From Gammaproteobacteria bacterium (lineage in GTDB: Bacteria; Pseudomonadota; Gammaproteobacteria; Steroidobacterales; PWYM01), in assembly GCA_007693855.1 (NCBI GenBank), contig RECU01000053.1:62001-126000 (forward strand): a DNA stretch of 64,000 nt, in the 5' to 3' direction. Under the pieces are notes generated by a model that saw nothing but the letters and a program-made list of their open reading frames with translations, was not told the origin of the DNA and did not search any database. A program made the translations under genes and the position numbers. Numbering within the stretch: the first letter of the stretch is position 1; each line of letters starts with the position of its first letter. This document shows, in pieces, positions 1-64,000 of the stretch.

Positions 1-53
1 TGGTCCGCAACCGACCTGCGTGGACGGCGGAGACGTCAGGGGGATGGACACCG

Positions 54-1535
54 ATGGCACAGACAGCCCTGCACACCAGCAACGACACCGAGTTTGCGCC
101 CGAAGCGCCTTTCGGGGACGCCTGGGGCCCCACCCTGATGGGTCCGTTCGCCCCGGTGGCGGACGAATCTGTCTGGGACAGTCTGGAAGTCCATGGCGAA
201 ATCCCTGCTGACCTCAACGGCGTCTACCTCAGAAACGGCCCCAACCCCCGCTTCGCGCCCCAGGGTCGCTACCACCCCTTCGACGGCGACGGCATGATCC
301 ATGCGGCACATTTCGAGAACGGCCGCGTGGTCTACCGCAACCGCTGGGTCCGCACCGACGCCTGGCAGGAGGAAGACCGCGCCGGGCAGGCCACGTACTA
401 CGGCATTCGCGAGACGCTGAAGGGCCGCACCGACAAGCGGCTCAAGGACGCGGCCAACACGGATGTCATCGGGCATGGCGGCATCGCACTCGCCAGCTGG
501 TACATGTCCGGCGACATTTACATGCTCGACCCCATCACCCTCGAGACCCTGGGCAAGGCGCCCTACGCCAAGCGCCACGGTGGCGGCTTCTCCGCGCATG
601 CCAAAGTCGACGAGCAGACCGGTGAGCTGATGTTCTTCGATTACTGGAACGAGGCGCCTTACATGAGCTATGGCGTGGTGGCCGCAGATGGCACGGTGAA
701 AAACCATGTGCCGATCGAGCTGCCAGGTCCGCGCCTGCCCCATGACATGGCGGTGACCGAGCACTACTCGATCCTGCACGACCTGCCGCTGTTTCATGAC
801 GAGGCGGCGATGGCGCTCGGCCGGCACAAGTTGAGGTTCTATCCGGAGATACCTACCCGCTTCGGAGTCATCCCCCGCCACGGTGCCTCCCATGAGATCC
901 GCTGGTTCGAGTTCTCGCCCTGCTTCCTCTATCACGTGGTCAATGCCTGGGAGGAAGGTGACGAGGTGGTCATGGTCGCCTGCCGGTATATGCCGGAACG
1001 CACCGCCAGCGGCGATATCGACGCCGAACGCACGGCACGCAATATCGCCGAGCTGAAGATGCGTGCACGCCTGTGGCGCTGGCGCATGAACATGAAAACC
1101 GGCGAGGCCCGCGAGGAGCAGCTCGACGACCGTTACAACATCGAGTTCCCCAGCCACCGTGGCGAGCAGACGGGCCGCAGGACCCGCTGGGGATATGTCG
1201 TGGACCACGATCCCGACATCCTGCACTGGACAGGCGTTCGCAAGTTCGACACCGATACTGGAGAGTGCGTGGGTGCGTTCAGCGACGGCGCGGCGCACAC
1301 TTGGTATTCCGAGCCGTGGTTTGCGCCCGCCGATGGCGGTACGCGCGAGGATGACGGCTATTTGGTGGCGTTTGCCTGGAACCAGGCCGAGCGCCAGCAG
1401 CAGTTGCAGGTGTTCGACGCGCGCGATCTCAGCGCCGGTCCGGTGGCGCGGGTGATGATGCCGCGACGGGTGCCGGTCGGCTTCCACGCCTGCTGGATCG
1501 CGCAGAAAAACCTCGGCCGCGTGCGCAGCGCCTGA
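54..1535 (+). CDS. carotenoid oxygenase (RPE65/CCD/lignostilbene dioxygenase family)
   Basis: A 493-residue protein of the non-haem Fe(II) carotenoid cleavage dioxygenase family. These enzymes split a conjugated or stilbene-type double bond with O2. The N-terminal signature LRNGPNPRF (about 59-67) is present. The four family iron-ligand histidines can be placed at H182 (SAHAK), H230 (PHDM), H294 (YHVVNAW) and H478 (GFHACW). The length is normal for the family. The start is ATG with a purine-rich stretch (AGGGGG) about 10 nt upstream. It converges on purL, with only 10 bp between the two stop codons. No carotenoid biosynthesis gene is nearby, so the substrate (apocarotenoid or lignin-derived stilbene) cannot be inferred. 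Confidence 0.9.
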   Translation: MAQTALHTSNDTEFAPEAPFGDAWGPTLMGPFAPVADESVWDSLEVHGEIPADLNGVYLRNGPNPRFAPQGRYHPFDGDGMIHAAHFENGRVVYRNRWVRTDAWQEEDRAGQATYYGIRETLKGRTDKRLKDAANTDVIGHGGIALASWYMSGDIYMLDPITLETLGKAPYAKRHGGGFSAHAKVDEQTGELMFFDYWNEAPYMSYGVVAADGTVKNHVPIELPGPRLPHDMAVTEHYSILHDLPLFHDEAAMALGRHKLRFYPEIPTRFGVIPRHGASHEIRWFEFSPCFLYHVVNAWEEGDEVVMVACRYMPERTASGDIDAERTARNIAELKMRARLWRWRMNMKTGEAREEQLDDRYNIEFPSHRGEQTGRRTRWGYVVDHDPDILHWTGVRKFDTDTGECVGAFSDGAAHTWYSEPWFAPADGGTREDDGYLVAFAWNQAERQQQLQVFDARDLSAGPVARVMMPRRVPVGFHACWIAQKNLGRVRSA

Positions 1536-1545
1536 GGACGGCCGC

Positions 1546-4500
1546 TCAGCCGACCCAGCGGCGCGCGTTGTACCAGAGCTGCATCCAGGGACCGTCCTCA
1601 CCCCAGCCGGGCGGATGCCAGGAATGCTGTACCGTGCGGAACACCCGCTCGGGGTGCGGCATCATGATGGTGACTCGCCCGTCAGCACTCGACAGCCCGC
1701 AGATACCCTCGGGAGCCCCGTTCGGGTTCTCCGGATAATGCTCGGTCGGTCGACCATGATGGTCGACATAACGCAGCCCCACCAGGCCGGCCGCGAGCGC
1801 CTGTTCCGGCGCGTCCGGCGCGGCGAACAGGGCCCTGCCCTCACCATGGGAACTGGCGATCAGCAACCGCGAGCCCTGCATGCCGGCCAGCAGCACCGAG
1901 GGCGAATCCAGCACCTCAACCAGTGACAGGCGCGCCTCGAACTGCTCGGAACGGTTGCGCACGAAGCGTGGCCAGTGCGCTGTGCCCGGAATGAGACTGT
2001 GCAGCGCCGAGAGCATCTGACAGCCGTTACAGACGCCGAGCGTAAAGGTATCGCTGCGCTCGAACCACGCGGCGAACAGCTCACGGGCGCGCGCATTGAA
2101 CAGGATGCTCTTCGCCCAGCCCTCACCGGCACCGAGCACATCGCCGTAGCTGAAGCCACCACAGGCGACCAGTCCACGGAAACCGTCGAGATTCCGGCGG
2201 CCCGAGAGCAGATCGCTCATGTGGACGTCCACCGCAGTGAACCCCGCGCGGTCGAAGGCCGCGGCCATCTCCACGTGTGAGTTGACCCCCTGTTCACGCA
2301 GGATGGCCACCTCGGGCCGCGCCCTGCCAGTGATCGCCGGCGCCTGCGGGCGGAAGTGCACGGCCACGTGCAGCCCCGGATCTGTGTCGTCGAGGTCGAG
2401 CTCACGGGCCTCGTCGGCGCAGGCCGGGTTGTCGCGCAACCGCTGCAGCCGCCAGCTGGTGTCTGACCAGCTGGCGCGCAGGCTCAGCCGATCGGCCTCG
2501 AGCACACCCTGTGCGCCCTGGCGAATACGAATCTCACGGCCCGGACGCGCCCGCCCGAGCGGCACAAGCGCCTCCGCCAGGCCTGCCGCGGCGAACAGCT
2601 CGCGGGCAGCGTCCAGTGCCTCGCCGCGCAGCTGTAAAACGGCACCAGGCTCCTCCGCAAACAGCATCGCCAGCGCGTCGGTATCTTCGGGCAGCTCGAT
2701 TTCCAGGCCGCAGTGCCCGGCAAAGGCCATCTCGACCAGCGTCACCGCCAGCCCGCCGTCGCTCCGGTCGTGATAGGCGAGGATGGCCTCCTGCTGACGC
2801 AGGGTGGCCATGACCCGGAAGAATCCGGCGAGCCGCGCCGGGTCATCGAGATCGGCCGGCTCGTCACCGAGCGCACCATACACCTGGGCCAGGATCGAGC
2901 CGCCCAGACGATTCCGGCCGGCCGACAGGTCGACCAGCACCAGCACGCTATCGTCGTGGTCGAGACACAGCTGGGGATCGAGGGTACGGCGCGCATCAGT
3001 CACCGGTGCGAAGGCCGAGATGATCAGTGACAGCGGCGCCAGGACCGTGTGCTCCTGACCGTGCTCGGACCAGCGCATGCGCATCGACATCGAATCCTTG
3101 CCGACTGGGATCGCGATACCCAGTGCCGGGCAGAGAGCCTCGCCGAGCGCCTGGACCGTGTCATACAGCACGGCGTCCTCGCCCGGCGCGCCGGTCGCAG
3201 CCATCCAGTTCGCTGACAGGCGGACCTCCGCCAGACTCGCCACATCCGCCGCCGCCAGATTGGTGATCGCCTCGGCGACCGCCAGCCGCGCCGAGGCCGG
3301 CCCGGACAGCAGCGCCACGGGGGTGCGCTCGCCCATGCTCATGGCCTCACCGGCATACCCGTCAAAATCGGCGAGCGTGACTGCCACGTCGGCCACCGGC
3401 ACCTGCCAGGGCCCGACCAGCTGGTCACGGGCGCTCAAGCCCCCCACGGTGCGGTCGCCGATATGGATCAGGAAGGACTTGTCGGCCACTGCCGGATGGC
3501 TCAACACCCGATGCAGGGCGGCGACCGGCGACAGCCCGGCCGGCAACCAGGAAATGGTGGGGGTCGGCTCGCGATGCACCTCGCGCAGCATCTTCGGCGC
3601 CTTGCCCAGCAACACCTCCATGGGCAGATCGACCGGACGGTTCTCGAACACCGGATCGCTGACCGCCAGCAGCTGCTCGGCGGTGATGTCGCCGAGCACG
3701 GCGTAGGGGCAACGCTCACGTCGGCACAGGGCGTCAAACGCCTCCAGTGACGCCGGCGCGATGACCAGCACGTAGCGCTCCTGCGCCTCGTTGCACCAGA
3801 TCTCCATGGGCGACATGCCCGGCTCGTCGCTCGGAATGGCGCGCAGGTCCACCCGCGCACCGCGGGCGCTGTGATCGACGGCCTCCGGCACCGCATTGGA
3901 CAGCCCGCCGGCGCCCACGTCGTGGATCAGCAGCACCGGGTTGTCTGCCCCCAGCGCCCAGCACCGGTCGATCACCTCCTGGGCGCGACGCTGCATCTCC
4001 GGGTTGTCGCGCTGCACCGAGGCGAAATCCAGGGCCTCGTCGCCTTCGCCGGCGTGCTTGGAGGACGCCGCACCGCCGCCCAGCCCGATCAGCATCGCCG
4101 GGCCGCCCAGGACAATCAGCTTGCCGCCGACCGGCACCTCCGCCTTCTCGACATGCCCGTCGCGGATGTTCCCCAAGCCACCGGCAATCATGATCGGCTT
4201 GTGATAGCCACGCACGACCTGGGGGTCAGCGGTCAGCTGTTCAAAACTGCGGAAGTAGCCGGCGAGATTAGGCCGACCGAACTCGTTGTTGAAGGCCGCC
4301 GCGCCAATCGGCCCTTCGAGCATGATGTCGAGCGCCGAAGCGATGTGCCCGGGACGACCGAAGTCGAACTCCCAGGGGCGGGTCGCCCCCGGGATGCGCA
4401 GATGCGAGACGGAGAACCCACAGAGCCCGGCCTTCGGCCGCGCGCCCCGACCGGTCGCGCCTTCGTCGCGGATCTCGCCACCGGCACCGGTGGCCGCGCC

Positions 4501-5418
4501 CGCGTAGGGCGCAATGGCGGTCGGGTGATTGTGGGTCTCCACCTTCATGAGAATGTGGATGGCTTCCTCGTGGCCGGCGTAGCGGCCGGTCGCGGGATCG
4601 GCGAAGAAGCGTCGGCCGCGGCTGCCGCTGATCACGGCAGCGTTGTCCTTGTACGCCGACAACACGCCGTCGGGCGCATGCCGGTGGGTGTTGCGGATCA
4701 TGTCGAACAGGCTGTGCGGCTGGATCTCGCCATCGATGACCCAGTCGGCGTTGAAGATCTTGTGCCGGCAGTGCTCGGAGTTCGCCTGGGCGAACATCAT
4801 GAGCTCGACGTCGGTGGGATCACGCGCCAGGCGCGTGAAGTTCTCGACGAGATAGTCGATCTCGTCTGCCGAGAGCGCCAGGCCCAGCGCAGCATCGGCC
4901 TCCTCGAGCGCCGCCCGCCCGCGAGTCCCGAGCTCGATCCGGGCCAGCGGACGGGGTTTGTGCTCAGCGAAAATCTGCGCGCGCTCGGGCGCGCGGCAGA
5001 GCAGCGACTCGGTCATCCGGTCATGCAGCATGGCCCCGAGCTGTTGCAGGCGCTCCGGCGAGAGCGCGTGGGTGGCGGCAAGCTCGAAGCGCACGCCACG
5101 CTCGATGCGCAGCACCGCGTCCAGCCCGCAAAGCCGCGCGATATCGGTGGCCTTGGACGACCAGGGCGAGATCGTGCCCAGCCGCGGCACCACCCACAGG
5201 GCCTGACCACAACCACCGTCTCGGGGGGCTTCACCCCCATAGGTCAACAGCTGTGCCAGCACGTCCTCGTCGGACGGTGCCAGCGTCTGGCGCGTGTTCA
5301 CGTAATGCTCGAAATCGGCGCGCACCGCCTTGACGGCAGGCTCGAGTTCCCGGACACGCCGCAGCAACTTCTCGAGACGAAAACCCGACAGGGCCGGCGG
5401 ACCCGCGATCAACAGCAT
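1546..5418 (-). CDS. purL: phosphoribosylformylglycinamidine synthase (large single-chain type)
   Basis: Catalyses step 4 of purine biosynthesis: FGAR + Gln + ATP to FGAM. At 1290 residues it is the fused proteobacterial form. It has an N-terminal PurS-like segment, a linker domain, two AIRS-type synthetase halves (motif [11 protein letters not shown]) and a C-terminal class I glutamine amidotransferase. The amidotransferase nucleophile Cys lies in GVCNGCQML, and the catalytic His/Glu pair is in PHPERVFR near the end. The start is an ATG after an AGAGAG purine run. It lies about 100 bp downstream of the metallo-hydrolase on the same strand. In Pseudomonas purL sits next to mltF; here the two are about 14 kb apart. 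Confidence 0.97.
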
Positions 5419-5475
5419 GAAACGCTCTCTGGATTGGCGGCAGGCGACGGGCCAGCGTGGTGACCGTCAGCCCAC

Positions 5476-5481
5476 ATGATA
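5476..5481 (-). promoter_or_regulatory. possible -10 hexamer (TATCAT) upstream of purL
   Basis: On the minus strand the only AT-rich hexamer in the gap between purL and the metallo-hydrolase reads TATCAT. It lies about 57 bp before the purL ATG. A weak TTCGTC sits 18 bp upstream in the -35 position. The assignment is tentative. Confidence 0.3.
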
Positions 5482-5518
5482 CCGGATGACAGCACGGCTG
5501 ACGAAGGCCAGACCGCCT

Positions 5519-6286
5519 TCACGGGACCAGCGTGAGCCAGTCCGTGCCGCCATCCTGGTCGGCCAGCAGCACCCTGGCCGACGCCGACCCCAGCGCCGTC
5601 TCCAGTGCACCGCGCGCCAGTGCCGGCGTGTTGTTCTGCTCGGAGAGATGCACCCCTACCAGCCATTGCAGTCGGCTCGGGTCCTGCAGCGCGGCGAGCT
5701 CGGCGGCCTGGTCGTTGTTCAGATGCCCGAGCTGCCCCCCGACGCGGCGCTTCAGCGCCGGTGGATAGGCCCCGGCGTTCAACATGGCAAGATCGTGGTT
5801 GCACTCCACCGCAAGGCCGTCACACCCTGCGAGACGCTCGCGCAGGAACGGCGTGATGTGGCCCGTGTCGGTGAGCACGCCGAGCCGGCAGCCCCCGCCT
5901 TCGAACAGAAACTGGCAGGGCTCGCGCGCATCGTGCGGCACCGGCAGCGGGTGGACCGTCACCGCACCCAGCCGGAATGTCGCATGGGCACTGATGCACT
6001 CGATACGCGCACGGTGGTCGCCGGCGCCGATTGCCCAGGCCGTGCCGGAGGTCAGGTAGACGGGAATGTCGTGGGTGGCCGCCAGGCGCAGCACGCCGCT
6101 GGCGTGATCGCCATGCTCATGGGTGACCAGCAGCGCCGAGAGGTCGGCTGGCGTCCGGCCGAGGCGCGCCAATCGTCGCGTGGTCTCCGCCAGCGAAAAC
6201 CCGCAGTCGATCATCAGCACGGTGTCGCCGCATTCCACCAGCGCGCCATTGCCGCGGCTGCCGCTGCCCAGATAAGCCAGACGCAT
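5519..6286 (-). CDS. MBL-fold metallo-hydrolase (YycJ-like)
   Basis: A 255-residue soluble hydrolase of the metallo-beta-lactamase fold. The start MRLAYLGSGSRGN and the metal-binding signature THEHGDH (about residues 55-61) are typical of the YycJ/WalJ branch of single-domain nucleases and phosphodiesterases. Further metal-ligand candidates are the His of PHDA, the Asp of TDTGH, and the His of VHLSEQNN near the C-terminus. It starts 15 bp after the DUF1820 gene, so the two are probably co-transcribed. The substrate is unknown. Confidence 0.85.
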   Translation of the reverse strand: MRLAYLGSGSRGNGALVECGDTVLMIDCGFSLAETTRRLARLGRTPADLSALLVTHEHGDHASGVLRLAATHDIPVYLTSGTAWAIGAGDHRARIECISAHATFRLGAVTVHPLPVPHDAREPCQFLFEGGGCRLGVLTDTGHITPFLRERLAGCDGLAVECNHDLAMLNAGAYPPALKRRVGGQLGHLNNDQAAELAALQDPSRLQWLVGVHLSEQNNTPALARGALETALGSASARVLLADQDGGTDWLTLVP

Positions 6287-6301
6287 GGGTGTCGGCGCCG
6301 G

Positions 6302-6661
6302 TCAGCCGCCCGCCCCGGAGCCTCCGCCGCCGGAGCCGCCACCGCCCGGCGGATACATCTGCACCGGAAACTGGGCGACATTGCCCCCCTCCGCGCCGGA
6401 AATCTTGCTCACACCCTGCTTGTCGACCTCATCGATCCGGATGATGGAGTGCATGGGCAGATAGCTGCGCTTCACGCCCTCGAATTCGGCCTTGATCCGC
6501 TCCTCGGCAGGATCCACCACGACGCTGGAGCGCGCGCCGAACACCAGTTCCTCGATCTCGACGAAACCGAACATCGCACCCTGCGAAATGCTCCTGGCGT
6601 ACACCTCGTAGACCTTACCCTGGTTGATGAAAATGACGCGGTACATCTGTCTGTTGGCCAT
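6302..6661 (-). CDS. DUF1820 family protein with Gly-Ser tail
   Basis: A 119-residue protein recognisable as the DUF1820 family found in gammaproteobacteria (N-terminal YRVIFINQGKVYEVYAR, central FVEIEELVFG). The function is unknown in the family. The globular part ends around residue 100. The last residues are an almost pure Gly/Ser tail containing two GGGGS units, which looks like a disordered linker. It is the first gene of a probable operon with the metallo-hydrolase. Upstream lies the divergent TagH promoter region. Confidence 0.85.
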   Translation of the reverse strand: MANRQMYRVIFINQGKVYEVYARSISQGAMFGFVEIEELVFGARSSVVVDPAEERIKAEFEGVKRSYLPMHSIIRIDEVDKQGVSKISGAEGGNVAQFPVQMYPPGGGGSGGGGSGAGG

Positions 6662-6788
6662 GCAGGTCCCTTGCCGCTGGTTAGCGTAATCTCAAGCATA
6701 ACGGCTCGCGTCGGCGTCGGCACGTCTTCGCCCGTTTGCCGGGGTGAGACCGCCATCACAGAACAGCATACCGGATGCGCGCCGCGCG

Positions 6789-6821
6789 CAGCAGGCAGCC
6801 TATACTGCCAGCAGGCAGCCT
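6789..6821 (+). promoter_or_regulatory. TagH promoter -10 (TATACT) flanked by two 13-bp direct repeats
   Basis: The sequence CAGCAGGCAGCCT occurs at 6789-6801 and again at 6809-6821, a 20-bp period or two helical turns. The hexamer TATACT (6801-6806) sits between the copies. No convincing -35 is visible. An SD (TTGGAG) lies 6 to 9 bases before the TagH ATG at 6834. The repeats are seen directly; an operator function is inference. Confidence 0.45.
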
Positions 6822-6833
6822 GTTGGAGCAGTC

Positions 6834-8105
6834 ATGGCCCTGACGCTGGAGATCATCAGTCAACAGCGCGCTGTGCTCGGCGAGCGCGCCCGCTGCGTGT
6901 TCGAGTCCGCGGGCGGTAACATCGGTCGCGCACTGGAGTGCGACTGGGTGCTGCCCGACACCCAGCGCTATGTCTCGAGTCGCCATGCCGCCATCGATTT
7001 TCGCGGCGGCAGCTACTACCTCATCGACCTTTCCACCAACGGCGTCTATGTCAACGATGCCGAGCAGCCCATCGGCCGTGGACGGCCGCAGCGACTGTTT
7101 TCCGGGGATCGCCTGCGTATGGGCGAATACCTGATGGTGGCGCATATCGACGACGAGGATGAACTCGCAGCGGAGCTCGAGGCAGACAGCCTGGACCCGC
7201 TCGCGCGCGCGCAACGGGTCGAAGCGCCCGTACCCCCCGATACCACGCTCATCGATGTGTTCGAGATGACCGGCGCAGTCGACCTCAGCCTTGATACCGG
7301 TGAACCTGCCTTCAAACCGGGGACGACCCAGCCGGTGGATGCCGCACGGCGCCGCCGCGCGAATTTCGCGGTGGTCGAAGGCGGCGCCGGGACCGCAGAG
7401 TCTCCGCGTACACGTAGTCCGCAAGGCGCCCAGGCCGGCGCCAGCGCCGAGCGCAAGCCGCCTCCCCGGAAGCAGGCGCAGGGGAAGAGCGAGGACGCCG
7501 CAGATTCGCCGATGGTGCAGGCCCTGCTGCGCGCGGCGGGGGTGGAGACGGACAGTGTCGCAGGTCTGGATACCGAGACCGTGATGGTCACGCTGGGTCA
7601 GTTGCTGCGCGAAACGGTCGTCGGCCTGCGTGAGGTCCTGCAGGATCGCTCGGATCACAAGGCGACGCTGGGCTTGGGCAATACGGCCATCCAGCCGCGC
7701 GAGAACAATCCGCTCAAACTCACTGGCAGCACCCAGGACGCCCTGGCCAGACTGCTACGCGACGGCAGTCCTGAATATCTGCCGCCGGTGACCGCGCTGC
7801 GCGAGGCCTTCAGGGATATCAAGGAACATCAGGCCGCCACCTGGCAGGCCACCCACCAGGCATTTTTCAACTTCATCGAGCATCTCGACCCGGGCATCCT
7901 GGAAGAGCGTTTCACCGAGGGCCAGACACGCCGACCACTGCTGCCGGGGGCTGCGCGCGCGCGGCGTTGGGAGCAGTATGCCGAGCTCTACGAGGCGCTG
8001 ACGCGGCACGCCGGCGATCACTTTCCGCCTCTCTACGACGACGCCTTCACCGAAGCCTACAGGCGCACCCTGGAGGCGATGCAGACTGCTCGCCGGCGTG
8101 CCTGA
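6834..8105 (+). CDS. tagH: type VI secretion-associated FHA-domain protein TagH
   Basis: A 423-residue protein. The N-terminal FHA domain (about 20-100) keeps the phospho-threonine-binding residues: GR in GNIGRA, SSRH, and STNGVYVN. A low-complexity middle follows. The C-terminal block from NPLKLTGS through YLPPV, REAFRDIKEHQ and RRWEQYAELYEAL matches the T6SS FHA (VI_FHA) C-terminal domain. In known systems, TagH/Fha is phosphorylated by the kinase PpkA and dephosphorylated by PppA to license T6SS assembly. The ATG at 6834 was chosen because it follows an SD and the TATACT promoter. No T6SS structural gene is visible within 6.8 kb upstream or 56 kb downstream, so it is either an orphan or distant from its cluster. 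Confidence 0.85.
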   Translation: MALTLEIISQQRAVLGERARCVFESAGGNIGRALECDWVLPDTQRYVSSRHAAIDFRGGSYYLIDLSTNGVYVNDAEQPIGRGRPQRLFSGDRLRMGEYLMVAHIDDEDELAAELEADSLDPLARAQRVEAPVPPDTTLIDVFEMTGAVDLSLDTGEPAFKPGTTQPVDAARRRRANFAVVEGGAGTAESPRTRSPQGAQAGASAERKPPPRKQAQGKSEDAADSPMVQALLRAAGVETDSVAGLDTETVMVTLGQLLRETVVGLREVLQDRSDHKATLGLGNTAIQPRENNPLKLTGSTQDALARLLRDGSPEYLPPVTALREAFRDIKEHQAATWQATHQAFFNFIEHLDPGILEERFTEGQTRRPLLPGAARARRWEQYAELYEALTRHAGDHFPPLYDDAFTEAYRRTLEAMQTARRRA

Positions 8106-8142
8106 GGCAGCGTAGAACCCCGCGACAGCCCACGCGTAAGGT

Positions 8143-9531
8143 TTACGGTTCAGCGGTGAACGCTTCGGCGAGTTCTGCCAGCGAGTCGAGTGCCGGCAGA
8201 TTCAGGGTCCGCTCCCGCAACTCGTCGACCGCCTGGTCGGGCATGATCCGCGCCGCATTGTCCTCGAACTTGGCGATGATCTCCGCGGCCGACAAGGGAC
8301 GACCCTCCGCGCCCCGGTTGACCGCTTCCCGATGCGACAACCGCCGGCCGTCACGGGTCTCGATCACGACCTCCGCCGGAAACACCCGAGGGTACTCCGA
8401 CGCGGGATCCGCCGCGTGCTCGCAGCGCGCGGCCAGTGCCAGCACCGTCTCGTCGGCCAGCGCGTCCGGCTCGAGCTCATCGAGGGTCAGCCGACCGCGC
8501 ACCAGCGCCACCGCCACCGCAAACTGCACGCTGAACTTGGCCTCATAGTCGCCGCGGGGCTGCCGCTTGGCATCCGCCGGCTCGCAGACCACCGGCATCT
8601 GGTCGGGATGAAGCCGCACGGTGATGCGCGCGATGTCGCCAGCCGTCAGGCCGTGCCCGGCGCGCAGCGCCAGCGCGGCGTCGATCGGGGCATGGTTGAA
8701 GTGGCAGACCGGGTAGGGTTTCACCCCGACCCGCAGCATCTCCCACTCCTCGCCCAGCGACTCCAGGCGCTCGGCCAGCGCATCGCCGCCGTCGTAGCCG
8801 AGATAGCTCCGATACAGGCCGTAACGCCCTTCATAGGGCTGGGCCGGGCCGGTAAAACCGCCGCGCGCGAGCGCCGTGGCCTGCAGCGCAGCGGCGGCCG
8901 CCCCGCCGGGGTGCATGCGCTTGGTCCAGGCCCCATCCTCGAGAAACTGCATGCTGCCACTGGCCATGCTGAGGGCAATGCCCTGGGCGTGATTCAGCGC
9001 GACGAAGTCCAGGCCCAGCAGGCGGCCGGCGGCGAGGGTTGCGCCGAATGTGCCCACCACCCCGGTCGGGTGAAACCCCTGTTTCTGGAACCGACCATCA
9101 ACGCTGCCGATACGGGCATCCGCCTCCATCGCCACCAGGTAGGCCGCGACCGCCTGCCCCCCGCTGGCGCCGCACGCCAGGCCGGCGGCGAGCACGGCCG
9201 GCAGGGCACTGGCGGAGGCGTGGACGACGCTCGCGCCGTGGGTATCGTCGTAATCCAGGCCGTGGATCAGCAAGCCGTTCAGCCAGGCCGCATCGCGCAT
9301 CGGCAGGCGATCCGGCCAGCCGATCACCGGCGAGTCCCCCTGTCCGGCCAGAGCGACCGTGGCGGCGCGGCCGCGCTCGGCGAAATCATAGCCGGTGGCC
9401 GCCAGGGCCACGCCAAGGGCATCAAGGATATGCAGGCAGGCCCGCTCGATTACCGGCGCCGGCACCCGGCGCAGATCGAGGCCGAGCGCGAACCCGGAGA
9501 GGCGATGGGCGCTGGCCAGGCGGGGCATCAA
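8143..9531 (-). CDS. MmgE/PrpD family protein
   Basis: A 462-residue protein of the MmgE/PrpD superfamily, whose best-known members are 2-methylcitrate dehydratases. Other members act on different small acids, for example cis-aconitate or itaconate. Family marks include LNGLLIHGLDYDDTH (about 85-99) and KPYPVCHFNHAPID (about 275). It is translationally coupled to the upstream GntR regulator through an ATGA overlap. There is no prpB/prpC next to it, so methylcitrate dehydratase activity should not be assumed. The PEP-mutase-family lyase at 48.7 kb is too far away to count as an operon partner. Confidence 0.85.
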   Translation of the reverse strand: MMPRLASAHRLSGFALGLDLRRVPAPVIERACLHILDALGVALAATGYDFAERGRAATVALAGQGDSPVIGWPDRLPMRDAAWLNGLLIHGLDYDDTHGASVVHASASALPAVLAAGLACGASGGQAVAAYLVAMEADARIGSVDGRFQKQGFHPTGVVGTFGATLAAGRLLGLDFVALNHAQGIALSMASGSMQFLEDGAWTKRMHPGGAAAAALQATALARGGFTGPAQPYEGRYGLYRSYLGYDGGDALAERLESLGEEWEMLRVGVKPYPVCHFNHAPIDAALALRAGHGLTAGDIARITVRLHPDQMPVVCEPADAKRQPRGDYEAKFSVQFAVAVALVRGRLTLDELEPDALADETVLALAARCEHAADPASEYPRVFPAEVVIETRDGRRLSHREAVNRGAEGRPLSAAEIIAKFEDNAARIMPDQAVDELRERTLNLPALDSLAELAEAFTAEP

Positions 9532-10295
9532 TCGCCGACCGCGGGCAGGGTCAGATCCGGCTGGAAACCCAGCGTGTAGCTGATGCGGTCGGCGGGATGG
9601 TCAGACACGGAGACTTCGTAGGGCCGGTCACCCGCGTTGCGGTAGCGACGCACCACCCGCAGCGAAGGACTGCCCTCTGCCACATCCAGAGCCCGCGCCT
9701 GCTCGGCATTCATCTGCGCAGCCCCCAGCTGGACTTCGACGTGACGCGGCCGTTCGCCGAAGCGCTCCTCGATCAGCCGATAGACCGGCCGCGCGTCCTG
9801 GCCGATCATCCCGGCAATCGCACCATAGGCGGGCAACAGGTAAATCTCAGTCCAGCAGATCGCCATGCCGTCATCAATACACCGGCGTACGCCGCTCAGG
9901 CGCAGGCGCTGCTCGCCCTCCGGGCAGTGCAGCAGTGACGACTGTTCTGTACCCAGGGTCAACAGTGCCGAGCCGATCAGATGCAGGCGGGTTTCGCCCG
10001 GATAGCGCAGGAACTCGTTGATCGAGACCAGGCGGTGCTGGGTACTCGTGGGCGCCTGGTCCTTGCGCACGACCGTGCCTACGCCAGGGCGTCGACCCAC
10101 CATGCCGTGCTGCTCGAGCAGGCGCAGGGCCTCGCGCACCGTGTGCCGGCTGACGCCGAAGCGCCGCGTCAGCTCAAGCTCACCGGGCAGGCGGTCGCCG
10201 ACGGCGAACTGCCCTGCGCTGATCTCGCCGATGAGCGTATCGGCCACCTCGCGGTACCGCGGCTCGCGACGCCCCCCAGCGTCATCGTTGGCCAT
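9528..10295 (-). CDS. GntR-family regulator with UTRA effector domain
   Basis: A 255-residue HutC-subfamily GntR regulator. The N-terminal winged helix carries the classic pattern GDRLPGELELTRRFGVSRHTVREALR (about 35-60), followed by a UTRA ligand-binding domain to the C-terminus (ending ISYTLGF). ATG at 10295 is preferred over the upstream GTG at 10307 because GGAGG precedes it by 6-7 nt. Its stop overlaps the start of the MmgE/PrpD gene (ATGA). It therefore probably senses a substrate of that enzyme and controls the pair. The dyad at 10326 is a candidate operator. Confidence 0.88.
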   Translation of the reverse strand: MANDDAGGRREPRYREVADTLIGEISAGQFAVGDRLPGELELTRRFGVSRHTVREALRLLEQHGMVGRRPGVGTVVRKDQAPTSTQHRLVSINEFLRYPGETRLHLIGSALLTLGTEQSSLLHCPEGEQRLRLSGVRRCIDDGMAICWTEIYLLPAYGAIAGMIGQDARPVYRLIEERFGERPRHVEVQLGAAQMNAEQARALDVAEGSPSLRVVRRYRNAGDRPYEVSVSDHPADRISYTLGFQPDLTLPAVGD

Positions 10296-10325
10296 ACCGG
10301 CCTCCACGAATCGCCTTGCGGCTGA

Positions 10326-10346
10326 CCCCTGTGTTTAACCGAGGGG
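10326..10346. promoter_or_regulatory. candidate GntR operator dyad upstream of the GntR gene
   Basis: The inverted repeat CCCCT-N11-AGGGG spans an AT-rich core GTTTAAC, about 31 bp upstream of the GntR ATG. HutC-type regulators usually bind dyads near their own promoters. The symmetry is seen in the sequence; binding is inferred. Confidence 0.3.
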
Positions 10347-10384
10347 CGACGGCAAGTCCAGCGCCGTTTCTGGCGTCAGGCTGT

Positions 10385-11305
10385 TCAGCGGGCGTCGTCA
10401 GTGCTCAGCCAGTCGCGCGTGGCCGGCTCGTGCATGCGCCAGTCGCGCGCGCTGACCGGCGAATGGCGGCGGAACAGCAATATGCCCAGATCATCAGGTT
10501 TACTGGGCAGGAGCGTGCCGTTGTGCAGGCCTGGACCACACATTCGCCTGGCCACCTTGCCCTGCAGATTACGCATGGCCACGCCAAGCTCGCCACAGCG
10601 AATGGTCTCGAGGATTTCCTCGACGAACAGGTTGTCAAACAGGCCATCACTGGCAAGCAGCAGCGTATCGCGCGCCGCGAAAGGCATCTCCGGACCGACC
10701 TCGATGCGCATCTCGGCGCTGCCGATCACGTTCGAGATGACGTGCAGCAGCTCGTGGTGCATGGCCTCGGTAGCATCGAGCAAGCCCGCCTCCACCGCGA
10801 AACCCACCGGAGAGTGCGGCACGGTCTGCAGCTTGAGGCGGCCCCGCTGGCCCACCAGCAGCACGGTCGAGTCGCCCACGTGGTAAGGGCGGACGTAATC
10901 TTCACCCACCTCGGCCACCGCCAGGGTCGTGGCCGCACCGCCACCGAGCGCCAGCACGGCGGCGTTGGCCCGCTCGATGCCGTCGAGCACGGCGCCACGC
11001 ATGCGTTGCGGATCCCCGCCGATCGACCCCAGCGCATCACCCATCGCAGCCAGCGCCGCAAGTGCCGCTTCGCGCCCCCCGGCCTGACCACCAACCCCGT
11101 CAGCCACCACCAGTACCCAGCAGCGATCGCCTACACGGAAGACGCCCAGGGCGTCCTCGCCCGCCGTGTCCTTTTGGGGGCTGCGCCCGACATAGGCGCA
11201 CAGCTGACCGCTGCGCAGGAGGAAGGCTCCGCCCGCGGGCCGTCCGTCCCCGGATTCACTGAACAATCGCGTCTCGTCAAGGTAGGTCTTAACGCTGACG
11301 CTCAT
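10385..11305 (-). CDS. PP2C-family serine/threonine phosphatase
   Basis: A 306-residue cytoplasmic Mn/Mg-dependent protein phosphatase (PPM/PP2C). Family metal-binding motifs are ADGVGGQAGG (motif 2) and LLASDGLFDN. An N-terminal Asp motif, from DRCWVLVVADG on, is also present. ATG at 11305 was chosen over a GTG 15 bp upstream. It lies immediately downstream of the Ser/Thr kinase on the same strand and probably forms a kinase-phosphatase operon with it. With TagH 2.3 kb away, the pair resembles the PpkA/PppA/Fha threonine-phosphorylation pathway of T6SS. That link is inferred from family membership and proximity. Confidence 0.88.
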   Translation of the reverse strand: MSVSVKTYLDETRLFSESGDGRPAGGAFLLRSGQLCAYVGRSPQKDTAGEDALGVFRVGDRCWVLVVADGVGGQAGGREAALAALAAMGDALGSIGGDPQRMRGAVLDGIERANAAVLALGGGAATTLAVAEVGEDYVRPYHVGDSTVLLVGQRGRLKLQTVPHSPVGFAVEAGLLDATEAMHHELLHVISNVIGSAEMRIEVGPEMPFAARDTLLLASDGLFDNLFVEEILETIRCGELGVAMRNLQGKVARRMCGPGLHNGTLLPSKPDDLGILLFRRHSPVSARDWRMHEPATRDWLSTDDAR

Positions 11306-11359
11306 CGCGGCGGTCCGCACCGGCGCAACCCATCAAGCTGCTGCATCATGGCCTGTTCC

Positions 11360-12160
11360 CTAGGCACCGCGGCCACGCGTCTTGCCACGCAGCCGCCGGA
11401 AAGCGTTTTCCATCTGTACCGCATCCCGAAAACGGGCCTGTGGCCGCAACTCCAGCGCCCGCCGGAGCCACGCGATCGTCGGCGGACGCAGGCGCTGGCG
11501 AAGCCGTGCCTGACCGGCCAGCGGCCACGCATACGGCCATTCGGGCAAGGTGCCGCTGAACATGCGATAGATCACCAACCCAAGCGAAAAGACGTCGGAC
11601 TGGAACATCGGTCGGCCCAGGGCCTGTTCCGGCGCGAGATAGCCCACCGTCCCCGAGCCGGACGCCTTGACCGTGCGCAGCGCGATTTTCGAGAAGCCAA
11701 AGTCCGTCAGTCGGATGCGATTGTCCGGAAAAAGAATGAAATTATCCGGCTTCACGTCACAGTGAATGATCCGCCGGCTGTGCGCATGTGCCAGCGCCGA
11801 GAGCATCTGCGAGGTGTAATCCAGAGCCTTGTCGGTGGAGATGCGCCGCGCGAGGCGATCAGCCAGCGACTCCAGCCCCAGTGGCATGGCAATCACGAAA
11901 TGCTCGTCGATGAAACTCGCGTTCAGAATCGGCAGGACATTGGGATGTTCCATGCGGGTCGCGAGCCGCGCCTCGCGCCGGAAGTCCGCCAGAAAATAAT
12001 CATCCATCATGTCCGGATGCGGAATCTTCAGCGCCACCCGACATCCGTGGATGGTGTCGTAGGCCTGGTAGACGGCGCAGCGCGGACCGTCGGCCAGCCG
12101 GCGCTCGATCCGGTACTTGCCCAGCTTCTGCCGGGCCCGCAGCAGCTTGGACCTGACCAT
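11360..12160 (-). CDS. Hanks-type serine/threonine protein kinase, soluble, non-RD
   Basis: A 266-residue kinase domain with almost nothing else and no membrane segment. Visible catalytic elements are VALK (K45), a helix-C Glu in FRREAR (about 63), HCDVKPDN (D135, K137, N140), DFG (D153) and an APE motif (YLAPEQ). Two oddities stand out: the HRD motif is HCD, making it a non-RD kinase, and the glycine loop is degenerate (ADGPRCAV). ATG at 12160 is preferred because AGGAG lies 7 nt upstream; an ATG at 12187 is possible. It lies upstream of the PP2C gene, with about 55 bp between them, and is divergent from the YSC84 gene. Confidence 0.88.
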   Translation of the reverse strand: MVRSKLLRARQKLGKYRIERRLADGPRCAVYQAYDTIHGCRVALKIPHPDMMDDYFLADFRREARLATRMEHPNVLPILNASFIDEHFVIAMPLGLESLADRLARRISTDKALDYTSQMLSALAHAHSRRIIHCDVKPDNFILFPDNRIRLTDFGFSKIALRTVKASGSGTVGYLAPEQALGRPMFQSDVFSLGLVIYRMFSGTLPEWPYAWPLAGQARLRQRLRPPTIAWLRRALELRPQARFRDAVQMENAFRRLRGKTRGRGA

Positions 12161-12220
12161 CCGGCGGCTCCTCTGGCGCCACGGCATCGGGCGCCACTCT
12201 GCCGTCGGATTCTACATGGA

Positions 12221-12226
12221 TATAAT
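12221..12226 (+). promoter_or_regulatory. -10 hexamer TATAAT for the YSC84 gene
   Basis: A consensus TATAAT lies in the divergent gap between the kinase and the SYLF/YSC84 gene. No good -35 is visible. Transcription from it would start near 12233 and give an approximately 80-nt leader. Confidence 0.5.
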
Positions 12227-12283
12227 GGTGGCACTGCGCCTGGCGCTGCAGACCGGTGCCTGGTTCCGCATGACCCCGCGAAC

Positions 12284-12300
12284 GACGCCGCGTCGGCGTC
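12284..12300 (+). promoter_or_regulatory. hairpin directly before the YSC84 ribosome binding site
   Basis: A perfect 7-bp stem GACGCCG/CGGCGTC with loop CGT ends 2 nt before the GGAG that precedes the ATG at 12314. In the mRNA leader this could affect access to the ribosome binding site. Any regulatory role is inference. Confidence 0.35.
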
Positions 12301-12313
12301 CTGGAGACCTGCC

Positions 12314-12889
12314 ATGGCCGTGCCCGTGTTACCGCGACAGCCCCTGGGAAACGTCTTTTTGATCTGCCTGACCCTGGCGCTGAGCGTGCTGGTGGCGCCC
12401 CGAGCCGCCCAGGCGGCCACGGCAGCCGAAATCGAGGTCTCCGTAGACGCCGCCCTGGAGCGTTTCCGCAACGAGGTGAAGGGCGCGGAGAGCTTCCTCA
12501 GCTCTGCCAGCGGGCTGCTGGTGTTCCCACGGGTGATCAAGGCGGGTTTCGGCATCGGCGGGGAATACGGCGAGGGGGCGTTGCGCGTTGGTGGCAGCAC
12601 CGAAGCCTACTACCGCACCACCGGAGCCTCGATCGGGTTCCAGCTCGGCGCCCAGTCGCGAACCATCATCATCGCCTTCATGGAAGACGCGGCGCTCGAG
12701 ACCTTCCGCACCAGCCGCGGCTGGGAGGTCGGTGTCGACGGCTCCGTCGCGTTGATCAACCTGGGCGCTGGCGCCGACCTCACCACCACCAACATCCGCG
12801 ATCCGATCGTCGGCTTCGTTTTCGGCAATCGGGGGCTGATGTACAACCTCACGCTCGAGGGCACGAAAGTGTCACGGATCGAGCGCTGA
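12314..12889 (+). CDS. exported SYLF/YSC84-like lipid-binding domain protein
   Basis: A 191-residue protein. It has an N-terminal signal peptide (hydrophobic core about 13-30, ending PRAAQAA) followed by one SYLF (YSC84) domain. The domain pattern is AESFLSSASGLLVFPRVIKAGFGIGGE and the C-terminal GLMYNLTLEG. SYLF domains bind phosphoinositides in eukaryotes. The bacterial homologues are periplasmic or outer-membrane-associated and of uncertain function. The start is set by GGAG 8 nt upstream. It is divergent from the kinase-phosphatase pair, with no evidence of a functional link. Confidence 0.85.
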   Translation: MAVPVLPRQPLGNVFLICLTLALSVLVAPRAAQAATAAEIEVSVDAALERFRNEVKGAESFLSSASGLLVFPRVIKAGFGIGGEYGEGALRVGGSTEAYYRTTGASIGFQLGAQSRTIIIAFMEDAALETFRTSRGWEVGVDGSVALINLGAGADLTTTNIRDPIVGFVFGNRGLMYNLTLEGTKVSRIER

Positions 12890-12944
12890 GTCGCGCGAAT
12901 CCGGCCGCGGTCTCAAGGCGAACTGATGAGTATCCGCGGGAACA

Positions 12945-12992
12945 CTGGCGTTGCCCGCCGGTCCTAGCTGACGGGTAAGGCAAGGACGCCAG
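12945..12992 (+). other. structured inverted repeat between YSC84 and cydA
   Basis: The outer stem CTGGCGT/ACGCCAG (7 bp) encloses TGCC/GGCA and CCCG/CGGG pairs. It lies 55 bp after the YSC84 stop and about 50 bp before the cydA ATG. There is no T-run, so it could be a Rho-type terminator hairpin or part of the cyd leader. The 12890-13041 gap shows no clear sigma70 promoter. Confidence 0.35.
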
Positions 12993-13041
12993 CCGGCGTG
13001 CGCGGAATCAAGCCGCCGCCGGCCCTCAACAGGAGCAGACG

Positions 13042-14448
13042 ATGGAGCTGGACCCGGTCTTTCTGTCGCGAATTCAGTTCGCCTTCGTGGTCTCTTTCCA
13101 TGCGATCTTTCCGGTGTTCACCATCGGCCTGGCCTCGTACATCGCCTATCTGGAAGCGCGGTTCTATCGCACGCGCAATCCGGTCTACGAGGAACTTTCG
13201 CATTTCTGGATCCGCGTCTTCGCCGTCGTGTTCGGCATGGGCGTGGTCTCCGGTATCGTCATGTCCTTCCAGTTCGGCACCAACTGGAGCGTGTTCTCCT
13301 TCGCCGCAGCGAATTTCCTCGGGCCGATCCTGAGCTATGAAGTGGTCACCGCCTTTTTCCTGGAAGCGGTGTTTCTCGGTGTGCTGCTGTTCGGCCGGAA
13401 CAAGGTCCCAGCGGGCACCCACCTGTTCGCCGCGATCATGGTGGCCCTGGGCACCTTTATTTCCTCGTTCTGGATCATCTCGGCGAACAGCTGGATGCAC
13501 ACGCCGGCGGGTGTGGAGCTGCAGGACGGCATCTTCCGCATCACCTCCTGGGGCGAAGCGATCTTCAATCCGTCGTTCTGGCCACGGTTTTTCCACATGG
13601 CGCTGGCCTCGTTCCTCACCGCAGGCTTCGTCGTGGTGGGCGTGAGCGCCTGGTACCTGCGCCAGGGTCGCGTCCGCGAGTCTGCCAGTCGCGCGCTGGC
13701 CATGACCATCGTGCTGCTTGCGGTCATCGCGCCGGCACAGCTGGTGGTCGGCGACCTGCATGGCCTGAACACCTTCGAGCACCAGCCCGAGAAGGTGGCC
13801 GCCATGGAAGGCTTGTGGGAGACCACCGAGGGGGCGCCACTGCTGTTGTTCGCGCTGCCCAGCCAGTCGCAGGAACGGAATTTTCTGGAAGTCGGTATCC
13901 CCAAACTGGCGAGCCTGGTGCTGACTCACCAGCTCGACGGTGAGGTGCGCGGCCTCAAGGACTGGGCACCTGAAGATCGACCACCCGTCGCGCTGGTGTT
14001 CTGGAGCTTCCGCATCATGGTGGCGATCGGGCTGCTCATGATCGGCGTGGCCCTCACCGGCCTGGTGCTGCGCCTGCGCGGTCGCTTGACCGAGTCTCCG
14101 CGTTTCCTCAGGGTGTGCACCTGGATGATCCCGATGCCCTTCATTGCGGTGCTCGCCGGCTGGTTCACCACCGAGGTGGGGCGTCAGCCCTGGGTGGTGC
14201 ACGGCATGATGCGGGTCGAGGAGGCCATCACGCCGTCGCTCACCGGGCCGATGGCGCTGTTCTCGCTGGTCGGCTTCATCGTTGTCTACTCGGTGGTGTT
14301 CATCGCCGGGGCCTATTACCTGGTGCGCGTGATCCGCTCAGGCCCGGAGGCCTACCGACCGCAACGCGAGGAGGAAGGTCGGGCCAAGCGGCCATTGTCG
14401 GCCGTCGATACACCACTCGAAGACGCGCCGGCAGGCGCGACGTCCTGA
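13042..14448 (+). CDS. cydA: cytochrome bd ubiquinol oxidase subunit I
   Basis: A 468-residue polytopic membrane subunit that carries the haems and oxidises quinol while reducing O2 to water. Visible conserved sites are the haem-ligand His in SFHAIFP (about 20), the His in RFFHMALAS (about 183), GLNTFEHQPEK around the quinol-binding loop, and GRQPWVVHGMMR. It lacks the long C-terminal Q-loop insertion of the E. coli CydA-L form, so it belongs to the short-loop (CioA-like) class that is often relatively cyanide-tolerant. An AGGAG precedes the ATG. It is the first gene of cydABDC. Confidence 0.95.
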   Translation: MELDPVFLSRIQFAFVVSFHAIFPVFTIGLASYIAYLEARFYRTRNPVYEELSHFWIRVFAVVFGMGVVSGIVMSFQFGTNWSVFSFAAANFLGPILSYEVVTAFFLEAVFLGVLLFGRNKVPAGTHLFAAIMVALGTFISSFWIISANSWMHTPAGVELQDGIFRITSWGEAIFNPSFWPRFFHMALASFLTAGFVVVGVSAWYLRQGRVRESASRALAMTIVLLAVIAPAQLVVGDLHGLNTFEHQPEKVAAMEGLWETTEGAPLLLFALPSQSQERNFLEVGIPKLASLVLTHQLDGEVRGLKDWAPEDRPPVALVFWSFRIMVAIGLLMIGVALTGLVLRLRGRLTESPRFLRVCTWMIPMPFIAVLAGWFTTEVGRQPWVVHGMMRVEEAITPSLTGPMALFSLVGFIVVYSVVFIAGAYYLVRVIRSGPEAYRPQREEEGRAKRPLSAVDTPLEDAPAGATS

Positions 14449-14458
14449 GGGACAGCTG

Positions 14459-15463
14459 ATGGAACTCATCGATCTGACGTTGATCTGGCTGGTGATCATC
14501 GGCTTCGGCGTGTTCATGTACGTGCTGATGGATGGCTTCGACCTGGGCGTGGGCATCCTCTTTCCGTTCGCGCCAGGCGAGCGGGCGCGCAACGCCATGA
14601 TGAACTCGGTCGCGCCGGTCTGGGACGGCAACGAGACCTGGCTGGTCCTCGGCGGCGCGGGGCTGCTCGCCGCCTTCCCGCTGGTCTATGCGGTGTTTCT
14701 GCCGGCCCTCTACATCGGCGTGTTTCTGCTGCTTGCCGGGCTGATCTTCCGGGGTGTGGCCTTCGAGTTCCGCTTCAAGGCGCGCACGTCACGCTACCTC
14801 TGGGACCGCGCCTTCAATATCGGCTCAACCGTAGCGGCCTTCGCCCAGGGTGCCGTGGTCGGTGCGTATATCCAGGGTTTCCGGGTGGAGAACTTCCAGT
14901 ACGTGGGCGGCCCCTTCGACTGGCTGACGCCGTTCACGGTGATGACCGGACTGGGCGTGGTGGCAGGCTATGCGCTGCTGGGCGCGGCCTGGGTGATCAT
15001 GAAAACCGAGGGCGAGGTGCAGGACTGGGCCTGGCGCACCCTGCCCTGGCTGCTCGGCGCGGTGATGGTGGTGTTTGTCGTGGTCTCGGTCTGGACGCCG
15101 CTTGCGCAACCCCGGGTACTGGAAAGATGGCTGGATAACGCCCACATCCTCTGGGTGTTCCCGACCACCACCGTGCTCGTGGCGGGCTACGTCTGGCGGG
15201 CGATCAGGCGACGCGATGAAGGCACCCCGTTCGTCGCCTCGATGATCCTGTTCGCGCTGTTCTATCTCGGACTGCTGATCAGCATGTGGCCTTATGCCGT
15301 CCCCCCGGACCACACCTTCTGGGATGCCGCCTCGGCGCCGGAGTCGCAGCTCTTCCTGCTGATCGGCTTCCTGTTCGTGATTCCCATTGTGCTGGGCTAC
15401 ACCGCCTGGACGTACTGGGTCTTCCGCGGCAAGGTCTCGGAGGAGGCTGGCTACGGCCACTGA
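14459..15463 (+). CDS. cydB: cytochrome bd ubiquinol oxidase subunit II
   Basis: A 334-residue polytopic partner of CydA, with family marks MDGFDLGVGILFPF (about 22-35) and NETWLVLGGAGLLAAFPLVY. Its ATG lies 10 bp after the cydA stop. The next gene, cydD, follows within 4 bp, so no separate cydX/cydZ small-subunit gene fits here. This is consistent with the CioAB-type arrangement. Confidence 0.95.
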   Translation: MELIDLTLIWLVIIGFGVFMYVLMDGFDLGVGILFPFAPGERARNAMMNSVAPVWDGNETWLVLGGAGLLAAFPLVYAVFLPALYIGVFLLLAGLIFRGVAFEFRFKARTSRYLWDRAFNIGSTVAAFAQGAVVGAYIQGFRVENFQYVGGPFDWLTPFTVMTGLGVVAGYALLGAAWVIMKTEGEVQDWAWRTLPWLLGAVMVVFVVVSVWTPLAQPRVLERWLDNAHILWVFPTTTVLVAGYVWRAIRRRDEGTPFVASMILFALFYLGLLISMWPYAVPPDHTFWDAASAPESQLFLLIGFLFVIPIVLGYTAWTYWVFRGKVSEEAGYGH

Positions 15464-15467
15464 CCAG

Positions 15468-17225
15468 GTGACCGCTGCCGCGCGCCCCGGCCCTGCCGCC
15501 CGGCGCGGAGACTCGCCGGAACAGTGGCTGCTGTCGCTGGTTCCGCGGCACGCACTGGCCGGTGTGATGGCCTGGCGGGCCGCCGAAACGCTGGGTCTGC
15601 TGACCCTGCTCATCGGGCTCGCGCTGGCGCTGGCGGCCGGGGTCGGACTCCCGGCTGCGGCGGCGCCGCAGCTCTCGCTCCTGCTGGCGATCGCGGCGAC
15701 CGGTGCCGTGCTGCGTGCGCTCGCGCTCCATCGCGGGGAACGCGCGGGCGCAAGGCTGGCCAGCAGCCTGGTGACCACACTGCGACAGCATCTGCTGGCC
15801 CGGTCGGTGCAGCCTCGCTGGCAGTTGCAACAGACCGCGGATACCGCAGCCCTGACGCTGCGACTCACCCGCGAACTCGAGACCCTCGAGCCCTACTACC
15901 GCCGTTACCTGCCAGCCCTGGGCGTGGCCGTACTGCAGCCCCTGCTGATCCTGCTGCTGGTGCTGCCGCTGGACTGGCTCGCCGGACTGGTGCTGCTCGG
16001 GACTGCACCATTGATTCCACTATTCATGGTGCTGATCGGCATGGGCAGTGCGCGGCTGGCCGAAGAGCAGCACTCGCGGCTGGCAAGAATGGGTGCGATG
16101 TTCCTGGACCGCCTGCGGGGGCTACAGACGCTGCGACTGTTCAGGCGCACCGACAGCGCCGTGCAGGACATCGGGCAGGCCGCCGAGGCCTGGCGAGGCG
16201 CCACCATGCGGGTGCTGCGGGTCGCTTTTCTATCCTCGGCGGTGCTGGAGTTTTTTGCTGCGGTCGCCATCGCCACGGTGGCCATCTACATCGGTCTGGC
16301 GCTGCTTGGGTTCTTCACTCTGGGGCCCGCGCCGGAGATGACGCTGGCCGCCGGCCTCGTGATCCTGGTGCTGGCCCCCGAATACTTCGCACCGCTGAGA
16401 CGACTCGCCCAGCATTATCATGACCGGGCTGCGGCACTGGCCGCGGTCCCGGCCTTGCGTGCCATGGATGAGCCGGCCGACATGGCGGCGGCGCCCCTGG
16501 CCCGCCACGCCCTGGAGCGCGACCCCGCCGCGGCGACGGCCCGGCGGCCGCGACGCTGGCCCGCGCCGCCGGCGGTACGCCTGGAGCGCGTCACGCTGCG
16601 CTGGCCCCGGGCCATGCAACCAGCCGTCCAGGCGCTTTCTCTGACCATCGCCGCCGGCGAATGGCTGGCCGTGACCGGGCCATCAGGCTGCGGCAAAAGC
16701 ACCCTGGCCGCGGCGCTGCTCGGCTGGTTGCCGGTCGAGACGGGCGATCTGCTGATCGACGGGCGGCACCCTGCGGCCTACCCGCCGGAGGAACTCGCGG
16801 CGAATCTCGGCTGGCTCGGTCAGCAACCGCAGCTGCTGAACGCCACCCTGCGGGCGAATCTTGCACCCTCAGGGGAGAGCGATACCGCCGCCCTCGCGGC
16901 GTTGGCGCAACGCGTTGGCCTGACGGACGTGGTGGCAGCGCTGCCCGCCGGTCTCGACACCCGGCTCGGTGAAGATGGTGCCGGACTCTCCGGTGGCGAA
17001 GCCCAACGGGTGGCCCTGGCACGCGCGCTGCACCGGGCACCCCGCCTGCTGGTCCTCGATGAACCGACCGCCAGCCTCGACGCAGCGCACGAACAGGCGC
17101 TGCTCGGGCGCCTCAGGGCGCTCGGCGGGACGGCCACGATCGTGATGCTGACCCACAGCGAGGCAGCAGCGGCCGCGGCGGATCGCAGGGTTACCCTGCC
17201 GACGCGCGCAGGGCCGGCGGCATGA
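15468..17225 (+). CDS. cydD: thiol reductant ABC exporter subunit CydD
   Basis: One half of the heterodimeric ABC exporter that moves glutathione/cysteine to the periplasm and is needed for bd oxidase assembly. It has 585 residues: a six-helix transmembrane domain (about 20-320) and an ATPase domain with Walker A GPSGCGKST, signature LSGGEAQRVALARAL and Walker B LLVLDEPTASLD. The GTG at 15468, 4 bp after the cydB stop, was chosen because upstream in-frame starts would overlap cydB heavily. A distant GGAGG (about 21 nt) makes coupling to cydB translation likely. It overlaps cydC by 4 bp (ATGA). Confidence 0.93.
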   Translation: MTAAARPGPAARRGDSPEQWLLSLVPRHALAGVMAWRAAETLGLLTLLIGLALALAAGVGLPAAAAPQLSLLLAIAATGAVLRALALHRGERAGARLASSLVTTLRQHLLARSVQPRWQLQQTADTAALTLRLTRELETLEPYYRRYLPALGVAVLQPLLILLLVLPLDWLAGLVLLGTAPLIPLFMVLIGMGSARLAEEQHSRLARMGAMFLDRLRGLQTLRLFRRTDSAVQDIGQAAEAWRGATMRVLRVAFLSSAVLEFFAAVAIATVAIYIGLALLGFFTLGPAPEMTLAAGLVILVLAPEYFAPLRRLAQHYHDRAAALAAVPALRAMDEPADMAAAPLARHALERDPAAATARRPRRWPAPPAVRLERVTLRWPRAMQPAVQALSLTIAAGEWLAVTGPSGCGKSTLAAALLGWLPVETGDLLIDGRHPAAYPPEELAANLGWLGQQPQLLNATLRANLAPSGESDTAALAALAQRVGLTDVVAALPAGLDTRLGEDGAGLSGGEAQRVALARALHRAPRLLVLDEPTASLDAAHEQALLGRLRALGGTATIVMLTHSEAAAAAADRRVTLPTRAGPAA

Positions 17226-18931
17226 ACGATCTCCGCCGGCTGTTCGCGCTGACCTGCCGCCCGCAGCGGGCCTGGTTGCTGGCGACGGTACTGCTGGCGA
17301 CACTCGCCGCCGGCGCGGCGACCGGGCTGGTCGCGACCGCCGGCTGGCTGCTGACCGCCAGCGCCATCACGGGTGCAGTCCTGGCCGCTGGCGGCGTCGC
17401 CCGGCTGGAAATCTTCGGTCCGGGCGCGTTGATCCGCCTGTTCGCGGTCACCCGCACGGTGGCCCGCTACGCCGAACGCTTGATCGGCCATGAGAGTATT
17501 TTTCGGCTGCTGACCCGATTGCGGCCGAGAGTGTTCGCCGGTCTCGCAGCGCAGTCCTGGCCGGTGATCGGGCGCCTGCGGCGGGCCCTGGTGCTGAACC
17601 GGCTGATTGGCGACGTCGAGGCGCTGGAGGGATTTCCGGCCGGCATGCTCAGCGCCGCGCTGGCCGTGCTGCTGGCGGGCGGGGCCTTCAGCCTCGTGCT
17701 GGCCTGGCTGCTGCCGGCACCCATCGCCTGGGCGGGCCTGGTCCTGACCCTGCTGCTGGCGGGGCTGCCGGTGCTGGCGGGCTGGCGGGCACAGCCCCGC
17801 GAGTATCGCGCGGCCCTGCTGCGCGAGCGCCTGCAGCGCGATCTGCTGGAACGCCTGGCGGCCAGTCGGGAACTCGTCTTCGCCGACCCAGCCGACCATC
17901 GCCGCCACGCCCTGGCCCGGCTGGATGCACGCCTCGCCGCCGCCGCGATCGCCAGGGCGTCACGCGCGAGTGCCGCCGATGCCACTGGTGTGCTGATCCT
18001 GCACCTGTCTCTGTGCGGCCTGCTGGCGGTGTTGGCGGGCTGGCTTGCGGCCGGCGCCATCAGCCCTGCCCGCGCGGGGCTCGCGATCCTCGGCCTGCTG
18101 GCCCTGGCCGGGATCACCGCCGGACTGGCGGAGAGCTGGCAGGGCTATGCCCGCACCCGTCTGGGACTGCGGAGACTCGGTATCGAGGCTGTCGCGACGC
18201 CCAGCATCGCTGAACACCGGCATGGCGCGCCGGGCGTGGCTGGAGGACGGCCCGTCGAGTGGCCGGCAGGCGGCGACGCGGTCGCCGCGGCGGGCTGGCG
18301 CCTTGATGCCGTCGGCCTCAGCCAGGGCGTCGCGGACCGGCCGGTACTCGATGGACTCATGCTCGACATCGCGCCCGGCGAGGTCATCACCATTACCGGA
18401 CGCTCCGGCAGTGGCAAGAGCAGCCTGCTCGCCCTGCTGGCCGGCCTGCGCCGCCCCGACGAGGGACAGGTGCTGCTCGACGGTCGTGCGGCCAGCGACT
18501 GGCCAGAGCGGGTGCGGTTTTCGCGGATCGCCGTCTGCGAGCAGCGGACCACGCTGCTCGCGGGCACACTGGCAGACAACCTGGCATTGGGGATACCGGG
18601 CGGCGCAGAACCCGGCGAACTGCAGGCAGCCCTCTCAGCCGTGGGCCTCGATGAACTCGCCGGCGAGCTCGACACCTGGCTGGGACCGGGCGGACGCGAG
18701 CTCTCCGGGGGCGAGGCACGCCGGGTCGCAGTGCTGCGGGCGGCCCTGTGCCCGGCCGGGGCACTGCTGCTCGACGAGCCTTTTCGCGGCCTCGATGACA
18801 CCGCCAGTGACGCCTTGAGTCGATGGCTGGCTGCGCGCTGGCGCGGCCGGACGGTGGTGGTCTTCGATCACGTGGCCCGGGGCAGCTGGCCTGACCGGCG
18901 GGTGCTGACCCTGGCGGAGGGTCGCCTGTGA
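17222..18931 (+). CDS. cydC: thiol reductant ABC exporter subunit CydC
   Basis: A 569-residue partner of CydD, with a transmembrane domain followed by an ATPase domain. Walker A is GRSGSGKSS, the signature is ELSGGEARRVAVLRAAL and Walker B is GALLLDEPFRGLDD. The residue after the Walker B Glu-Pro is Phe, which is common in CydC-type subunits. The start codon overlaps the cydD stop, which suggests translational coupling. It is the last gene of cydABDC. Its stop is 11 bp from the end of the convergent tRNA-Ser gene. Confidence 0.93.
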   Translation: MNDLRRLFALTCRPQRAWLLATVLLATLAAGAATGLVATAGWLLTASAITGAVLAAGGVARLEIFGPGALIRLFAVTRTVARYAERLIGHESIFRLLTRLRPRVFAGLAAQSWPVIGRLRRALVLNRLIGDVEALEGFPAGMLSAALAVLLAGGAFSLVLAWLLPAPIAWAGLVLTLLLAGLPVLAGWRAQPREYRAALLRERLQRDLLERLAASRELVFADPADHRRHALARLDARLAAAAIARASRASAADATGVLILHLSLCGLLAVLAGWLAAGAISPARAGLAILGLLALAGITAGLAESWQGYARTRLGLRRLGIEAVATPSIAEHRHGAPGVAGGRPVEWPAGGDAVAAAGWRLDAVGLSQGVADRPVLDGLMLDIAPGEVITITGRSGSGKSSLLALLAGLRRPDEGQVLLDGRAASDWPERVRFSRIAVCEQRTTLLAGTLADNLALGIPGGAEPGELQAALSAVGLDELAGELDTWLGPGGRELSGGEARRVAVLRAALCPAGALLLDEPFRGLDDTASDALSRWLAARWRGRTVVVFDHVARGSWPDRRVLTLAEGRL

Positions 18932-18942
18932 GCGGCAAAAAG

Positions 18943-19034
18943 TGGCGGAGAGGGTGGGATTCGAACCCACGTGGGGCGTAATGCCCCCAACCGATTTCGA
19001 GTCGGTGCCGTTATGACCGCTTCGGTACCTCTCC
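18943..19034 (-). tRNA. tRNA-Ser (anticodon CGA)
   Basis: A 92-nt class II tRNA on the minus strand. The acceptor stem GGAGAGG pairs with CCTCTCC and CCA is encoded. The anticodon stem ACCGA/TCGGT presents loop CTCGAAA, giving anticodon CGA for UCG codons. The long variable arm (GGGGGC...GCCCC type) is typical of tRNA-Ser, and the T-arm contains GGTTCGAATC. Confidence 0.96.
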
Positions 19035-19047
19035 GTCGCAGGGCCCA

Positions 19048-19108
19048 CTCGGGCAAGCCAATGCCCGAGCAAGCAGAAAAGTATACTGCAATCTGACGGT
19101 GCGGTCAT
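19048..19108 (-). promoter_or_regulatory. tRNA-Ser promoter and leader hairpin
   Basis: On the minus strand, ATGACC (19103-19108) and TATACT (19080-19085) are separated by 17 bp. The transcript would carry a leader of about 39 nt. That leader contains a perfect 8-bp hairpin, CTCGGGCA/TGCCCGAG (19048-19069), before the mature tRNA 5' end at 19034. The -10 lies in the palindrome AGTATACT, so it reads on both strands. Confidence 0.45.
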
Positions 19109-19154
19109 GGCCCTTGCGACAGGCGGGGGCGGGTGGCGGAAGCCAGCCAACGCA

Positions 19155-19170
19155 GGGCGGTATACTCCCG
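19155..19170 (+). promoter_or_regulatory. mltF promoter -10 region, shared 16-mer
   Basis: GGGCGGTATACTCCCG contains TATACT at 19161-19166. The same 16 bases occur upstream of plsC at 51323-51338. A start of transcription near 19172 would exclude the upstream ATG at 19107 as the mltF start and supports TTG 19212. Confidence 0.45.
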
Positions 19171-19211
19171 CCGGGGCCGGTTGCCGGCTCGGCGCGGAGG
19201 CGGAACCCAGC

Positions 19212-20609
19212 TTGCGGCACCTGTTGATCATCCTGGCCTGTTCCGGACTGGTGACCTGTTCCCAGACGCCGTCACTGCTTGCGCAGATCCAGGCGCTGGG
19301 CGAGTTGCGGGTGGTCACGCGCAACAGCCTCACAACCTATTACGTGGGCCTTGAGGGGCCGATGGGTCCCGAGTATGAACTCGCCCGCGGCCTGGCCGAT
19401 CAGCTCGGCGTGGGACTGTACATCTATACCCCCGACAGTTTCGACACCACTTTGGCCGAGCTGATCTCTAACCGGGCGCATGTCGCGGCGGCTGGCCTGA
19501 CAGTCACGCCGGCACGCCGCACACGGGTGGATTTCGGCCCGCCCTACGGCGAGGTATACCCACAACTGGTGCAGCGGCTGGGAGCCCCGCAGGTCCGCAG
19601 TCTCGAGGCACTGGCCGCGCTGGAAGACGTTCGTCTCCAGGTGCTCGCCGGCTCCAGTCATGTGGAGCTGCTCGAGCGCCTCGCCAAGCTTCATCCCACG
19701 CTGCATTGGGAGGCGGTGCAGACGGTGGACGTCGATGAACTGCTGTCCCGAGTGGCCAATGGCGATGCCGATTTCACGCTGGTGGATTCAAGCGAGTTCC
19801 AGGTGGCACGCCACCTGTACCCGGAGCTGCGTGCAGTCTTCGATGTTGGCGAGCCTGAGCCCGTGGCCTGGGCGCTGACCCGGCGACGCAACGATCCAAG
19901 CCTCCGCGAAGCGGTGTCCCGCTATTTTGCCGCGCTGGAGGCCGAGGCCGAGCTCGCTGGTCTGTTTCAGCGCTATCTCGAGCCGGTGGGCGACTACGAT
20001 TACGTCAGCACCCGGGCCTTCGTGACCCACTTCGATACCCGATTACCGAAATACCGCGACTATTTTCATGCGGCCGCGACAGAGACCGGGTTCGACTGGC
20101 GGCTGCTGGCGGCCGTCGGTTACCAGGAGTCCCACTGGAATCCCAAGGCAGTCTCCCCGACCGGTGTCCGCGGGATCATGATGCTGACGCAGCGCACAGC
20201 CAACGCCCTGGAGATCGAGGACCGTGTCGACCCCTTCCAGAGCATCATGGGCGGCGCGCGCTACCTTGCCCAGCAGCACGCCCGCATCCCCGATCGGATC
20301 CCGGAGCCGGACCGCACCTGGTTGGCCCTGGCCGCCTACAACATCGGCTGGGGGCACCTCGAAGACGCGAGAGTCCTCACCGAGATCAACGGCGCCGATC
20401 CGGACAGCTGGGCCGACGTGCGTGACCACCTGCCGCTGCTGACCCAGCGGCAGTGGTACAGCCGCGTGCGCCGGGGCTTTGCCCGCGGCTGGCAGCCGGT
20501 GCACTACGTCGACAACATCCAGCGCTACTACCAGGTCCTGCAGTGGATGACCGCGGGGGAGCAGATCGCGGAAGAGGAGCTTATCGCCGGCCCTGGAAGA
20601 AGCCCCTGA
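19212..20609 (+). CDS. mltF: membrane-bound lytic murein transglycosylase F
   Basis: A peptidoglycan-cleaving exo-lytic transglycosylase. It has a signal sequence, an extracellular solute-binding-like domain (about 30-265) and a C-terminal SLT lysozyme-like domain with catalytic Glu in YQESHWNPKAVSPTG and GIMMLTQRTA. The TTG start at 19212 was chosen. It follows GGAGG by 11 nt, lies downstream of the TATACT promoter, and gives a compact leader (RHLLIILACSGLVTC). The Cys in LVTC may be a lipobox, although Thr at -1 is unusual. The last 29 bp overlap the convergent tadA gene. Confidence 0.9.
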   Translation: MRHLLIILACSGLVTCSQTPSLLAQIQALGELRVVTRNSLTTYYVGLEGPMGPEYELARGLADQLGVGLYIYTPDSFDTTLAELISNRAHVAAAGLTVTPARRTRVDFGPPYGEVYPQLVQRLGAPQVRSLEALAALEDVRLQVLAGSSHVELLERLAKLHPTLHWEAVQTVDVDELLSRVANGDADFTLVDSSEFQVARHLYPELRAVFDVGEPEPVAWALTRRRNDPSLREAVSRYFAALEAEAELAGLFQRYLEPVGDYDYVSTRAFVTHFDTRLPKYRDYFHAAATETGFDWRLLAAVGYQESHWNPKAVSPTGVRGIMMLTQRTANALEIEDRVDPFQSIMGGARYLAQQHARIPDRIPEPDRTWLALAAYNIGWGHLEDARVLTEINGADPDSWADVRDHLPLLTQRQWYSRVRRGFARGWQPVHYVDNIQRYYQVLQWMTAGEQIAEEELIAGPGRSP

Positions 20610-21036
20610 GCAGCTGCGCGCTCTCCTCGGCCAGCACCCCGCCAGTCACCTCCAGGCGATGATTGAGTGTCGGGTGCTGCACCAGGTTCATCAGGCTGCC
20701 ACAGGCCCCCGTGCGCGGATCAGGCGCAGCGAAAACCACCCGGCTCACGCGCGCGTGCACCATGGCCATTGCGCACATGGGACAAGGCTCCAGGGTCACG
20801 TAAAACGTCGTCCCGGTCAGCCGGTAGTTTCCCAAGCGCAGGCCGGCTTCGCGCAGCACCAGCATCTCGGCATGCGCGGTGGGGTCGTTCAGACCGATCG
20901 GCCGGTTCCAGGCGGCCGCGAGACACTCGCCCTCGGGGCTGACCAGCAGGGCACCGACAGGCACCTCGCCGTGGCGCTCGGCCTCACGGGCAAGCTCAAG
21001 CGCCCGGCTCATCCAGCCGGTGTCGGCTATTCCCAC
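20581..21036 (-). CDS. tadA: tRNA-specific adenosine deaminase
   Basis: Deaminates A34 to inosine in tRNA-Arg(ACG). At 151 residues it has the cytidine-deaminase fold with zinc motif HAE (in DPTAHAEM) and PCPMC (in [11 protein letters not shown]). The GTG start at 21036 overlaps the guaA stop. It keeps the Trp-Met-x-x-Ala-Leu segment that aligns with E. coli TadA. An internal ATG at 21012 is an alternative and would give 143 residues. The order guaB-guaA-tadA matches Pseudomonas. The 3' end overlaps convergent mltF by 29 bp. Confidence 0.93.
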
Positions 21037-22673
21037 TCGATGGTCGCCGGCGGCTTGCCGGAGATGTCGTAGGTGACGCGCGAGATGCCCGCGACCTCGT
21101 TGATGATCCGCCGCGAGACGAGATCGAGGAACTCGTAAGGCAGATGCGCCCAGCGCGCGGTCATGAAGTCGATGGTTTCCACCGCGCGCAGTGCGATGAC
21201 CCAGTCATAGCGCCGACCGTCGCCCATCACCCCGACCGAGCGTACCGGCAGGAACACGGCAAACGCCTGGCTGACCTTGTCGTAGAGATCATGCCGGCGC
21301 AGTTCCTCGATGAAAATGTGGTCGGCGCGCCGCAGCAGCTCCGCATACGCTTCGTGGACTTCACCGAGGATCCGCACGCCCAGCCCCGGACCCGGGAAGG
21401 GATGACGGTAGACCATCGCCGGCGGTAGCCCGAGTTCCACACCGAGCCGGCGGACCTCATCCTTGAACAGATCCCGCAACGGCTCGATCAGCGAGAGCTT
21501 CATGTGCTCCGGCAGCCCGCCGACGTTGTGGTGGGACTTGATCACGTGGGCCTTGCCGGTCTTGCTGCCCGCCGACTCGATCACGTCAGGGTAGATCGTG
21601 CCCTGCGCCAGCCAGCGCACGTCATCGAGTTTCCCGGCTTCCTCGTCAAACACCGCGATGAACTCGCGGCCGATGATCTTGCGCTTGGCCTCCGGATCGC
21701 TGACACCGGCCAGCGCACCCAGGAAACGCTCGGCGGCGTTGACGCGGATGACATTGACGCCGAGGTGTTCCGCGAAGGTCGCCATCACCTGGTCGCCCTC
21801 TCCCAGGCGCAGCAGCCCATGGTCGACGAACACACAGACCAGCTGCTCGCCGATCGCCGCATGCAGCAGCGCCGCCACCACGGAGGAGTCCACGCCGCCG
21901 GAGAGCCCGAGCAGCACGCGGTCCTGGCCCACCTGCTCACGCACCCGGGCGATGTGCTCGGCGGCGATATTGCCGGCATTCCACACCGGCGGACAGCCGC
22001 ACAGCCCCAGAACGAAGCGCTCGAGAATGGCACGACCCTGCAGGGTATGGGTGACCTCGGGATGAAACTGCAGCCCATAGAAGCCACGGCGCTCATCGGC
22101 CATGGCCGCCAGCGGTGCATTTGGCGTGCTCGCCACGGCACTGAACCCCGGGGGCAGGCGCTCGACCCGGTCGCCGTGGCTCATCCAGACTTTCAGGCGC
22201 GGCTGGCCGCCCGCCTGCTCGGCATCGCCCGGGCCCTCGCCCGGCGCATGCCCAGGGCCCTCGCCGGTCGCGTCGTTCAACCCGTCGAGCAGCCGGCTGC
22301 TGGCGCCCAGCGTGACCTCGGCATAGCCGAATTCGCGGTGCGCGGAGCCCGCCACCTGGCCACCGAGCTGCGCAGCCATGGTCTGCATGCCATAGCAGAT
22401 GCCCAGCACCGGCACACCGAGCTCGAAAACCACATCGGCGGCACGCGGGCCGTCGCCGACGGTGACCGATTCGGGGCCACCTGAGAGGATGATGCCCGCA
22501 GGGGCGAACGTACGGATCTCCCCACCGGACACATCCCAGGGCAGGATTTCACTGTAGACGCCAGCCTCGCGTACACGCCGGGCAATCAGCTGCGTGTACT
22601 GCGAGCCGAAATCGAGGATCAGGATCTTGTGGGCGTGCAGATCCGGCAGGGTCGCCGCGGCATCGACGTTCAC
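21027..22673 (-). CDS. guaA: GMP synthase (glutamine-hydrolysing)
   Basis: Converts XMP to GMP. It has 548 residues: a class I amidotransferase domain with Cys93 in LGICYGMQT and catalytic His/Glu in LQFHPEV, a PP-loop ATP pyrophosphatase domain with GLSGGVDSS, and a C-terminal dimerisation domain ending TIEWE. The GTG start is supported by GGAGG 5 nt upstream, and the gene begins 13 bp after guaB. Compared with the usual length of about 525 residues it has an insertion of about 16 residues around 136-156, rich in Gly/Pro and with GEGPG occurring twice. This lies between the amidotransferase strand region and MSHGD. Confidence 0.96.
22231..22278 (-). repeat. 24-bp imperfect tandem duplication inside guaA
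   Basis: GGGCCCTCGCC occurs at 22231-22241 and again at 22255-22265, a 24-bp (8-codon) period. On the coding strand it gives the repeated GEGPG units of the GuaA insertion. The reading frame is kept. Confidence 0.6.
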
Positions 22674-22686
22674 GGGGGCCTCCGGC

Positions 22687-24168
<1,482 letters not shown>

Positions 24169-24190
24169 TTAAGTGGCGGGATAACCGTCC

Positions 24191-24220
24191 ATTGTACCGG
24201 CCGGGGCGGGCCAGCGTAAA
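24191..24220 (-). promoter_or_regulatory. guaB sigma70 promoter (TTTACG-N18-TACAAT)
   Basis: On the minus strand, TTTACG (24215-24220) and TACAAT (24191-24196) are spaced by 18 bp. The predicted start leaves a 5' leader of about 30 nt to the guaB ATG. Confidence 0.55.
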
Positions 24221-24265
24221 CCGTCGCAGGGACCGGTCGGGCCCATCGCACCCTGCAGTCACGGG

Positions 24266-24271
24266 TATACT
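24266..24271 (+). promoter_or_regulatory. -10 hexamer TATACT 8 nt before the xseA ATG
   Basis: TATACT ends 8 nt before the xseA start codon, so a standard start site would fall on or next to the ATG. No clear -35 is visible. This points to a leaderless or very short-leader transcript. Confidence 0.45.
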
Positions 24272-24279
24272 CAGGTCCG

Positions 24280-25710
24280 ATGAATGACCTGTTTGAGCCC
24301 CGCCGCGAGGTGTATACCGTCAGCCGCCTCAACCGCGAGGCGAGCCTGCTGCTCGACGAGGGCCTGGGGCGACTGTGGATCGAGGGCGAGCTGTCCTCGA
24401 TTGCCCGCCCTTCGTCGGGCCATCTGTACTTCACCCTGAAAGACGAGCGCGCCCAGGTCCGCTGCGCGATGTTCCGCCAGGCCAACCGGCGGCTTCGCTT
24501 CAGCCCGCGCGACGGCTTGCAGGTGGTGCTGCGGGCGCGCGCAGGGCTGTATGAACCCCGCGGTGACTATCAGCTGATCGTCGAGGAGATGGAGGAGTCG
24601 GGGCTCGGCGCGCTCCAGCGCGAATTCGAGGCGCTCAAGGCCCGCCTCGCCGCCGAAGGGCTGTTTGCCGAGGCACGCAAACGCCCGATCCCGCGACTGC
24701 CCCGCCGGGTGGGTGTCGTCACCTCGCCCACCGGCGCGGCGCTGCGCGACATCCTCACCACGCTGCGACGGCGCTTCCCGGCCGTTCCGGTGCTCATCTA
24801 CCCGACCTCGGTACAGGGACGAGGCGCCGGCGTCGAGATCGCGGCGGCCCTGGAGCGCGCCAGCAGGCGAGGTGAATGCGACGTTCTGATCCTGGCTCGC
24901 GGCGGCGGCAGCCTGGAGGATCTCTGGGCGTTCAACGAGGAAGTCGTCGCCCGGGCGATCGTCGCCTGCAGCATGCCGGTCATCGCGGGCGTAGGACACG
25001 AGGTGGACATCACCATCGCTGACTTTGCCGCAGATCTGCGCGCGCCGACACCGACCGGGGCGGCGGAGCGTGCGGTGCCCGACGCCGGCGACTGGTTGCA
25101 ACGCCTGGCTACCCTGCACCGGCGACTGCAACAGGCCGCGGGCCGCGAAACCCGTCTCGCGGCCACCCGGCTGCAGGGCCTTGCTCACCGCCTGCAGCGG
25201 GTGCACCCGGCGCTGCAACTGGCGCGCGATGCTCAGCGACTCGACGGCCTGGAGCGGCGGCTGCGCGCGGCACAGGCCGCCCGCCACGCGGCGCTCCGCC
25301 GCCAGGTCGAGGGGCTGGCGGCACGCATCGGACGCCAGTCCCCCGCCCTGCGGCTGCAGGCGCAGGGGCATCGCCTGGGGCTGCTGGAGCGCCAACTGGT
25401 CAGTGCCATGGTGCAACAGCACCGCGGCGCGGCCGAACGCCTCGGCACGGCCGCGCGTACCCTGCCGCCAGCCATCCTGCGCCTGCTGGAGCGCAGACGC
25501 GCGGCGCTCGGCGGCGCCTCGCGCGCACTCAATGCCGTGAGCCCGCTGGGCACCCTGCAACGCGGCTACGCCATTGTCACCGGGGCTGACGGCCGTGTCC
25601 TGCGCGAAGCGCGCGAGGTTGCCGTGGGCGAGCACATCACCGCGCGGCTTGCCGACGGCTACCTCGAGGCCGAGGTCAGGCGCCGTGTGCCGGGGAATGA
25701 ATCCGCCTGA
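24280..25710 (+). CDS. xseA: exodeoxyribonuclease VII large subunit
   Basis: Catalytic large subunit of ExoVII, which degrades single-stranded DNA to oligonucleotides. It has 476 residues. The N-terminal OB-fold is about 10-105 (YTVSRLNREAS, LWIEGELSSIARPSSGHLYFTLKD). The catalytic domain has LARGGGSLEDLWAFNEE and the PVIAGVGHEVD motif, and a long Arg/Gln-rich coiled coil spans about 280-420. It is divergent from guaB. The last 35 bp overlap the convergent MetX-family gene. Only a weak AGG lies before the ATG. Confidence 0.96.
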   Translation: MNDLFEPRREVYTVSRLNREASLLLDEGLGRLWIEGELSSIARPSSGHLYFTLKDERAQVRCAMFRQANRRLRFSPRDGLQVVLRARAGLYEPRGDYQLIVEEMEESGLGALQREFEALKARLAAEGLFAEARKRPIPRLPRRVGVVTSPTGAALRDILTTLRRRFPAVPVLIYPTSVQGRGAGVEIAAALERASRRGECDVLILARGGGSLEDLWAFNEEVVARAIVACSMPVIAGVGHEVDITIADFAADLRAPTPTGAAERAVPDAGDWLQRLATLHRRLQQAAGRETRLAATRLQGLAHRLQRVHPALQLARDAQRLDGLERRLRAAQAARHAALRRQVEGLAARIGRQSPALRLQAQGHRLGLLERQLVSAMVQQHRGAAERLGTAARTLPPAILRLLERRRAALGGASRALNAVSPLGTLQRGYAIVTGADGRVLREAREVAVGEHITARLADGYLEAEVRRRVPGNESA

Positions 25711-26821
25711 GCCGAGTACCGGCCGCTGCCCGAGCGTCGAGAAACGCCGCCACCGGCGGCCGCAGCCGATCCATGTCGACCAGGAAGGCGTCGTGACCCT
25801 GCAGGCAAGGCAGTGCCTGGAACTCGACTTCGCAGCCGCCGGCATCCAGCGCATCGGCAAGCTCTCGCTGCTGATGCAGGGGGAAGAGCAGGTCAGTCTC
25901 AACGCCGAGCACCAGCGCGCGTTGCAGCCCGGTGCGCGCCATCGCCGCGGCCACACTACCGCCATGATCAGCGACATCGAACAGGTCCATCGCCCGGGAG
26001 AGATACAGGTAGGCGTTGGCATCGAACTCACCGATGAACTTGCGCGCGTGCGCCTCGAGGTAGGCCTCGACCTCGAACTCGACCCCGAAGGGATCGCCGG
26101 TGGCGCGCTCACCGCTGACCCGCTCGCGGCCGAAACGCTGCCGCCACTCCTCCGCGGAACGGTAGGTGATCATCCCGAGCTTGCGCGCCAGGCGCATGCC
26201 CCGCAGAGGCCCGCGGCCGGGCTCATAGCGCCCGCCGCGCCACTCCGGGTCGCGCCGCACCATCTCCCGCTGCAACGAGCGCAGGCCAATGGCGAAGGGC
26301 TCAGCGCGCATCGCCGAGGAAATACTCACCAGGCGTCGGCTGGCCCCTGGATGCTGCAGCAGCAGGGCCAGCGCGCTCATGCCGCCCATGGACGGGCCGA
26401 CAACGGTATCGAGCTGGCGGATCCCCAGTGACCGGACCAGGGCCCACGCCGAGTTGGCCACGTCCTCGAGGGAGAGCACCGGAAATGCGCTGGCGTACGG
26501 GCGGCCGGTCGCGGGATCGGTGGAGGCCGGTCCCGTGCTGCCGAAGCAGCTGCCCAGCGAGTTGATGCAGATCACGAAATAGCGCGTGGTATCCAGCGGC
26601 AGGCCCGGGCCGATCATGCCCTCCCACCAGCCTGGCGCCGGGTCGTCCGGGGAGGCGGCCGCATGCGCCGAGGGGGACATCCCGGGAAACACCAGGACGG
26701 CGTTGTCCCGCCCCCGGTCCAGCCGGCCCCAGGTTTCGTAGGCCACCACAGGATCACGCAGACGCCCGCCACGATGCATGGCGAACTCGCCCTCGATGCG
26801 AAAGCTCTGTCTTGCACTCAT
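25676..26821 (-). CDS. metX: MetX-family acyltransferase, probably serine (or homoserine) O-succinyltransferase
   Basis: A 381-residue alpha/beta-hydrolase acyltransferase. The nucleophile elbow is GPSMGGM (S144), with later Asp in VETDLLFP and His in QGHDAFLVD completing the triad. The segment CINSLGSC-GSTGPAS is very close to that of Xanthomonas proteins re-assigned as serine O-succinyltransferases, and differs from typical homoserine acetyltransferases. The cysE gene is absent from its usual place beside iscR/trmJ here, which would fit a replacement role in cysteine synthesis. From sequence alone homoserine succinylation remains possible. It converges on xseA with a 35-bp overlap. No SD is visible before the ATG. 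Confidence 0.85.
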   Translation of the reverse strand: MSARQSFRIEGEFAMHRGGRLRDPVVAYETWGRLDRGRDNAVLVFPGMSPSAHAAASPDDPAPGWWEGMIGPGLPLDTTRYFVICINSLGSCFGSTGPASTDPATGRPYASAFPVLSLEDVANSAWALVRSLGIRQLDTVVGPSMGGMSALALLLQHPGASRRLVSISSAMRAEPFAIGLRSLQREMVRRDPEWRGGRYEPGRGPLRGMRLARKLGMITYRSAEEWRQRFGRERVSGERATGDPFGVEFEVEAYLEAHARKFIGEFDANAYLYLSRAMDLFDVADHGGSVAAAMARTGLQRALVLGVETDLLFPLHQQRELADALDAGGCEVEFQALPCLQGHDAFLVDMDRLRPPVAAFLDARAAAGTRLRRIHSPAHGA

Positions 26822-26827
26822 GAGACG

Positions 26828-26833
26828 AGTGTA
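26828..26833 (-). promoter_or_regulatory. -10-like TACACT 6 nt before the metX ATG
   Basis: On the minus strand, TACACT ends 6 nt before the start codon and there is no Shine-Dalgarno sequence. A -35 at normal spacing is not recognisable. The arrangement suggests a leaderless start. Confidence 0.35.
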
Positions 26834-26923
26834 AGACCCAATCGGACAATGCCTTGCGCCAAGCGGTTAGATCGACATGCCTGCAGGGAATGAGAGGCCC
26901 GCCGGTCTGCAGGCGCTGCTGCG

Positions 26924-28333
26924 TCAGCGACCGCGGCGCCCCTGGTGTTTCATCAGCCGATCGCGCTTGTGGCGCTGGCGTGGGGTCAGGGTGTTGCGCT
27001 TGCCGGCATAGGGGTTGGTGCCGGAACGAAACTCCAGGCGGATCGGCGCCCCGTGCAGGCGGAACGCCTCACGGAAGCGGTTCACAAGGAACCTCCGATA
27101 AGCCTTCGGCACGCTTTCTGTCTGGTTGCCGTGGATGACGATCACGGGAGGATTGCGCCCGCCCTGGTGGGCATAACGCAGCCGGATGCGCCGCCCGCGA
27201 ACCAGCGGCGGGGGATGCTGGGCCACTGCAGCGGCAAGCACCCGGGTCAACTCCGGGGTGGGCAGGTCGGCCGTGGCCGCGCGATGCGCGCGACGCACGT
27301 CATCCAGCAGGTCGCCCACACCCGTACCATGCAGCGCGGAGATGAAATGCCGCGGCGCGAAATCGATGAAGGGCAGGCGGACATCCATCTGGCGGCGCGT
27401 GCGCTCGCGCTGCTCCGCGCTGAGCCCGTCCCACTTGTTCAGACCAAGCACCAGCGCCCGCCCCCGCTCCAGCACCAGCCCGAGCAGCGTGGCATCCTGC
27501 TCGGTCACGCCTTCGCTGGCATCGAACAGGGCAATCACGACACTGGCGGCATCAATGGCCTGCAGCGCCTTGACGATGGAAAACTTCTCGATCGCCTCCT
27601 CGACACGGGCACGCCGGCGGATGCCGGCGGTATCGATCAGCGTGTAGCGCTGCCCGTTGCGCTCGAAGGGCACGCGGATGCTGTCGCGAGTGGTGCCGGG
27701 CTGGTCGAAAGCCACCACCCGTTGTTCGCCCACCAGTCGGTTCACCAGCGTGGACTTGCCCACGTTCGGCCGACCCACGATGGCCACCGTAATGCCCTCT
27801 TCAGCCGCCGGCTGCTCGGCCGGTGGCGATTCATCGGCCGCCGCCACCCAGGGCGCGAGTACCGCATCGATGAGCTGGGTGACCCGGTCGCCATGGGCTG
27901 AGGAAATTGCGATACCCTCGCCCAGTCCCAGCGCCTGGAAATCTGCCAGCGCCACGTCGGGATCGAGACCTTCGGCCTTGTTCACGGCCAGCTGCACCCG
28001 CCGGCCACGACGCCGAAGCTCACTGACGATGCGCTGATCCCCCGCCGTGAGACCACCACGGGCATCGACCAGCAGGATGACGGCATCGGCCTCGTCCAGC
28101 GCCCGCCAGGTCTGTCCCGCCATCAACCCCGAGAGATCGTCGTCGTGCTCACCGACACCGCCGGTGTCCACCAGGACATAAGGTACGGCGCCAATCCGGC
28201 CGAACCCGTACTGGCGATCGCGGGTCAGGCCGGGATAATCCGCGACCAATGCATCGCGGGTGCCGGTCAGGCGGTTGAACAGCGTGGATTTGCCCACGTT
28301 GGGCCGGCCAGCAAGCGCGATGACTGGGAGCAT
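26924..28333 (-). CDS. der: ribosome biogenesis GTPase Der
   Basis: A tandem-G-domain GTPase required for 50S assembly, 469 residues. The first G domain has GRPNVGKST (about 8-16), DTGG and NKAE. The second repeats GRPNVGKST (about 186), DTAGIRR and NKWD. The C-terminal KH-like domain carries RRIRLRYAHQGG and HGNQ. The order bamB-der, with a 29-bp gap, is conserved in gammaproteobacteria. It is last in the rodZ-hisS-yfgM-bamB-der series. Confidence 0.97.
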   Translation of the reverse strand: MLPVIALAGRPNVGKSTLFNRLTGTRDALVADYPGLTRDRQYGFGRIGAVPYVLVDTGGVGEHDDDLSGLMAGQTWRALDEADAVILLVDARGGLTAGDQRIVSELRRRGRRVQLAVNKAEGLDPDVALADFQALGLGEGIAISSAHGDRVTQLIDAVLAPWVAAADESPPAEQPAAEEGITVAIVGRPNVGKSTLVNRLVGEQRVVAFDQPGTTRDSIRVPFERNGQRYTLIDTAGIRRRARVEEAIEKFSIVKALQAIDAASVVIALFDASEGVTEQDATLLGLVLERGRALVLGLNKWDGLSAEQRERTRRQMDVRLPFIDFAPRHFISALHGTGVGDLLDDVRRAHRAATADLPTPELTRVLAAAVAQHPPPLVRGRRIRLRYAHQGGRNPPVIVIHGNQTESVPKAYRRFLVNRFREAFRLHGAPIRLEFRSGTNPYAGKRNTLTPRQRHKRDRLMKHQGRRGR

Positions 28334-28362
28334 CGGGGATCTCCGGCCGGCCCGCGAGGGCT

Positions 28363-29520
28363 TCAGTCGTCGCGCCGGACGCGGTAAGCCACCACGCGAC
28401 CGTCATCGAGCTGCGCCACCACCAGGTCGGCCACCGTAGTCAAGCCGAGTACTCGGCGATTGCCGGCCCGGACACGCGCCTGGAAGCTGCCGTCGGCGGC
28501 GGAGAGCCAGTGCAGGTAGCCCTCGAAGTCGCCGAAAACCACCGAATCGCCCAGCGCGACGGGCGTTGTCAGGTCGCGCATGCGCATGTCGCTGTTCAGC
28601 CAGACGCTGTTGCCATTGCGCCGCGACACCGCCAGCACCTCGCTGGCCGCATCGGCAACGTAGAGGTTGTTGAGATCCGCTGCGAGCCCGCCGTGACTGG
28701 AAAACTCACGGGCCCAGATGACCTGGCCGGACTCCAGCGCGAGGCTCACCATGTTGCCCTGGAACCCCACCACGAAGAGATCGCGACCAATCGCCAGCGG
28801 GGGGGCATTGATGTCGACCAGGCGCTCGAGCTCAGTGCGCCCGGCCGGCACGGCCAGTTGCTGCTCCCAGAGGGTGTCGCCGTTGGCCAGTGCGTACGCT
28901 CCGAGGCGACCGCTGTCGAACGCAGCGATCACGGTGTTGCCGCTGATCACCGGTGGTGCGTTGCCGCGCAATATCAGCCGCGGCACCGAATGATCGCTGG
29001 CCCACAGCCGCCGGCCGTCCAGTGGCGCGAGTGCGATCAACCGCCCGTCCACCGTCCGGACCACGATGGCGCGGGACGATCCTGCGGGCGCCGTGAGCAC
29101 CTCGCCACCGACGAATACCCGCCACCGCTCATCGCCCGTGGCGCTGTCCAGTGCCAGCACGTGACCATCGAGCGTACCGAACACCACCAGGTCGCCACTG
29201 ACGGCTGGACCACCGGCGAGGTTCATGCGTGTGTTGACCTGCCAGACGCGGTTGCCCTCACGCGCATCGATCGCGATCACACGGCCGTCATGACCGCCGG
29301 CATAGACCCGCGCCCCATCACTGGCCGGCGCGAGACCGAGACGCAGACGATCGCCACCCCCGCCAGTGGACGCCTGCCAGGCCCGCTGCAGCTCGACCGT
29401 CGCGCTGAAGTCCACGAGTTCGGCCGGGGGCTCTCCGAGGTCTTTGCCACCGAACACGCCGCATCCGGCCAGGGACATGGCACTGATCAGCAGGGCGGGC
29501 ACTCGCCAGCACAGGCCCAT
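28363..29520 (-). CDS. bamB: outer membrane protein assembly factor BamB
   Basis: A lipoprotein of the BAM complex that helps insert beta-barrel proteins into the outer membrane. It has 385 residues: a signal peptide with lipobox LAGC (Cys20) and an eight-bladed PQQ/WD-like beta-propeller with repeated LDxATGxxxW-type blade motifs (LDSATGDERWR, LANGDTLWEQ, LESGQVIWARE). The start overlaps the yfgM stop by one base (TGATG), so the two are translationally coupled. Confidence 0.95.
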   Translation of the reverse strand: MGLCWRVPALLISAMSLAGCGVFGGKDLGEPPAELVDFSATVELQRAWQASTGGGGDRLRLGLAPASDGARVYAGGHDGRVIAIDAREGNRVWQVNTRMNLAGGPAVSGDLVVFGTLDGHVLALDSATGDERWRVFVGGEVLTAPAGSSRAIVVRTVDGRLIALAPLDGRRLWASDHSVPRLILRGNAPPVISGNTVIAAFDSGRLGAYALANGDTLWEQQLAVPAGRTELERLVDINAPPLAIGRDLFVVGFQGNMVSLALESGQVIWAREFSSHGGLAADLNNLYVADAASEVLAVSRRNGNSVWLNSDMRMRDLTTPVALGDSVVFGDFEGYLHWLSAADGSFQARVRAGNRRVLGLTTVADLVVAQLDDGRVVAYRVRRDD

Positions 29521-30176
29521 CAGGACTCTCCCCGGCCAGCCTGGACTGGCAGATCGTCACGCTTGATCCGCACGAGTGTCCGGTCGATCAGGCCGCGATC
29601 CGGTGCATCGAGAGCCCGCTGATAGGCCGCCCGGGCAGCGGCAAAGTCACCGCGTGCGACCAGTATGTCGCCACGAATCTCCGCTGCCCGGGCGCTGAAG
29701 GCCTCGCCCCGCGCCTCTTCGAGTGCCGCCAGTGCGCCATCGAGATCGCCGTCGTGATGCAGCACCCGCGCGAGACGCAGTGCGGCAATCGCCCGGAGTT
29801 CCTGATCGCGGGTCCGGCCGATCACCTCGCGCAGGGACGCGGCGGCGGCGCGTGGATCATTCGCATCCATGTGCAGCCGGGCCATCAGCAGGCCGGCCTG
29901 GTCGGCATACGGGGTGCGGCCGAACTCATCAACCAGTGTCTGGGCCAGCTGGCCGGCCTCGTTACGTCGCCTGGCCTCGGCGGAGGCCGACATCGCCGTG
30001 AACAGCCGACTCGCCTCTTCGGCGGTACGGGTCTGCCAGGCACCCCACTGCTGCCAGCCCACCAGCCCGGCGACACCGAGCACCACGCCACCGATCACAA
30101 AGCGGCCGTTGTCATCCCACCAGTGACGGAGGCTGTCAAGCGTCTCGTCATCGTCGTAATTGCTCACTTCCAACAC
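29520..30176 (-). CDS. yfgM: YfgM family periplasmic chaperone (SecYEG ancillary protein)
   Basis: A 218-residue protein anchored by one N-terminal transmembrane helix (about 27-44, after LDSLRHWWDDNGRF). TPR-like helices fill its periplasmic part. In E. coli YfgM associates with SecYEG and PpiD and passes clients to periplasmic chaperones. The gene sits between hisS and bamB as in most gammaproteobacteria. It starts with ATG, and its stop codon is shared with the bamB start. Confidence 0.92.
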   Translation of the reverse strand: MLEVSNYDDDETLDSLRHWWDDNGRFVIGGVVLGVAGLVGWQQWGAWQTRTAEEASRLFTAMSASAEARRRNEAGQLAQTLVDEFGRTPYADQAGLLMARLHMDANDPRAAAASLREVIGRTRDQELRAIAALRLARVLHHDGDLDGALAALEEARGEAFSARAAEIRGDILVARGDFAAARAAYQRALDAPDRGLIDRTLVRIKRDDLPVQAGRGES

Positions 30177-30263
30177 TCCCGCGACACCCTGGCGTCGCTT
30201 TCAGCTGCGGCGTGGATCCTGAACCACCCCGTGAGGGTGCAGACCGTCGCCGCTGTAGGTTGT

Positions 30264-31544
30264 TCAATGGCCACTCGCAAGCCTGTCCCGCAGCCACTGC
30301 AGCAGCGCTTCCCGTGGCACGGCAAGCTGGTCGCCTGCCTCGCGCAGGGGCTTGGCAGTCACCTCGCCGCGCTCGAGCTCGCTTTGCCCCAGCACCAGGG
30401 CCCAGCGCGCGCCGCTGCGATCAGCGCGACGGAACTGGGCCTTGAGACTGCCCCCCCCGCAGTGCAGCTGCACCCGCAGTCCGCGCAGACCATCGCGCAG
30501 CCCCTCGGCCAGCTGCATGCCCTCACCGACCAGAGCCTCGTCGCCGACGAGGATATAGATATCGGCGGCCGCGGCCGAGAGTTCCGGGCGATCGAGCCGC
30601 AGCAGCTCCACCAGCCGCTCGACCCCCATGGCCCAGCCAATGGCCGGTGTGGGTCGCCCCCCGAGCTGCGACACCAGCCCATCATAGCGCCCCCCCGAGC
30701 ACACCGCGCCCTGAGCGCCAAGACGATCCGTGAGCCACTCGAACACGGTGCGTGAATAGTAATCGAGGCCACGAACCAGGCGGGGGTTGACGCGGTATTC
30801 GATCCCGGCGGCATCGAGCATGCCGCGCAGCGCAGCGAAATGCGTCGCCGACTCCGGGTCCAGATGTTCGGTCAGCAACGGCGCCTCGGCGATCACAGCC
30901 TGCATGTCCGGATGCTTGCTGTCGAGAATGCGCATCGGGTTGGATCCCAGCCGACGGACGCTGTCCTCGTCGAGTGCACCGCGCCGCGCCTCGAAGTAGT
31001 CCACGAGCACCTCGCGATACGCGGCGCGCGCCTCGGGCGTACCCAGCGAATTGATCTCAAGGCTCGGCATGCGCAGGCCAAGCTCGCGCCAGATCCGCGC
31101 ACTCATCAGGATCATCTCGGCATCGATATCGGGACCCGGATAGCCGAGCGCCTCGACGTCGAGTTGATGGAACTGGCGGTAGCGTCCCTTCTGCGGGCGC
31201 TCATAGCGAAACATCGGGCCCATGCACCACAGACGCTGCTGCTGGTTGTGCAGCAGGCCGTTGGAGATCCCGGCACGCACGATGCCGGCAGTGGCCTCGG
31301 GGCGCAGCGTCACGCTGTCGCCGCTGCGATCGTCGAAGGTGTACATTTCCTTTTCGACGATATCGGTGACCTCACCGATGGAGCGGCGGAACAGCTCCGT
31401 CCGCTCGAGCAGCGGAACCCGGATCTGCCGGAAACCATAGGCCTCGAACACGCCGCGAGCGGTATCCTCGAGCAGCTGCCACCATGGGCTGTCATCGGGC
31501 AGGACATCGTTCATGCCGCGCAGCGGAGCGAGGGACTTGGTCAT
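30264..31544 (-). CDS. hisS: histidyl-tRNA synthetase
   Basis: A 426-residue class II aminoacyl-tRNA synthetase. Motif 2 is in MGPMFRYERPQKGRYRQFHQ, the His-specific signature is RGLDYYSRTVFEW, and motif 3 is PAIGWAMGVER. A C-terminal anticodon-binding domain follows. ATG at 31544 was chosen because MTKSLAPLRGMNDVLP aligns with the family N-terminus. In-frame starts further upstream run into rodZ. There is no strong SD. In Pseudomonas ispG lies between rodZ and hisS; here the two are 34 bp apart with no ispG. Confidence 0.96.
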   Translation of the reverse strand: MTKSLAPLRGMNDVLPDDSPWWQLLEDTARGVFEAYGFRQIRVPLLERTELFRRSIGEVTDIVEKEMYTFDDRSGDSVTLRPEATAGIVRAGISNGLLHNQQQRLWCMGPMFRYERPQKGRYRQFHQLDVEALGYPGPDIDAEMILMSARIWRELGLRMPSLEINSLGTPEARAAYREVLVDYFEARRGALDEDSVRRLGSNPMRILDSKHPDMQAVIAEAPLLTEHLDPESATHFAALRGMLDAAGIEYRVNPRLVRGLDYYSRTVFEWLTDRLGAQGAVCSGGRYDGLVSQLGGRPTPAIGWAMGVERLVELLRLDRPELSAAAADIYILVGDEALVGEGMQLAEGLRDGLRGLRVQLHCGGGSLKAQFRRADRSGARWALVLGQSELERGEVTAKPLREAGDQLAVPREALLQWLRDRLASGH

Positions 31545-31578
31545 GGTGATCGGCGGGATCCGTAGGCGGTGGAAGAAC

Positions 31579-32490
31579 TCAGGGAGAGGGCTCGAGGCGC
31601 ACCCGCGCAACATTGTTGACGATGCGCTCGCGCGGCACGTTCCAGGGCTCACCGTCGATCCAGACCCGGGCGGCGGCGGCATTGCCCAGCAAGAGCGACA
31701 CCGGCGCTCTGCCCCGGACGTCGACACGCTGGTCTGCTGCAGCGAGACCGAAGTACAGCCGTCGCCCGTCGGCATCGGTAATCTCTGTCCAGCACTCCTC
31801 GGTGAAGCCGATGACCAGATGCAGGCCTTCACCCGCCGCCAGCGTGGCGGCCACCGGTGCATCCAGGCTCTCATCCGGTGGGCTCGCTGCCAACGTCTCG
31901 CGCGCGGGCGGCACGGCGGCGAGTGCTGCTGCCGACGTTCCGCGGGGCAGCGACACTGGCGCCGGTGGCAGCGTCGGGTCGATTTCCGCGAGCCGCGACT
32001 GAACCCCGGCCGAGAATGCCTGTGACAGGTCGGTCGCCACCGGCATCGGCTCCGCCGGTTGCCCCCGCAGACGCCAGACGGCAAACGCCGCAAGCAACAC
32101 GACCGCCAGCACTGCCAGGACCACCGGCCAGTTCAGCCCATCGTCCACGGCAAAGCGGTCCGGACGCTTGGCCGAACGCGCTGGCAATGGCATCTCGGTG
32201 GAGGCGATGGCCTGATAGCGTGCCAGCAGGGTATCGGCATCGAGTTTCAGCAGACCCGCGTACTTGCGCAGATGCCCGCGAACGAACACGGGCGCACCCA
32301 GGCGCGCGAAGTCATCCTGCTCGAGGGCCCGCAGGATGGTCGGATCGAGGTGCAGGCTCGAGGCTGCGGCTTCTTCTGTCAGATCAAGGGCTTCGCGTGC
32401 CTCGCGGAGCACACCGCCGATCGAAGCGTCGGTGTCTGCAGGCGTTTCGCTGTCTGCAGGCATCGCGCTGACCCGGACATCATCGCTCAT
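31579..32490 (-). CDS. rodZ: cytoskeleton protein RodZ (HTH + DUF4115)
   Basis: A 303-residue bitopic protein that links MreB to the inner membrane for rod-shape control. The N-terminal HTH domain (about 22-95) has GGVLREAREALDLTEEAAA and PVFVRGHLRKYAGLL. One transmembrane helix is at about 128-148 (VVLAVLAVVLLAAFAVW), followed by a Pro/Ala-rich periplasmic linker and a C-terminal DUF4115 domain (EECWTEITDADGRRLYFGLA). ATG at 32490 overlaps the pilW stop by 11 nt. An unusual feature is the direct junction with hisS. Confidence 0.92.
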   Translation of the reverse strand: MSDDVRVSAMPADSETPADTDASIGGVLREAREALDLTEEAAASSLHLDPTILRALEQDDFARLGAPVFVRGHLRKYAGLLKLDADTLLARYQAIASTEMPLPARSAKRPDRFAVDDGLNWPVVLAVLAVVLLAAFAVWRLRGQPAEPMPVATDLSQAFSAGVQSRLAEIDPTLPPAPVSLPRGTSAAALAAVPPARETLAASPPDESLDAPVAATLAAGEGLHLVIGFTEECWTEITDADGRRLYFGLAAADQRVDVRGRAPVSLLLGNAAAARVWIDGEPWNVPRERIVNNVARVRLEPSP

Positions 32491-33256
32491 CGCGCAGCGA
32501 CTCGAGCAATTCGCGAGCCTGCACCGAGTCGGCGAAATCCTCGCGCAGGCGTGCGGCATATTCACGGGCAGTCCGCTCGTCGCCCAGCCCACGTTCCACC
32601 TGCACTCCCAGCCACAGCGCCTCCGCACTGACCGGCGATACCGCAAAGTAGCGCTGCAGGAAGGCACGTGACGCCATGAGATTATCCGTGGTCAGCGACA
32701 GGCTGGCCATTTGCAGCAATGCTTCCGGGAACCGCGGATTGCGCTGCAGGGCCTCGCGCAGATAGCGTTCAGCCGCCTCGAGATCGCCCTTCTGCCGCAT
32801 GCACATGCCGGCATTGGTCAATACCAGTTCGGGCTGCGGGTACAGTCGGTCGCGCGCGGCGCGACGGAAAAAATCTTCGGCCTCGTCGAAACGTCCCTGC
32901 CCGCAGAGAAACACGCCATAGGTATTCCAGAGCTCGGGGTCGCGCTCGGACAGCCGCAGCGCCGCGCGGAAATGGCGCTCAGCATCGGCCGGTTCCTCCA
33001 GCTGCTGGTAGACCACTGCCAGGGCAGCGTGCGCGCGCGCGTAACGGCGGTCCTGTTCCACCGCGCGCGTCAACCGCTCCAGCGCAAGCTCCACCCGTCC
33101 CTGGCGAAAATAGCCGATGCCCAGGTCGGTGTTGACGCGCGCAGCCTCCTCGCGCGAGGCGCCTGCTTCGGTGCGCGACGACCGTTCGCCGGTGGTGGTA
33201 CAGCCACCGCCGAGCAGCGCAGCCGCAACCAGCGCCATGGCCAGGAGCCGTCTCAC
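32480..33256 (-). CDS. pilW: type IV pilus biogenesis/stability lipoprotein PilW (PilF)
   Basis: A 258-residue TPR lipoprotein that in Pseudomonas (PilF) delivers the PilQ secretin to the outer membrane. The signal peptide ends in LLGGGCTTTG, with a plausible though Gly-rich lipobox. At least five TPR units follow (for example DLGIGYFRQGRVELALERL, HAALAVVYQQLEEPADAE, LWNTYGVFLCGQGRFDEAE). It overlaps rlmN by 4 bp at its start and rodZ by 11 bp at its end. The rlmN-pilW-rodZ order is conserved. Confidence 0.92.
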   Translation of the reverse strand: MRRLLAMALVAAALLGGGCTTTGERSSRTEAGASREEAARVNTDLGIGYFRQGRVELALERLTRAVEQDRRYARAHAALAVVYQQLEEPADAERHFRAALRLSERDPELWNTYGVFLCGQGRFDEAEDFFRRAARDRLYPQPELVLTNAGMCMRQKGDLEAAERYLREALQRNPRFPEALLQMASLSLTTDNLMASRAFLQRYFAVSPVSAEALWLGVQVERGLGDERTAREYAARLREDFADSVQARELLESLRDER

Positions 33257-34359
33257 AGGCCTGCCGCCCTGATGGTCTTTTCGGAGAGGCGCACACGGGT
33301 GCGGTCAGCGACACGGCCGGCAAGCTGACCGCAGGCGGCGTCGATATCATCGCCGCGGGTGCGGCGCGTGGTGGTGCGTACACCGCGCTGGTTGAGTCGG
33401 TCTCGAAAGGCATCAATGACACGTGCCGGCGAGCGTTGGAAACGGGTCTCGGGAAACGGGTTGAACGGGATGAGATTGACCTTGGCAGGCCGTCCCCGCA
33501 GCAGGCCGACCAGCATATCGGCATGCGCCAGGCTGTCGTTCACCCCATCGAGCATCACGTATTCGAAGGTAATCTGTCGGCTGGACTGGCGTTCTGCATA
33601 CCGCCAGCAGGCGTCGAGCAGGGCCTCGATGGGGTGGATGCGGTTGATCGGGACCAGCTCATCTCGCAGGGCGTCGTTCGGCGCGTGCAGCGACACCGCC
33701 AGGGCAACATTGCAGTCCTCACCCAGCCGGTCGATCTGAGGCACCAGGCCGGAGGTGCTGATCGTGACGCGCCGACGGGACAGCCCGAAACCCAGATCAT
33801 CGATCAGCACCCGGGTTGCAGGCACCACCGCGCGGTAATTGGCCAGCGGCTCTCCCATGCCCATGAACACGACGTTGCTGATCTGTCGGCCTTCGGCATG
33901 CAGGATGTGGTTGGCCAGCAGCACCTGCCCGACGATCTCGGCGGCGGAGAGATTGCGGTTGAAGCCCTGCTGTGCAGTCGCGCAGAAGGCGCAGTCGAGC
34001 GCGCACCCCACCTGCGAGGAAATGCACAGCGTGGTGCGCTCCGGCTCCGGGATATAGACCATCTCGATGCCCTGGCTCGCGCCCATGTTCAGCAGCCATT
34101 TGATCGTGCCGTCACCAGAGCGCTGCTCGCTGTCGATGTCCGGCAACGTCAGTGTGCACTCGGCGGCGAGCCGCGCGCGCAGTGCGCGCGACATGTCGGT
34201 CATCTCGGCGAAATCCAGCACTCCGCGCTGGTAGACCCACTGCATGAACTGCCGGGCCCGGAAGGGCTTCTCACCCCACATGGCGAAGTGCGCCTCCAGC
34301 GCCTGCCGGGACAGGCCCAGCAGGTTGCTTGCGGAAACGGCGGACAACGCCACGGCCAT
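33253..34359 (-). CDS. rlmN: dual-specificity 23S rRNA/tRNA adenine C2-methyltransferase
   Basis: A radical-SAM enzyme that methylates A2503 of 23S rRNA and A37 of some tRNAs. It has 368 residues. The cluster motif is CALDCAFCATAQQG (CxxxCxxC), with GMGEPLANY downstream and the catalytic Cys near the C-terminus in DDIDAACGQL. It starts 17 bp after ndk and overlaps pilW by 4 bp (ATGA). Together these support a ndk-rlmN-pilW-rodZ transcription unit. Confidence 0.96.
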   Translation of the reverse strand: MAVALSAVSASNLLGLSRQALEAHFAMWGEKPFRARQFMQWVYQRGVLDFAEMTDMSRALRARLAAECTLTLPDIDSEQRSGDGTIKWLLNMGASQGIEMVYIPEPERTTLCISSQVGCALDCAFCATAQQGFNRNLSAAEIVGQVLLANHILHAEGRQISNVVFMGMGEPLANYRAVVPATRVLIDDLGFGLSRRRVTISTSGLVPQIDRLGEDCNVALAVSLHAPNDALRDELVPINRIHPIEALLDACWRYAERQSSRQITFEYVMLDGVNDSLAHADMLVGLLRGRPAKVNLIPFNPFPETRFQRSPARVIDAFRDRLNQRGVRTTTRRTRGDDIDAACGQLAGRVADRTRVRLSEKTIRAAGL

Positions 34360-34376
34360 GATCGTTTACCCGGGAC

Positions 34377-34808
34377 TCAGCGCGTGCGCGGGCAGAGCCC
34401 GTCATCACCGAAGAAAAACTTGATCTCTTCGGCCGCTGTCTCGGCCGCATCCGAGCCATGCACGACGTTTTCCTCGATACTTGCCGCGAAGTCGCGGCGG
34501 ATGGTGCCCGGCGCCGCCTTGGCCGGATCGGTGGCGCCCATCAGTTCCCGGTGCCGCGCCACGGCGTCCTCACCTTCCAGAACCTGCACCATCACCGGAC
34601 CAGAAGTCATGTAGTTCACCAGGTCGCGATAGAACGGACGCTCGGCATGCACGGCATAAAAGCCCTCCGCCTGCTCGGTACTGAGGTGCAGCATGCGCGC
34701 GGCGATGACCTGCAGCCCGGCCTTCTCGAAGCGCGAGTAGATCTCGCCGATGATGTTTTTCTCGACGCCGTCAGGCTTGATGATGGACAGCGTTCGTTCG
34801 ATGGTCAT
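34377..34808 (-). CDS. ndk: nucleoside diphosphate kinase
   Basis: A 143-residue enzyme that balances NTP pools. The phosphorylated active-site His lies in the family signature NVVHGSDA (typical NxxHGSD), and the N-terminal [15 protein letters not shown] is canonical. AGGGA lies 7 nt before the ATG. A terminator separates it from iscA upstream, so it probably has its own promoter; AT-rich TAAATAT lies about 16 nt upstream of the ATG. It is first in the ndk-rlmN-pilW-rodZ series. Confidence 0.97.
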
Positions 34809-34843
34809 GACAATTCCCTGGTGATATTTACAGACAATGAAAA

Positions 34844-34869
34844 CCGGCCCGCGAACGCGGGCCGGAAAA
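34844..34869 (-). terminator. Rho-independent terminator after iscA
   Basis: A 9-bp perfect stem CCGGCCCGC/GCGGGCCGG with a 4-nt loop is flanked on both sides by A/T runs. On the minus strand it ends in TTTTC. It closes the trmJ-iscS-iscU-iscA unit before ndk and could act in both directions. Confidence 0.8.
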
Positions 34870-34871
34870 AC

Positions 34872-35198
34872 TCAGACGCTGAAGCTCTCGCCGCAGCCGC
34901 ACTCCCCGGCAACGTTCGGATTGCGGAAACTGAAGGACTCGTTGAGCCCATCGCGCACGAAATCGACTTCGGTGCCGTCGATCAGCGCGAGCGCCTCACC
35001 GTCGACCACCACCTTTATGCCCTCGGCGCCGTCAAACACGATGTCGCCCTCGCCGACATCGTCAGCATAGTCGACCACGTAGGCGAAGCCCGAGCAGCCG
35101 GTTTTGCGCACGCCGAGCCGCAGGCCCACGCCGTGGCCGCGGCGGGCCAGATAGCCGCGCACCCGCTCGGCCGCGGAGTCGGTCAATGATATGGCCAT
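34872..35198 (-). CDS. iscA: A-type iron-sulfur carrier protein IscA
   Basis: A 108-residue HesB/IscA-family protein that carries or transfers Fe-S clusters. The three family cysteines are visible: one in [14 protein letters not shown] and two in GECGCGESF near the C-terminus. ATG at 35198 ([13 protein letters not shown]) was chosen. It follows the IscU-like gene by 15 bp and ends at a strong terminator. HscB, HscA and ferredoxin genes, which normally follow iscA, are absent. Confidence 0.93.
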
Positions 35199-35213
35199 CA
35201 GCACACCTCCTGT

Positions 35214-35600
35214 TCAGTTGTCCTGCTCCGCGCGCAACACTTCCAGGCAGCGCCGCGCGGCATCCTCTACCAACAAAACCTGCCCGAGTTTCTCAACAGG
35301 CAGACCGAGTTCGGCGTGCAGCGCCCGCGGCTCGATGGCCGCCAGGGCCGCCGGCACACACCCCTCGAGCCGCTCACACGCGAGGTCGGCGGCGACCAAC
35401 AGCGCCGGGCACCCCAGCGCCCGAAAGCGCACTCGCGCGAGCGCACCATCGCGCTCGCCCGGCACCTGCCAGACCAGGATCTGTACGCAGCTCCCGCGCG
35501 CACGCTCCCCGGCCTCGCCCTGCGCCTCCGGAACATCCTCCGGCTGCGCGGCGTGGGCCAGCCGCCGAAACCGCTCAAGCACCGCGTCGGTATAGCCCAT
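35214..35600 (-). CDS. iscU: degenerate IscU-like Fe-S scaffold homologue
   Basis: A 128-residue protein, the exact length of E. coli IscU, and in the iscU position between iscS and iscA. The N-terminus (MGYTDAVLERF) and the C-terminal EDAARRCLEVL align with IscU. Two of three cluster cysteines are kept: C38 in GSC, and C64 in ALGCPAL. The third Cys and its adjacent His are replaced by Q107 and G106 (KLGQVLLVEDA, where IscU has KIHCSMLAEDA). The essential Asp after the first Cys is also lost. The LPPVK motif recognised by HscA reads LPVEK. Either it is a vestigial scaffold or it has a new sulfur- or cluster-transfer role. Confidence 0.82.
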   Translation of the reverse strand: MGYTDAVLERFRRLAHAAQPEDVPEAQGEAGERARGSCVQILVWQVPGERDGALARVRFRALGCPALLVAADLACERLEGCVPAALAAIEPRALHAELGLPVEKLGQVLLVEDAARRCLEVLRAEQDN

Positions 35601-35613
35601 GCGACTCAACAGT

Positions 35614-36825
35614 TTAACCCGAAGCCCCAGGCCTGTGCACGACTGCCGGTGCGCCCTCTGCCGGCGCAATCGGCCGCAAGCGCCTGAGTGCGGCAAAAAC
35701 GTCGACCGTCGCCCGGGCCAGCAGGCCTTCATCGGTGTCCCGGCCGAAGCTGAAGCGCAGCGCGGACTCGGCCAGCAGGTCGCTGCGCCCGAGCGAGCGC
35801 AACACATAGGACCCCTCACCGCTCGCCGAGTTGCAGGCCGACCCCCCTGACACCGCAACGCCCTCAAGCGCCAGGCGCAGACTCTCGCCGACCACCCCCT
35901 CAAAGCTCACGTTGAGGATCCAGGGCGAACCATGCTCGTCCAGGGGGCTGTTGCAGATCACCCCCCCAGCGGCTGCGAGTGCCTCCCAGAATGCCAGCCG
36001 GAGCCCCTGCAGACGCCTGTACTCGCGCTCGCGACGCTGCGCCGCAAGCACCAGCGCCTCGGCCATCCCCACCACCTGGTGAGTCGCCAGCGTTCCCGGC
36101 CGCAGCGCCCCCTCCTGGCCACCGCCGAACAGCAGCGGCTCGATCCGCCGCCTGGCCGCCGGTGAGAGCACCAGCGCCCCGACGCCCTTGGGGCCGTTCA
36201 CCTTGTGGGCATTGATCGACAACAGATCGACCGCCAGTGACTGCAGATCAAGCGGCAGCTTGCCGACACTCTGCGCCGCGTCGACATGCAGCGGCACCCC
36301 AGCCTGGCGACAGACCGCGCCGAGCGCAGCGATGTCGTTGATCGCGCCGGTTTCGTTGTTGACGTGCATCAGCGACACCAGCACCGTGTCTTCCCGCAGG
36401 GCATCAGCCAGCGCGTCGGGAGTGATGCGCCCCAGGGGCCCGGGGTCCAGCCGCGTCACGCTGAACCCCTCATGCTCCAGCCGATCCAGCGCATCGAGTA
36501 CTGCACGGTGTTCGGTTTTGCTGCTGACCACATGGCGTCCCCGCCAGGCACTTCCCCGCGCGACGCCGAGCACCGCGAGATTGTCCGACTCGGTGGCACC
36601 GGAAGTGAAGATCACCTGCGCCGGCGCTGCGCCGACCACGCCTGCGATCTGCGCGCGCGCCCGGGCGACGAGCGCCGCGGCGCGGCGACCGGCGACATGA
36701 CCCGTCGAGGACGGATTCGCGCAAAGGGCCGGATCCGAAAGCACCGCATGCATGGCCGAGATGACTTCCGGCGCGAGCGGTGTCGACGCGGCATGGTCGA
36801 GGTAGATCGGAGTGACGGCGCTCAT
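35614..36825 (-). CDS. iscS: cysteine desulfurase (IscS-type)
   Basis: A PLP enzyme that takes sulfur from cysteine as a persulfide. It has 403 residues. The N-terminus is PIYLDHAASTPL, the PLP lysine is in SINAHKVNGPKG, and the active-site Cys is in GSACNSASGEGSYVLRSLG. The long mobile loop is that of group I desulfurases. The start overlaps the trmJ stop (ATGA), and iscU follows 13 bp later. No iscR lies upstream, unlike the usual isc operon. Confidence 0.94.
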   Translation of the reverse strand: MSAVTPIYLDHAASTPLAPEVISAMHAVLSDPALCANPSSTGHVAGRRAAALVARARAQIAGVVGAAPAQVIFTSGATESDNLAVLGVARGSAWRGRHVVSSKTEHRAVLDALDRLEHEGFSVTRLDPGPLGRITPDALADALREDTVLVSLMHVNNETGAINDIAALGAVCRQAGVPLHVDAAQSVGKLPLDLQSLAVDLLSINAHKVNGPKGVGALVLSPAARRRIEPLLFGGGQEGALRPGTLATHQVVGMAEALVLAAQRREREYRRLQGLRLAFWEALAAAGGVICNSPLDEHGSPWILNVSFEGVVGESLRLALEGVAVSGGSACNSASGEGSYVLRSLGRSDLLAESALRFSFGRDTDEGLLARATVDVFAALRRLRPIAPAEGAPAVVHRPGASG

Positions 36826-37607
36826 GGGCCCTGCCGCCGTCGGCGGGCGGCCTCGCCTGCCGGGTCCACCGCCGAGAGGATGCCGCGCAGGATATTGAGC
36901 TCCTGCTCGTCAGGCCGAGCCCGGGCATATAGCCTGCGCAATCTGCGCATCAACTGCCTGGGTTGTGCGGGATCGAGAAAGTCGCTGTTGATCAGCACCT
37001 GCTGCAGGTGCGCATAGAAGCGCTCGAGATCTTCCGCGCGCGCCGGCGGCACGTCACGCTCTGCCGGTGCGCGGGCCTCTCCGAGCCAGGCGAGGCGCAG
37101 TTCGTAGACCAGCAACTGCACGGCCATGCCAAGATTCAGCGAGCTGTAGACGGGATTCGCCGGGATATTCACCAGTACCTGACAGCGGTCCAGCTCCTCG
37201 TTGGACAGGCCGGATTTCTCGGTGCCGAACAACAGCGCCACCGGGCACTCGCGAGCGCTCTCCAGCAGGACCGCAGCCGCCTCACGGGGCTCGAGCTGGG
37301 GCCAGGCGACACTGCGCAGCCGCGCACTGGTCCCCATCACCAGGCCGCAGCCCGCCAGTGCCTCATCCAGCGTTGCGCACACCCGCGCCGCCGTCAGCAG
37401 GTCGTCGGCGCCCGAGGCGCGAGCCGCTGCCTCTTCATGGGGAAACTCCCGGGGGGCAACCAGTACCAGTTCGCGCAGGCCCATGGTCTTCATCGCCCGG
37501 GCCGCCGCCCCGATATTGCCCGGGTGGGTCGTGCGTATCAGCACGATCCGCACGGGCCAGGGCAGCCAGTCACGGGTCTCGGCGGGGCTCGGCGCTTCGC
37601 GGGTCAT
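36822..37607 (-). CDS. trmJ: tRNA (cytidine/uridine-2'-O) methyltransferase TrmJ
   Basis: A 261-residue SPOUT (TrmH-family) enzyme that 2'-O-methylates position 32 of tRNA. Motifs seen are VLIRTTHPGNIGAAARAMKTMG (motif 1), LLFGTEKSGLSNEELD (motif 2) and NPVYSSLNLGMAVQLL (the knot, motif 3). ATG at 37607 (MTREAPSP) was chosen. There is no SD, and a -10-like TAGAAT ends 8 nt before the ATG. It is divergent from suhB with only 20 bp between start codons. In Pseudomonas trmJ is followed by cysE and iscR; here it runs straight into iscS. Confidence 0.94.
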   Translation of the reverse strand: MTREAPSPAETRDWLPWPVRIVLIRTTHPGNIGAAARAMKTMGLRELVLVAPREFPHEEAAARASGADDLLTAARVCATLDEALAGCGLVMGTSARLRSVAWPQLEPREAAAVLLESARECPVALLFGTEKSGLSNEELDRCQVLVNIPANPVYSSLNLGMAVQLLVYELRLAWLGEARAPAERDVPPARAEDLERFYAHLQQVLINSDFLDPAQPRQLMRRLRRLYARARPDEQELNILRGILSAVDPAGEAARRRRQGP

Positions 37608-37614
37608 GGTCTGG

Positions 37615-37621
37615 TATTCTA
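37615..37621. promoter_or_regulatory. overlapping divergent -10 elements for suhB and trmJ
   Basis: The heptamer TATTCTA reads TATTCT on the plus strand (7 nt before the suhB ATG) and TAGAAT on the minus strand (8 nt before the trmJ ATG). The two hexamers share five base pairs. Both genes lack an SD, so both transcripts would begin at or next to their ATG. The -35 sequences are weak on both sides. Confidence 0.5.
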
Positions 37622-37627
37622 CGCGCC

Positions 37628-38443
37628 ATGTCCGCGACCCTGAACATCGCCGTGAGCGCCGCACGCGCCGCCGGCAGCCTCATTATCCGCAGCCTCAATC
37701 AGCTGGACTCCCTGCAGGTGACCACCAAGGCCCGCAACGAGTTCGTGACCGAGGTCGATCGCCAGGCGGAAGTCGAAATCATCCGGGTGATCCGCAAGGC
37801 CTATCCGGACCACGCCTTCCTCGCCGAGGAAAGCGGGGAGCACGGCACCGGCGAGAGCGTCTGGATCATCGACCCGCTGGATGGCACCACCAACTTCCTG
37901 CACGGCTTTCCGCAGTTCGCCGTGAGCATCGCCCTGCAGATCTCCGGACGGCTGGAATGCGGCGTGATCTACGACCCCATGCGCCAGGAGCTGTTCACGG
38001 CGGAGCGTGGCGGCGGCGCCCAGCTCGACGGCCGGCGCATCCGGGTCAGCAAGCGAACCTCACTCGAGGAGGCCCTGATCGGCACCGGGTTTCCCTACCG
38101 CGCCAATCTCGACTGGGCGGAGACCTATCTCGCCATGCTGAGAGAGGTCATGCAGAACACCGCAGGGCTGCGTCGGCCCGGCGCAGCCGCGCTCGATCTC
38201 GCCTACGTCGCGGCCGGCCGGCTGGACGGGTTCTGGGAATTCGGCCTGGCCCCCTGGGATGTGGCCGCCGGTGCGCTGATGATCAGGGAGGCCGGGGGCC
38301 GGATCAGCGATTTCGAGGGCGGCGACGGGTTCATGCAGTCGGGCAATGTCGTCGGCGGCAATCCCAAGATCTACGCGCAACTCTCCAGGCTGCTCGCGCC
38401 GCACTACGCGCGGGCGCGGCGGGCCGGCACAGACGCCGAATAG
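37628..38443 (+). CDS. suhB: inositol-1-monophosphatase family protein SuhB
   Basis: A 271-residue Mg-dependent inositol monophosphatase. In E. coli SuhB is also a component of the rRNA antitermination complex. Metal-binding motifs are FLAEESGE (Glu), WIIDPLDGTTNFLHG (DPLDGT) and the C-terminal APWDVAAGALMIREAGG (WD). ATG at 37628 was chosen (MSATLNIAVSAARAAG aligns with the family). The codon lies 7 nt after TATTCT with no SD. It is the first plus-strand gene after the minus-strand trmJ-isc unit. Confidence 0.95.
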   Translation: MSATLNIAVSAARAAGSLIIRSLNQLDSLQVTTKARNEFVTEVDRQAEVEIIRVIRKAYPDHAFLAEESGEHGTGESVWIIDPLDGTTNFLHGFPQFAVSIALQISGRLECGVIYDPMRQELFTAERGGGAQLDGRRIRVSKRTSLEEALIGTGFPYRANLDWAETYLAMLREVMQNTAGLRRPGAAALDLAYVAAGRLDGFWEFGLAPWDVAAGALMIREAGGRISDFEGGDGFMQSGNVVGGNPKIYAQLSRLLAPHYARARRAGTDAE

Positions 38444-38750
38444 GCCGCCTGCCAATTCGCTGAACAGCAAACCCATCGCCAGCAGGTCGAGGCCCCCGAG
38501 AGTGCTGTGCCCAGGGGGATGGCGGGAAGTCATCGTTCCGCCTGATCCAGACTGGCGTGCAAAAGCCAATCTGGGCATCACGCCGGGTTTCGGGTGTGGT
38601 CGTGAGGTGGTGAAGTCCCTAGGCTGGATTCCACGTCAGGCAGTCGCAACTCAGCGGAAGACCACGGGCTGATGCAATGGTTCGATGGGGACGCCGGGTG
38701 CGACGCCGACTCGAACGCACGCTGCGGAGCACTGCACGGAGGGCGTATGC
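38444..38750. other. 307-bp non-coding gap after suhB with one hairpin
   Basis: No convincing gene is seen. The notable structure is an imperfect inverted repeat at 38543-38580: TGATCCAGACTGGC pairs with GCCAATCTGG-GC-ATCA around loop GTGCAAAA, with one mismatch. There is no T-run after it. A GGAGGG at 38738-38743 is the ribosome binding site of the next gene. No clear promoter was found. Confidence 0.4.
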
Positions 38751-39827
38751 ATGAGACCTACTCTGATCATCGTGACAGCACTCATCATGATCGCATCAGG
38801 CATTACCGGCGTGGTCCTGTTACGAGGAGACAGCAGTACGCTCCCGCCTAGCGATCCGGCACTGGGCCCGCCAGCTGCCGTCGACAGCGGACGCGGGGAG
38901 CTCACACCCCTCACCGCGCCTGCAGGCCACTCGGCCGACACGGCACGCACCAGCGCGTTACAGACCGACACCAGCACCCATCGGCACAGCACGGGCGCGC
39001 TGCCGGGGAACCCATCCGGCATGACAGCGCCGGTTCCAGGCACAGAGGACCCGCTCCAGACGCCCGGCGGAGCCACGGTCGAGGAGCGTGTGGCCGAGCT
39101 GTTCGCCAGCGCCTCGCCGGAAGAGCTTGAAGCCTATTTCAGCGGCGAAGGTCCGCTGTATGAGGAGCTCTTCGCACTGTTCGAACAGGAGGTCGGTGCG
39201 GACGAGGCGGGCTTCATGATGGAGCTGACCTTGCTGGGGAATGACTGGCCGGCGGTCCGCGACCTGCTCACAGCACGCAGCGAAGCCACCGGGAACGACT
39301 ATCGCGATCTCATGCTGGCGCGAGGACTGCCGAGCGGACAGATGACAGCTGCCGAAATCATGGCGCTGCTGGAGAGCGGCCTCAGCCTGCCCCCTATGTC
39401 GATTCATCTGCTGGCCATGCATGGTCAGGCCGGGGACATCGCAGCGCTCGCGACGCAGTCGCAGTTCCAGGATATCAACGAGCGCTTTGTGGCGACTGGC
39501 CATACCGCCATCGGCACACTGATCGAACACGTCGCCCTGACGCCGTCCCCCGATCCGTCCGAGGCACTGGCGCAACTCACCACGCTGCTGGCGCTGGGCA
39601 TCGAAACCTCCCAGGCTGGGGGACAACTCGATCTGCTGTCGCACATCCTGCTTGAAATCAATCCCACGAACAGCGATGCCCTGCTGACCATGGCGGCCCA
39701 CGTGGTCCAGGCAGGGGTGATCTCAGCGCCCGACGAGATGAGTCTGTGGCAGGCGGTCCCCGCCGCTGAGCAAGAGAGGCTGCAACGCATGTTTGCAGCC
39801 CTGCAAAGCCGTCCACTGCAGCCGTAA
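38751..39827 (+). CDS. uncharacterised membrane-anchored protein
   Basis: Not recognised. The 358-residue product has one N-terminal hydrophobic helix (about 4-25, TLIIVTALIMIASGITGVVLL) that should act as an uncleaved signal anchor. A low-complexity Pro/Ser/Thr/Gly linker follows (about 28-110), then an acidic, mostly helical C-terminal domain (about 112-358) beginning VEERVAELFASASPEELEAYF. This domain includes short Leu-rich helix pairs resembling helical repeats. GGAGGG lies 7 nt before the ATG. It lies between suhB and secF, which are neighbours or near-neighbours in related genomes, so it is probably an insertion. The next gene is likely co-transcribed. Confidence 0.75.
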   Translation: MRPTLIIVTALIMIASGITGVVLLRGDSSTLPPSDPALGPPAAVDSGRGELTPLTAPAGHSADTARTSALQTDTSTHRHSTGALPGNPSGMTAPVPGTEDPLQTPGGATVEERVAELFASASPEELEAYFSGEGPLYEELFALFEQEVGADEAGFMMELTLLGNDWPAVRDLLTARSEATGNDYRDLMLARGLPSGQMTAAEIMALLESGLSLPPMSIHLLAMHGQAGDIAALATQSQFQDINERFVATGHTAIGTLIEHVALTPSPDPSEALAQLTTLLALGIETSQAGGQLDLLSHILLEINPTNSDALLTMAAHVVQAGVISAPDEMSLWQAVPAAEQERLQRMFAALQSRPLQP

Positions 39828-39862
39828 CACGTCAATTGCCGTCAGCACGGCGGCGAACAGAA

Positions 39863-39883
39863 AGACGGTCAGGAAGACCGTCT
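39863..39883 (+). other. intergenic hairpin between the two unknown genes
   Basis: A perfect 8-bp stem AGACGGTC/GACCGTCT with loop AGGAA lies 22 nt before the ATG of the next gene, just upstream of its strong SD (AAGGAGGAG). There is no T-run. It may be a processing or regulatory hairpin. Confidence 0.45.
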
Positions 39884-39905
39884 ACAACTCAAGGAGGAGT
39901 GGCAC

Positions 39906-40493
39906 ATGAATAGAACCACAGGATGTCTTGTTGCAACTTTGGTTTGGCTGGTCATGCTCCCGACAACCAGCTGGAGCACCCAACAGCTCGATGGAAGCCT
40001 GGACACCTGGTCGATTGCTCCCGACCTGTTTTTCCATGGGCTCGGCACTGGAAACCTCAGCATGATGCTGGCTCCGATACCGATCGACGATATCCCGGAA
40101 ATGGAGGTCACCGCCCCCTGGCCCGACCAGTCCCTCGATGAAATCACCCAGACCATGAATCTGCTGCAATGGGTGCTGGCACTCGATCCCGCCCATAGTC
40201 TATTCGGCGTTGAGCCGCAGTGGGCTCACATGAACATCGAGCCGATCTCCCTGCCAACCAACAATGATCAGTTGGCCGCATGTCTTGATGGCGTAGAGGG
40301 GACGCTGGCGAACTGTCTGCGCAATGCCAGGCTTAATCACGCAGGCTGCATCACCAGCTCTGGGCTGGTCCTGCACATTGCAGGTCGGTTACTTGCGGCC
40401 GCAGTGTGCACCGGGATTCATGAGTGGGAAACCAGCAGGTGCTCGCATTCCGCCCGAGCCGGGCGGTCACAATGCGAGATCGCAATGGGCTGA
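39906..40493 (+). CDS. uncharacterised secreted protein
   Basis: Not recognised. The 195-residue product has a clear signal peptide (MNRTTGCLVATLVWLVMLP, probable cleavage after SWS, about residue 24). The middle segment is acidic and Pro/Met-rich. The C-terminal third is Cys-rich, with Cys in AACLDG, ANCLRNA, HAGC, AAVCTG, TSRC and SQC, spaced as in disulfide-bonded periplasmic proteins. A hydrophobic stretch (LVLHIAGRLLAAAVC) lies among them. A very strong SD (AAGGAGGAG) precedes the ATG. The region is less GC-rich than its neighbours. It probably forms an operon with the preceding anchored protein. Confidence 0.7.
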   Translation: MNRTTGCLVATLVWLVMLPTTSWSTQQLDGSLDTWSIAPDLFFHGLGTGNLSMMLAPIPIDDIPEMEVTAPWPDQSLDEITQTMNLLQWVLALDPAHSLFGVEPQWAHMNIEPISLPTNNDQLAACLDGVEGTLANCLRNARLNHAGCITSSGLVLHIAGRLLAAAVCTGIHEWETSRCSHSARAGRSQCEIAMG

Positions 40494-40500
40494 ACAGGGT

Positions 40501-40526
40501 GGCCTGGGCGGACACTCCCCCAGGCC
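40501..40526. terminator. GC-rich hairpin between convergent genes
   Basis: An 8-bp stem GGCCTGGG/CCCAGGCC with a 10-nt loop lies in the 46-bp gap between the secreted-protein gene and the convergent secF. There is no T-run, so termination here would be weak or depend on other factors. Confidence 0.4.
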
Positions 40527-40539
40527 GCGTCGAGCCCTC

Positions 40540-41487
40540 TCAGGGCAACTCCTTCAGTGTCTCATCCTCTTCCCTCTGCGGCGGCAGCAGGTCGACAGTG
40601 GACACATTGAGCGCGAGCGCGGTCGCGCTGGCGATGTAAATCGAGGAATAGGTCCCCACCACAACGCCGATAATCAAGGCCAGCGAGAAGCCGTAGAGCG
40701 CATCGCCACCCACGAAAAGCAGCGCGAACAGCACGAGCAGCGTAGTGAGGCCGGTGACGATCGTACGCGCAAGCGTCTGGTTGATCGAGACGTTCATCAC
40801 CCGCTCGGAACTCTCGCGGCGCAGCCGCAGGAAATTCTCCCGAATCCGGTCGAAAATCACGATCGTGTCGTTCAGCGAGTAGCCGATCACTGCGAGGATC
40901 GCCGCCAGCACGGCGAGATCGAAGGGGATCTGCAGCAGCGAGAAAATCCCGATGGTAATGATGACGTCGTGCGCCAGGGCCGCTACCGCGCCCAGAGAGA
41001 ACTTCCACTGGAAGCGGAACGACACATACGCCAGGATCATCAGCAGGGCGAAGAGCATGGCCAGCGCACCCTGCTCGGTCAGTTCCTCGCCCACCTGCGG
41101 CCCGACGAACTCGACGCGACGCAGGTCGACGGCAGGTTCCTGCTGGCGCAGCAGCGCGAGCACCGTATCGCGGATCGCACTGCCGTCCATGCCTTCGGCC
41201 TGCGGCGGCAGGCGCACCAGCACATCGGTCGCCGTGCCGAAGTTCTGCACCAGCGCGCCCTCGTAACCCGACTCCTGCAGCAGCCCCCGGATGTTTTCGA
41301 GTTCCGCCGGCCTGGGATAGCCGACTTCAAGCAGCACACCGCCGGTGAAATCGATGCCGAAATTCAGCCCGCGCGTGAGCACCGAGGCGAACGAGGCGAC
41401 GATCAGGATTGCGGAGAGCGCGAAAAACACCTTCCTCGGGCCGAGGAAGTTGATGTCCAGCACCTTGCCCGTCTTAACCTGGGGCAT
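40540..41487 (-). CDS. secF: protein translocase subunit SecF
   Basis: A 315-residue inner-membrane subunit of SecDF, which uses the proton gradient to help complete translocation. The N-terminal helix is followed by a periplasmic P4 domain and five helices. The family motif is GLNFGIDFTGG, with GYSLNDTIVIFDRIREN and the final helices around FVGGDALYGFSLALIIGVVVGTYSS. ATG at 41487 (MPQVKTGKVLDINFLG) was chosen; GGAG lies about 8 nt upstream. It overlaps secD by 14 bp. Confidence 0.95.
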   Translation of the reverse strand: MPQVKTGKVLDINFLGPRKVFFALSAILIVASFASVLTRGLNFGIDFTGGVLLEVGYPRPAELENIRGLLQESGYEGALVQNFGTATDVLVRLPPQAEGMDGSAIRDTVLALLRQQEPAVDLRRVEFVGPQVGEELTEQGALAMLFALLMILAYVSFRFQWKFSLGAVAALAHDVIITIGIFSLLQIPFDLAVLAAILAVIGYSLNDTIVIFDRIRENFLRLRRESSERVMNVSINQTLARTIVTGLTTLLVLFALLFVGGDALYGFSLALIIGVVVGTYSSIYIASATALALNVSTVDLLPPQREEDETLKELP

Positions 41488-43354
41488 GGACCATACTCCC
41501 GCCGATGGACAGCCGCTGAACCCGACGGCCACCGTAAATCAGGTTGATGACCGCACGGGTCCCGATGATGGCCGTGAACATCGAGGTGATGATGCCGAGC
41601 GACAACGTCACCGCGAACCCCTTGATCGGGCCGGTGCCAAAAGTGAACAGCACCACCGCCGCAATCAGCGTGGTGATGTTGGCATCCGCAATGGAGGAAA
41701 ACGCCTTGTCGTAGCCTGCGGCGATCGCCGCCTGCGGCGAGTTGCCATTGCGCAGTTCCTCGCGGATACGCTCGAAGATCAGCACGTTCGCGTCCACCGC
41801 CATCCCGACGGTGAGCACGATGCCGGCAATGCCTGGCAGGGTCAGCGAGGCCTGCAGCAACGACAGCAGGGCGACGACCAGCACCACATTGGTCAACAGC
41901 GCCAGGTTGGCCACCAGCCCGAAGACCCGGTAATAGGCGATCATGAAGATCACCACCAGGGCAAAACCGAGCACCACGGCCTGCATGCCGCGGTCGATAT
42001 TGTCCTGCCCCAGGCTTGGCCCGATGGTGCGCTCCTCGACCTTGAAGATCGGCGCGGCCAGGGCACCGGCACGCAGCAGCAGTGCCAGATCCCGTGCCTC
42101 GGTCGTCGCCAGTCCGGTGATCTGAAAACGGCTGGAGAATACGCCCTGGATGGTGGCGACGCTGATCACCTCGCGGATGGTCTCCGACACCTCGACGAGT
42201 TCACCGTCCTGCTCGACGAGGTTCCGCCGTTCCTCGATGAACAACACGGCCATCGGCCGTCCGAGGTTGGCCTGGGTGGTCTGCAGCATGCGCCGCGCAC
42301 CCTGGGAGTCGAGGTTCACGAACACCGCGGGCCGGCCCTCGGAGAACCCGGAGCTCGCGTTGGTCAGCTGGTCGCCGGTGACAATGATGTCCCGGCTCAG
42401 CAGCACCGGCGCGCCACTGCGTTCATAGTACAGTTCGGTGTTGATCGGGGCGCGGCCTCGACGCGCAGCCTCGATCGGATCGTTCTCGGTATCGACCAGC
42501 CGGAACTCCAGTGTCGCCGTGGCGCCCAGCACCACCTCCGCCTGACGCGGATCCTGCACACCGGGCAATTGCACGACAATGCGATCGGCGCCCTGCCGGG
42601 CGACCAGGGGCTCGGCGACGCCGAGCTCATTGACGCGATTGCGCAACGTGATGGTGTTCTGCTGTATGGCGAAGTCCCGACGCTCCTGCACCTGATCCTC
42701 GCTGAGCGTGAGGTAAAGCGCGGGTCGCTCGCCGTCAGGGGCGCGACGGATCTGCAACGGGTCGTCCATGCGCCGCAACAGCGCTTCAGCCCGCTGCGCA
42801 TCTTCTTCGCTGTTGACCGTGACCACCACCTGTTCGCCGTCGACCCGGACCCGCCGCGGAATCCGTTCGTCACGCAGCATCACCGAGATGCCTTCCTGGT
42901 ACCGGCGCAGTACCTGGTCGATCGCGGCATCCATGTCCACTTCGAACAGGAAGTGCACACCGCCGCGCAGATCGAGGCCGAGGCTCATCGGCTGCAGCCC
43001 GAGCGTGCGCACCCAGGCGGGAAGGCGCGGCGCGAGCACCAGTGCGACCACGTAATCCTGGGTTCTCGGATTGAGGATGGCCCGCACGGTATCGGCCGCG
43101 CGCAGCTGGTCATCGACCGAATCAAACCGCACGCTGATCCGGCCGTCGCGCAGGGTCGCGCTGCGATACTCCAGCGTCTCGCCCGCGAGAATCTCACGCA
43201 CGCGCGCAAGCTCGGCGCTGTCCAGTGCCGAATCGTCACGCGCGGCGATCTGCACCGCCGGATCCTCAGGGAACAGGTTGGGCAGCGCGAACAGCATGCC
43301 CAGGACCAGGACCACCAGGACCAGCAGATTTTTCCAGAGCGGGAATTTGTTCAT
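41474..43354 (-). CDS. secD: protein translocase subunit SecD
   Basis: A 626-residue partner of SecF with six transmembrane helices and a large periplasmic P1 domain between helices 1 and 2. Motifs seen are LGLDLRGGVHFLFEVDMD and, in the membrane part, GMAVDANVLIFERIREE, where the Asp and Arg of the proton path lie. It starts MNKFPLWKNLLVLVVLV. It follows yajC by 39 bp and is translationally coupled to secF. The queA-tgt-yajC-secD-secF order is universal in gammaproteobacteria. Confidence 0.97.
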   Translation of the reverse strand: MNKFPLWKNLLVLVVLVLGMLFALPNLFPEDPAVQIAARDDSALDSAELARVREILAGETLEYRSATLRDGRISVRFDSVDDQLRAADTVRAILNPRTQDYVVALVLAPRLPAWVRTLGLQPMSLGLDLRGGVHFLFEVDMDAAIDQVLRRYQEGISVMLRDERIPRRVRVDGEQVVVTVNSEEDAQRAEALLRRMDDPLQIRRAPDGERPALYLTLSEDQVQERRDFAIQQNTITLRNRVNELGVAEPLVARQGADRIVVQLPGVQDPRQAEVVLGATATLEFRLVDTENDPIEAARRGRAPINTELYYERSGAPVLLSRDIIVTGDQLTNASSGFSEGRPAVFVNLDSQGARRMLQTTQANLGRPMAVLFIEERRNLVEQDGELVEVSETIREVISVATIQGVFSSRFQITGLATTEARDLALLLRAGALAAPIFKVEERTIGPSLGQDNIDRGMQAVVLGFALVVIFMIAYYRVFGLVANLALLTNVVLVVALLSLLQASLTLPGIAGIVLTVGMAVDANVLIFERIREELRNGNSPQAAIAAGYDKAFSSIADANITTLIAAVVLFTFGTGPIKGFAVTLSLGIITSMFTAIIGTRAVINLIYGGRRVQRLSIGGSMVHAPG

Positions 43355-43393
43355 GGGGTCGTCAAGCGCCGCCTGGCCATGCAGCAGGCCGCA

Positions 43394-43720
43394 TCAGCTG
43401 GCGCTGCGATAGGTGCCCTTCGGCATGATCGCCCCGACGGTGTGGCGCTGGACCTTGAGCTGCACACCATCGGCCACCTCCACGGTGACGAACTGCTCAC
43501 CCACCTCGATGATGCGCCCGAGCACCCCACCTGCGGTGATGATCTCGTCGTCCGTGGAGAGGTTCTCCACCATCTGCCGATGCTCTTTCTGCCGCTTCAT
43601 CTGCGGCCGGATCAGCAGGAAGTAGAACAGGACGAAGATGATAATGAGCGGCAGAAGACCTACAAACACATCACCACCGCCACCGGCGGCCGCATGGGCA
43701 GGACTGAGAAAGAAATCCAT
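43394..43720 (-). CDS. yajC: preprotein translocase subunit YajC
   Basis: A 108-residue single-spanning protein associated with SecDF. One transmembrane helix is at about 17-38 (VFVGLLPLIIIFVLFYFLLI), followed by RPQMKRQKEHRQM and a small cytoplasmic domain with GGVLGRIIEV. ATG at 43720 (MDFFLSPAHA) matches the family N-terminus better than the in-frame start 30 bp upstream. It lies between tgt and secD. Confidence 0.94.
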   Translation of the reverse strand: MDFFLSPAHAAAGGGGDVFVGLLPLIIIFVLFYFLLIRPQMKRQKEHRQMVENLSTDDEIITAGGVLGRIIEVGEQFVTVEVADGVQLKVQRHTVGAIMPKGTYRSAS

Positions 43721-43811
43721 GTTCGATTGCCTGTTGTCAACGAATGCCACGGCCCGCGTGATCGCACGTCACCGGCAGGGCCGGAGGCAATCGGAAGACC
43801 GAAGCGCGCGA

Positions 43812-45988
<2,177 letters not shown>

Positions 45989-46033
45989 GTCTCACCGCCA
46001 TCCAGGGCGGCCTGCCCGCCACCAGGGGGCCGC

Positions 46034-46062
46034 AGTGTACCCGGGCCTCGCCAAGCCGCCAA
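46034..46062 (-). promoter_or_regulatory. queA operon sigma70 promoter (TTGGCG-N17-TACACT)
   Basis: On the minus strand, TTGGCG (46057-46062) and TACACT (46034-46039) are separated by exactly 17 bp. The predicted leader to the queA ATG is about 40 nt. Confidence 0.6.
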
Positions 46063-46078
46063 CGGTCAGCCAGCGCAA

Positions 46079-46999
46079 TCAGTTTTCAGTGCCCGGCGCC
46101 GGGGTCGAGGCCGGCACCGTCAGCAGCAGCTGTTCGCGCCGCTTGCGCCGCATCACCTCGAGGTCGACGCTTTCGCCGGGCTCGTAGGAGGCGAGGATGC
46201 GCAACGCATGCTCCGGACTGCTCGGTTCGCGGCCCCCTATGGCCAGCAGGACATCACCGTCGCGCAGCGGCAGCGCCGAGCCTTCAGCGACCCGCAGCAC
46301 CAACAGCCCCTGGTCGGTCCCGAAATACTCCCCCAGCCCCGGCGTCATGGACACCATCTCCAGCTGTCCCCATGGACCACTGCCCGCCCGCACGGCCGCC
46401 GACCAGCGACGGGGCGCATCGCGCCAGTCTTCCGGCACCGACCAGTCCCGGGGCAGGATTCCGCGCAGCGATTCAAGCACACCGGCGCCGGCCGCCTGAG
46501 CCGTCACCGTAATGTCCTGGAGATCGCCTTCACGACGTACCCGCAGCGTGACCTCCTGGCCAGGCTGAACCCCGCGCAGCAGTTCGTTGAGCCGCCGCGA
46601 CGGACGCGAGCCGTCTGCCACCGCCAGCGACTGCCCATCGATCGCCTCGATGACATCCCCGGCGCGCACCCCAGCCTGGGCTGCCGGCCCGTCGGGGGTG
46701 ACGCCAGCCACGCGCGCGCCGTCAGAGGCCGTCGGCGACTCGGCGGGAGCCAGGCTCAAGCCGAGCATGGTCCGACCCGACCATCCCATGGACTGCTCCA
46801 GCAACGCAGTCATCCCGGGCGCCTGCGCAGCCAACCGGGCAAGCTCCCTGGCAGCCTCGTCCAAGCGGTCGCGGGCCGCCTGCAGCTCCTGCTCGAGCGT
46901 CTCGGCCTCCGGCTCGGACTCCTGTGCGTGAGCCGTCGCATGCAGGGTGAGTGTGCCAACCAGACTGATGAGGCAGCACGTGGCAAATGTCTTGATCAT
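46079..46999 (-). CDS. periplasmic PDZ-domain protein
   Basis: A 306-residue exported protein with a signal peptide (MIKTFATCCLISLVGTLTL, probable cleavage after AHA). A coiled-coil-like segment rich in Glu/Ala/Arg follows (about 27-62), then two PDZ domains. PDZ1 is around 75-165 with GVTPDGPAAQAGVRAGDVIEAIDG. PDZ2 is around 205-300 with LLVLRVAEGSALPLRDGDVLLAIGG and REPSSPEHALRIL. No protease domain is present, so it is an adaptor or substrate-binding protein rather than a DegP homologue. ATG at 46999 follows GGGAG by 7 nt. It probably forms a two-gene unit with the gene upstream. Confidence 0.82.
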   Translation of the reverse strand: MIKTFATCCLISLVGTLTLHATAHAQESEPEAETLEQELQAARDRLDEAARELARLAAQAPGMTALLEQSMGWSGRTMLGLSLAPAESPTASDGARVAGVTPDGPAAQAGVRAGDVIEAIDGQSLAVADGSRPSRRLNELLRGVQPGQEVTLRVRREGDLQDITVTAQAAGAGVLESLRGILPRDWSVPEDWRDAPRRWSAAVRAGSGPWGQLEMVSMTPGLGEYFGTDQGLLVLRVAEGSALPLRDGDVLLAIGGREPSSPEHALRILASYEPGESVDLEVMRRKRREQLLLTVPASTPAPGTEN

Positions 47000-47018
47000 G
47001 GTGAACTCCCGTTGCCTG

Positions 47019-47405
47019 TCATTGCGCCGCAGAATCAAACACGCCGGCGCGGGCGGCGGCGACCACCTCGCGATGGAGGGCTGCATGCGCGCGCTCCGGG
47101 TCCTCCGCCGCAATACCAGGGTCCACCCACCCGAGGCGGCCCAACAGCTCGAAAAACCCGGGTGCAGGCACCCCGGCTCGCGCCCTCGACACGGCGACAG
47201 CCGCGAGCGGTGGCCGTCCCGCGGCGGCATCGGCCCGGGTCAGCGCCTCCAGCGCATCGGTGACACGGTGGATGGTCAGTGGCGGCACGAGCTCAAGCTG
47301 CGCCGCAATGTCCTGGTAGGTGATGGTTCGCCCGGCCCGGGCCACGGGCAGCAGAATCGGCACGAGCGCCCCTGGCGCGAGCTTTGTCCGTGGTTTTATC
47401 GTCAT
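47019..47405 (-). CDS. conserved hypothetical protein
   Basis: A 128-residue basic, soluble protein that I cannot assign a function. The N-terminal half (GRTITYQDIAAQLEL, TIHRVTDALEALTRADAAAG) looks like a small winged-helix-type fold with an unusual start after a Lys/Arg stretch. The central segment RPPLAAVAVSRARAGVPAPGFF is one I associate with short conserved hypothetical proteins of proteobacteria. ATG at 47405 (MTIKPRTKLAPG) was chosen. The PDZ gene follows 19 bp downstream, and the tRNA-Leu promoter is divergent from it. Confidence 0.6.
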   Translation of the reverse strand: MTIKPRTKLAPGALVPILLPVARAGRTITYQDIAAQLELVPPLTIHRVTDALEALTRADAAAGRPPLAAVAVSRARAGVPAPGFFELLGRLGWVDPGIAAEDPERAHAALHREVVAAARAGVFDSAAQ

Positions 47406-47452
47406 CGCAGGCCCGTCCTTACAGTCTACAGGGTAGCCCGCCACAATCCATG

Positions 47453-47481
47453 TTGGCAGCGGGTCCTCCCGGCGGCACAAT
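47453..47481 (+). promoter_or_regulatory. tRNA-Leu promoter (TTGGCA-N17-CACAAT)
   Basis: TTGGCA (47453-47458) and CACAAT (47476-47481) are spaced by 17 bp. They are followed by a GC-rich discriminator (GGCGGCC) typical of stringently controlled stable-RNA promoters. The mature tRNA starts 12 nt after the -10. Confidence 0.65.
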
Positions 47482-47492
47482 GGCGGCCTCGC

Positions 47493-47579
47493 GCCGGGAT
47501 GGCGGAACTGGTAGACGCGGCGGACTCAAAATCCGTTGGTGGAGACATCGTGAGGGTTCGAGTCCCTCTCCCGGCACCA
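47493..47579 (+). tRNA. tRNA-Leu (anticodon CAA)
   Basis: An 87-nt class II tRNA. The acceptor stem GCCGGGA pairs with TCCCGGC, and CCA is encoded. The D-arm contains GGTAGAC. The anticodon loop CTCAAAA gives anticodon CAA for UUG codons. The variable arm is long, and the T-arm has GGTTCGAGTCC. Confidence 0.97.
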
Positions 47580-47626
47580 CCCCAATACACTCGACGGCCA
47601 CCTGCGGGCGCCGCGAGGATGCGTTG

Positions 47627-48172
47627 ATGAAATTCTGTCAGCAATGCGGCTCCGCGCGGGTCGAATACCGGATCCCGAACGGGGACAATCGCCCGCGCCA
47701 TGTCTGCCCCGACTGCGGCTACATCCACTACGTCAACCCGCGCATGGTGGTCGGCTGCGTGCCGGAATGGGGCGAGCGTATCCTGCTGTGCCGACGCGCC
47801 ATCGAGCCCCGTCTCGGCTTCTGGACCACCCCGGCGGGCTTCATGGAGCTCGGCGAGACGCTGGAGCAGGCTGCCGCCCGTGAAACGCTGGAGGAGGCCT
47901 GCGCGCAGGTCGAGGTGCATGACATGTTCGCCGTGGTCAATGTGGTGCACGCCGAGCAGGTCCATATCATGTTCCGTGCCACGATGCTCAGCGAGGACTA
48001 CGCCGCCGGCGACGAAAGCCTCGAGGTTGGTCTGTTCCACGAGCACGAAATCCCCTGGCAGGAGATCGCCTTCGCCAGCGTGCGCTTCAGCCTCGAGCGC
48101 TATTTCCGCGATCGTGCCGAAGGGTTGCGACGGCTGCACGTCACCGAGGCGCCGCGGGTGAAAGCCTCCTGA
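47627..48172 (+). CDS. zinc-ribbon Nudix hydrolase
   Basis: A 181-residue pyrophosphohydrolase. The N-terminal zinc ribbon has CQQCG and CPDCG, followed by a Nudix domain with the box GFMELGETLEQAAARETLEEAC (about 76-97). The Gly of the REXXEEXGU consensus is Cys, as in the close family in Pseudomonas. The ribbon resembles that of NudC, but the protein is shorter and lacks the NudC C-terminal signature. The substrate is probably a dinucleotide or ADP-ribose-like compound. ATG at 47627 comes after GAGGATGCG, a weak SD. Confidence 0.88.
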   Translation: MKFCQQCGSARVEYRIPNGDNRPRHVCPDCGYIHYVNPRMVVGCVPEWGERILLCRRAIEPRLGFWTTPAGFMELGETLEQAAARETLEEACAQVEVHDMFAVVNVVHAEQVHIMFRATMLSEDYAAGDESLEVGLFHEHEIPWQEIAFASVRFSLERYFRDRAEGLRRLHVTEAPRVKAS

Positions 48173-48233
48173 ACGGCGCCGTCGGTCGCCTCCGGAATCG
48201 ACGACACGATCCGCCAGCCACTGACTCGCGCTG

Positions 48234-48242
48234 TGCTAGAAT
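48234..48242 (+). promoter_or_regulatory. extended -10 (TGCTAGAAT) for fdxA
   Basis: TGC immediately before TAGAAT gives an extended -10 promoter, consistent with the lack of a good -35. The predicted start leaves a leader of about 60 nt to the fdxA ATG. Confidence 0.5.
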
Positions 48243-48311
48243 CCTGCGCGCCCGTCGCGCGTATCAGCTGTGCCGGCCACCCTTTCGAAACGCCATCCTG
48301 CGGAGCAAGCA

Positions 48312-48635
48312 ATGACATTTGTCGTCACCGAGAGCTGCATCAAGTGCAAGTACACCGACTGCGTCGAGGTCTGCCCGGTCGACTGTTTCCACGAAGGGCC
48401 GAACTTCCTGGTCATCGACCCTGAAGAATGCATCGACTGCACGCTCTGTGAACCGGAATGTCCGGTGGATGCGATCTACTCGGAAGACGAGGTGCCGGAC
48501 GGCCAGGAGCATTTCCTGGAACTCAATGCGGAACTTGCCAAGAACTGGCCGGTGATCACCGAAGCCAAGGCGCCGCCAGCCGATGCTGACGACTGGAAGG
48601 ACAAGACGGACAAGCTCGATCTGCTCGAGCGTTAG
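48312..48635 (+). CDS. fdxA: 7Fe ferredoxin FdxA
   Basis: A 107-residue electron carrier with one [3Fe-4S] and one [4Fe-4S] cluster, of the Azotobacter FdI type. The cysteine pattern [19 protein letters not shown] (9, 12, 17, 21) and [13 protein letters not shown] (40, 43, 46, 50) is complete. The C-terminal extension after residue 65 is typical. ATG at 48312 was chosen over an in-frame upstream start because MTFVVTESC is the conserved N-terminus. It is monocistronic and convergent with the lyase gene. Confidence 0.95.
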
Positions 48636-48653
48636 CCTGACCAGGCACGGGAC

Positions 48654-49508
48654 TCAGGCGTAGCGGGCCGCGTCGGCCAGCAGGCCCTCGGCGCCGAGTA
48701 CGGCATTGATCTCCTGGAGATCGAGCAACTCGTCAGCAAACCCGTCGGTGCCGCCCTCGGCGGCGAGGCGCGCCAGATACCGCGGCGCCTGGCGGGTGAA
48801 CAGATGCACCAGCAGGGACGGATGCAAGGCTACGCCAAACCCCAGCGCCTCCAGCGCGGCGGCATCGCGCAGCGGTGAACCGCCGCCCTCGACCAGGTTG
48901 TGGACCAGTGGCACGCGCCCGGCGAAGCGCCCGGCAATCCGCTGCATCTCCTCGAGTGTTCGCGGCCCCTCGATGAACAGCAGGTCAGCACCGGCTTCCA
49001 GGTAGGCCTCAGCCCGATCCAGTGCCGCGTCCAGCCCCTCGAGCGCCAGCGCGTCGGTGCGCGCGATCACCAGGGTGTCCTCATTGCGGCGCGCATCGAG
49101 TGCGGCCCGGACCCGTCCCAGCATCTCACCCGTCGACACCACCTGCTTGCCCTGCATGTGGCCGCAACGTTTCGGGGCCAGCTGATCCTCGAACTGGATC
49201 GCCGCCGCGCCTGCCTGCTCCAGGCGCTGCACCGTGCGCTTGAGATTGAGGGCGTTGCCGAAGCCGGTATCACCGTCGACGATCATCGGCAGACCGATCC
49301 GCTCGCTGATCACCGCGACCGTCTCGACGAGCTCCGACATCGTCACCAGCCCGAGATCCGGCCGGCCGAAACGGGTATAGGCGAGGCCTGCGCCGGAGAG
49401 AAACATCACCGGGAAACCCGCGCGCTCGACCAGCAGGGCCGAGAGCCCGTCGTACACCCCCGGCGCCTGCAGGATCCCCGGGGCCGCCAGCAGCGCCCGC
49501 AGCCCCAT
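48654..49508 (-). CDS. isocitrate lyase/PEP mutase family protein
   Basis: A 284-residue TIM-barrel enzyme of the ICL/PEPM superfamily. Mg-binding and substrate motifs are IVDGDTGFG, IQFEDQ and PKRCGHMQGK (the KRCGH catalytic loop of C-C lyases), with VIARTDALALEGLD downstream. The KRCGH loop makes a lyase (2-methylisocitrate, dimethylmalate or oxaloacetate type) more likely than a phosphonate mutase. No prpC or acnD is close. ATG at 49508 was chosen, 7 bp after the dsbC stop, which makes it a probable operon partner of dsbC. Confidence 0.85.
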   Translation of the reverse strand: MGLRALLAAPGILQAPGVYDGLSALLVERAGFPVMFLSGAGLAYTRFGRPDLGLVTMSELVETVAVISERIGLPMIVDGDTGFGNALNLKRTVQRLEQAGAAAIQFEDQLAPKRCGHMQGKQVVSTGEMLGRVRAALDARRNEDTLVIARTDALALEGLDAALDRAEAYLEAGADLLFIEGPRTLEEMQRIAGRFAGRVPLVHNLVEGGGSPLRDAAALEALGFGVALHPSLLVHLFTRQAPRYLARLAAEGGTDGFADELLDLQEINAVLGAEGLLADAARYA

Positions 49509-49515
49509 GCCGGAC

Positions 49516-50262
49516 TCAGCGACCCGCGCGACGCGAGGCTGTGGCGCGCAGCCGGGCCGCCAGCGCCTCGGGAGGCAGGTAGCCACCCACCAGTTCACCG
49601 GTTTCCGTATAGATGGCCGGCGTACCCTGCAGGCCGATGCGCCCGCCCAGCGCATAGTGCGCCTCGACCGGCGTCGTCCCGCAGTTGCGGGCCGGCACCG
49701 GCTCACCGTTCTTGGCCGCGGTCATGGCCTCGAGCCGATCCCCCGCGCACCAGACGTTGTTCGCCTTCCGCCAGGCCTCGGTCTCGGGCCCCGAGCGCGG
49801 ATAGAACAGGTAGCGGACACTGATGCCCAGCGCATTGAGCTGGTCGATTTCGCGATGCATGCGCCGGCAGTAACCGCAGTCGATGTCGGTGAACACCGTA
49901 ACCGTATGGGTTGGCGACTCGGGACTGAAGACCACCATGGTGGCCTCGTCGACCGCGGCGATCACCGCGGCGCGCGCAGCATTCTGGCGTTCGGCGGTGA
50001 GGTTGGTTTCGGTTTCAAGGTCGATCAGCTCGCCCCGCAGCAGGTAGCGGCCATCGCGGCTGACATACGCCACCGAGGCGCCCACGGTGATCTCGTAGAC
50101 CCCGGGCAACGGCGACTCGGTCACGTGCTCGGCCTCGATCCCGGGAAACAGGGCGGCAAGCTCCTCGGGGGTAAGCCCCCCCTCGGCGGTGGCCGCAGCG
50201 GTTACCAGCCACAGCCCGGCGGCGATGAAACTCAGACAACAAATGCTACGCATGAACGACAA
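49516..50262 (-). CDS. dsbC: thiol:disulfide interchange protein DsbC
   Basis: A 248-residue periplasmic disulfide isomerase. It has a signal peptide (ending AAATA, about residue 26), an N-terminal dimerisation domain (about 28-95) and a thioredoxin domain with active site C129-G-Y-C132 in FTDIDCGYCRRMH. The conserved cis-Pro is in GLQGTPAIY. A second Cys pair (VWC...NCG) may form a structural disulfide as in E. coli DsbC. It follows xerD on the same strand, the usual xerD-dsbC order. Confidence 0.95.
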   Translation of the reverse strand: MSFMRSICCLSFIAAGLWLVTAAATAEGGLTPEELAALFPGIEAEHVTESPLPGVYEITVGASVAYVSRDGRYLLRGELIDLETETNLTAERQNAARAAVIAAVDEATMVVFSPESPTHTVTVFTDIDCGYCRRMHREIDQLNALGISVRYLFYPRSGPETEAWRKANNVWCAGDRLEAMTAAKNGEPVPARNCGTTPVEAHYALGGRIGLQGTPAIYTETGELVGGYLPPEALAARLRATASRRAGR

Positions 50263-50345
50263 ACCCTCGAAGATAGCCTGCGAACCACCTGCTGGTCCGA
50301 CCGCGCAAGATACAGCGCGTTCCGTCGGATGGTAACCCCGGCGGC

Positions 50346-51281
50346 TCAGCCGCGCGGGTGATGCCGACCGTGCAGCTCCTTCATGCGCTCGCGGGCGACG
50401 TGCGTGTAGATCTGTGTCGTGGACAGATCGCTGTGACCCAGCAGCAGCTGGACGACGCGAAGATCCGCCCCGTGATTCAGCAGGTGCGTTGCGAAGGCGT
50501 GGCGCAGGGTGTGCGGCGAGAGCTTCTTCTCGATGCCCGCCTTGGCGGCATACCGCTTGATGATGTGCCAGAACGCCTGCCGGGTCATGCAGTCGCCGCG
50601 TCGGGTCGGGAACAGGTAGTCGGTCTGGCGCTCGAGCAGGATCTCCATGCGCGCACCGTTCACGAACTCACGGATCCACGTCTGGGCCTCATCGCCCAGC
50701 GGAATCAGGCGCTCGCGATCCCCTTTGCCGATGACGCGCACAACCCCCTGGTTGAGATTGATCTGGGAGATACGCAGGCTGATCAGCTCGGAGACCCGCA
50801 GGCCAGTCGCGTACAGCACCTCCAGCATGGTGCGATCGCGGTGTCCAAGCGGATCGGTGACGACCGGCGCCGAGAGCAGCGACACCACTTCCTGTTCCGT
50901 CAACGACTGCGGCAGGGCACGCCCCACCTTGGGCATGGCAATGCGGGAGGTCGGATCCTCGCGAATCACCCCTTCGCGCACCAGATAACGAAAGAACCGC
51001 CGGAAACTCGAGAGCTGACGGGCGGTGGAGCGCGGCTTCGCGCCCGCCTCCACACGCCAGGCGATGTAGTCGAGCAGATCGGCGCGGGAGGCGGCGACCA
51101 GCATGACATCGCGGGCCGCGAGCCTGCGTGACAGGGCATTGAGATCCGCCCGATAGGCGCCGAGGGTGTTCTCCGACAACCCTCGCTCCATCCAGATCGC
51201 GTCAAGAAAACGCTCGATGAGCGCCTTGGCGGCGCCCCTGGCGTCACTGTCCTGACTGACTTGCAAGGCGTTGTGAGACAT
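50346..51281 (-). CDS. xerD: tyrosine recombinase XerD
   Basis: A 311-residue recombinase that resolves chromosome dimers at dif together with XerC. The N-terminal SAM-like core-binding domain is about 20-110. The catalytic residues are Arg in TGLRVSELISL, Lys in GKGDRERLIPLG, His/Arg in SPHTLRHAFATHLLNHG, His in LLGHSDLSTTQIYTHV, and the nucleophile Tyr in that last motif. The genomic context (dsbC downstream) supports XerD over XerC. It is divergent from plsC. Confidence 0.95.
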   Translation of the reverse strand: MSHNALQVSQDSDARGAAKALIERFLDAIWMERGLSENTLGAYRADLNALSRRLAARDVMLVAASRADLLDYIAWRVEAGAKPRSTARQLSSFRRFFRYLVREGVIREDPTSRIAMPKVGRALPQSLTEQEVVSLLSAPVVTDPLGHRDRTMLEVLYATGLRVSELISLRISQINLNQGVVRVIGKGDRERLIPLGDEAQTWIREFVNGARMEILLERQTDYLFPTRRGDCMTRQAFWHIIKRYAAKAGIEKKLSPHTLRHAFATHLLNHGADLRVVQLLLGHSDLSTTQIYTHVARERMKELHGRHHPRG

Positions 51282-51322
51282 CCGGGACTCTTGATCGAGG
51301 CCAGGCCCCGGGGGCCGTGACC

Positions 51323-51338
51323 GGGCGGTATACTCCCG
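51323..51338 (+). promoter_or_regulatory. TATACT promoter element identical to the mltF 16-mer
   Basis: GGGCGGTATACTCCCG, with TATACT at 51329-51334, is identical over 16 bases to the sequence upstream of mltF. It lies 45 bp before a possible 45-codon reading frame and 185 bp before plsC. Confidence 0.4.
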
Positions 51339-51373
51339 GGCGCGACGGCCGTGGCGGCAACCTCTCGGAAACG

Positions 51374-51511
51374 ATGGCGGAGTATGCGCAGTGCACCTCG
51401 GGCACCGGCGTGACGGTGGTCACAGATACCTCTATGGCATTACATAACGAGAAACAGTTCACATGGCGGTGCGCGGCAGACTCATGGCAGACCCTGTACT
51501 TTTTTACATAA
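51374..51511 (+). CDS. possible small protein (45 aa) upstream of plsC
   Basis: An ATG reading frame of 45 codons begins 45 bp after the TATACT at 51329 and ends 7 bp before plsC. The product starts MAEYAQCTSGTGVTVVTDT and ends DSWQTLYFFT. Only a weak GGAAA precedes the ATG, and no homologue is recognised. It could be a small protein, a translated leader, or chance in a 237-bp intergenic region. Confidence 0.25.
   Translation: MAEYAQCTSGTGVTVVTDTSMALHNEKQFTWRCAADSWQTLYFFT
51409..51424. promoter_or_regulatory. CRP-like dyad (GTGA-N6-TCAC)
   Basis: CGTGACGGTGGTCACA matches the CRP/Vfr consensus TGTGA-N6-TCACA at nine of ten positions in one orientation. It lies about 95-110 bp upstream of plsC and inside the possible small reading frame. 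Only the dyad is seen; regulation is inferred. Confidence 0.35.
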
Positions 51512-51512
51512 T
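51507..51512 (+). promoter_or_regulatory. -10-like CATAAT 6 nt before the plsC ATG
   Basis: CATAAT, in an AT-rich patch unlike its surroundings, ends 6 nt before the plsC start, and no SD is present. This fits a leaderless start. No -35 could be assigned. Confidence 0.4.
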
Positions 51513-51518
51513 TCAAAG

Positions 51519-52262
51519 ATGCGCGCAATTCTGACGCTGCCGCTGCGCGTCGCGTTTGGCTGCTATGCCGTGGTCGCCGGGCTGACCGTCACAGCGCTGG
51601 TATTGCCGATTCTGGTGGTCACGCCGGGGCTCAGGCGTCGGCGGGCCCTGGCACGCGTCGGGGCGCGGCTGATCTTCGGGCTGATCGGGGCGCGCCTGCG
51701 CGTGGAGGGTGAGGAACACATGCCGCGCGGCCAGGCAATCGTGGTCGCCAACCACGCGAGCTATCTGGACGGCATCATCCTCCAGGGGGCGTTACCTCCG
51801 GACTTCGGCTTCGTGATCAAGCGCGAAGTCACCCGCGTGCCGCTGGTCCACCTGCTGCTGCGCCGGATCGGCTCGCAGTTCGTCGACCGGTTCAGCGCCC
51901 AGGGCAAGCTGCGCGATGCCCGCCGCCTGGTCCGCATCGCCGCCAACGGCGAAGCCCTGGCCTTCTTTCCGGAGGGCACCTTCGGACCGCAACCCGGTCT
52001 GCGCCCATTCAAACTCGGGGCCTTTGCCGCAGCCAGCCGCGCCGGCCTGCCCGTGGTTCCGGTGATCATCTCCGGCGCCCGGCAGATGCTGCCGGCGGGC
52101 AGCCTGTTGCCGCGCCCCGGGCGTCTGCATGTGCGGGTCACGCCGCCGATTCAGCCGGGCGCAATGGCGGAACTCGATGCGCGGGCGCTGCTCGCGGCGG
52201 CCAGGCGGCGTATTCTGGTCCATCTTGACGAACCTGATCTCGAGCGCGGGCCGGATGCCTGA
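51519..52262 (+). CDS. plsC: 1-acyl-sn-glycerol-3-phosphate acyltransferase family protein
   Basis: A 247-residue membrane-associated acyltransferase that makes phosphatidic acid from lysophosphatidic acid, or acts on a related acceptor. An N-terminal hydrophobic segment (about 8-32) anchors it. Catalytic motif I is NHASYLDG (HX4D) at about 72-79, motif II includes SQFVDRF, motif III is FPEGTFG, and motif IV is around GLPVVPVII. There is no SD before the ATG. It is divergent from xerD. Confidence 0.9.
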   Translation: MRAILTLPLRVAFGCYAVVAGLTVTALVLPILVVTPGLRRRRALARVGARLIFGLIGARLRVEGEEHMPRGQAIVVANHASYLDGIILQGALPPDFGFVIKREVTRVPLVHLLLRRIGSQFVDRFSAQGKLRDARRLVRIAANGEALAFFPEGTFGPQPGLRPFKLGAFAAASRAGLPVVPVIISGARQMLPAGSLLPRPGRLHVRVTPPIQPGAMAELDARALLAAARRRILVHLDEPDLERGPDA

Positions 52263-52276
52263 GCCCGCGGCATCGA

Positions 52277-52305
52277 GTGACAATGCCCGGACGGCCCGCT
52301 AGACT
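52277..52305 (+). promoter_or_regulatory. thiolase sigma70 promoter (GTGACA-N17-TAGACT)
   Basis: GTGACA (52277-52282, five of six to consensus) and TAGACT (52300-52305) are separated by 17 bp in the plsC-thiolase gap. The predicted leader is about 68 nt, with GGGAG before the ATG. Confidence 0.65.
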
Positions 52306-52379
52306 CGCTTGTGCATTGCAACATCCCCGCCCCCGAGGGATGACAACAAAAGACACGAGACAAGACGGGAGCTTCCACT

Positions 52380-53570
52380 ATGAGCGACGACTCGATCGTC
52401 ATCGTCGCCGCCAGGCGGACCGCCATTGGCGGCTTCGGCGGTCATTTCAAGGAGGCCGGGCTGCCGCAGCTCGGCGCGGCTGTGATGACAGCCTGCATCG
52501 CCGATACCGGCCTGCCCGGCGACGCCATCAGCGAGGTATTGATGGGCTGTGTACTCCCGGCCGGCGTCGGCCAGGCGCCGGCCCGCCAGGCCATGCTGGC
52601 CGCCGGGCTGCCGGTTGAGGTCGGGGCGACCACCCTGAACAAGGTCTGCGGCTCAGGCATGAAAGCCGTGATGACCGCTCATGACCTGATCCGCGCCGGC
52701 AGCGCACAGGTCGTGCTTGCGGGCGGCATGGAGTCGATGTCCGGGGCGCCGTACATCCTGCCCAAGGCGCGCTTTGGCCTGCGCATGGGGCACGCCCAGC
52801 TGCTCGACCACATGTTCTTCGACGGGCTGCAGAACCCCTATGACGGCAACATGATGGGCCATTTTGCCGAAGAGACCGTGGCGCATTACGGGTTCACCCG
52901 TGAGCAGCAGGACGACTTCGCCCGCCGTTCGGTCGAGCGGGCCATCCACGCAGTGGAGAGCGGCGCGTTCGTCACGGAAATCGCCCCGGTCACGGTGACC
53001 GGCCGCCGCAGCGAAGTGACCGTCAGCGAAGACGAGGAACCGTTCAACTGCGCGCTCGACAAGATTGCTACGCTGCGGCCGGCGTTCCGCCGGGACGGCA
53101 CAGTCACCGCTGCTTCCTCGTCGAGCATCTCAGACGGCGCGGCGGCACTGCTGATCATGTCGGCTGCCGAGGCCAGCCGTCGCGGCCTGACGCCCCTGGC
53201 GCGGATCGCGGGGCACGCAAGCCATGCCCAGGCACCCGAGTGGTTCACCACCGCCCCGGCTGGCGCCATCCGCAAGCTGCTCGAACAGACGGGCTGGGCT
53301 GCAGCCGACGTCGATCTCTACGAGATCAACGAAGCCTTCGCCTGCGTCACCATGGCCGCCATGGAAGACCTGTCACTGGCGGCCGAGCGGGTGAACGTGA
53401 ACGGCGGCGCCTGCGCGCTGGGACATCCCATCGGCGCCACCGGCGCGCGCCTGATCGTGACGCTGATACACGCCCTGCGGGCGCGGGGACTCTCGCGTGG
53501 CGTCGCCGCCCTGTGCATCGGTGGCGGCGAGGCCACCGCGATCGCGGTGGAAATCCCGGCCGGCGCTTGA
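52380..53570 (+). CDS. acetyl-CoA C-acetyltransferase (thiolase)
   Basis: A 396-residue thiolase II that condenses two acetyl-CoA or cleaves acetoacetyl-CoA/3-ketoacyl-CoA. The acyl-accepting Cys90 is in LNKVCGSGMKAV. The NEAF motif, the His of GGACALGHPIGATGAR and the second Cys of ALCIGGGEA complete the active site. The start follows GGGAG, with a good promoter upstream. The acetoacetyl-CoA synthetase 1.9 kb downstream may share its substrate pool. It converges on ETF-QO across a 14-bp hairpin. Confidence 0.95.
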   Translation: MSDDSIVIVAARRTAIGGFGGHFKEAGLPQLGAAVMTACIADTGLPGDAISEVLMGCVLPAGVGQAPARQAMLAAGLPVEVGATTLNKVCGSGMKAVMTAHDLIRAGSAQVVLAGGMESMSGAPYILPKARFGLRMGHAQLLDHMFFDGLQNPYDGNMMGHFAEETVAHYGFTREQQDDFARRSVERAIHAVESGAFVTEIAPVTVTGRRSEVTVSEDEEPFNCALDKIATLRPAFRRDGTVTAASSSSISDGAAALLIMSAAEASRRGLTPLARIAGHASHAQAPEWFTTAPAGAIRKLLEQTGWAAADVDLYEINEAFACVTMAAMEDLSLAAERVNVNGGACALGHPIGATGARLIVTLIHALRARGLSRGVAALCIGGGEATAIAVEIPAGA

Positions 53571-53578
53571 GCCCCGCC

Positions 53579-53612
53579 GCGATGGGCCGGGCGCCAGTGC
53601 CCGGCCCATCGC
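53579..53612. terminator. strong bidirectional hairpin between thiolase and ETF-QO genes
   Basis: A perfect 14-bp stem GCGATGGGCCGGGC/GCCCGGCCCATCGC with a 6-nt loop (GCCAGT) lies between the convergent stop codons. There is no T-run on either side. The position and symmetry fit a shared terminator. Confidence 0.65.
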
Positions 53613-53618
53613 AGGCCA

Positions 53619-55277
53619 TTACATGCCCGAGTAGTTCGGGCCGCCCCCGCCCTCCGGGGTCACCCACTCGATGTTCTGCTGCGGATCCTTGATGTCGCAG
53701 GTCTTGCAGTGGACGCAGTTCTGCGCATTGATCTGGAAGCGCGGCTCGCCATCCTCGCCGGCCACCACCTCGTAGACGCCGGCCGGGCAGTAGCGCTGCG
53801 CCGGCTCATCGTACAGCGGCAGGTTTTTGGCGATCGGCAGCGAGGGATCCTTGAGGACCAGGTGGCAGGGCTGGTCTTCCTCGTGATTGGTCGACGAGAG
53901 AAACACCGAGGAGAGCTTGTCGAAGGTGAGCTTGCCGTCGGGCTTCGGATAGTCCGGCCTGGTCGTCTTGTCCGCGGGCAGCAGCGAAGCATGATCGGCA
54001 TCGCGATTGTGCAGCGTAAACGGCATGCGTCCCCGGAAGATGTTCTGGTCAAGATAGACGAAGGCCGAGCCCATCAAGGTACCGAACCGATGCAGTGCGG
54101 GACTGAAATTGCGGCCACGGTGCAGCTCATCCCACAACCAGGAGCCACGCACGCGCTCGCCGTAATCGGTGAGGTCGCGCCCGGGCTCAGCGCCCTCGGT
54201 GAGCGCCGCGTACACCGACTCGGCGGCCAAAGCTCCGCTCTTGATCGCCGTGTGCGAGCCCTTGATCTTGACGCCGTTGAGAAAGCCCGCGTCGCAACCG
54301 ACCAGCAGACCGCCGGGAAAACTCAGTTTCGGCAGGGACTGGAGCCCCCCCTTGTTCAGGGCACGGGCGCCGTAGCTGACACGCTTGCCGCCGTCCAGCA
54401 GTTCGCGGATGACCGGATGGGTCTTCCAGCGCTGGAACTCGTCGAACAGGCTGAGGTGCGGATTGCGGTAGTTGAGCGCGATCACCATGCCCAGATAGAC
54501 GAGGTTGTCCTCGGCATGATAGAGAAATCCACCGCCCTCGGTATGCCCGTCCAGGGGCCAACCGAGCGTATGCACGACCTCGCCTTCGCGATGTTTTTCC
54601 GGGCTGATTTCCCAGACTTCCTTGAACCCCAGCCCGTAGTGCTGCGGATCGACACCGTCGCGCAGGGAGAAGTGCTTCATCAGCCGCTTGCCAAGGTGCC
54701 CATGACACCCCTCGGCAAAAATCGTGTAGCGGGCGCGGAGCTCGTAACCGGGCTCGAAGACGTCCTTGGGCTCGCCATCGCGGCCGACCCCCATATCGCC
54801 GGTGATCACACCGCAGACCTCGCCATCCTCGCCGAAGATGACATCAGCCGCCGGGAAACCGGGGAAGACGTTGACTTCCATGGCCTCGGCCTGCTCGCCA
54901 AGCCACTTGCACAGCCGGCCGAGGCTGATGATGTAATTGCCGTCGTTATGCATGGGCGAGGGTACGAGCAGATTCGGTACCCGGGTGGCCTTGCTGTCGC
55001 CGCGCAACCAGTGGAACACATCGCCGGTGACCGCCGTCTTTACCGGGGCGCCACGTTCGCGCCAGTCGGGCATCAATTCATCGAGCGCGCGGGGCTCGAA
55101 GACCGCCCCGGACAGGATATGGGCACCGATTTCGGAGCCTTTCTCCACCACTGCAACACTGAGGTCCTGGCCGTACTCGGCACACAGTTGCCGCAGACGG
55201 ATGGCCGCGGCCAGGCCGGCCGGGCCGCCGCCAACGATCACGACATCGAATTCCATAGCTTCGCGTTCAACGTCCAT
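53619..55277 (-). CDS. electron transfer flavoprotein-ubiquinone oxidoreductase
   Basis: A 552-residue membrane-associated flavo-iron-sulfur enzyme that passes electrons from ETF to ubiquinone, linking acyl-CoA and amino-acid dehydrogenation to respiration. The N-terminal FAD-binding motif is DVVIVGGGPAGLAAAIRL. The C-terminal [4Fe-4S] ferredoxin segment is CPAGVYE and NAQNCVHCKTCDIKDP. ATG at 55277 (MDVEREAMEFDVV) is supported by a GGGGG purine run 5 nt upstream. An extended -10 promoter lies about 65 nt before the ATG. Confidence 0.96.
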   Translation of the reverse strand: MDVEREAMEFDVVIVGGGPAGLAAAIRLRQLCAEYGQDLSVAVVEKGSEIGAHILSGAVFEPRALDELMPDWRERGAPVKTAVTGDVFHWLRGDSKATRVPNLLVPSPMHNDGNYIISLGRLCKWLGEQAEAMEVNVFPGFPAADVIFGEDGEVCGVITGDMGVGRDGEPKDVFEPGYELRARYTIFAEGCHGHLGKRLMKHFSLRDGVDPQHYGLGFKEVWEISPEKHREGEVVHTLGWPLDGHTEGGGFLYHAEDNLVYLGMVIALNYRNPHLSLFDEFQRWKTHPVIRELLDGGKRVSYGARALNKGGLQSLPKLSFPGGLLVGCDAGFLNGVKIKGSHTAIKSGALAAESVYAALTEGAEPGRDLTDYGERVRGSWLWDELHRGRNFSPALHRFGTLMGSAFVYLDQNIFRGRMPFTLHNRDADHASLLPADKTTRPDYPKPDGKLTFDKLSSVFLSSTNHEEDQPCHLVLKDPSLPIAKNLPLYDEPAQRYCPAGVYEVVAGEDGEPRFQINAQNCVHCKTCDIKDPQQNIEWVTPEGGGGPNYSGM

Positions 55278-55339
55278 GCTGCCCCCTTGCCAGGTCGCCT
55301 GCCCTGCCGCCGCCGTCGGACGGTTCGGTTCAGGTCGGG

Positions 55340-55348
55340 ATTGTAGCA
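55340..55348 (-). promoter_or_regulatory. extended -10 (TGCTACAAT) for ETF-QO
   Basis: On the minus strand, TGC precedes TACAAT, forming an extended -10 element. The predicted leader to the ETF-QO ATG is about 56 nt. Confidence 0.55.
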
Positions 55349-55433
55349 CCGGGACTTTTGCCGGCCGACCCGCGCTGCAGTACCCTCCTCCTCCGCTCAC
55401 CTGTCGAGCGCCTTGTCAGAGAGAGTGAACCGG

Positions 55434-57386
<1,953 letters not shown>

Positions 57387-57395
57387 GTCGCTGCA

Positions 57396-58487
57396 GTGGA
57401 CCGTCCCCTGGCGCGCTACCAACAGGCGCTTCGCGAAAACCTGATTCTCCCGGACCCTGCGCAACGCCAGGCCATAGAGAAGCTGGACGCGCTGCATGCC
57501 CGGCTGCTCGCCACGCCCTGGCATCGGCCACGGCGGCTGCGACTGCCGGGCCTGACCCGGCGCGTGACACCGGTGCAGGGCCTGTACCTCTGGGGTGGGG
57601 TGGGACGCGGCAAGACCATGCTGATGGATATGTTCTTCCAGTCTCTGCCGTTCAAGGAGCGACGGCGCAGCCATTTCCATCGCTTCATGAACGATGTCCA
57701 CACCGCGCTCGGGGAGCAGCGCGAACAACGTGACCCCCTGTCCGCCATCGCCACCGAGATCGCCGGCACCACACGAGTGATCTGCTTCGACGAATTCTTC
57801 GTGTCCGACATCACCGACGCGATGATTCTGGGCACCCTGATCAAGGCGCTGTTCGACCACGGCGTCACCCTGGTGGCAACTTCGAACTGCGCGCCCACCG
57901 AGCTCTACCGCGACGGCCTGCAGCGCGCGCGCTTCATGCCGGCGATCGAACTGCTGGAAACGCATACGGAAGTGCTCAATGTTGACGGCGGAACCGACTA
58001 CCGACTGCGGCTGCTGGAGCGGGCCAGCATCTATCAGGTCCCCCCGGAGGCGGCCGCCGAGCTGCGCCTGGAGGCGTGGTTCCACGACATCGCGGGCGAG
58101 GGCGAGCACTCTGCGGCGCCCCTGTCGATTCTCGGGCGCGAGATTCCGGTGCGCTGCTGCGCCGACGGTGTCGCCTGGTTCGAGTTCAGCAGCCTGTGCG
58201 AAGGCCCGCGCAGCCAGAACGATTACATCGAGCTGGCAAGGCTGTTCCACACGGTGCTGATCTCTGGCATTCCACGCCTTGACGGCACGAGCGACAACGC
58301 TGCCAGGCGGCTGATGGCTCTGGTCGACGAGTTCTACGACAGGCGTGTCAAGCTGATCGTCTCGGCAGATGCGCCGCCGGGCGAGCTGTATACCGGCGAC
58401 CGACTGGGCTTCGAGTTTCGGCGTACCGCCAGTCGCCTTGAGGAGATGCAGAGCCATGAGTACCTGGCCGCAGAACACCGCCCCTGA
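57396..58487 (+). CDS. zapE: cell division ATPase ZapE (AFG1-like)
   Basis: A 363-residue P-loop ATPase that in E. coli binds FtsZ and is needed for division under stress. Walker A is LWGGVGRGKTMLMDMFF, Walker B is ICFDEFFVSDITDA, and sensor-like ATSN follows. The GTG start at 57396 lies 9 bp after the acetoacetyl-CoA synthetase stop, and no clear SD is visible. The conserved N-terminus RPLARYQQALRE supports this start. Confidence 0.93.
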   Translation: MDRPLARYQQALRENLILPDPAQRQAIEKLDALHARLLATPWHRPRRLRLPGLTRRVTPVQGLYLWGGVGRGKTMLMDMFFQSLPFKERRRSHFHRFMNDVHTALGEQREQRDPLSAIATEIAGTTRVICFDEFFVSDITDAMILGTLIKALFDHGVTLVATSNCAPTELYRDGLQRARFMPAIELLETHTEVLNVDGGTDYRLRLLERASIYQVPPEAAAELRLEAWFHDIAGEGEHSAAPLSILGREIPVRCCADGVAWFEFSSLCEGPRSQNDYIELARLFHTVLISGIPRLDGTSDNAARRLMALVDEFYDRRVKLIVSADAPPGELYTGDRLGFEFRRTASRLEEMQSHEYLAAEHRP

Positions 58488-58558
58488 GCCACCATGCGGC
58501 GGCTGGCAGACGGCATGCTAGAGTTGGCTTGCAGGACAGACGACAGGAGTCATCGGCA

Positions 58559-59056
58559 GTGAAGCGGGACGAGCGCAATGCAGGCAGACGCCTGGAACTC
58601 GAAACCTTCCTGCCCTATCGGTTGTCGATCCTGTCGAACACGGTGTCCTCCGCCATCGCGGCCGTCTACCGCCGACGCTTTCACCTGAGTATTCCGGAGT
58701 GGCGCGTCATGGCCATCCTGGGGCGCTACCCGGGACTGTCCGCGGCAGAGGTCGCCGAGCGTACGGCCATGGACAAGGTGGCCGTCAGCCGCGCGGTGGC
58801 GAAACTCCTCGACACCGGCCGCATCACCCGCAGCTTCGCAGACGCCGACCGGCGTCGTTCGATCCTGCAACTCTCGCCTGAAGGGGAGGCGGTGTATGCC
58901 GAGGTCGTGCCCGAGGCACGCGCACTCGAAGCCCAGCTGCTCGAGAGCCTCGACGCGGCTGAGCGTGCCGCGCTCGACCGGCTGCTGCGGCGGCTCACCG
59001 CTCGCGCGCGCGAACTCGAGGCGCGTACCGGCACCGATAGTGGTGGACCGGACTGA
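58559..59056 (+). CDS. MarR-family transcriptional regulator
   Basis: A 165-residue winged-helix regulator. The MarR fold is visible: WRVMAILGRYPGLSAAEVAERTAMDKVAVSRAVAKLLDTG and the wing DADRRRSILQLSPEG. The GTG at 58559 is preferred because AGGAG lies 9 nt upstream; an upstream TTG would also be in frame. A TGCTAGAGT extended -10 lies at 58516-58524. It ends 2 bp from the convergent kynA stop. It may control kynA or the pdh genes, but nothing in the sequence proves this. Confidence 0.85.
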   Translation: MKRDERNAGRRLELETFLPYRLSILSNTVSSAIAAVYRRRFHLSIPEWRVMAILGRYPGLSAAEVAERTAMDKVAVSRAVAKLLDTGRITRSFADADRRRSILQLSPEGEAVYAEVVPEARALEAQLLESLDAAERAALDRLLRRLTARARELEARTGTDSGGPD

Positions 59057-59058
59057 GC

Positions 59059-59904
59059 TCAGGCAGGCGTCGCGTCGCTGCGCAGCAGCCAGAGCTCGGG
59101 AAAACACTGCACATCGATGCCACGGCGCAGATAGGCCACGCCGTCCGAGCCTCCGGTACCACGACGCCGGCCAATGATCCGCTCCACGGTTTTCATATGG
59201 TGGTAGCGCCAGATCTGCAGCTGCTGATCGACATCCACCAGCAGCTCGCAGACAGCATGCACCTCGGCGTAAGCCTTGGCATTGTCATAGATGCGCCGTA
59301 ACAGCCGCACGACTTCATCATCCTCCGGCGCGGTCATCGCCCAGTCGCGCCGCAGGCGCCGGGTCGGTACCGGATGTCCCTGGCGCGCGAGATGCAGGAG
59401 GAACTCGTCGAACAGCGCCGGCGCCTGCTGCAACCGCTCGAGCACCGCGCGCTGTGCGGGGTCGTGGGCAAAGATCTCCGGCACCGCCGGATCGCGACGT
59501 CCCAGCAGACATTCGAACTGCCGGAACTGGTAGGACTGGAAACCCGAAGCGGTACCGAGCGCGCCGCGAAACCCGGCATAGCCCTGCGGCGTCAGCATGT
59601 CGAACAGCGTCCACTGCGCCAGCATCTGGCGTTCGATTTCGCAGATGCGTGCGAGCCCACGCCGGGTGCTGATCAGGTCATCTTCGCGCAGCGCCGCCAG
59701 CACGGCATGCAACTCATGCAGCGCAAGCTTCAGCCAGAGCTCGGTAACCTGGTGCTGTATGATGAACAGCATCTCGTCATGGTGCTCTGGGGATGACAGG
59801 GGAGTTTGCGCCGTCAGCAATGCATCGAGGCCGAGGTACCCGCCGTAGGTCAACGGCGCGGCGGCTTCAGCGGCCGATGGCAAGTCTTGCTCGCGGTCTG
59901 TCAT
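59059..59904 (-). CDS. kynA: tryptophan 2,3-dioxygenase
   Basis: A haem enzyme that opens the indole ring of tryptophan to N-formylkynurenine, the first step of the kynurenine path. It has 281 residues. Typical motifs are LTYGGYLGLDALL, HHDEMLFIIQHQVTELWLKL (with the substrate-site His), SGFQSYQFRQFE and the haem-ligand His in WRYHHMKTVERIIG. Start 59904 (MTDREQDL) was chosen because GAGG lies 6 nt upstream. An ATG at 59943, 6 nt after TACAAT, is an alternative. No kynB/kynU genes are in the window. Confidence 0.92.
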   Translation of the reverse strand: MTDREQDLPSAAEAAAPLTYGGYLGLDALLTAQTPLSSPEHHDEMLFIIQHQVTELWLKLALHELHAVLAALREDDLISTRRGLARICEIERQMLAQWTLFDMLTPQGYAGFRGALGTASGFQSYQFRQFECLLGRRDPAVPEIFAHDPAQRAVLERLQQAPALFDEFLLHLARQGHPVPTRRLRRDWAMTAPEDDEVVRLLRRIYDNAKAYAEVHAVCELLVDVDQQLQIWRYHHMKTVERIIGRRRGTGGSDGVAYLRRGIDVQCFPELWLLRSDATPA

Positions 59905-59949
59905 GGGTGCCTCGTCACTGCTCGCAGGACCGTCATGCTGCATGACAAC

Positions 59950-59955
59950 ATTGTA
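59950..59955 (-). promoter_or_regulatory. -10 hexamer TACAAT for kynA
   Basis: On the minus strand, TACAAT lies 6 nt before an upstream in-frame ATG (59943) and 45 nt before the preferred ATG (59904). No -35 is clear. It lies next to the divergent pdhA promoter, so the two may interfere. Confidence 0.45.
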
Positions 59956-59963
59956 ACGCCGGG

Positions 59964-59992
59964 AAGACAGGCATTGCTGGCGACGATATAGT
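59964..59992 (+). promoter_or_regulatory. pdhABC promoter (AAGACA-N17-TATAGT)
   Basis: AAGACA (59964-59969) and TATAGT (59987-59992) have 17-bp spacing. The predicted start near 59999 gives a leader of about 75 nt before the pdhA ATG. The kynA promoter overlaps on the other strand. Confidence 0.55.
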
Positions 59993-60074
59993 TTCATATG
60001 CAACCAACTCGCCGACGTGAACTGCCGCCCGCCCCAGGGCCGGCATGTCCCGCGGCCGGCTGCGGAGAAATCTG

Positions 60075-61154
60075 ATGGAAACCATCGCCGATTTTGAGAT
60101 CCAGCACTCCCAATTCCTCGACCCCCAGGGGGAACCGCAGGACACCCTGCCGGCGTTCGCCGAGGACGCCGACTCGCTGCGCGCCATGTATGCGAGCATG
60201 CTGCTGGCGCGCATCTTCGATACCAAGGCGGTCAACCTGCAGCGCACGGGCAAGCTTGGCACGTATGCCTCATGCCTGGGCCATGAAGCCAGCCACGTCG
60301 GTATCGGGGCCGCCATGCGCCCCGAGGACTGCCTTGCGCCGAGCTATCGAGAGTATGGCGCCATGCTCTGGCGCGGCGTGCAGATGCACGAGATCCTGCT
60401 CTACTGGGGTGGCGACGAGCGCGGCAGCGATTTCGCCGGCCCGCGCCACGACTTCCCGTTCTGTGTACCGATCGCCACCCAGTGTCTGCACGCGGCCGGC
60501 GCGGCGATGGCCTACCAGCTGCGCGGCGAACCCCGCTGCGCCGTCTCGATCAACGGCGATGGCGGCACCTCGGAGGGTGCTTTCTATGAGGCGCTGAACA
60601 TGGCCGGCGCCAAAAAACTGCCCGTGGTGTTCATGGTGATCAACAACAAGTGGGCCATCTCGGTACCGCTGGAACTGCAGACGGCCTCGCGCACGCTGGC
60701 ACAGAAAGCGGTGGCGGCCGGCATCCCGGGCATCCAGGTGGACGGTAACGACGTCATCGCCGTGCGTCACTGGGTCGAACGGGCGCTCGAGCGCGCGCGT
60801 CGCGGTGAGGGCCCGACGCTGATCGAGACCCTCACCTACCGGCTGTCCGATCACACGACCGCCGACGATGCGAGCCGCTACCGCCCGCGCGAAGAGGTCG
60901 AGACGGCGCGCAAGCTCGAACCCCTGATCCGGTTACGCCGCTACATGGAAACCCGTGGCCTCTGGAACGACGAACGCGAGCAGGCCTGCCGGGCCGAAGC
61001 CATCGAGGCGGTCGACCGCGCCGTCGAGCGCTACATCAACACGCCGCGTGCGCCGGTCACGGCAATGTTCGATTACCTGTTTGCCAACCTGCCCCCCGGG
61101 CTGGTCGCCCAACGGGAACGGGCTGTGCGCCGCGCTGGCGGGGGCGCGCACTGA
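60075..61154 (+). CDS. pdhA: 2-oxo acid (pyruvate) dehydrogenase E1 component, alpha subunit
   Basis: A 359-residue thiamine-diphosphate subunit that decarboxylates a 2-oxo acid. The ThDP motif runs from NGDGGTSEGAFYEAL to the VINNKWAIS Asn. The phosphorylation-loop region YRLSDHTTADD is present. ATG at 60075 follows GGAG by 7 nt. It overlaps pdhB by the TGATG junction. Pyruvate is the likely substrate, but branched-chain 2-oxo acids are possible because the alpha/beta-type E1 is shared by both enzyme classes. No E3 gene follows. Confidence 0.9.
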   Translation: METIADFEIQHSQFLDPQGEPQDTLPAFAEDADSLRAMYASMLLARIFDTKAVNLQRTGKLGTYASCLGHEASHVGIGAAMRPEDCLAPSYREYGAMLWRGVQMHEILLYWGGDERGSDFAGPRHDFPFCVPIATQCLHAAGAAMAYQLRGEPRCAVSINGDGGTSEGAFYEALNMAGAKKLPVVFMVINNKWAISVPLELQTASRTLAQKAVAAGIPGIQVDGNDVIAVRHWVERALERARRGEGPTLIETLTYRLSDHTTADDASRYRPREEVETARKLEPLIRLRRYMETRGLWNDEREQACRAEAIEAVDRAVERYINTPRAPVTAMFDYLFANLPPGLVAQRERAVRRAGGGAH

Positions 61155-62131
61155 TGGCCACGGTCACCCTGATCGAAGCGGTCACCATGGCACTGGCGCA
61201 CGAGATGGCGCGCGATGAGCGGGTGATCGTGCTCGGCGAGGATGTCGGCGTGAACGGTGGCGTGTTCCGCGCGACCGCCGGCCTGCAACAGCGCTTCGGT
61301 GCCGAGCGGGTGCAGGACACGCCGCTGGCCGAGGCGATGATTGCCGGTGTCTCCGTGGGGATGGCGGCGCAGGGGATGCGGCCGGTCGCGGAGATCCAGT
61401 TCGAGGGATTCGTGTTCCCCGCGGTCGACCAGATCGTCAACCACGCGGCGCGCCTGCGTACCCGCACCCGCGGTCGACTGCAGTGTCCCATGGTCCTGCG
61501 CGTCCCCTACGGCGGCGGCATCCACGCCCCCGAGCACCACTCGGACAGCCCCGAGGCGATGTTCGCGCACATGCCCGGGATCCGGGTTGTCATTCCCTCG
61601 TCACCCGCGCGGGCCTACGGCTTGCTGCTGGCTGCCATCCGTGATCCCGACCCGGTGATCTTCTTCGAGCCCAAACGCATCTACCGGCTGCAGAAACAGG
61701 AGGTGCCCGACACCGGCGAGGCCCTGCCGCTGGATGTCTGCTACACGCTTCGCGAGGGTGATGACGTCACCGTCGTGACCTGGGGCGCCATGACCTACGA
61801 AACGCTGAAAGCCGCCGACCAGCTGGCTGGCGAGGGGGTGAGCTGCGAGGTCATCGACGTGGCCACACTGAGTCCGCTCGACGCCGAGACCCTCATCGAA
61901 TCCGTGGAGAAAACCGGTCGCCTGGTGATCGTGCACGAGGCACCCCAGAGCTTTGGCGGCGGCGCGGAAATTGCTGCGGTGGTCGCCGAACACGCACTCT
62001 ACAGCCTGCGCACGCCCATCCGGCGGGTGGCGGGCTACGACACCATCATGCCGCTGTTTCGCCTGGAATCCGAGTACATGCCGGGGGTTGCCCGGGTGAT
62101 CGAGGGCATCCGCGAGACGCTGGAGGACTGA
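61154..62131 (+). CDS. pdhB: 2-oxo acid (pyruvate) dehydrogenase E1 component, beta subunit
   Basis: A 325-residue partner of the alpha subunit. It contains VIVLGEDVGVNGGVFRATAGL, DTPLAEAMIAGVSVGMA, EIQFEGFVFPA, and the C-terminal transketolase domain with TWGAMTYETL and VIDVATLSPLD. The ATG shares a base with the pdhA stop (TGATG), so translation is coupled. pdhC starts 3 bp after its stop. Confidence 0.93.
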   Translation: MATVTLIEAVTMALAHEMARDERVIVLGEDVGVNGGVFRATAGLQQRFGAERVQDTPLAEAMIAGVSVGMAAQGMRPVAEIQFEGFVFPAVDQIVNHAARLRTRTRGRLQCPMVLRVPYGGGIHAPEHHSDSPEAMFAHMPGIRVVIPSSPARAYGLLLAAIRDPDPVIFFEPKRIYRLQKQEVPDTGEALPLDVCYTLREGDDVTVVTWGAMTYETLKAADQLAGEGVSCEVIDVATLSPLDAETLIESVEKTGRLVIVHEAPQSFGGGAEIAAVVAEHALYSLRTPIRRVAGYDTIMPLFRLESEYMPGVARVIEGIRETLED

Positions 62132-62134
62132 ATC

Positions 62135-63340
62135 ATGACCACGACATTCCGCCTTCCCGATCTTGGCGAGGGCCTGCCCGAAGCCGAGATCATCACCTGG
62201 CACGTCGAGGAAGGCCAGCAGATCAAGACTGACGATCTGCTGGTCAGCGTCGAGACCGCGAAAGCGGTGGTGGAAGTCCCCTCGCCGGTCACCGGACGGA
62301 TCAGTCGCCTGTACGCCAGCGAAGGCGACATGGTCGAGACGGGCGCACCCCTGGTCGACTTCGAGGAGACCGGGGAGACTGAGGAGACGGGGAAGACCGA
62401 GGCGGCCGGCAACACAGCGGAAGACAGCCCACCGGCGCGGGACGACTCCGGCACCGTGGTCGGCAGCATGCCCTCGAGTGACGATGTCCTGGTCGAAACC
62501 GCGCGCGCCGGCAGTCGCCGCGGCGGGCAGCGCGCGCCGAAAGCCGCGCCAGCCGCCAGGGCCCTGGCCGAAGAACTCGCCGTCACCCTCGATGACGTCG
62601 CCGCTTCCGGCAGTGCCGGCCAGATCACACCCGAGGACGTCCGTGCCCATGCCGAAGCCCGCGATGCCGCGGCGGCCCGTGGCAAGGCGCCTGAGCGCGG
62701 ACCGTGGCGCGGCGGCGTGCTGCGGGGTCCGCGCCGGGCGATGGCGAAGAGCATGAGCGCCTCGGGGGCGCAGGTGGTGCCGTGTACGGTGTTCGACGAC
62801 GCCGACATCGAGCACTGGCGCGAACCGCGGGCCATCACCGAGCGTCTGCTGCGTGCGATGGTCGCGGGCTGCCGCGCCGAGCCCGCGCTCAACGGTTTCT
62901 TCAACGCCGAAGACGAGCGACTGGAGGCTGCCGAGCGCATCGACATCGCCATGGCCGTCGATACACCGGACGGGCTGATCGTACCCGTGGTGCGCGATGC
63001 CGCCAACAAGTCGCTGATCGAGCTGCGCGCCGATGTCGACCACGTCAAGCAGGCGACCCGCACACGCAGCATCCGCCCCCAGGACATGCTGGACTACACC
63101 ATTACCCTCTCCAACTTCGGGATGCTCGCGGGCCGCTATGCCACGCCCGTCATCGTCCCGCCTACGGTGGCGATTCTGGGCTCAGGTATGCTGCAACGCG
63201 ATCTCGTACCGGTGCTCGGGGGTATCGAGGTCCACCGTCGAATCCCGCTGTCGCTCACCTTCGATCACCGCTGCATCACCGGAGGCGAGGCGTGTCGCTT
63301 CCTTGCCGCGGTCATCACCGACCTGTCGCAGCCGGAGTGA
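62135..63340 (+). CDS. pdhC: dihydrolipoamide acyltransferase (E2)
   Basis: A 401-residue core subunit. It has one lipoyl domain (about 3-78, lipoylated Lys in SVETAKAVVEV), a Pro/Glu/Thr-rich linker, an E3-binding domain (about 128-165, APAARALAEELAVTLDDVAASG) and a catalytic domain (about 190-401). The active-site motif is FDHRCITGGEA. H378 is kept, but the Asp of the classic DHRxxDG is T382. I believe a DHR-x-x-TGG form recurs in some related bacteria, so this may be a lineage variant rather than damage. It is directly downstream of pdhB. Confidence 0.9.
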   Translation: MTTTFRLPDLGEGLPEAEIITWHVEEGQQIKTDDLLVSVETAKAVVEVPSPVTGRISRLYASEGDMVETGAPLVDFEETGETEETGKTEAAGNTAEDSPPARDDSGTVVGSMPSSDDVLVETARAGSRRGGQRAPKAAPAARALAEELAVTLDDVAASGSAGQITPEDVRAHAEARDAAAARGKAPERGPWRGGVLRGPRRAMAKSMSASGAQVVPCTVFDDADIEHWREPRAITERLLRAMVAGCRAEPALNGFFNAEDERLEAAERIDIAMAVDTPDGLIVPVVRDAANKSLIELRADVDHVKQATRTRSIRPQDMLDYTITLSNFGMLAGRYATPVIVPPTVAILGSGMLQRDLVPVLGGIEVHRRIPLSLTFDHRCITGGEACRFLAAVITDLSQPE

Positions 63341-63407
63341 CCCGGCGCGGCGCACACGAGACAATAGACCGACCCTCACACATGAGCGCAAGACAGGAAG
63401 CTGCCGT

Positions 63408-64000
63408 ATGACCCCCGCGAAACCGAGCCGCCGCAAATCGACCGCAACGAAGTCGAACCGCTCGAAGTCTCCCGGACCCAGGTCCATGGCACAGGCCCCC
63501 GCGACCGCCGCCGAACTCCTCGAAGCGATCGCCCGCCGCGCCCGCCGGACGGCCACCCGCCTGCCCGCGCGCCTCGAGCTCGGGGAACTCGTGCGTCAGT
63601 ACTACCGTAACGTCGCCGAGGAAGATCTCAGCGCGCGCAGCGTGGAAAACCTCGCAGGTGCGGTCCTCGCTCACCTGGACCTCGGCCGACACCGGCGCGG
63701 GGCAGCCGCCTGCATCCGCGTGTACAACCCGACGACAGCGGAACACGGTTGGAGCTCGCCGCATACCATCGTCGAAATCATCCATGACGACATGCCTTTC
63801 CTGGTCGATTCGAGCACCATGACGCTGAACCGTCTCGGCCATGAGATCCACCTGACCATCCATCCGGTGCTGATGATCGAGCGCACCCCGCGCGGCCAAC
63901 TCAGTCGCCTGCACCCACGCGGCGCCGAACAACCGCGCACCCGCGCGGAATCGTTCATCCGCTTCGAGATCCTGCGGGAACCAGACGCCGCGCGCCACGA
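63408..64000 (+). CDS. NAD-specific glutamate dehydrogenase, large type (N-terminal part)
   Basis: The first 197 codons of a gene that runs off the window. After a Lys/Arg/Ser-rich start (MTPAKPSRRKSTATKSNRSK), the text RQYYRNVAEEDLSARSVENLAGAVLAHLDLG, RVYNPTTAEHGWSSPHTIVEI and DDMPFLVDSSTMTLNRLG matches the N-terminus of the approximately 180-kDa NAD-GDH family, which oxidises glutamate to 2-oxoglutarate. AGGAAG precedes the ATG at 63408. It is 67 bp downstream of pdhC. The catalytic domain is outside the window. Confidence 0.88.
   Translation, partial: MTPAKPSRRKSTATKSNRSKSPGPRSMAQAPATAAELLEAIARRARRTATRLPARLELGELVRQYYRNVAEEDLSARSVENLAGAVLAHLDLGRHRRGAAACIRVYNPTTAEHGWSSPHTIVEIIHDDMPFLVDSSTMTLNRLGHEIHLTIHPVLMIERTPRGQLSRLHPRGAEQPRTRAESFIRFEILREPDAARH

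Follow-up and report, generated by a model that had tools for sequence, protein, structure and literature searches.

A cysteine-deficient IscU at a gammaproteobacterial isc locus, probably retained for another role in the handling of sulfur

The window, i.e., the whole stretch of 64,000 nucleotides analyzed here, encodes an IscU-like protein of 128 residues, hereafter IscU′, on the minus strand at 35214..35600, between iscS and iscA. On balance, we favor the view that this protein is the IscU that the trmJ-isc locus has inherited vertically, retired as a scaffold and kept as a partner of IscS, most likely as a persulfide acceptor with a single cysteine. That is, the gene has probably been retained because it now serves sulfur handling in another way. 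It is no single-genome oddity: the loss of cluster ligands is shared across a large group of related bacteria. Most of the genomes studied are MAGs.

The identity of the gene was established from its translation, profile matches, a family alignment, a structural model compared with the PDB, and dN/dS ratios. Its product matches the Pfam family NifU_N with 25.5 bits, just passing the cut-off of 22, and scores 30.5 bits against the NCBIfam iscU model (TIGR01999), far below the equivalog cut-off of 192.4 bits. An AlphaFold2 model computed with 25 homologues is confident (mean pLDDT 96, pTM 0.90) and shows the IscU fold; in the PDB it matches human ISCU and E. coli IscU (3lvl_A) best, with TM-scores of 0.84-0.86, and SufU far less well. 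The IscU homologue named at this place by the initial annotation is thus borne out by the NifU_N match and the confident IscU fold, with its strand corrected to minus. A length exactly that of IscU had also been taken as an argument against decay. This equality is a coincidence, resulting from a shorter N-terminal loop together with a longer hairpin, and the homologues of IscU′ range from about 112 to 156 residues. The GC3 of the gene, 0.82, is the same as that of its neighbors. A search of the window genome for a second, canonical IscU found none.

In a plain protein search, the window protein finds homologues in 44 of 59 relatives, and the degenerate pattern described below recurs in all 44. 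Reading of the iscS loci, together with weak NifU_N matches, adds divergent members in families f10, f12, f13 and f14. Named members in public genomes belong to the Woeseiaceae, the Steroidobacteraceae, unclassified gammaproteobacterial MAGs, and an isolate called Thioalkalivibrio sp. XN8.

The gene is part of a compact unit, trmJ-iscS-iscU′-iscA, with short gaps and with all four genes on the minus strand. trmJ (36822..37604) overlaps the start of iscS by 4 bases (ATGA). iscS (35614..36825) encodes 403 residues, with the catalytic His, Lys and Cys intact and a C-terminal tail unlike that of E. coli. iscA (34872..35198), which like iscS was assigned by profile and alignment, retains all three cysteines and probably starts with the ATG at 35198, behind AGGAGG. 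The unit is closed by a good intrinsic terminator between iscA and ndk, in which 9 G-C pairs are followed by TTTT (34844..34865, minus strand). Across 124 loci, as far as each extends, the same gene set is kept, namely suhB, trmJ, iscS, iscU′, iscA (lost in L008), ndk, rlmN, pilW, rodZ and hisS; iscR, hscB, hscA and fdx were sought within the same extent of these loci, and none was found. E. coli has the same suhB/trmJ-isc arrangement. Thus, the window locus is orthologous to this isc operon and has lost some of its parts. An origin of iscU′ from SufU was also considered, and is ruled out by this synteny and by the fold, whose best match is IscU. In relatives, SufU is encoded by a separate gene beside sufBCDS (loci L177 and L189; for example in G001, of the same genus). 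In the window genome itself (G000), the suf cluster (contig C73, locus L178) runs off the end of the contig inside sufS, so its sufU has probably been cut off.

IscU′ lacks most of the residues that hold the cluster in IscU. C64 (codon 35409..35411, minus strand), recorded as kept in the initial annotation, is indeed present and equals C63 of E. coli, whose numbering is used below for the family. No other cysteine is invariant. C64 is part of the family motif G-C-P-(H) and is found in 44 of the 44 relatives gathered without motif bias and in all 114 distinct homologues. The third ligand cysteine and its histidine had been described as lost, and they are: according to the translation and the family alignment, H105-C106 is replaced by G106-Q107 in the window protein (35280..35285, minus strand), the glycine being found in 104 of the 114 distinct homologues and C106 in 5. 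The aspartate, D39, is gone as well, with S37 in its place. The initial annotation erred over C38 (codon 35487..35489, minus strand), which it regarded as the retained first ligand. C38 coincides with C37 of E. coli only in an ungapped pairing. In the within-genus alignment (RG-SCV-QILV, RG-AAV-ELLV, and CG-DVM-KLQI in E. coli), R35 takes the place of C37, S37 that of D39 and C38 that of V40, the hairpin containing an insertion; in one homologue (L004), G38 and C63 are exactly as far apart as in E. coli. Among the 114 distinct homologues, C38 is present in 3 genomes only, all of the window genus, and position 37 is never Cys, nor position 39 Asp. A role of C38 as a retained ligand is therefore ruled out by the alignment, and the window protein retains one of the three cluster cysteines rather than two.

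Scanning with F[RKQ]A[YW]GCPH, or with a second pattern just downstream, supplied 80 of the 124 loci; because these patterns favor GCPH, the C-P-H counts of the large set are inflated, being partly built in. The other 44 came from the plain protein search, and in this unbiased set C63 is present in 44 of 44, followed in all 44 by P64, which is Gly in canonical IscU, and then in 32 by a His, which is Ala in the window protein. P100 is likewise found in 44, a basic residue at position 103 in all (41 Lys and 3 Arg), and G38 and F11 in 41 each. C37 and D39 are found in none, H105 in 3 and C106 in 5. Positions 105 and 106 have a new family consensus, namely G105 followed by R/K106. The relatives that retain C106 are confined to two families, with four in f16 and one in f7, so C37 and D39 were probably lost earlier than C106.

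Degeneration extends to the site recognized by the chaperone HscA. In place of LPPVK, the window protein has LPVEK (L100-P-V-E-K104; 35289..35303, minus strand), as the initial annotation had read; by the translation and the 44 relatives, the Leu, the first Pro and the Lys are kept and the second Pro and the Val are lost. Position 101 is Ala, Val, Thr, Asp, Leu or Arg in the 44 relatives, and Pro in none. The second Pro of LPPVK fills the cleft of HscA, and a review calls the motif invariant across all species (PMC9596805); in the window order it is broken. The motif is thus divided by function: the Pro of the HscA pocket is lost in 44 of 44 relatives, and the Lys that touches IscS stays. The best match to the HscA profile in the window genome has a DnaK-like score, 637.6 bits against a cut-off of 708.6, and the best match to hscB scores 26.6 bits against a cut-off of 46.75, so that no match exceeds either cut-off. 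HscA passes its cut-off in none of the 59 relatives (profile search). The absence of hscBA is therefore upheld, at the locus and, as far as profiles can tell, in the window genome; and no relative with HscA carries the degenerate form.

The initial annotation had proposed that motif and chaperones were lost by correlated evolution. Part of this proposal stands, in that the loss of the motif accompanies the absence of hscBA in the relatives, and canonical IscU tracks hscB almost one to one more widely. Among 124 sampled Gammaproteobacteria, hscB exceeds its cut-off in 55 genomes. A canonical-scoring IscU, i.e., a NifU_N match over 130 bits, is found in 53 of these 55 and in 3 of the 69 hscB-negative genomes (Fisher p 9e-29, a value that ignores kinship). 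Two genomes, G167 and G177, have HscB over the cut-off and no NifU_N match; in G177, hscB lies at the start of a contig. The three hscB-negative genomes with a NifU_N match over 130 bits are G063, in which a weak hscB match adjoins IscU; G178, in which the match lies within an open frame of 303 residues resembling a long NifU; and G086, a reduced genome of 0.9 Mb. The IscU of G086 (L203) is canonical (C-D-C-H-C, LPPIK) and its neighbors are iscS, iscA, fdx and iscX, in a genome with neither hscB over the cut-off nor SUF. Judged on hscB, G086 weakens the absence of hscBA as a sufficient cause, and on this point the proposal needs amending.

The distribution of SUF offers a better account. Apart from a genome that is 82% complete, the relatives all contain SufB/D (58 of 59), and SUF is present in 12 of 12 genomes with degenerate IscU tested outside the order. 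No SUF was found in the five genomes with canonical IscU that were tested (G086, G063, G064, G162 and G128). Because G086 is canonical without hscB and without SUF, and because degenerate genomes have SUF, SUF takeover correlates better with the degeneration of IscU. These data suggest that IscU becomes free to degenerate once SUF takes over, rather than through loss of the chaperones alone, and that chaperone loss went along. It was already known that ISC and SUF are mutually exclusive in Gammaproteobacteria (PMC10631705).

In the crystal structure of the E. coli IscS-IscU complex, IscU makes contact through Y3, Y11, G38, V40, K42, K59-G64 and K103, and the mutation K103E abolishes binding (PMC2854127); Cys63 of E. 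coli IscU can form a disulfide with Cys328 of IscS (cited in PMC2854127). In the IscU′ family, the residues at these contacts are conserved with an average of 3.2 bits, versus 1.9 bits for the rest of the protein (permutation p 5e-5), and positions 37, 39, 105 and 106 agree with E. coli in 2%. On the side of IscS, the catalytic residues H104, K206 and C328 are kept in 109 of 109. Its helix 309-316, which contacts IscU, matches E. coli at 0.94 versus 0.76 for the rest of the protein at canonical loci, and at 0.69 versus 0.54 where IscU has the C63 form; where IscU is gone, the values are 0.45 versus 0.48. Similarly, residues 379-385 of IscS match E. coli at 0.65 alongside IscU′ with C63, versus 0.35 where IscU is gone. 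The far C-terminal part, 386-404, is not conserved, which speaks against docking; in E. coli, IscU no longer binds after a deletion that includes this part. At one locus (L008, 1480-2300, in G031), iscA has been lost, and iscS and iscU′ are followed directly by ndk. Taken together, the conserved contact residues, the pattern of the IscS helix, and the iscU′ that stays with iscS at this locus point to IscS as the partner of IscU′.

These data lead us to propose the following mechanism. The clusters would be made by SUF, which comprises SufBCDS and, in relatives, a SufU of its own; iscR, hscB, hscA and fdx are gone from the isc locus. IscU′ has shed C37, D39, H105, C106 and the HscA-binding core of LPPVK, and has kept the fold and the IscS-docking face, i.e., Y3, F11, G38, the strand end F58-P64, and K103. 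We infer that it binds IscS through this ancestral interface and accepts a persulfide from IscS on C64, within the motif GCP[H]. It might then hand the sulfur on, or bias the output of IscS, as a one-cysteine carrier like SufE or TusA would.

Inside and outside the order, IscU forms a series from canonical through C63-only and C63-less forms to absence of iscU. All 28 canonical loci have C-D-C-H-C with K103. C63-less proteins occur in f12 and f14, which belong to the window order, and in G062, G069, G079, G082, G094, G169 and others; two of f14 (L180, L182) contain no cysteine at all and are encoded between iscS and iscA. iscU is missing between iscS and an adjoining iscA in L191, L194, L198, L201, L205, L208, L209, L216, L218 and L223, often with iscR upstream. 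On a tree of IscS, the canonical loci form one supported group, and parsimony requires 12 changes for the C63-less state, of which well supported branches force at least 5; these counts are approximate, the tree being a quick one with several long branches. Pairs within f12 nevertheless have dN/dS ratios of 0.18-0.32, and the pair L182/L183 has 0.09, with saturated dS. Since f12, f14 and several others are still under constraint without C63, the sulfur-carrying cysteine is dispensable for whatever function is common to all forms. The cysteine-free members argue that this common function would be the binding or control of IscS.

The same members, and the repeated loss of C63, favor a rather unlikely reading, according to which IscU′ is a cysteine-independent regulator or stabilizer of IscS that occupies the IscU site and either controls the mobile Cys loop or keeps other acceptors out, C64 being structural only. 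Competition on IscS has precedent, as E. coli IscU and TusA compete for it, and TusA raises IscS activity about threefold (PMC11302665). However, C63 and a basic residue at 103 are invariant in the 44 unbiased relatives, and with the new Pro after it C63 resembles an active residue rather than one for packing. Moreover, the IscS-contact residue K103 and other contact residues are lost too in some C63-less lineages, which speaks against this reading and also against the docking that we favor. For the window protein we therefore retain the one-cysteine persulfide acceptor.

It is improbable that IscU′ is a functionless relic, slowly decaying now that SUF has taken over, and that its retention across the order reflects slow loss only. 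The graded series would fit such a decay, as would the other lineages in which iscS and iscA stand without iscU. So would a relaxed dN/dS: in most other pairs the ratio of iscU′ is 0.2-0.45 (typically about 0.3), above both iscS (about 0.1-0.2) and iscA (mostly 0.03-0.2) in most of the same pairs, all by the Nei-Gojobori method, which is rough at the present GC content. Within the window genus, however, the ratio is 0.13-0.22, indicating purifying selection. The matched stretches of the 44 relatives from the protein search, in which decay would have left stops, contain no internal stop, and with dN/dS well below 1 a pseudogene is ruled out. C63-P64, P100 and the basic residue 103 are invariant over the relatives, and G105 and R/K106 form a new consensus rather than random drift. 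Slightly more improbable still is a metal or cluster bound at a reconstructed site, formed by C64, H66 and the E/K of the loop or by two subunits that share a cluster, for although GCPH sets a new His beside the Cys in 32 of 44 relatives and E111-D112 is retained, two of the three ligand cysteines have been lost along with the ligand His and D39, the window protein has Ala where this new His would stand, and SUF is present.

Tentatively, and reasoning from sequence, these proteins may represent a broad gammaproteobacterial class of "pseudo-scaffold" IscU turned into dedicated IscS adaptors after SUF takeover, with a single-cysteine sulfur relay in most of the order, cysteine-free regulators in several lineages, and possibly a replacement of TusA-type delivery to tRNA thiolation. 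Trp45 of IscS, on which TusA stacks in E. coli, is found in 27 of 27 canonical loci versus 2% in the C63 form; sulfur delivery to tRNA thiolation may thus be arranged differently. The natural series from full scaffold through one-cysteine and cysteine-free forms to gene loss separates the scaffold role of IscU from its role as IscS partner, a separation usually made with point mutants. It provides ready-made separation-of-function proteins for asking which IscU cysteine is the first to accept sulfur, and whether cluster-free IscU has a regulatory effect on IscS. It also carries a warning for annotation: degenerate genes score as NifU_N and may be counted as an ISC system where none exists.

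Among known systems, IscU itself (TIGR01999, NifU_N) is the closest to IscU′, which resembles it in fold and length class, is likewise encoded between iscS and iscA, and shares its IscS-contact residues, C63, P100 and K103. It differs from IscU in lacking C37, D39, H105, C106 and the P-V of LPPVK, and in that HscA and HscB are missing from the genome. SufU, a sulfur acceptor working with a cysteine desulfurase in Gram-positive bacteria, has the NifU_N fold too, but in the relatives its gene belongs to the suf cluster and it retains both C-x-D and C63, whereas IscU′ is encoded at the isc locus. SufE/CsdE is a one-cysteine sulfur acceptor with an IscU-like fold that docks on a desulfurase. Its cysteine, however, lies at a different place of the fold than C64 of IscU′, no sequence match between SufE and IscU′ was found, and its partner is SufS, while the proposed partner of IscU′ is IscS. 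TusA, a one-cysteine sulfur acceptor of IscS with a Cys-Pro at the acceptor site, has another fold and another site on IscS, and the W45 of IscS on which it stacks is nearly always absent in the C63-form lineages. We found no description of a cysteine-deficient IscU at an isc locus in the open-access literature searched. Thus, the family, fold and locus of IscU′ are already known, and what is new is the form, a retired scaffold that putatively binds IscS.
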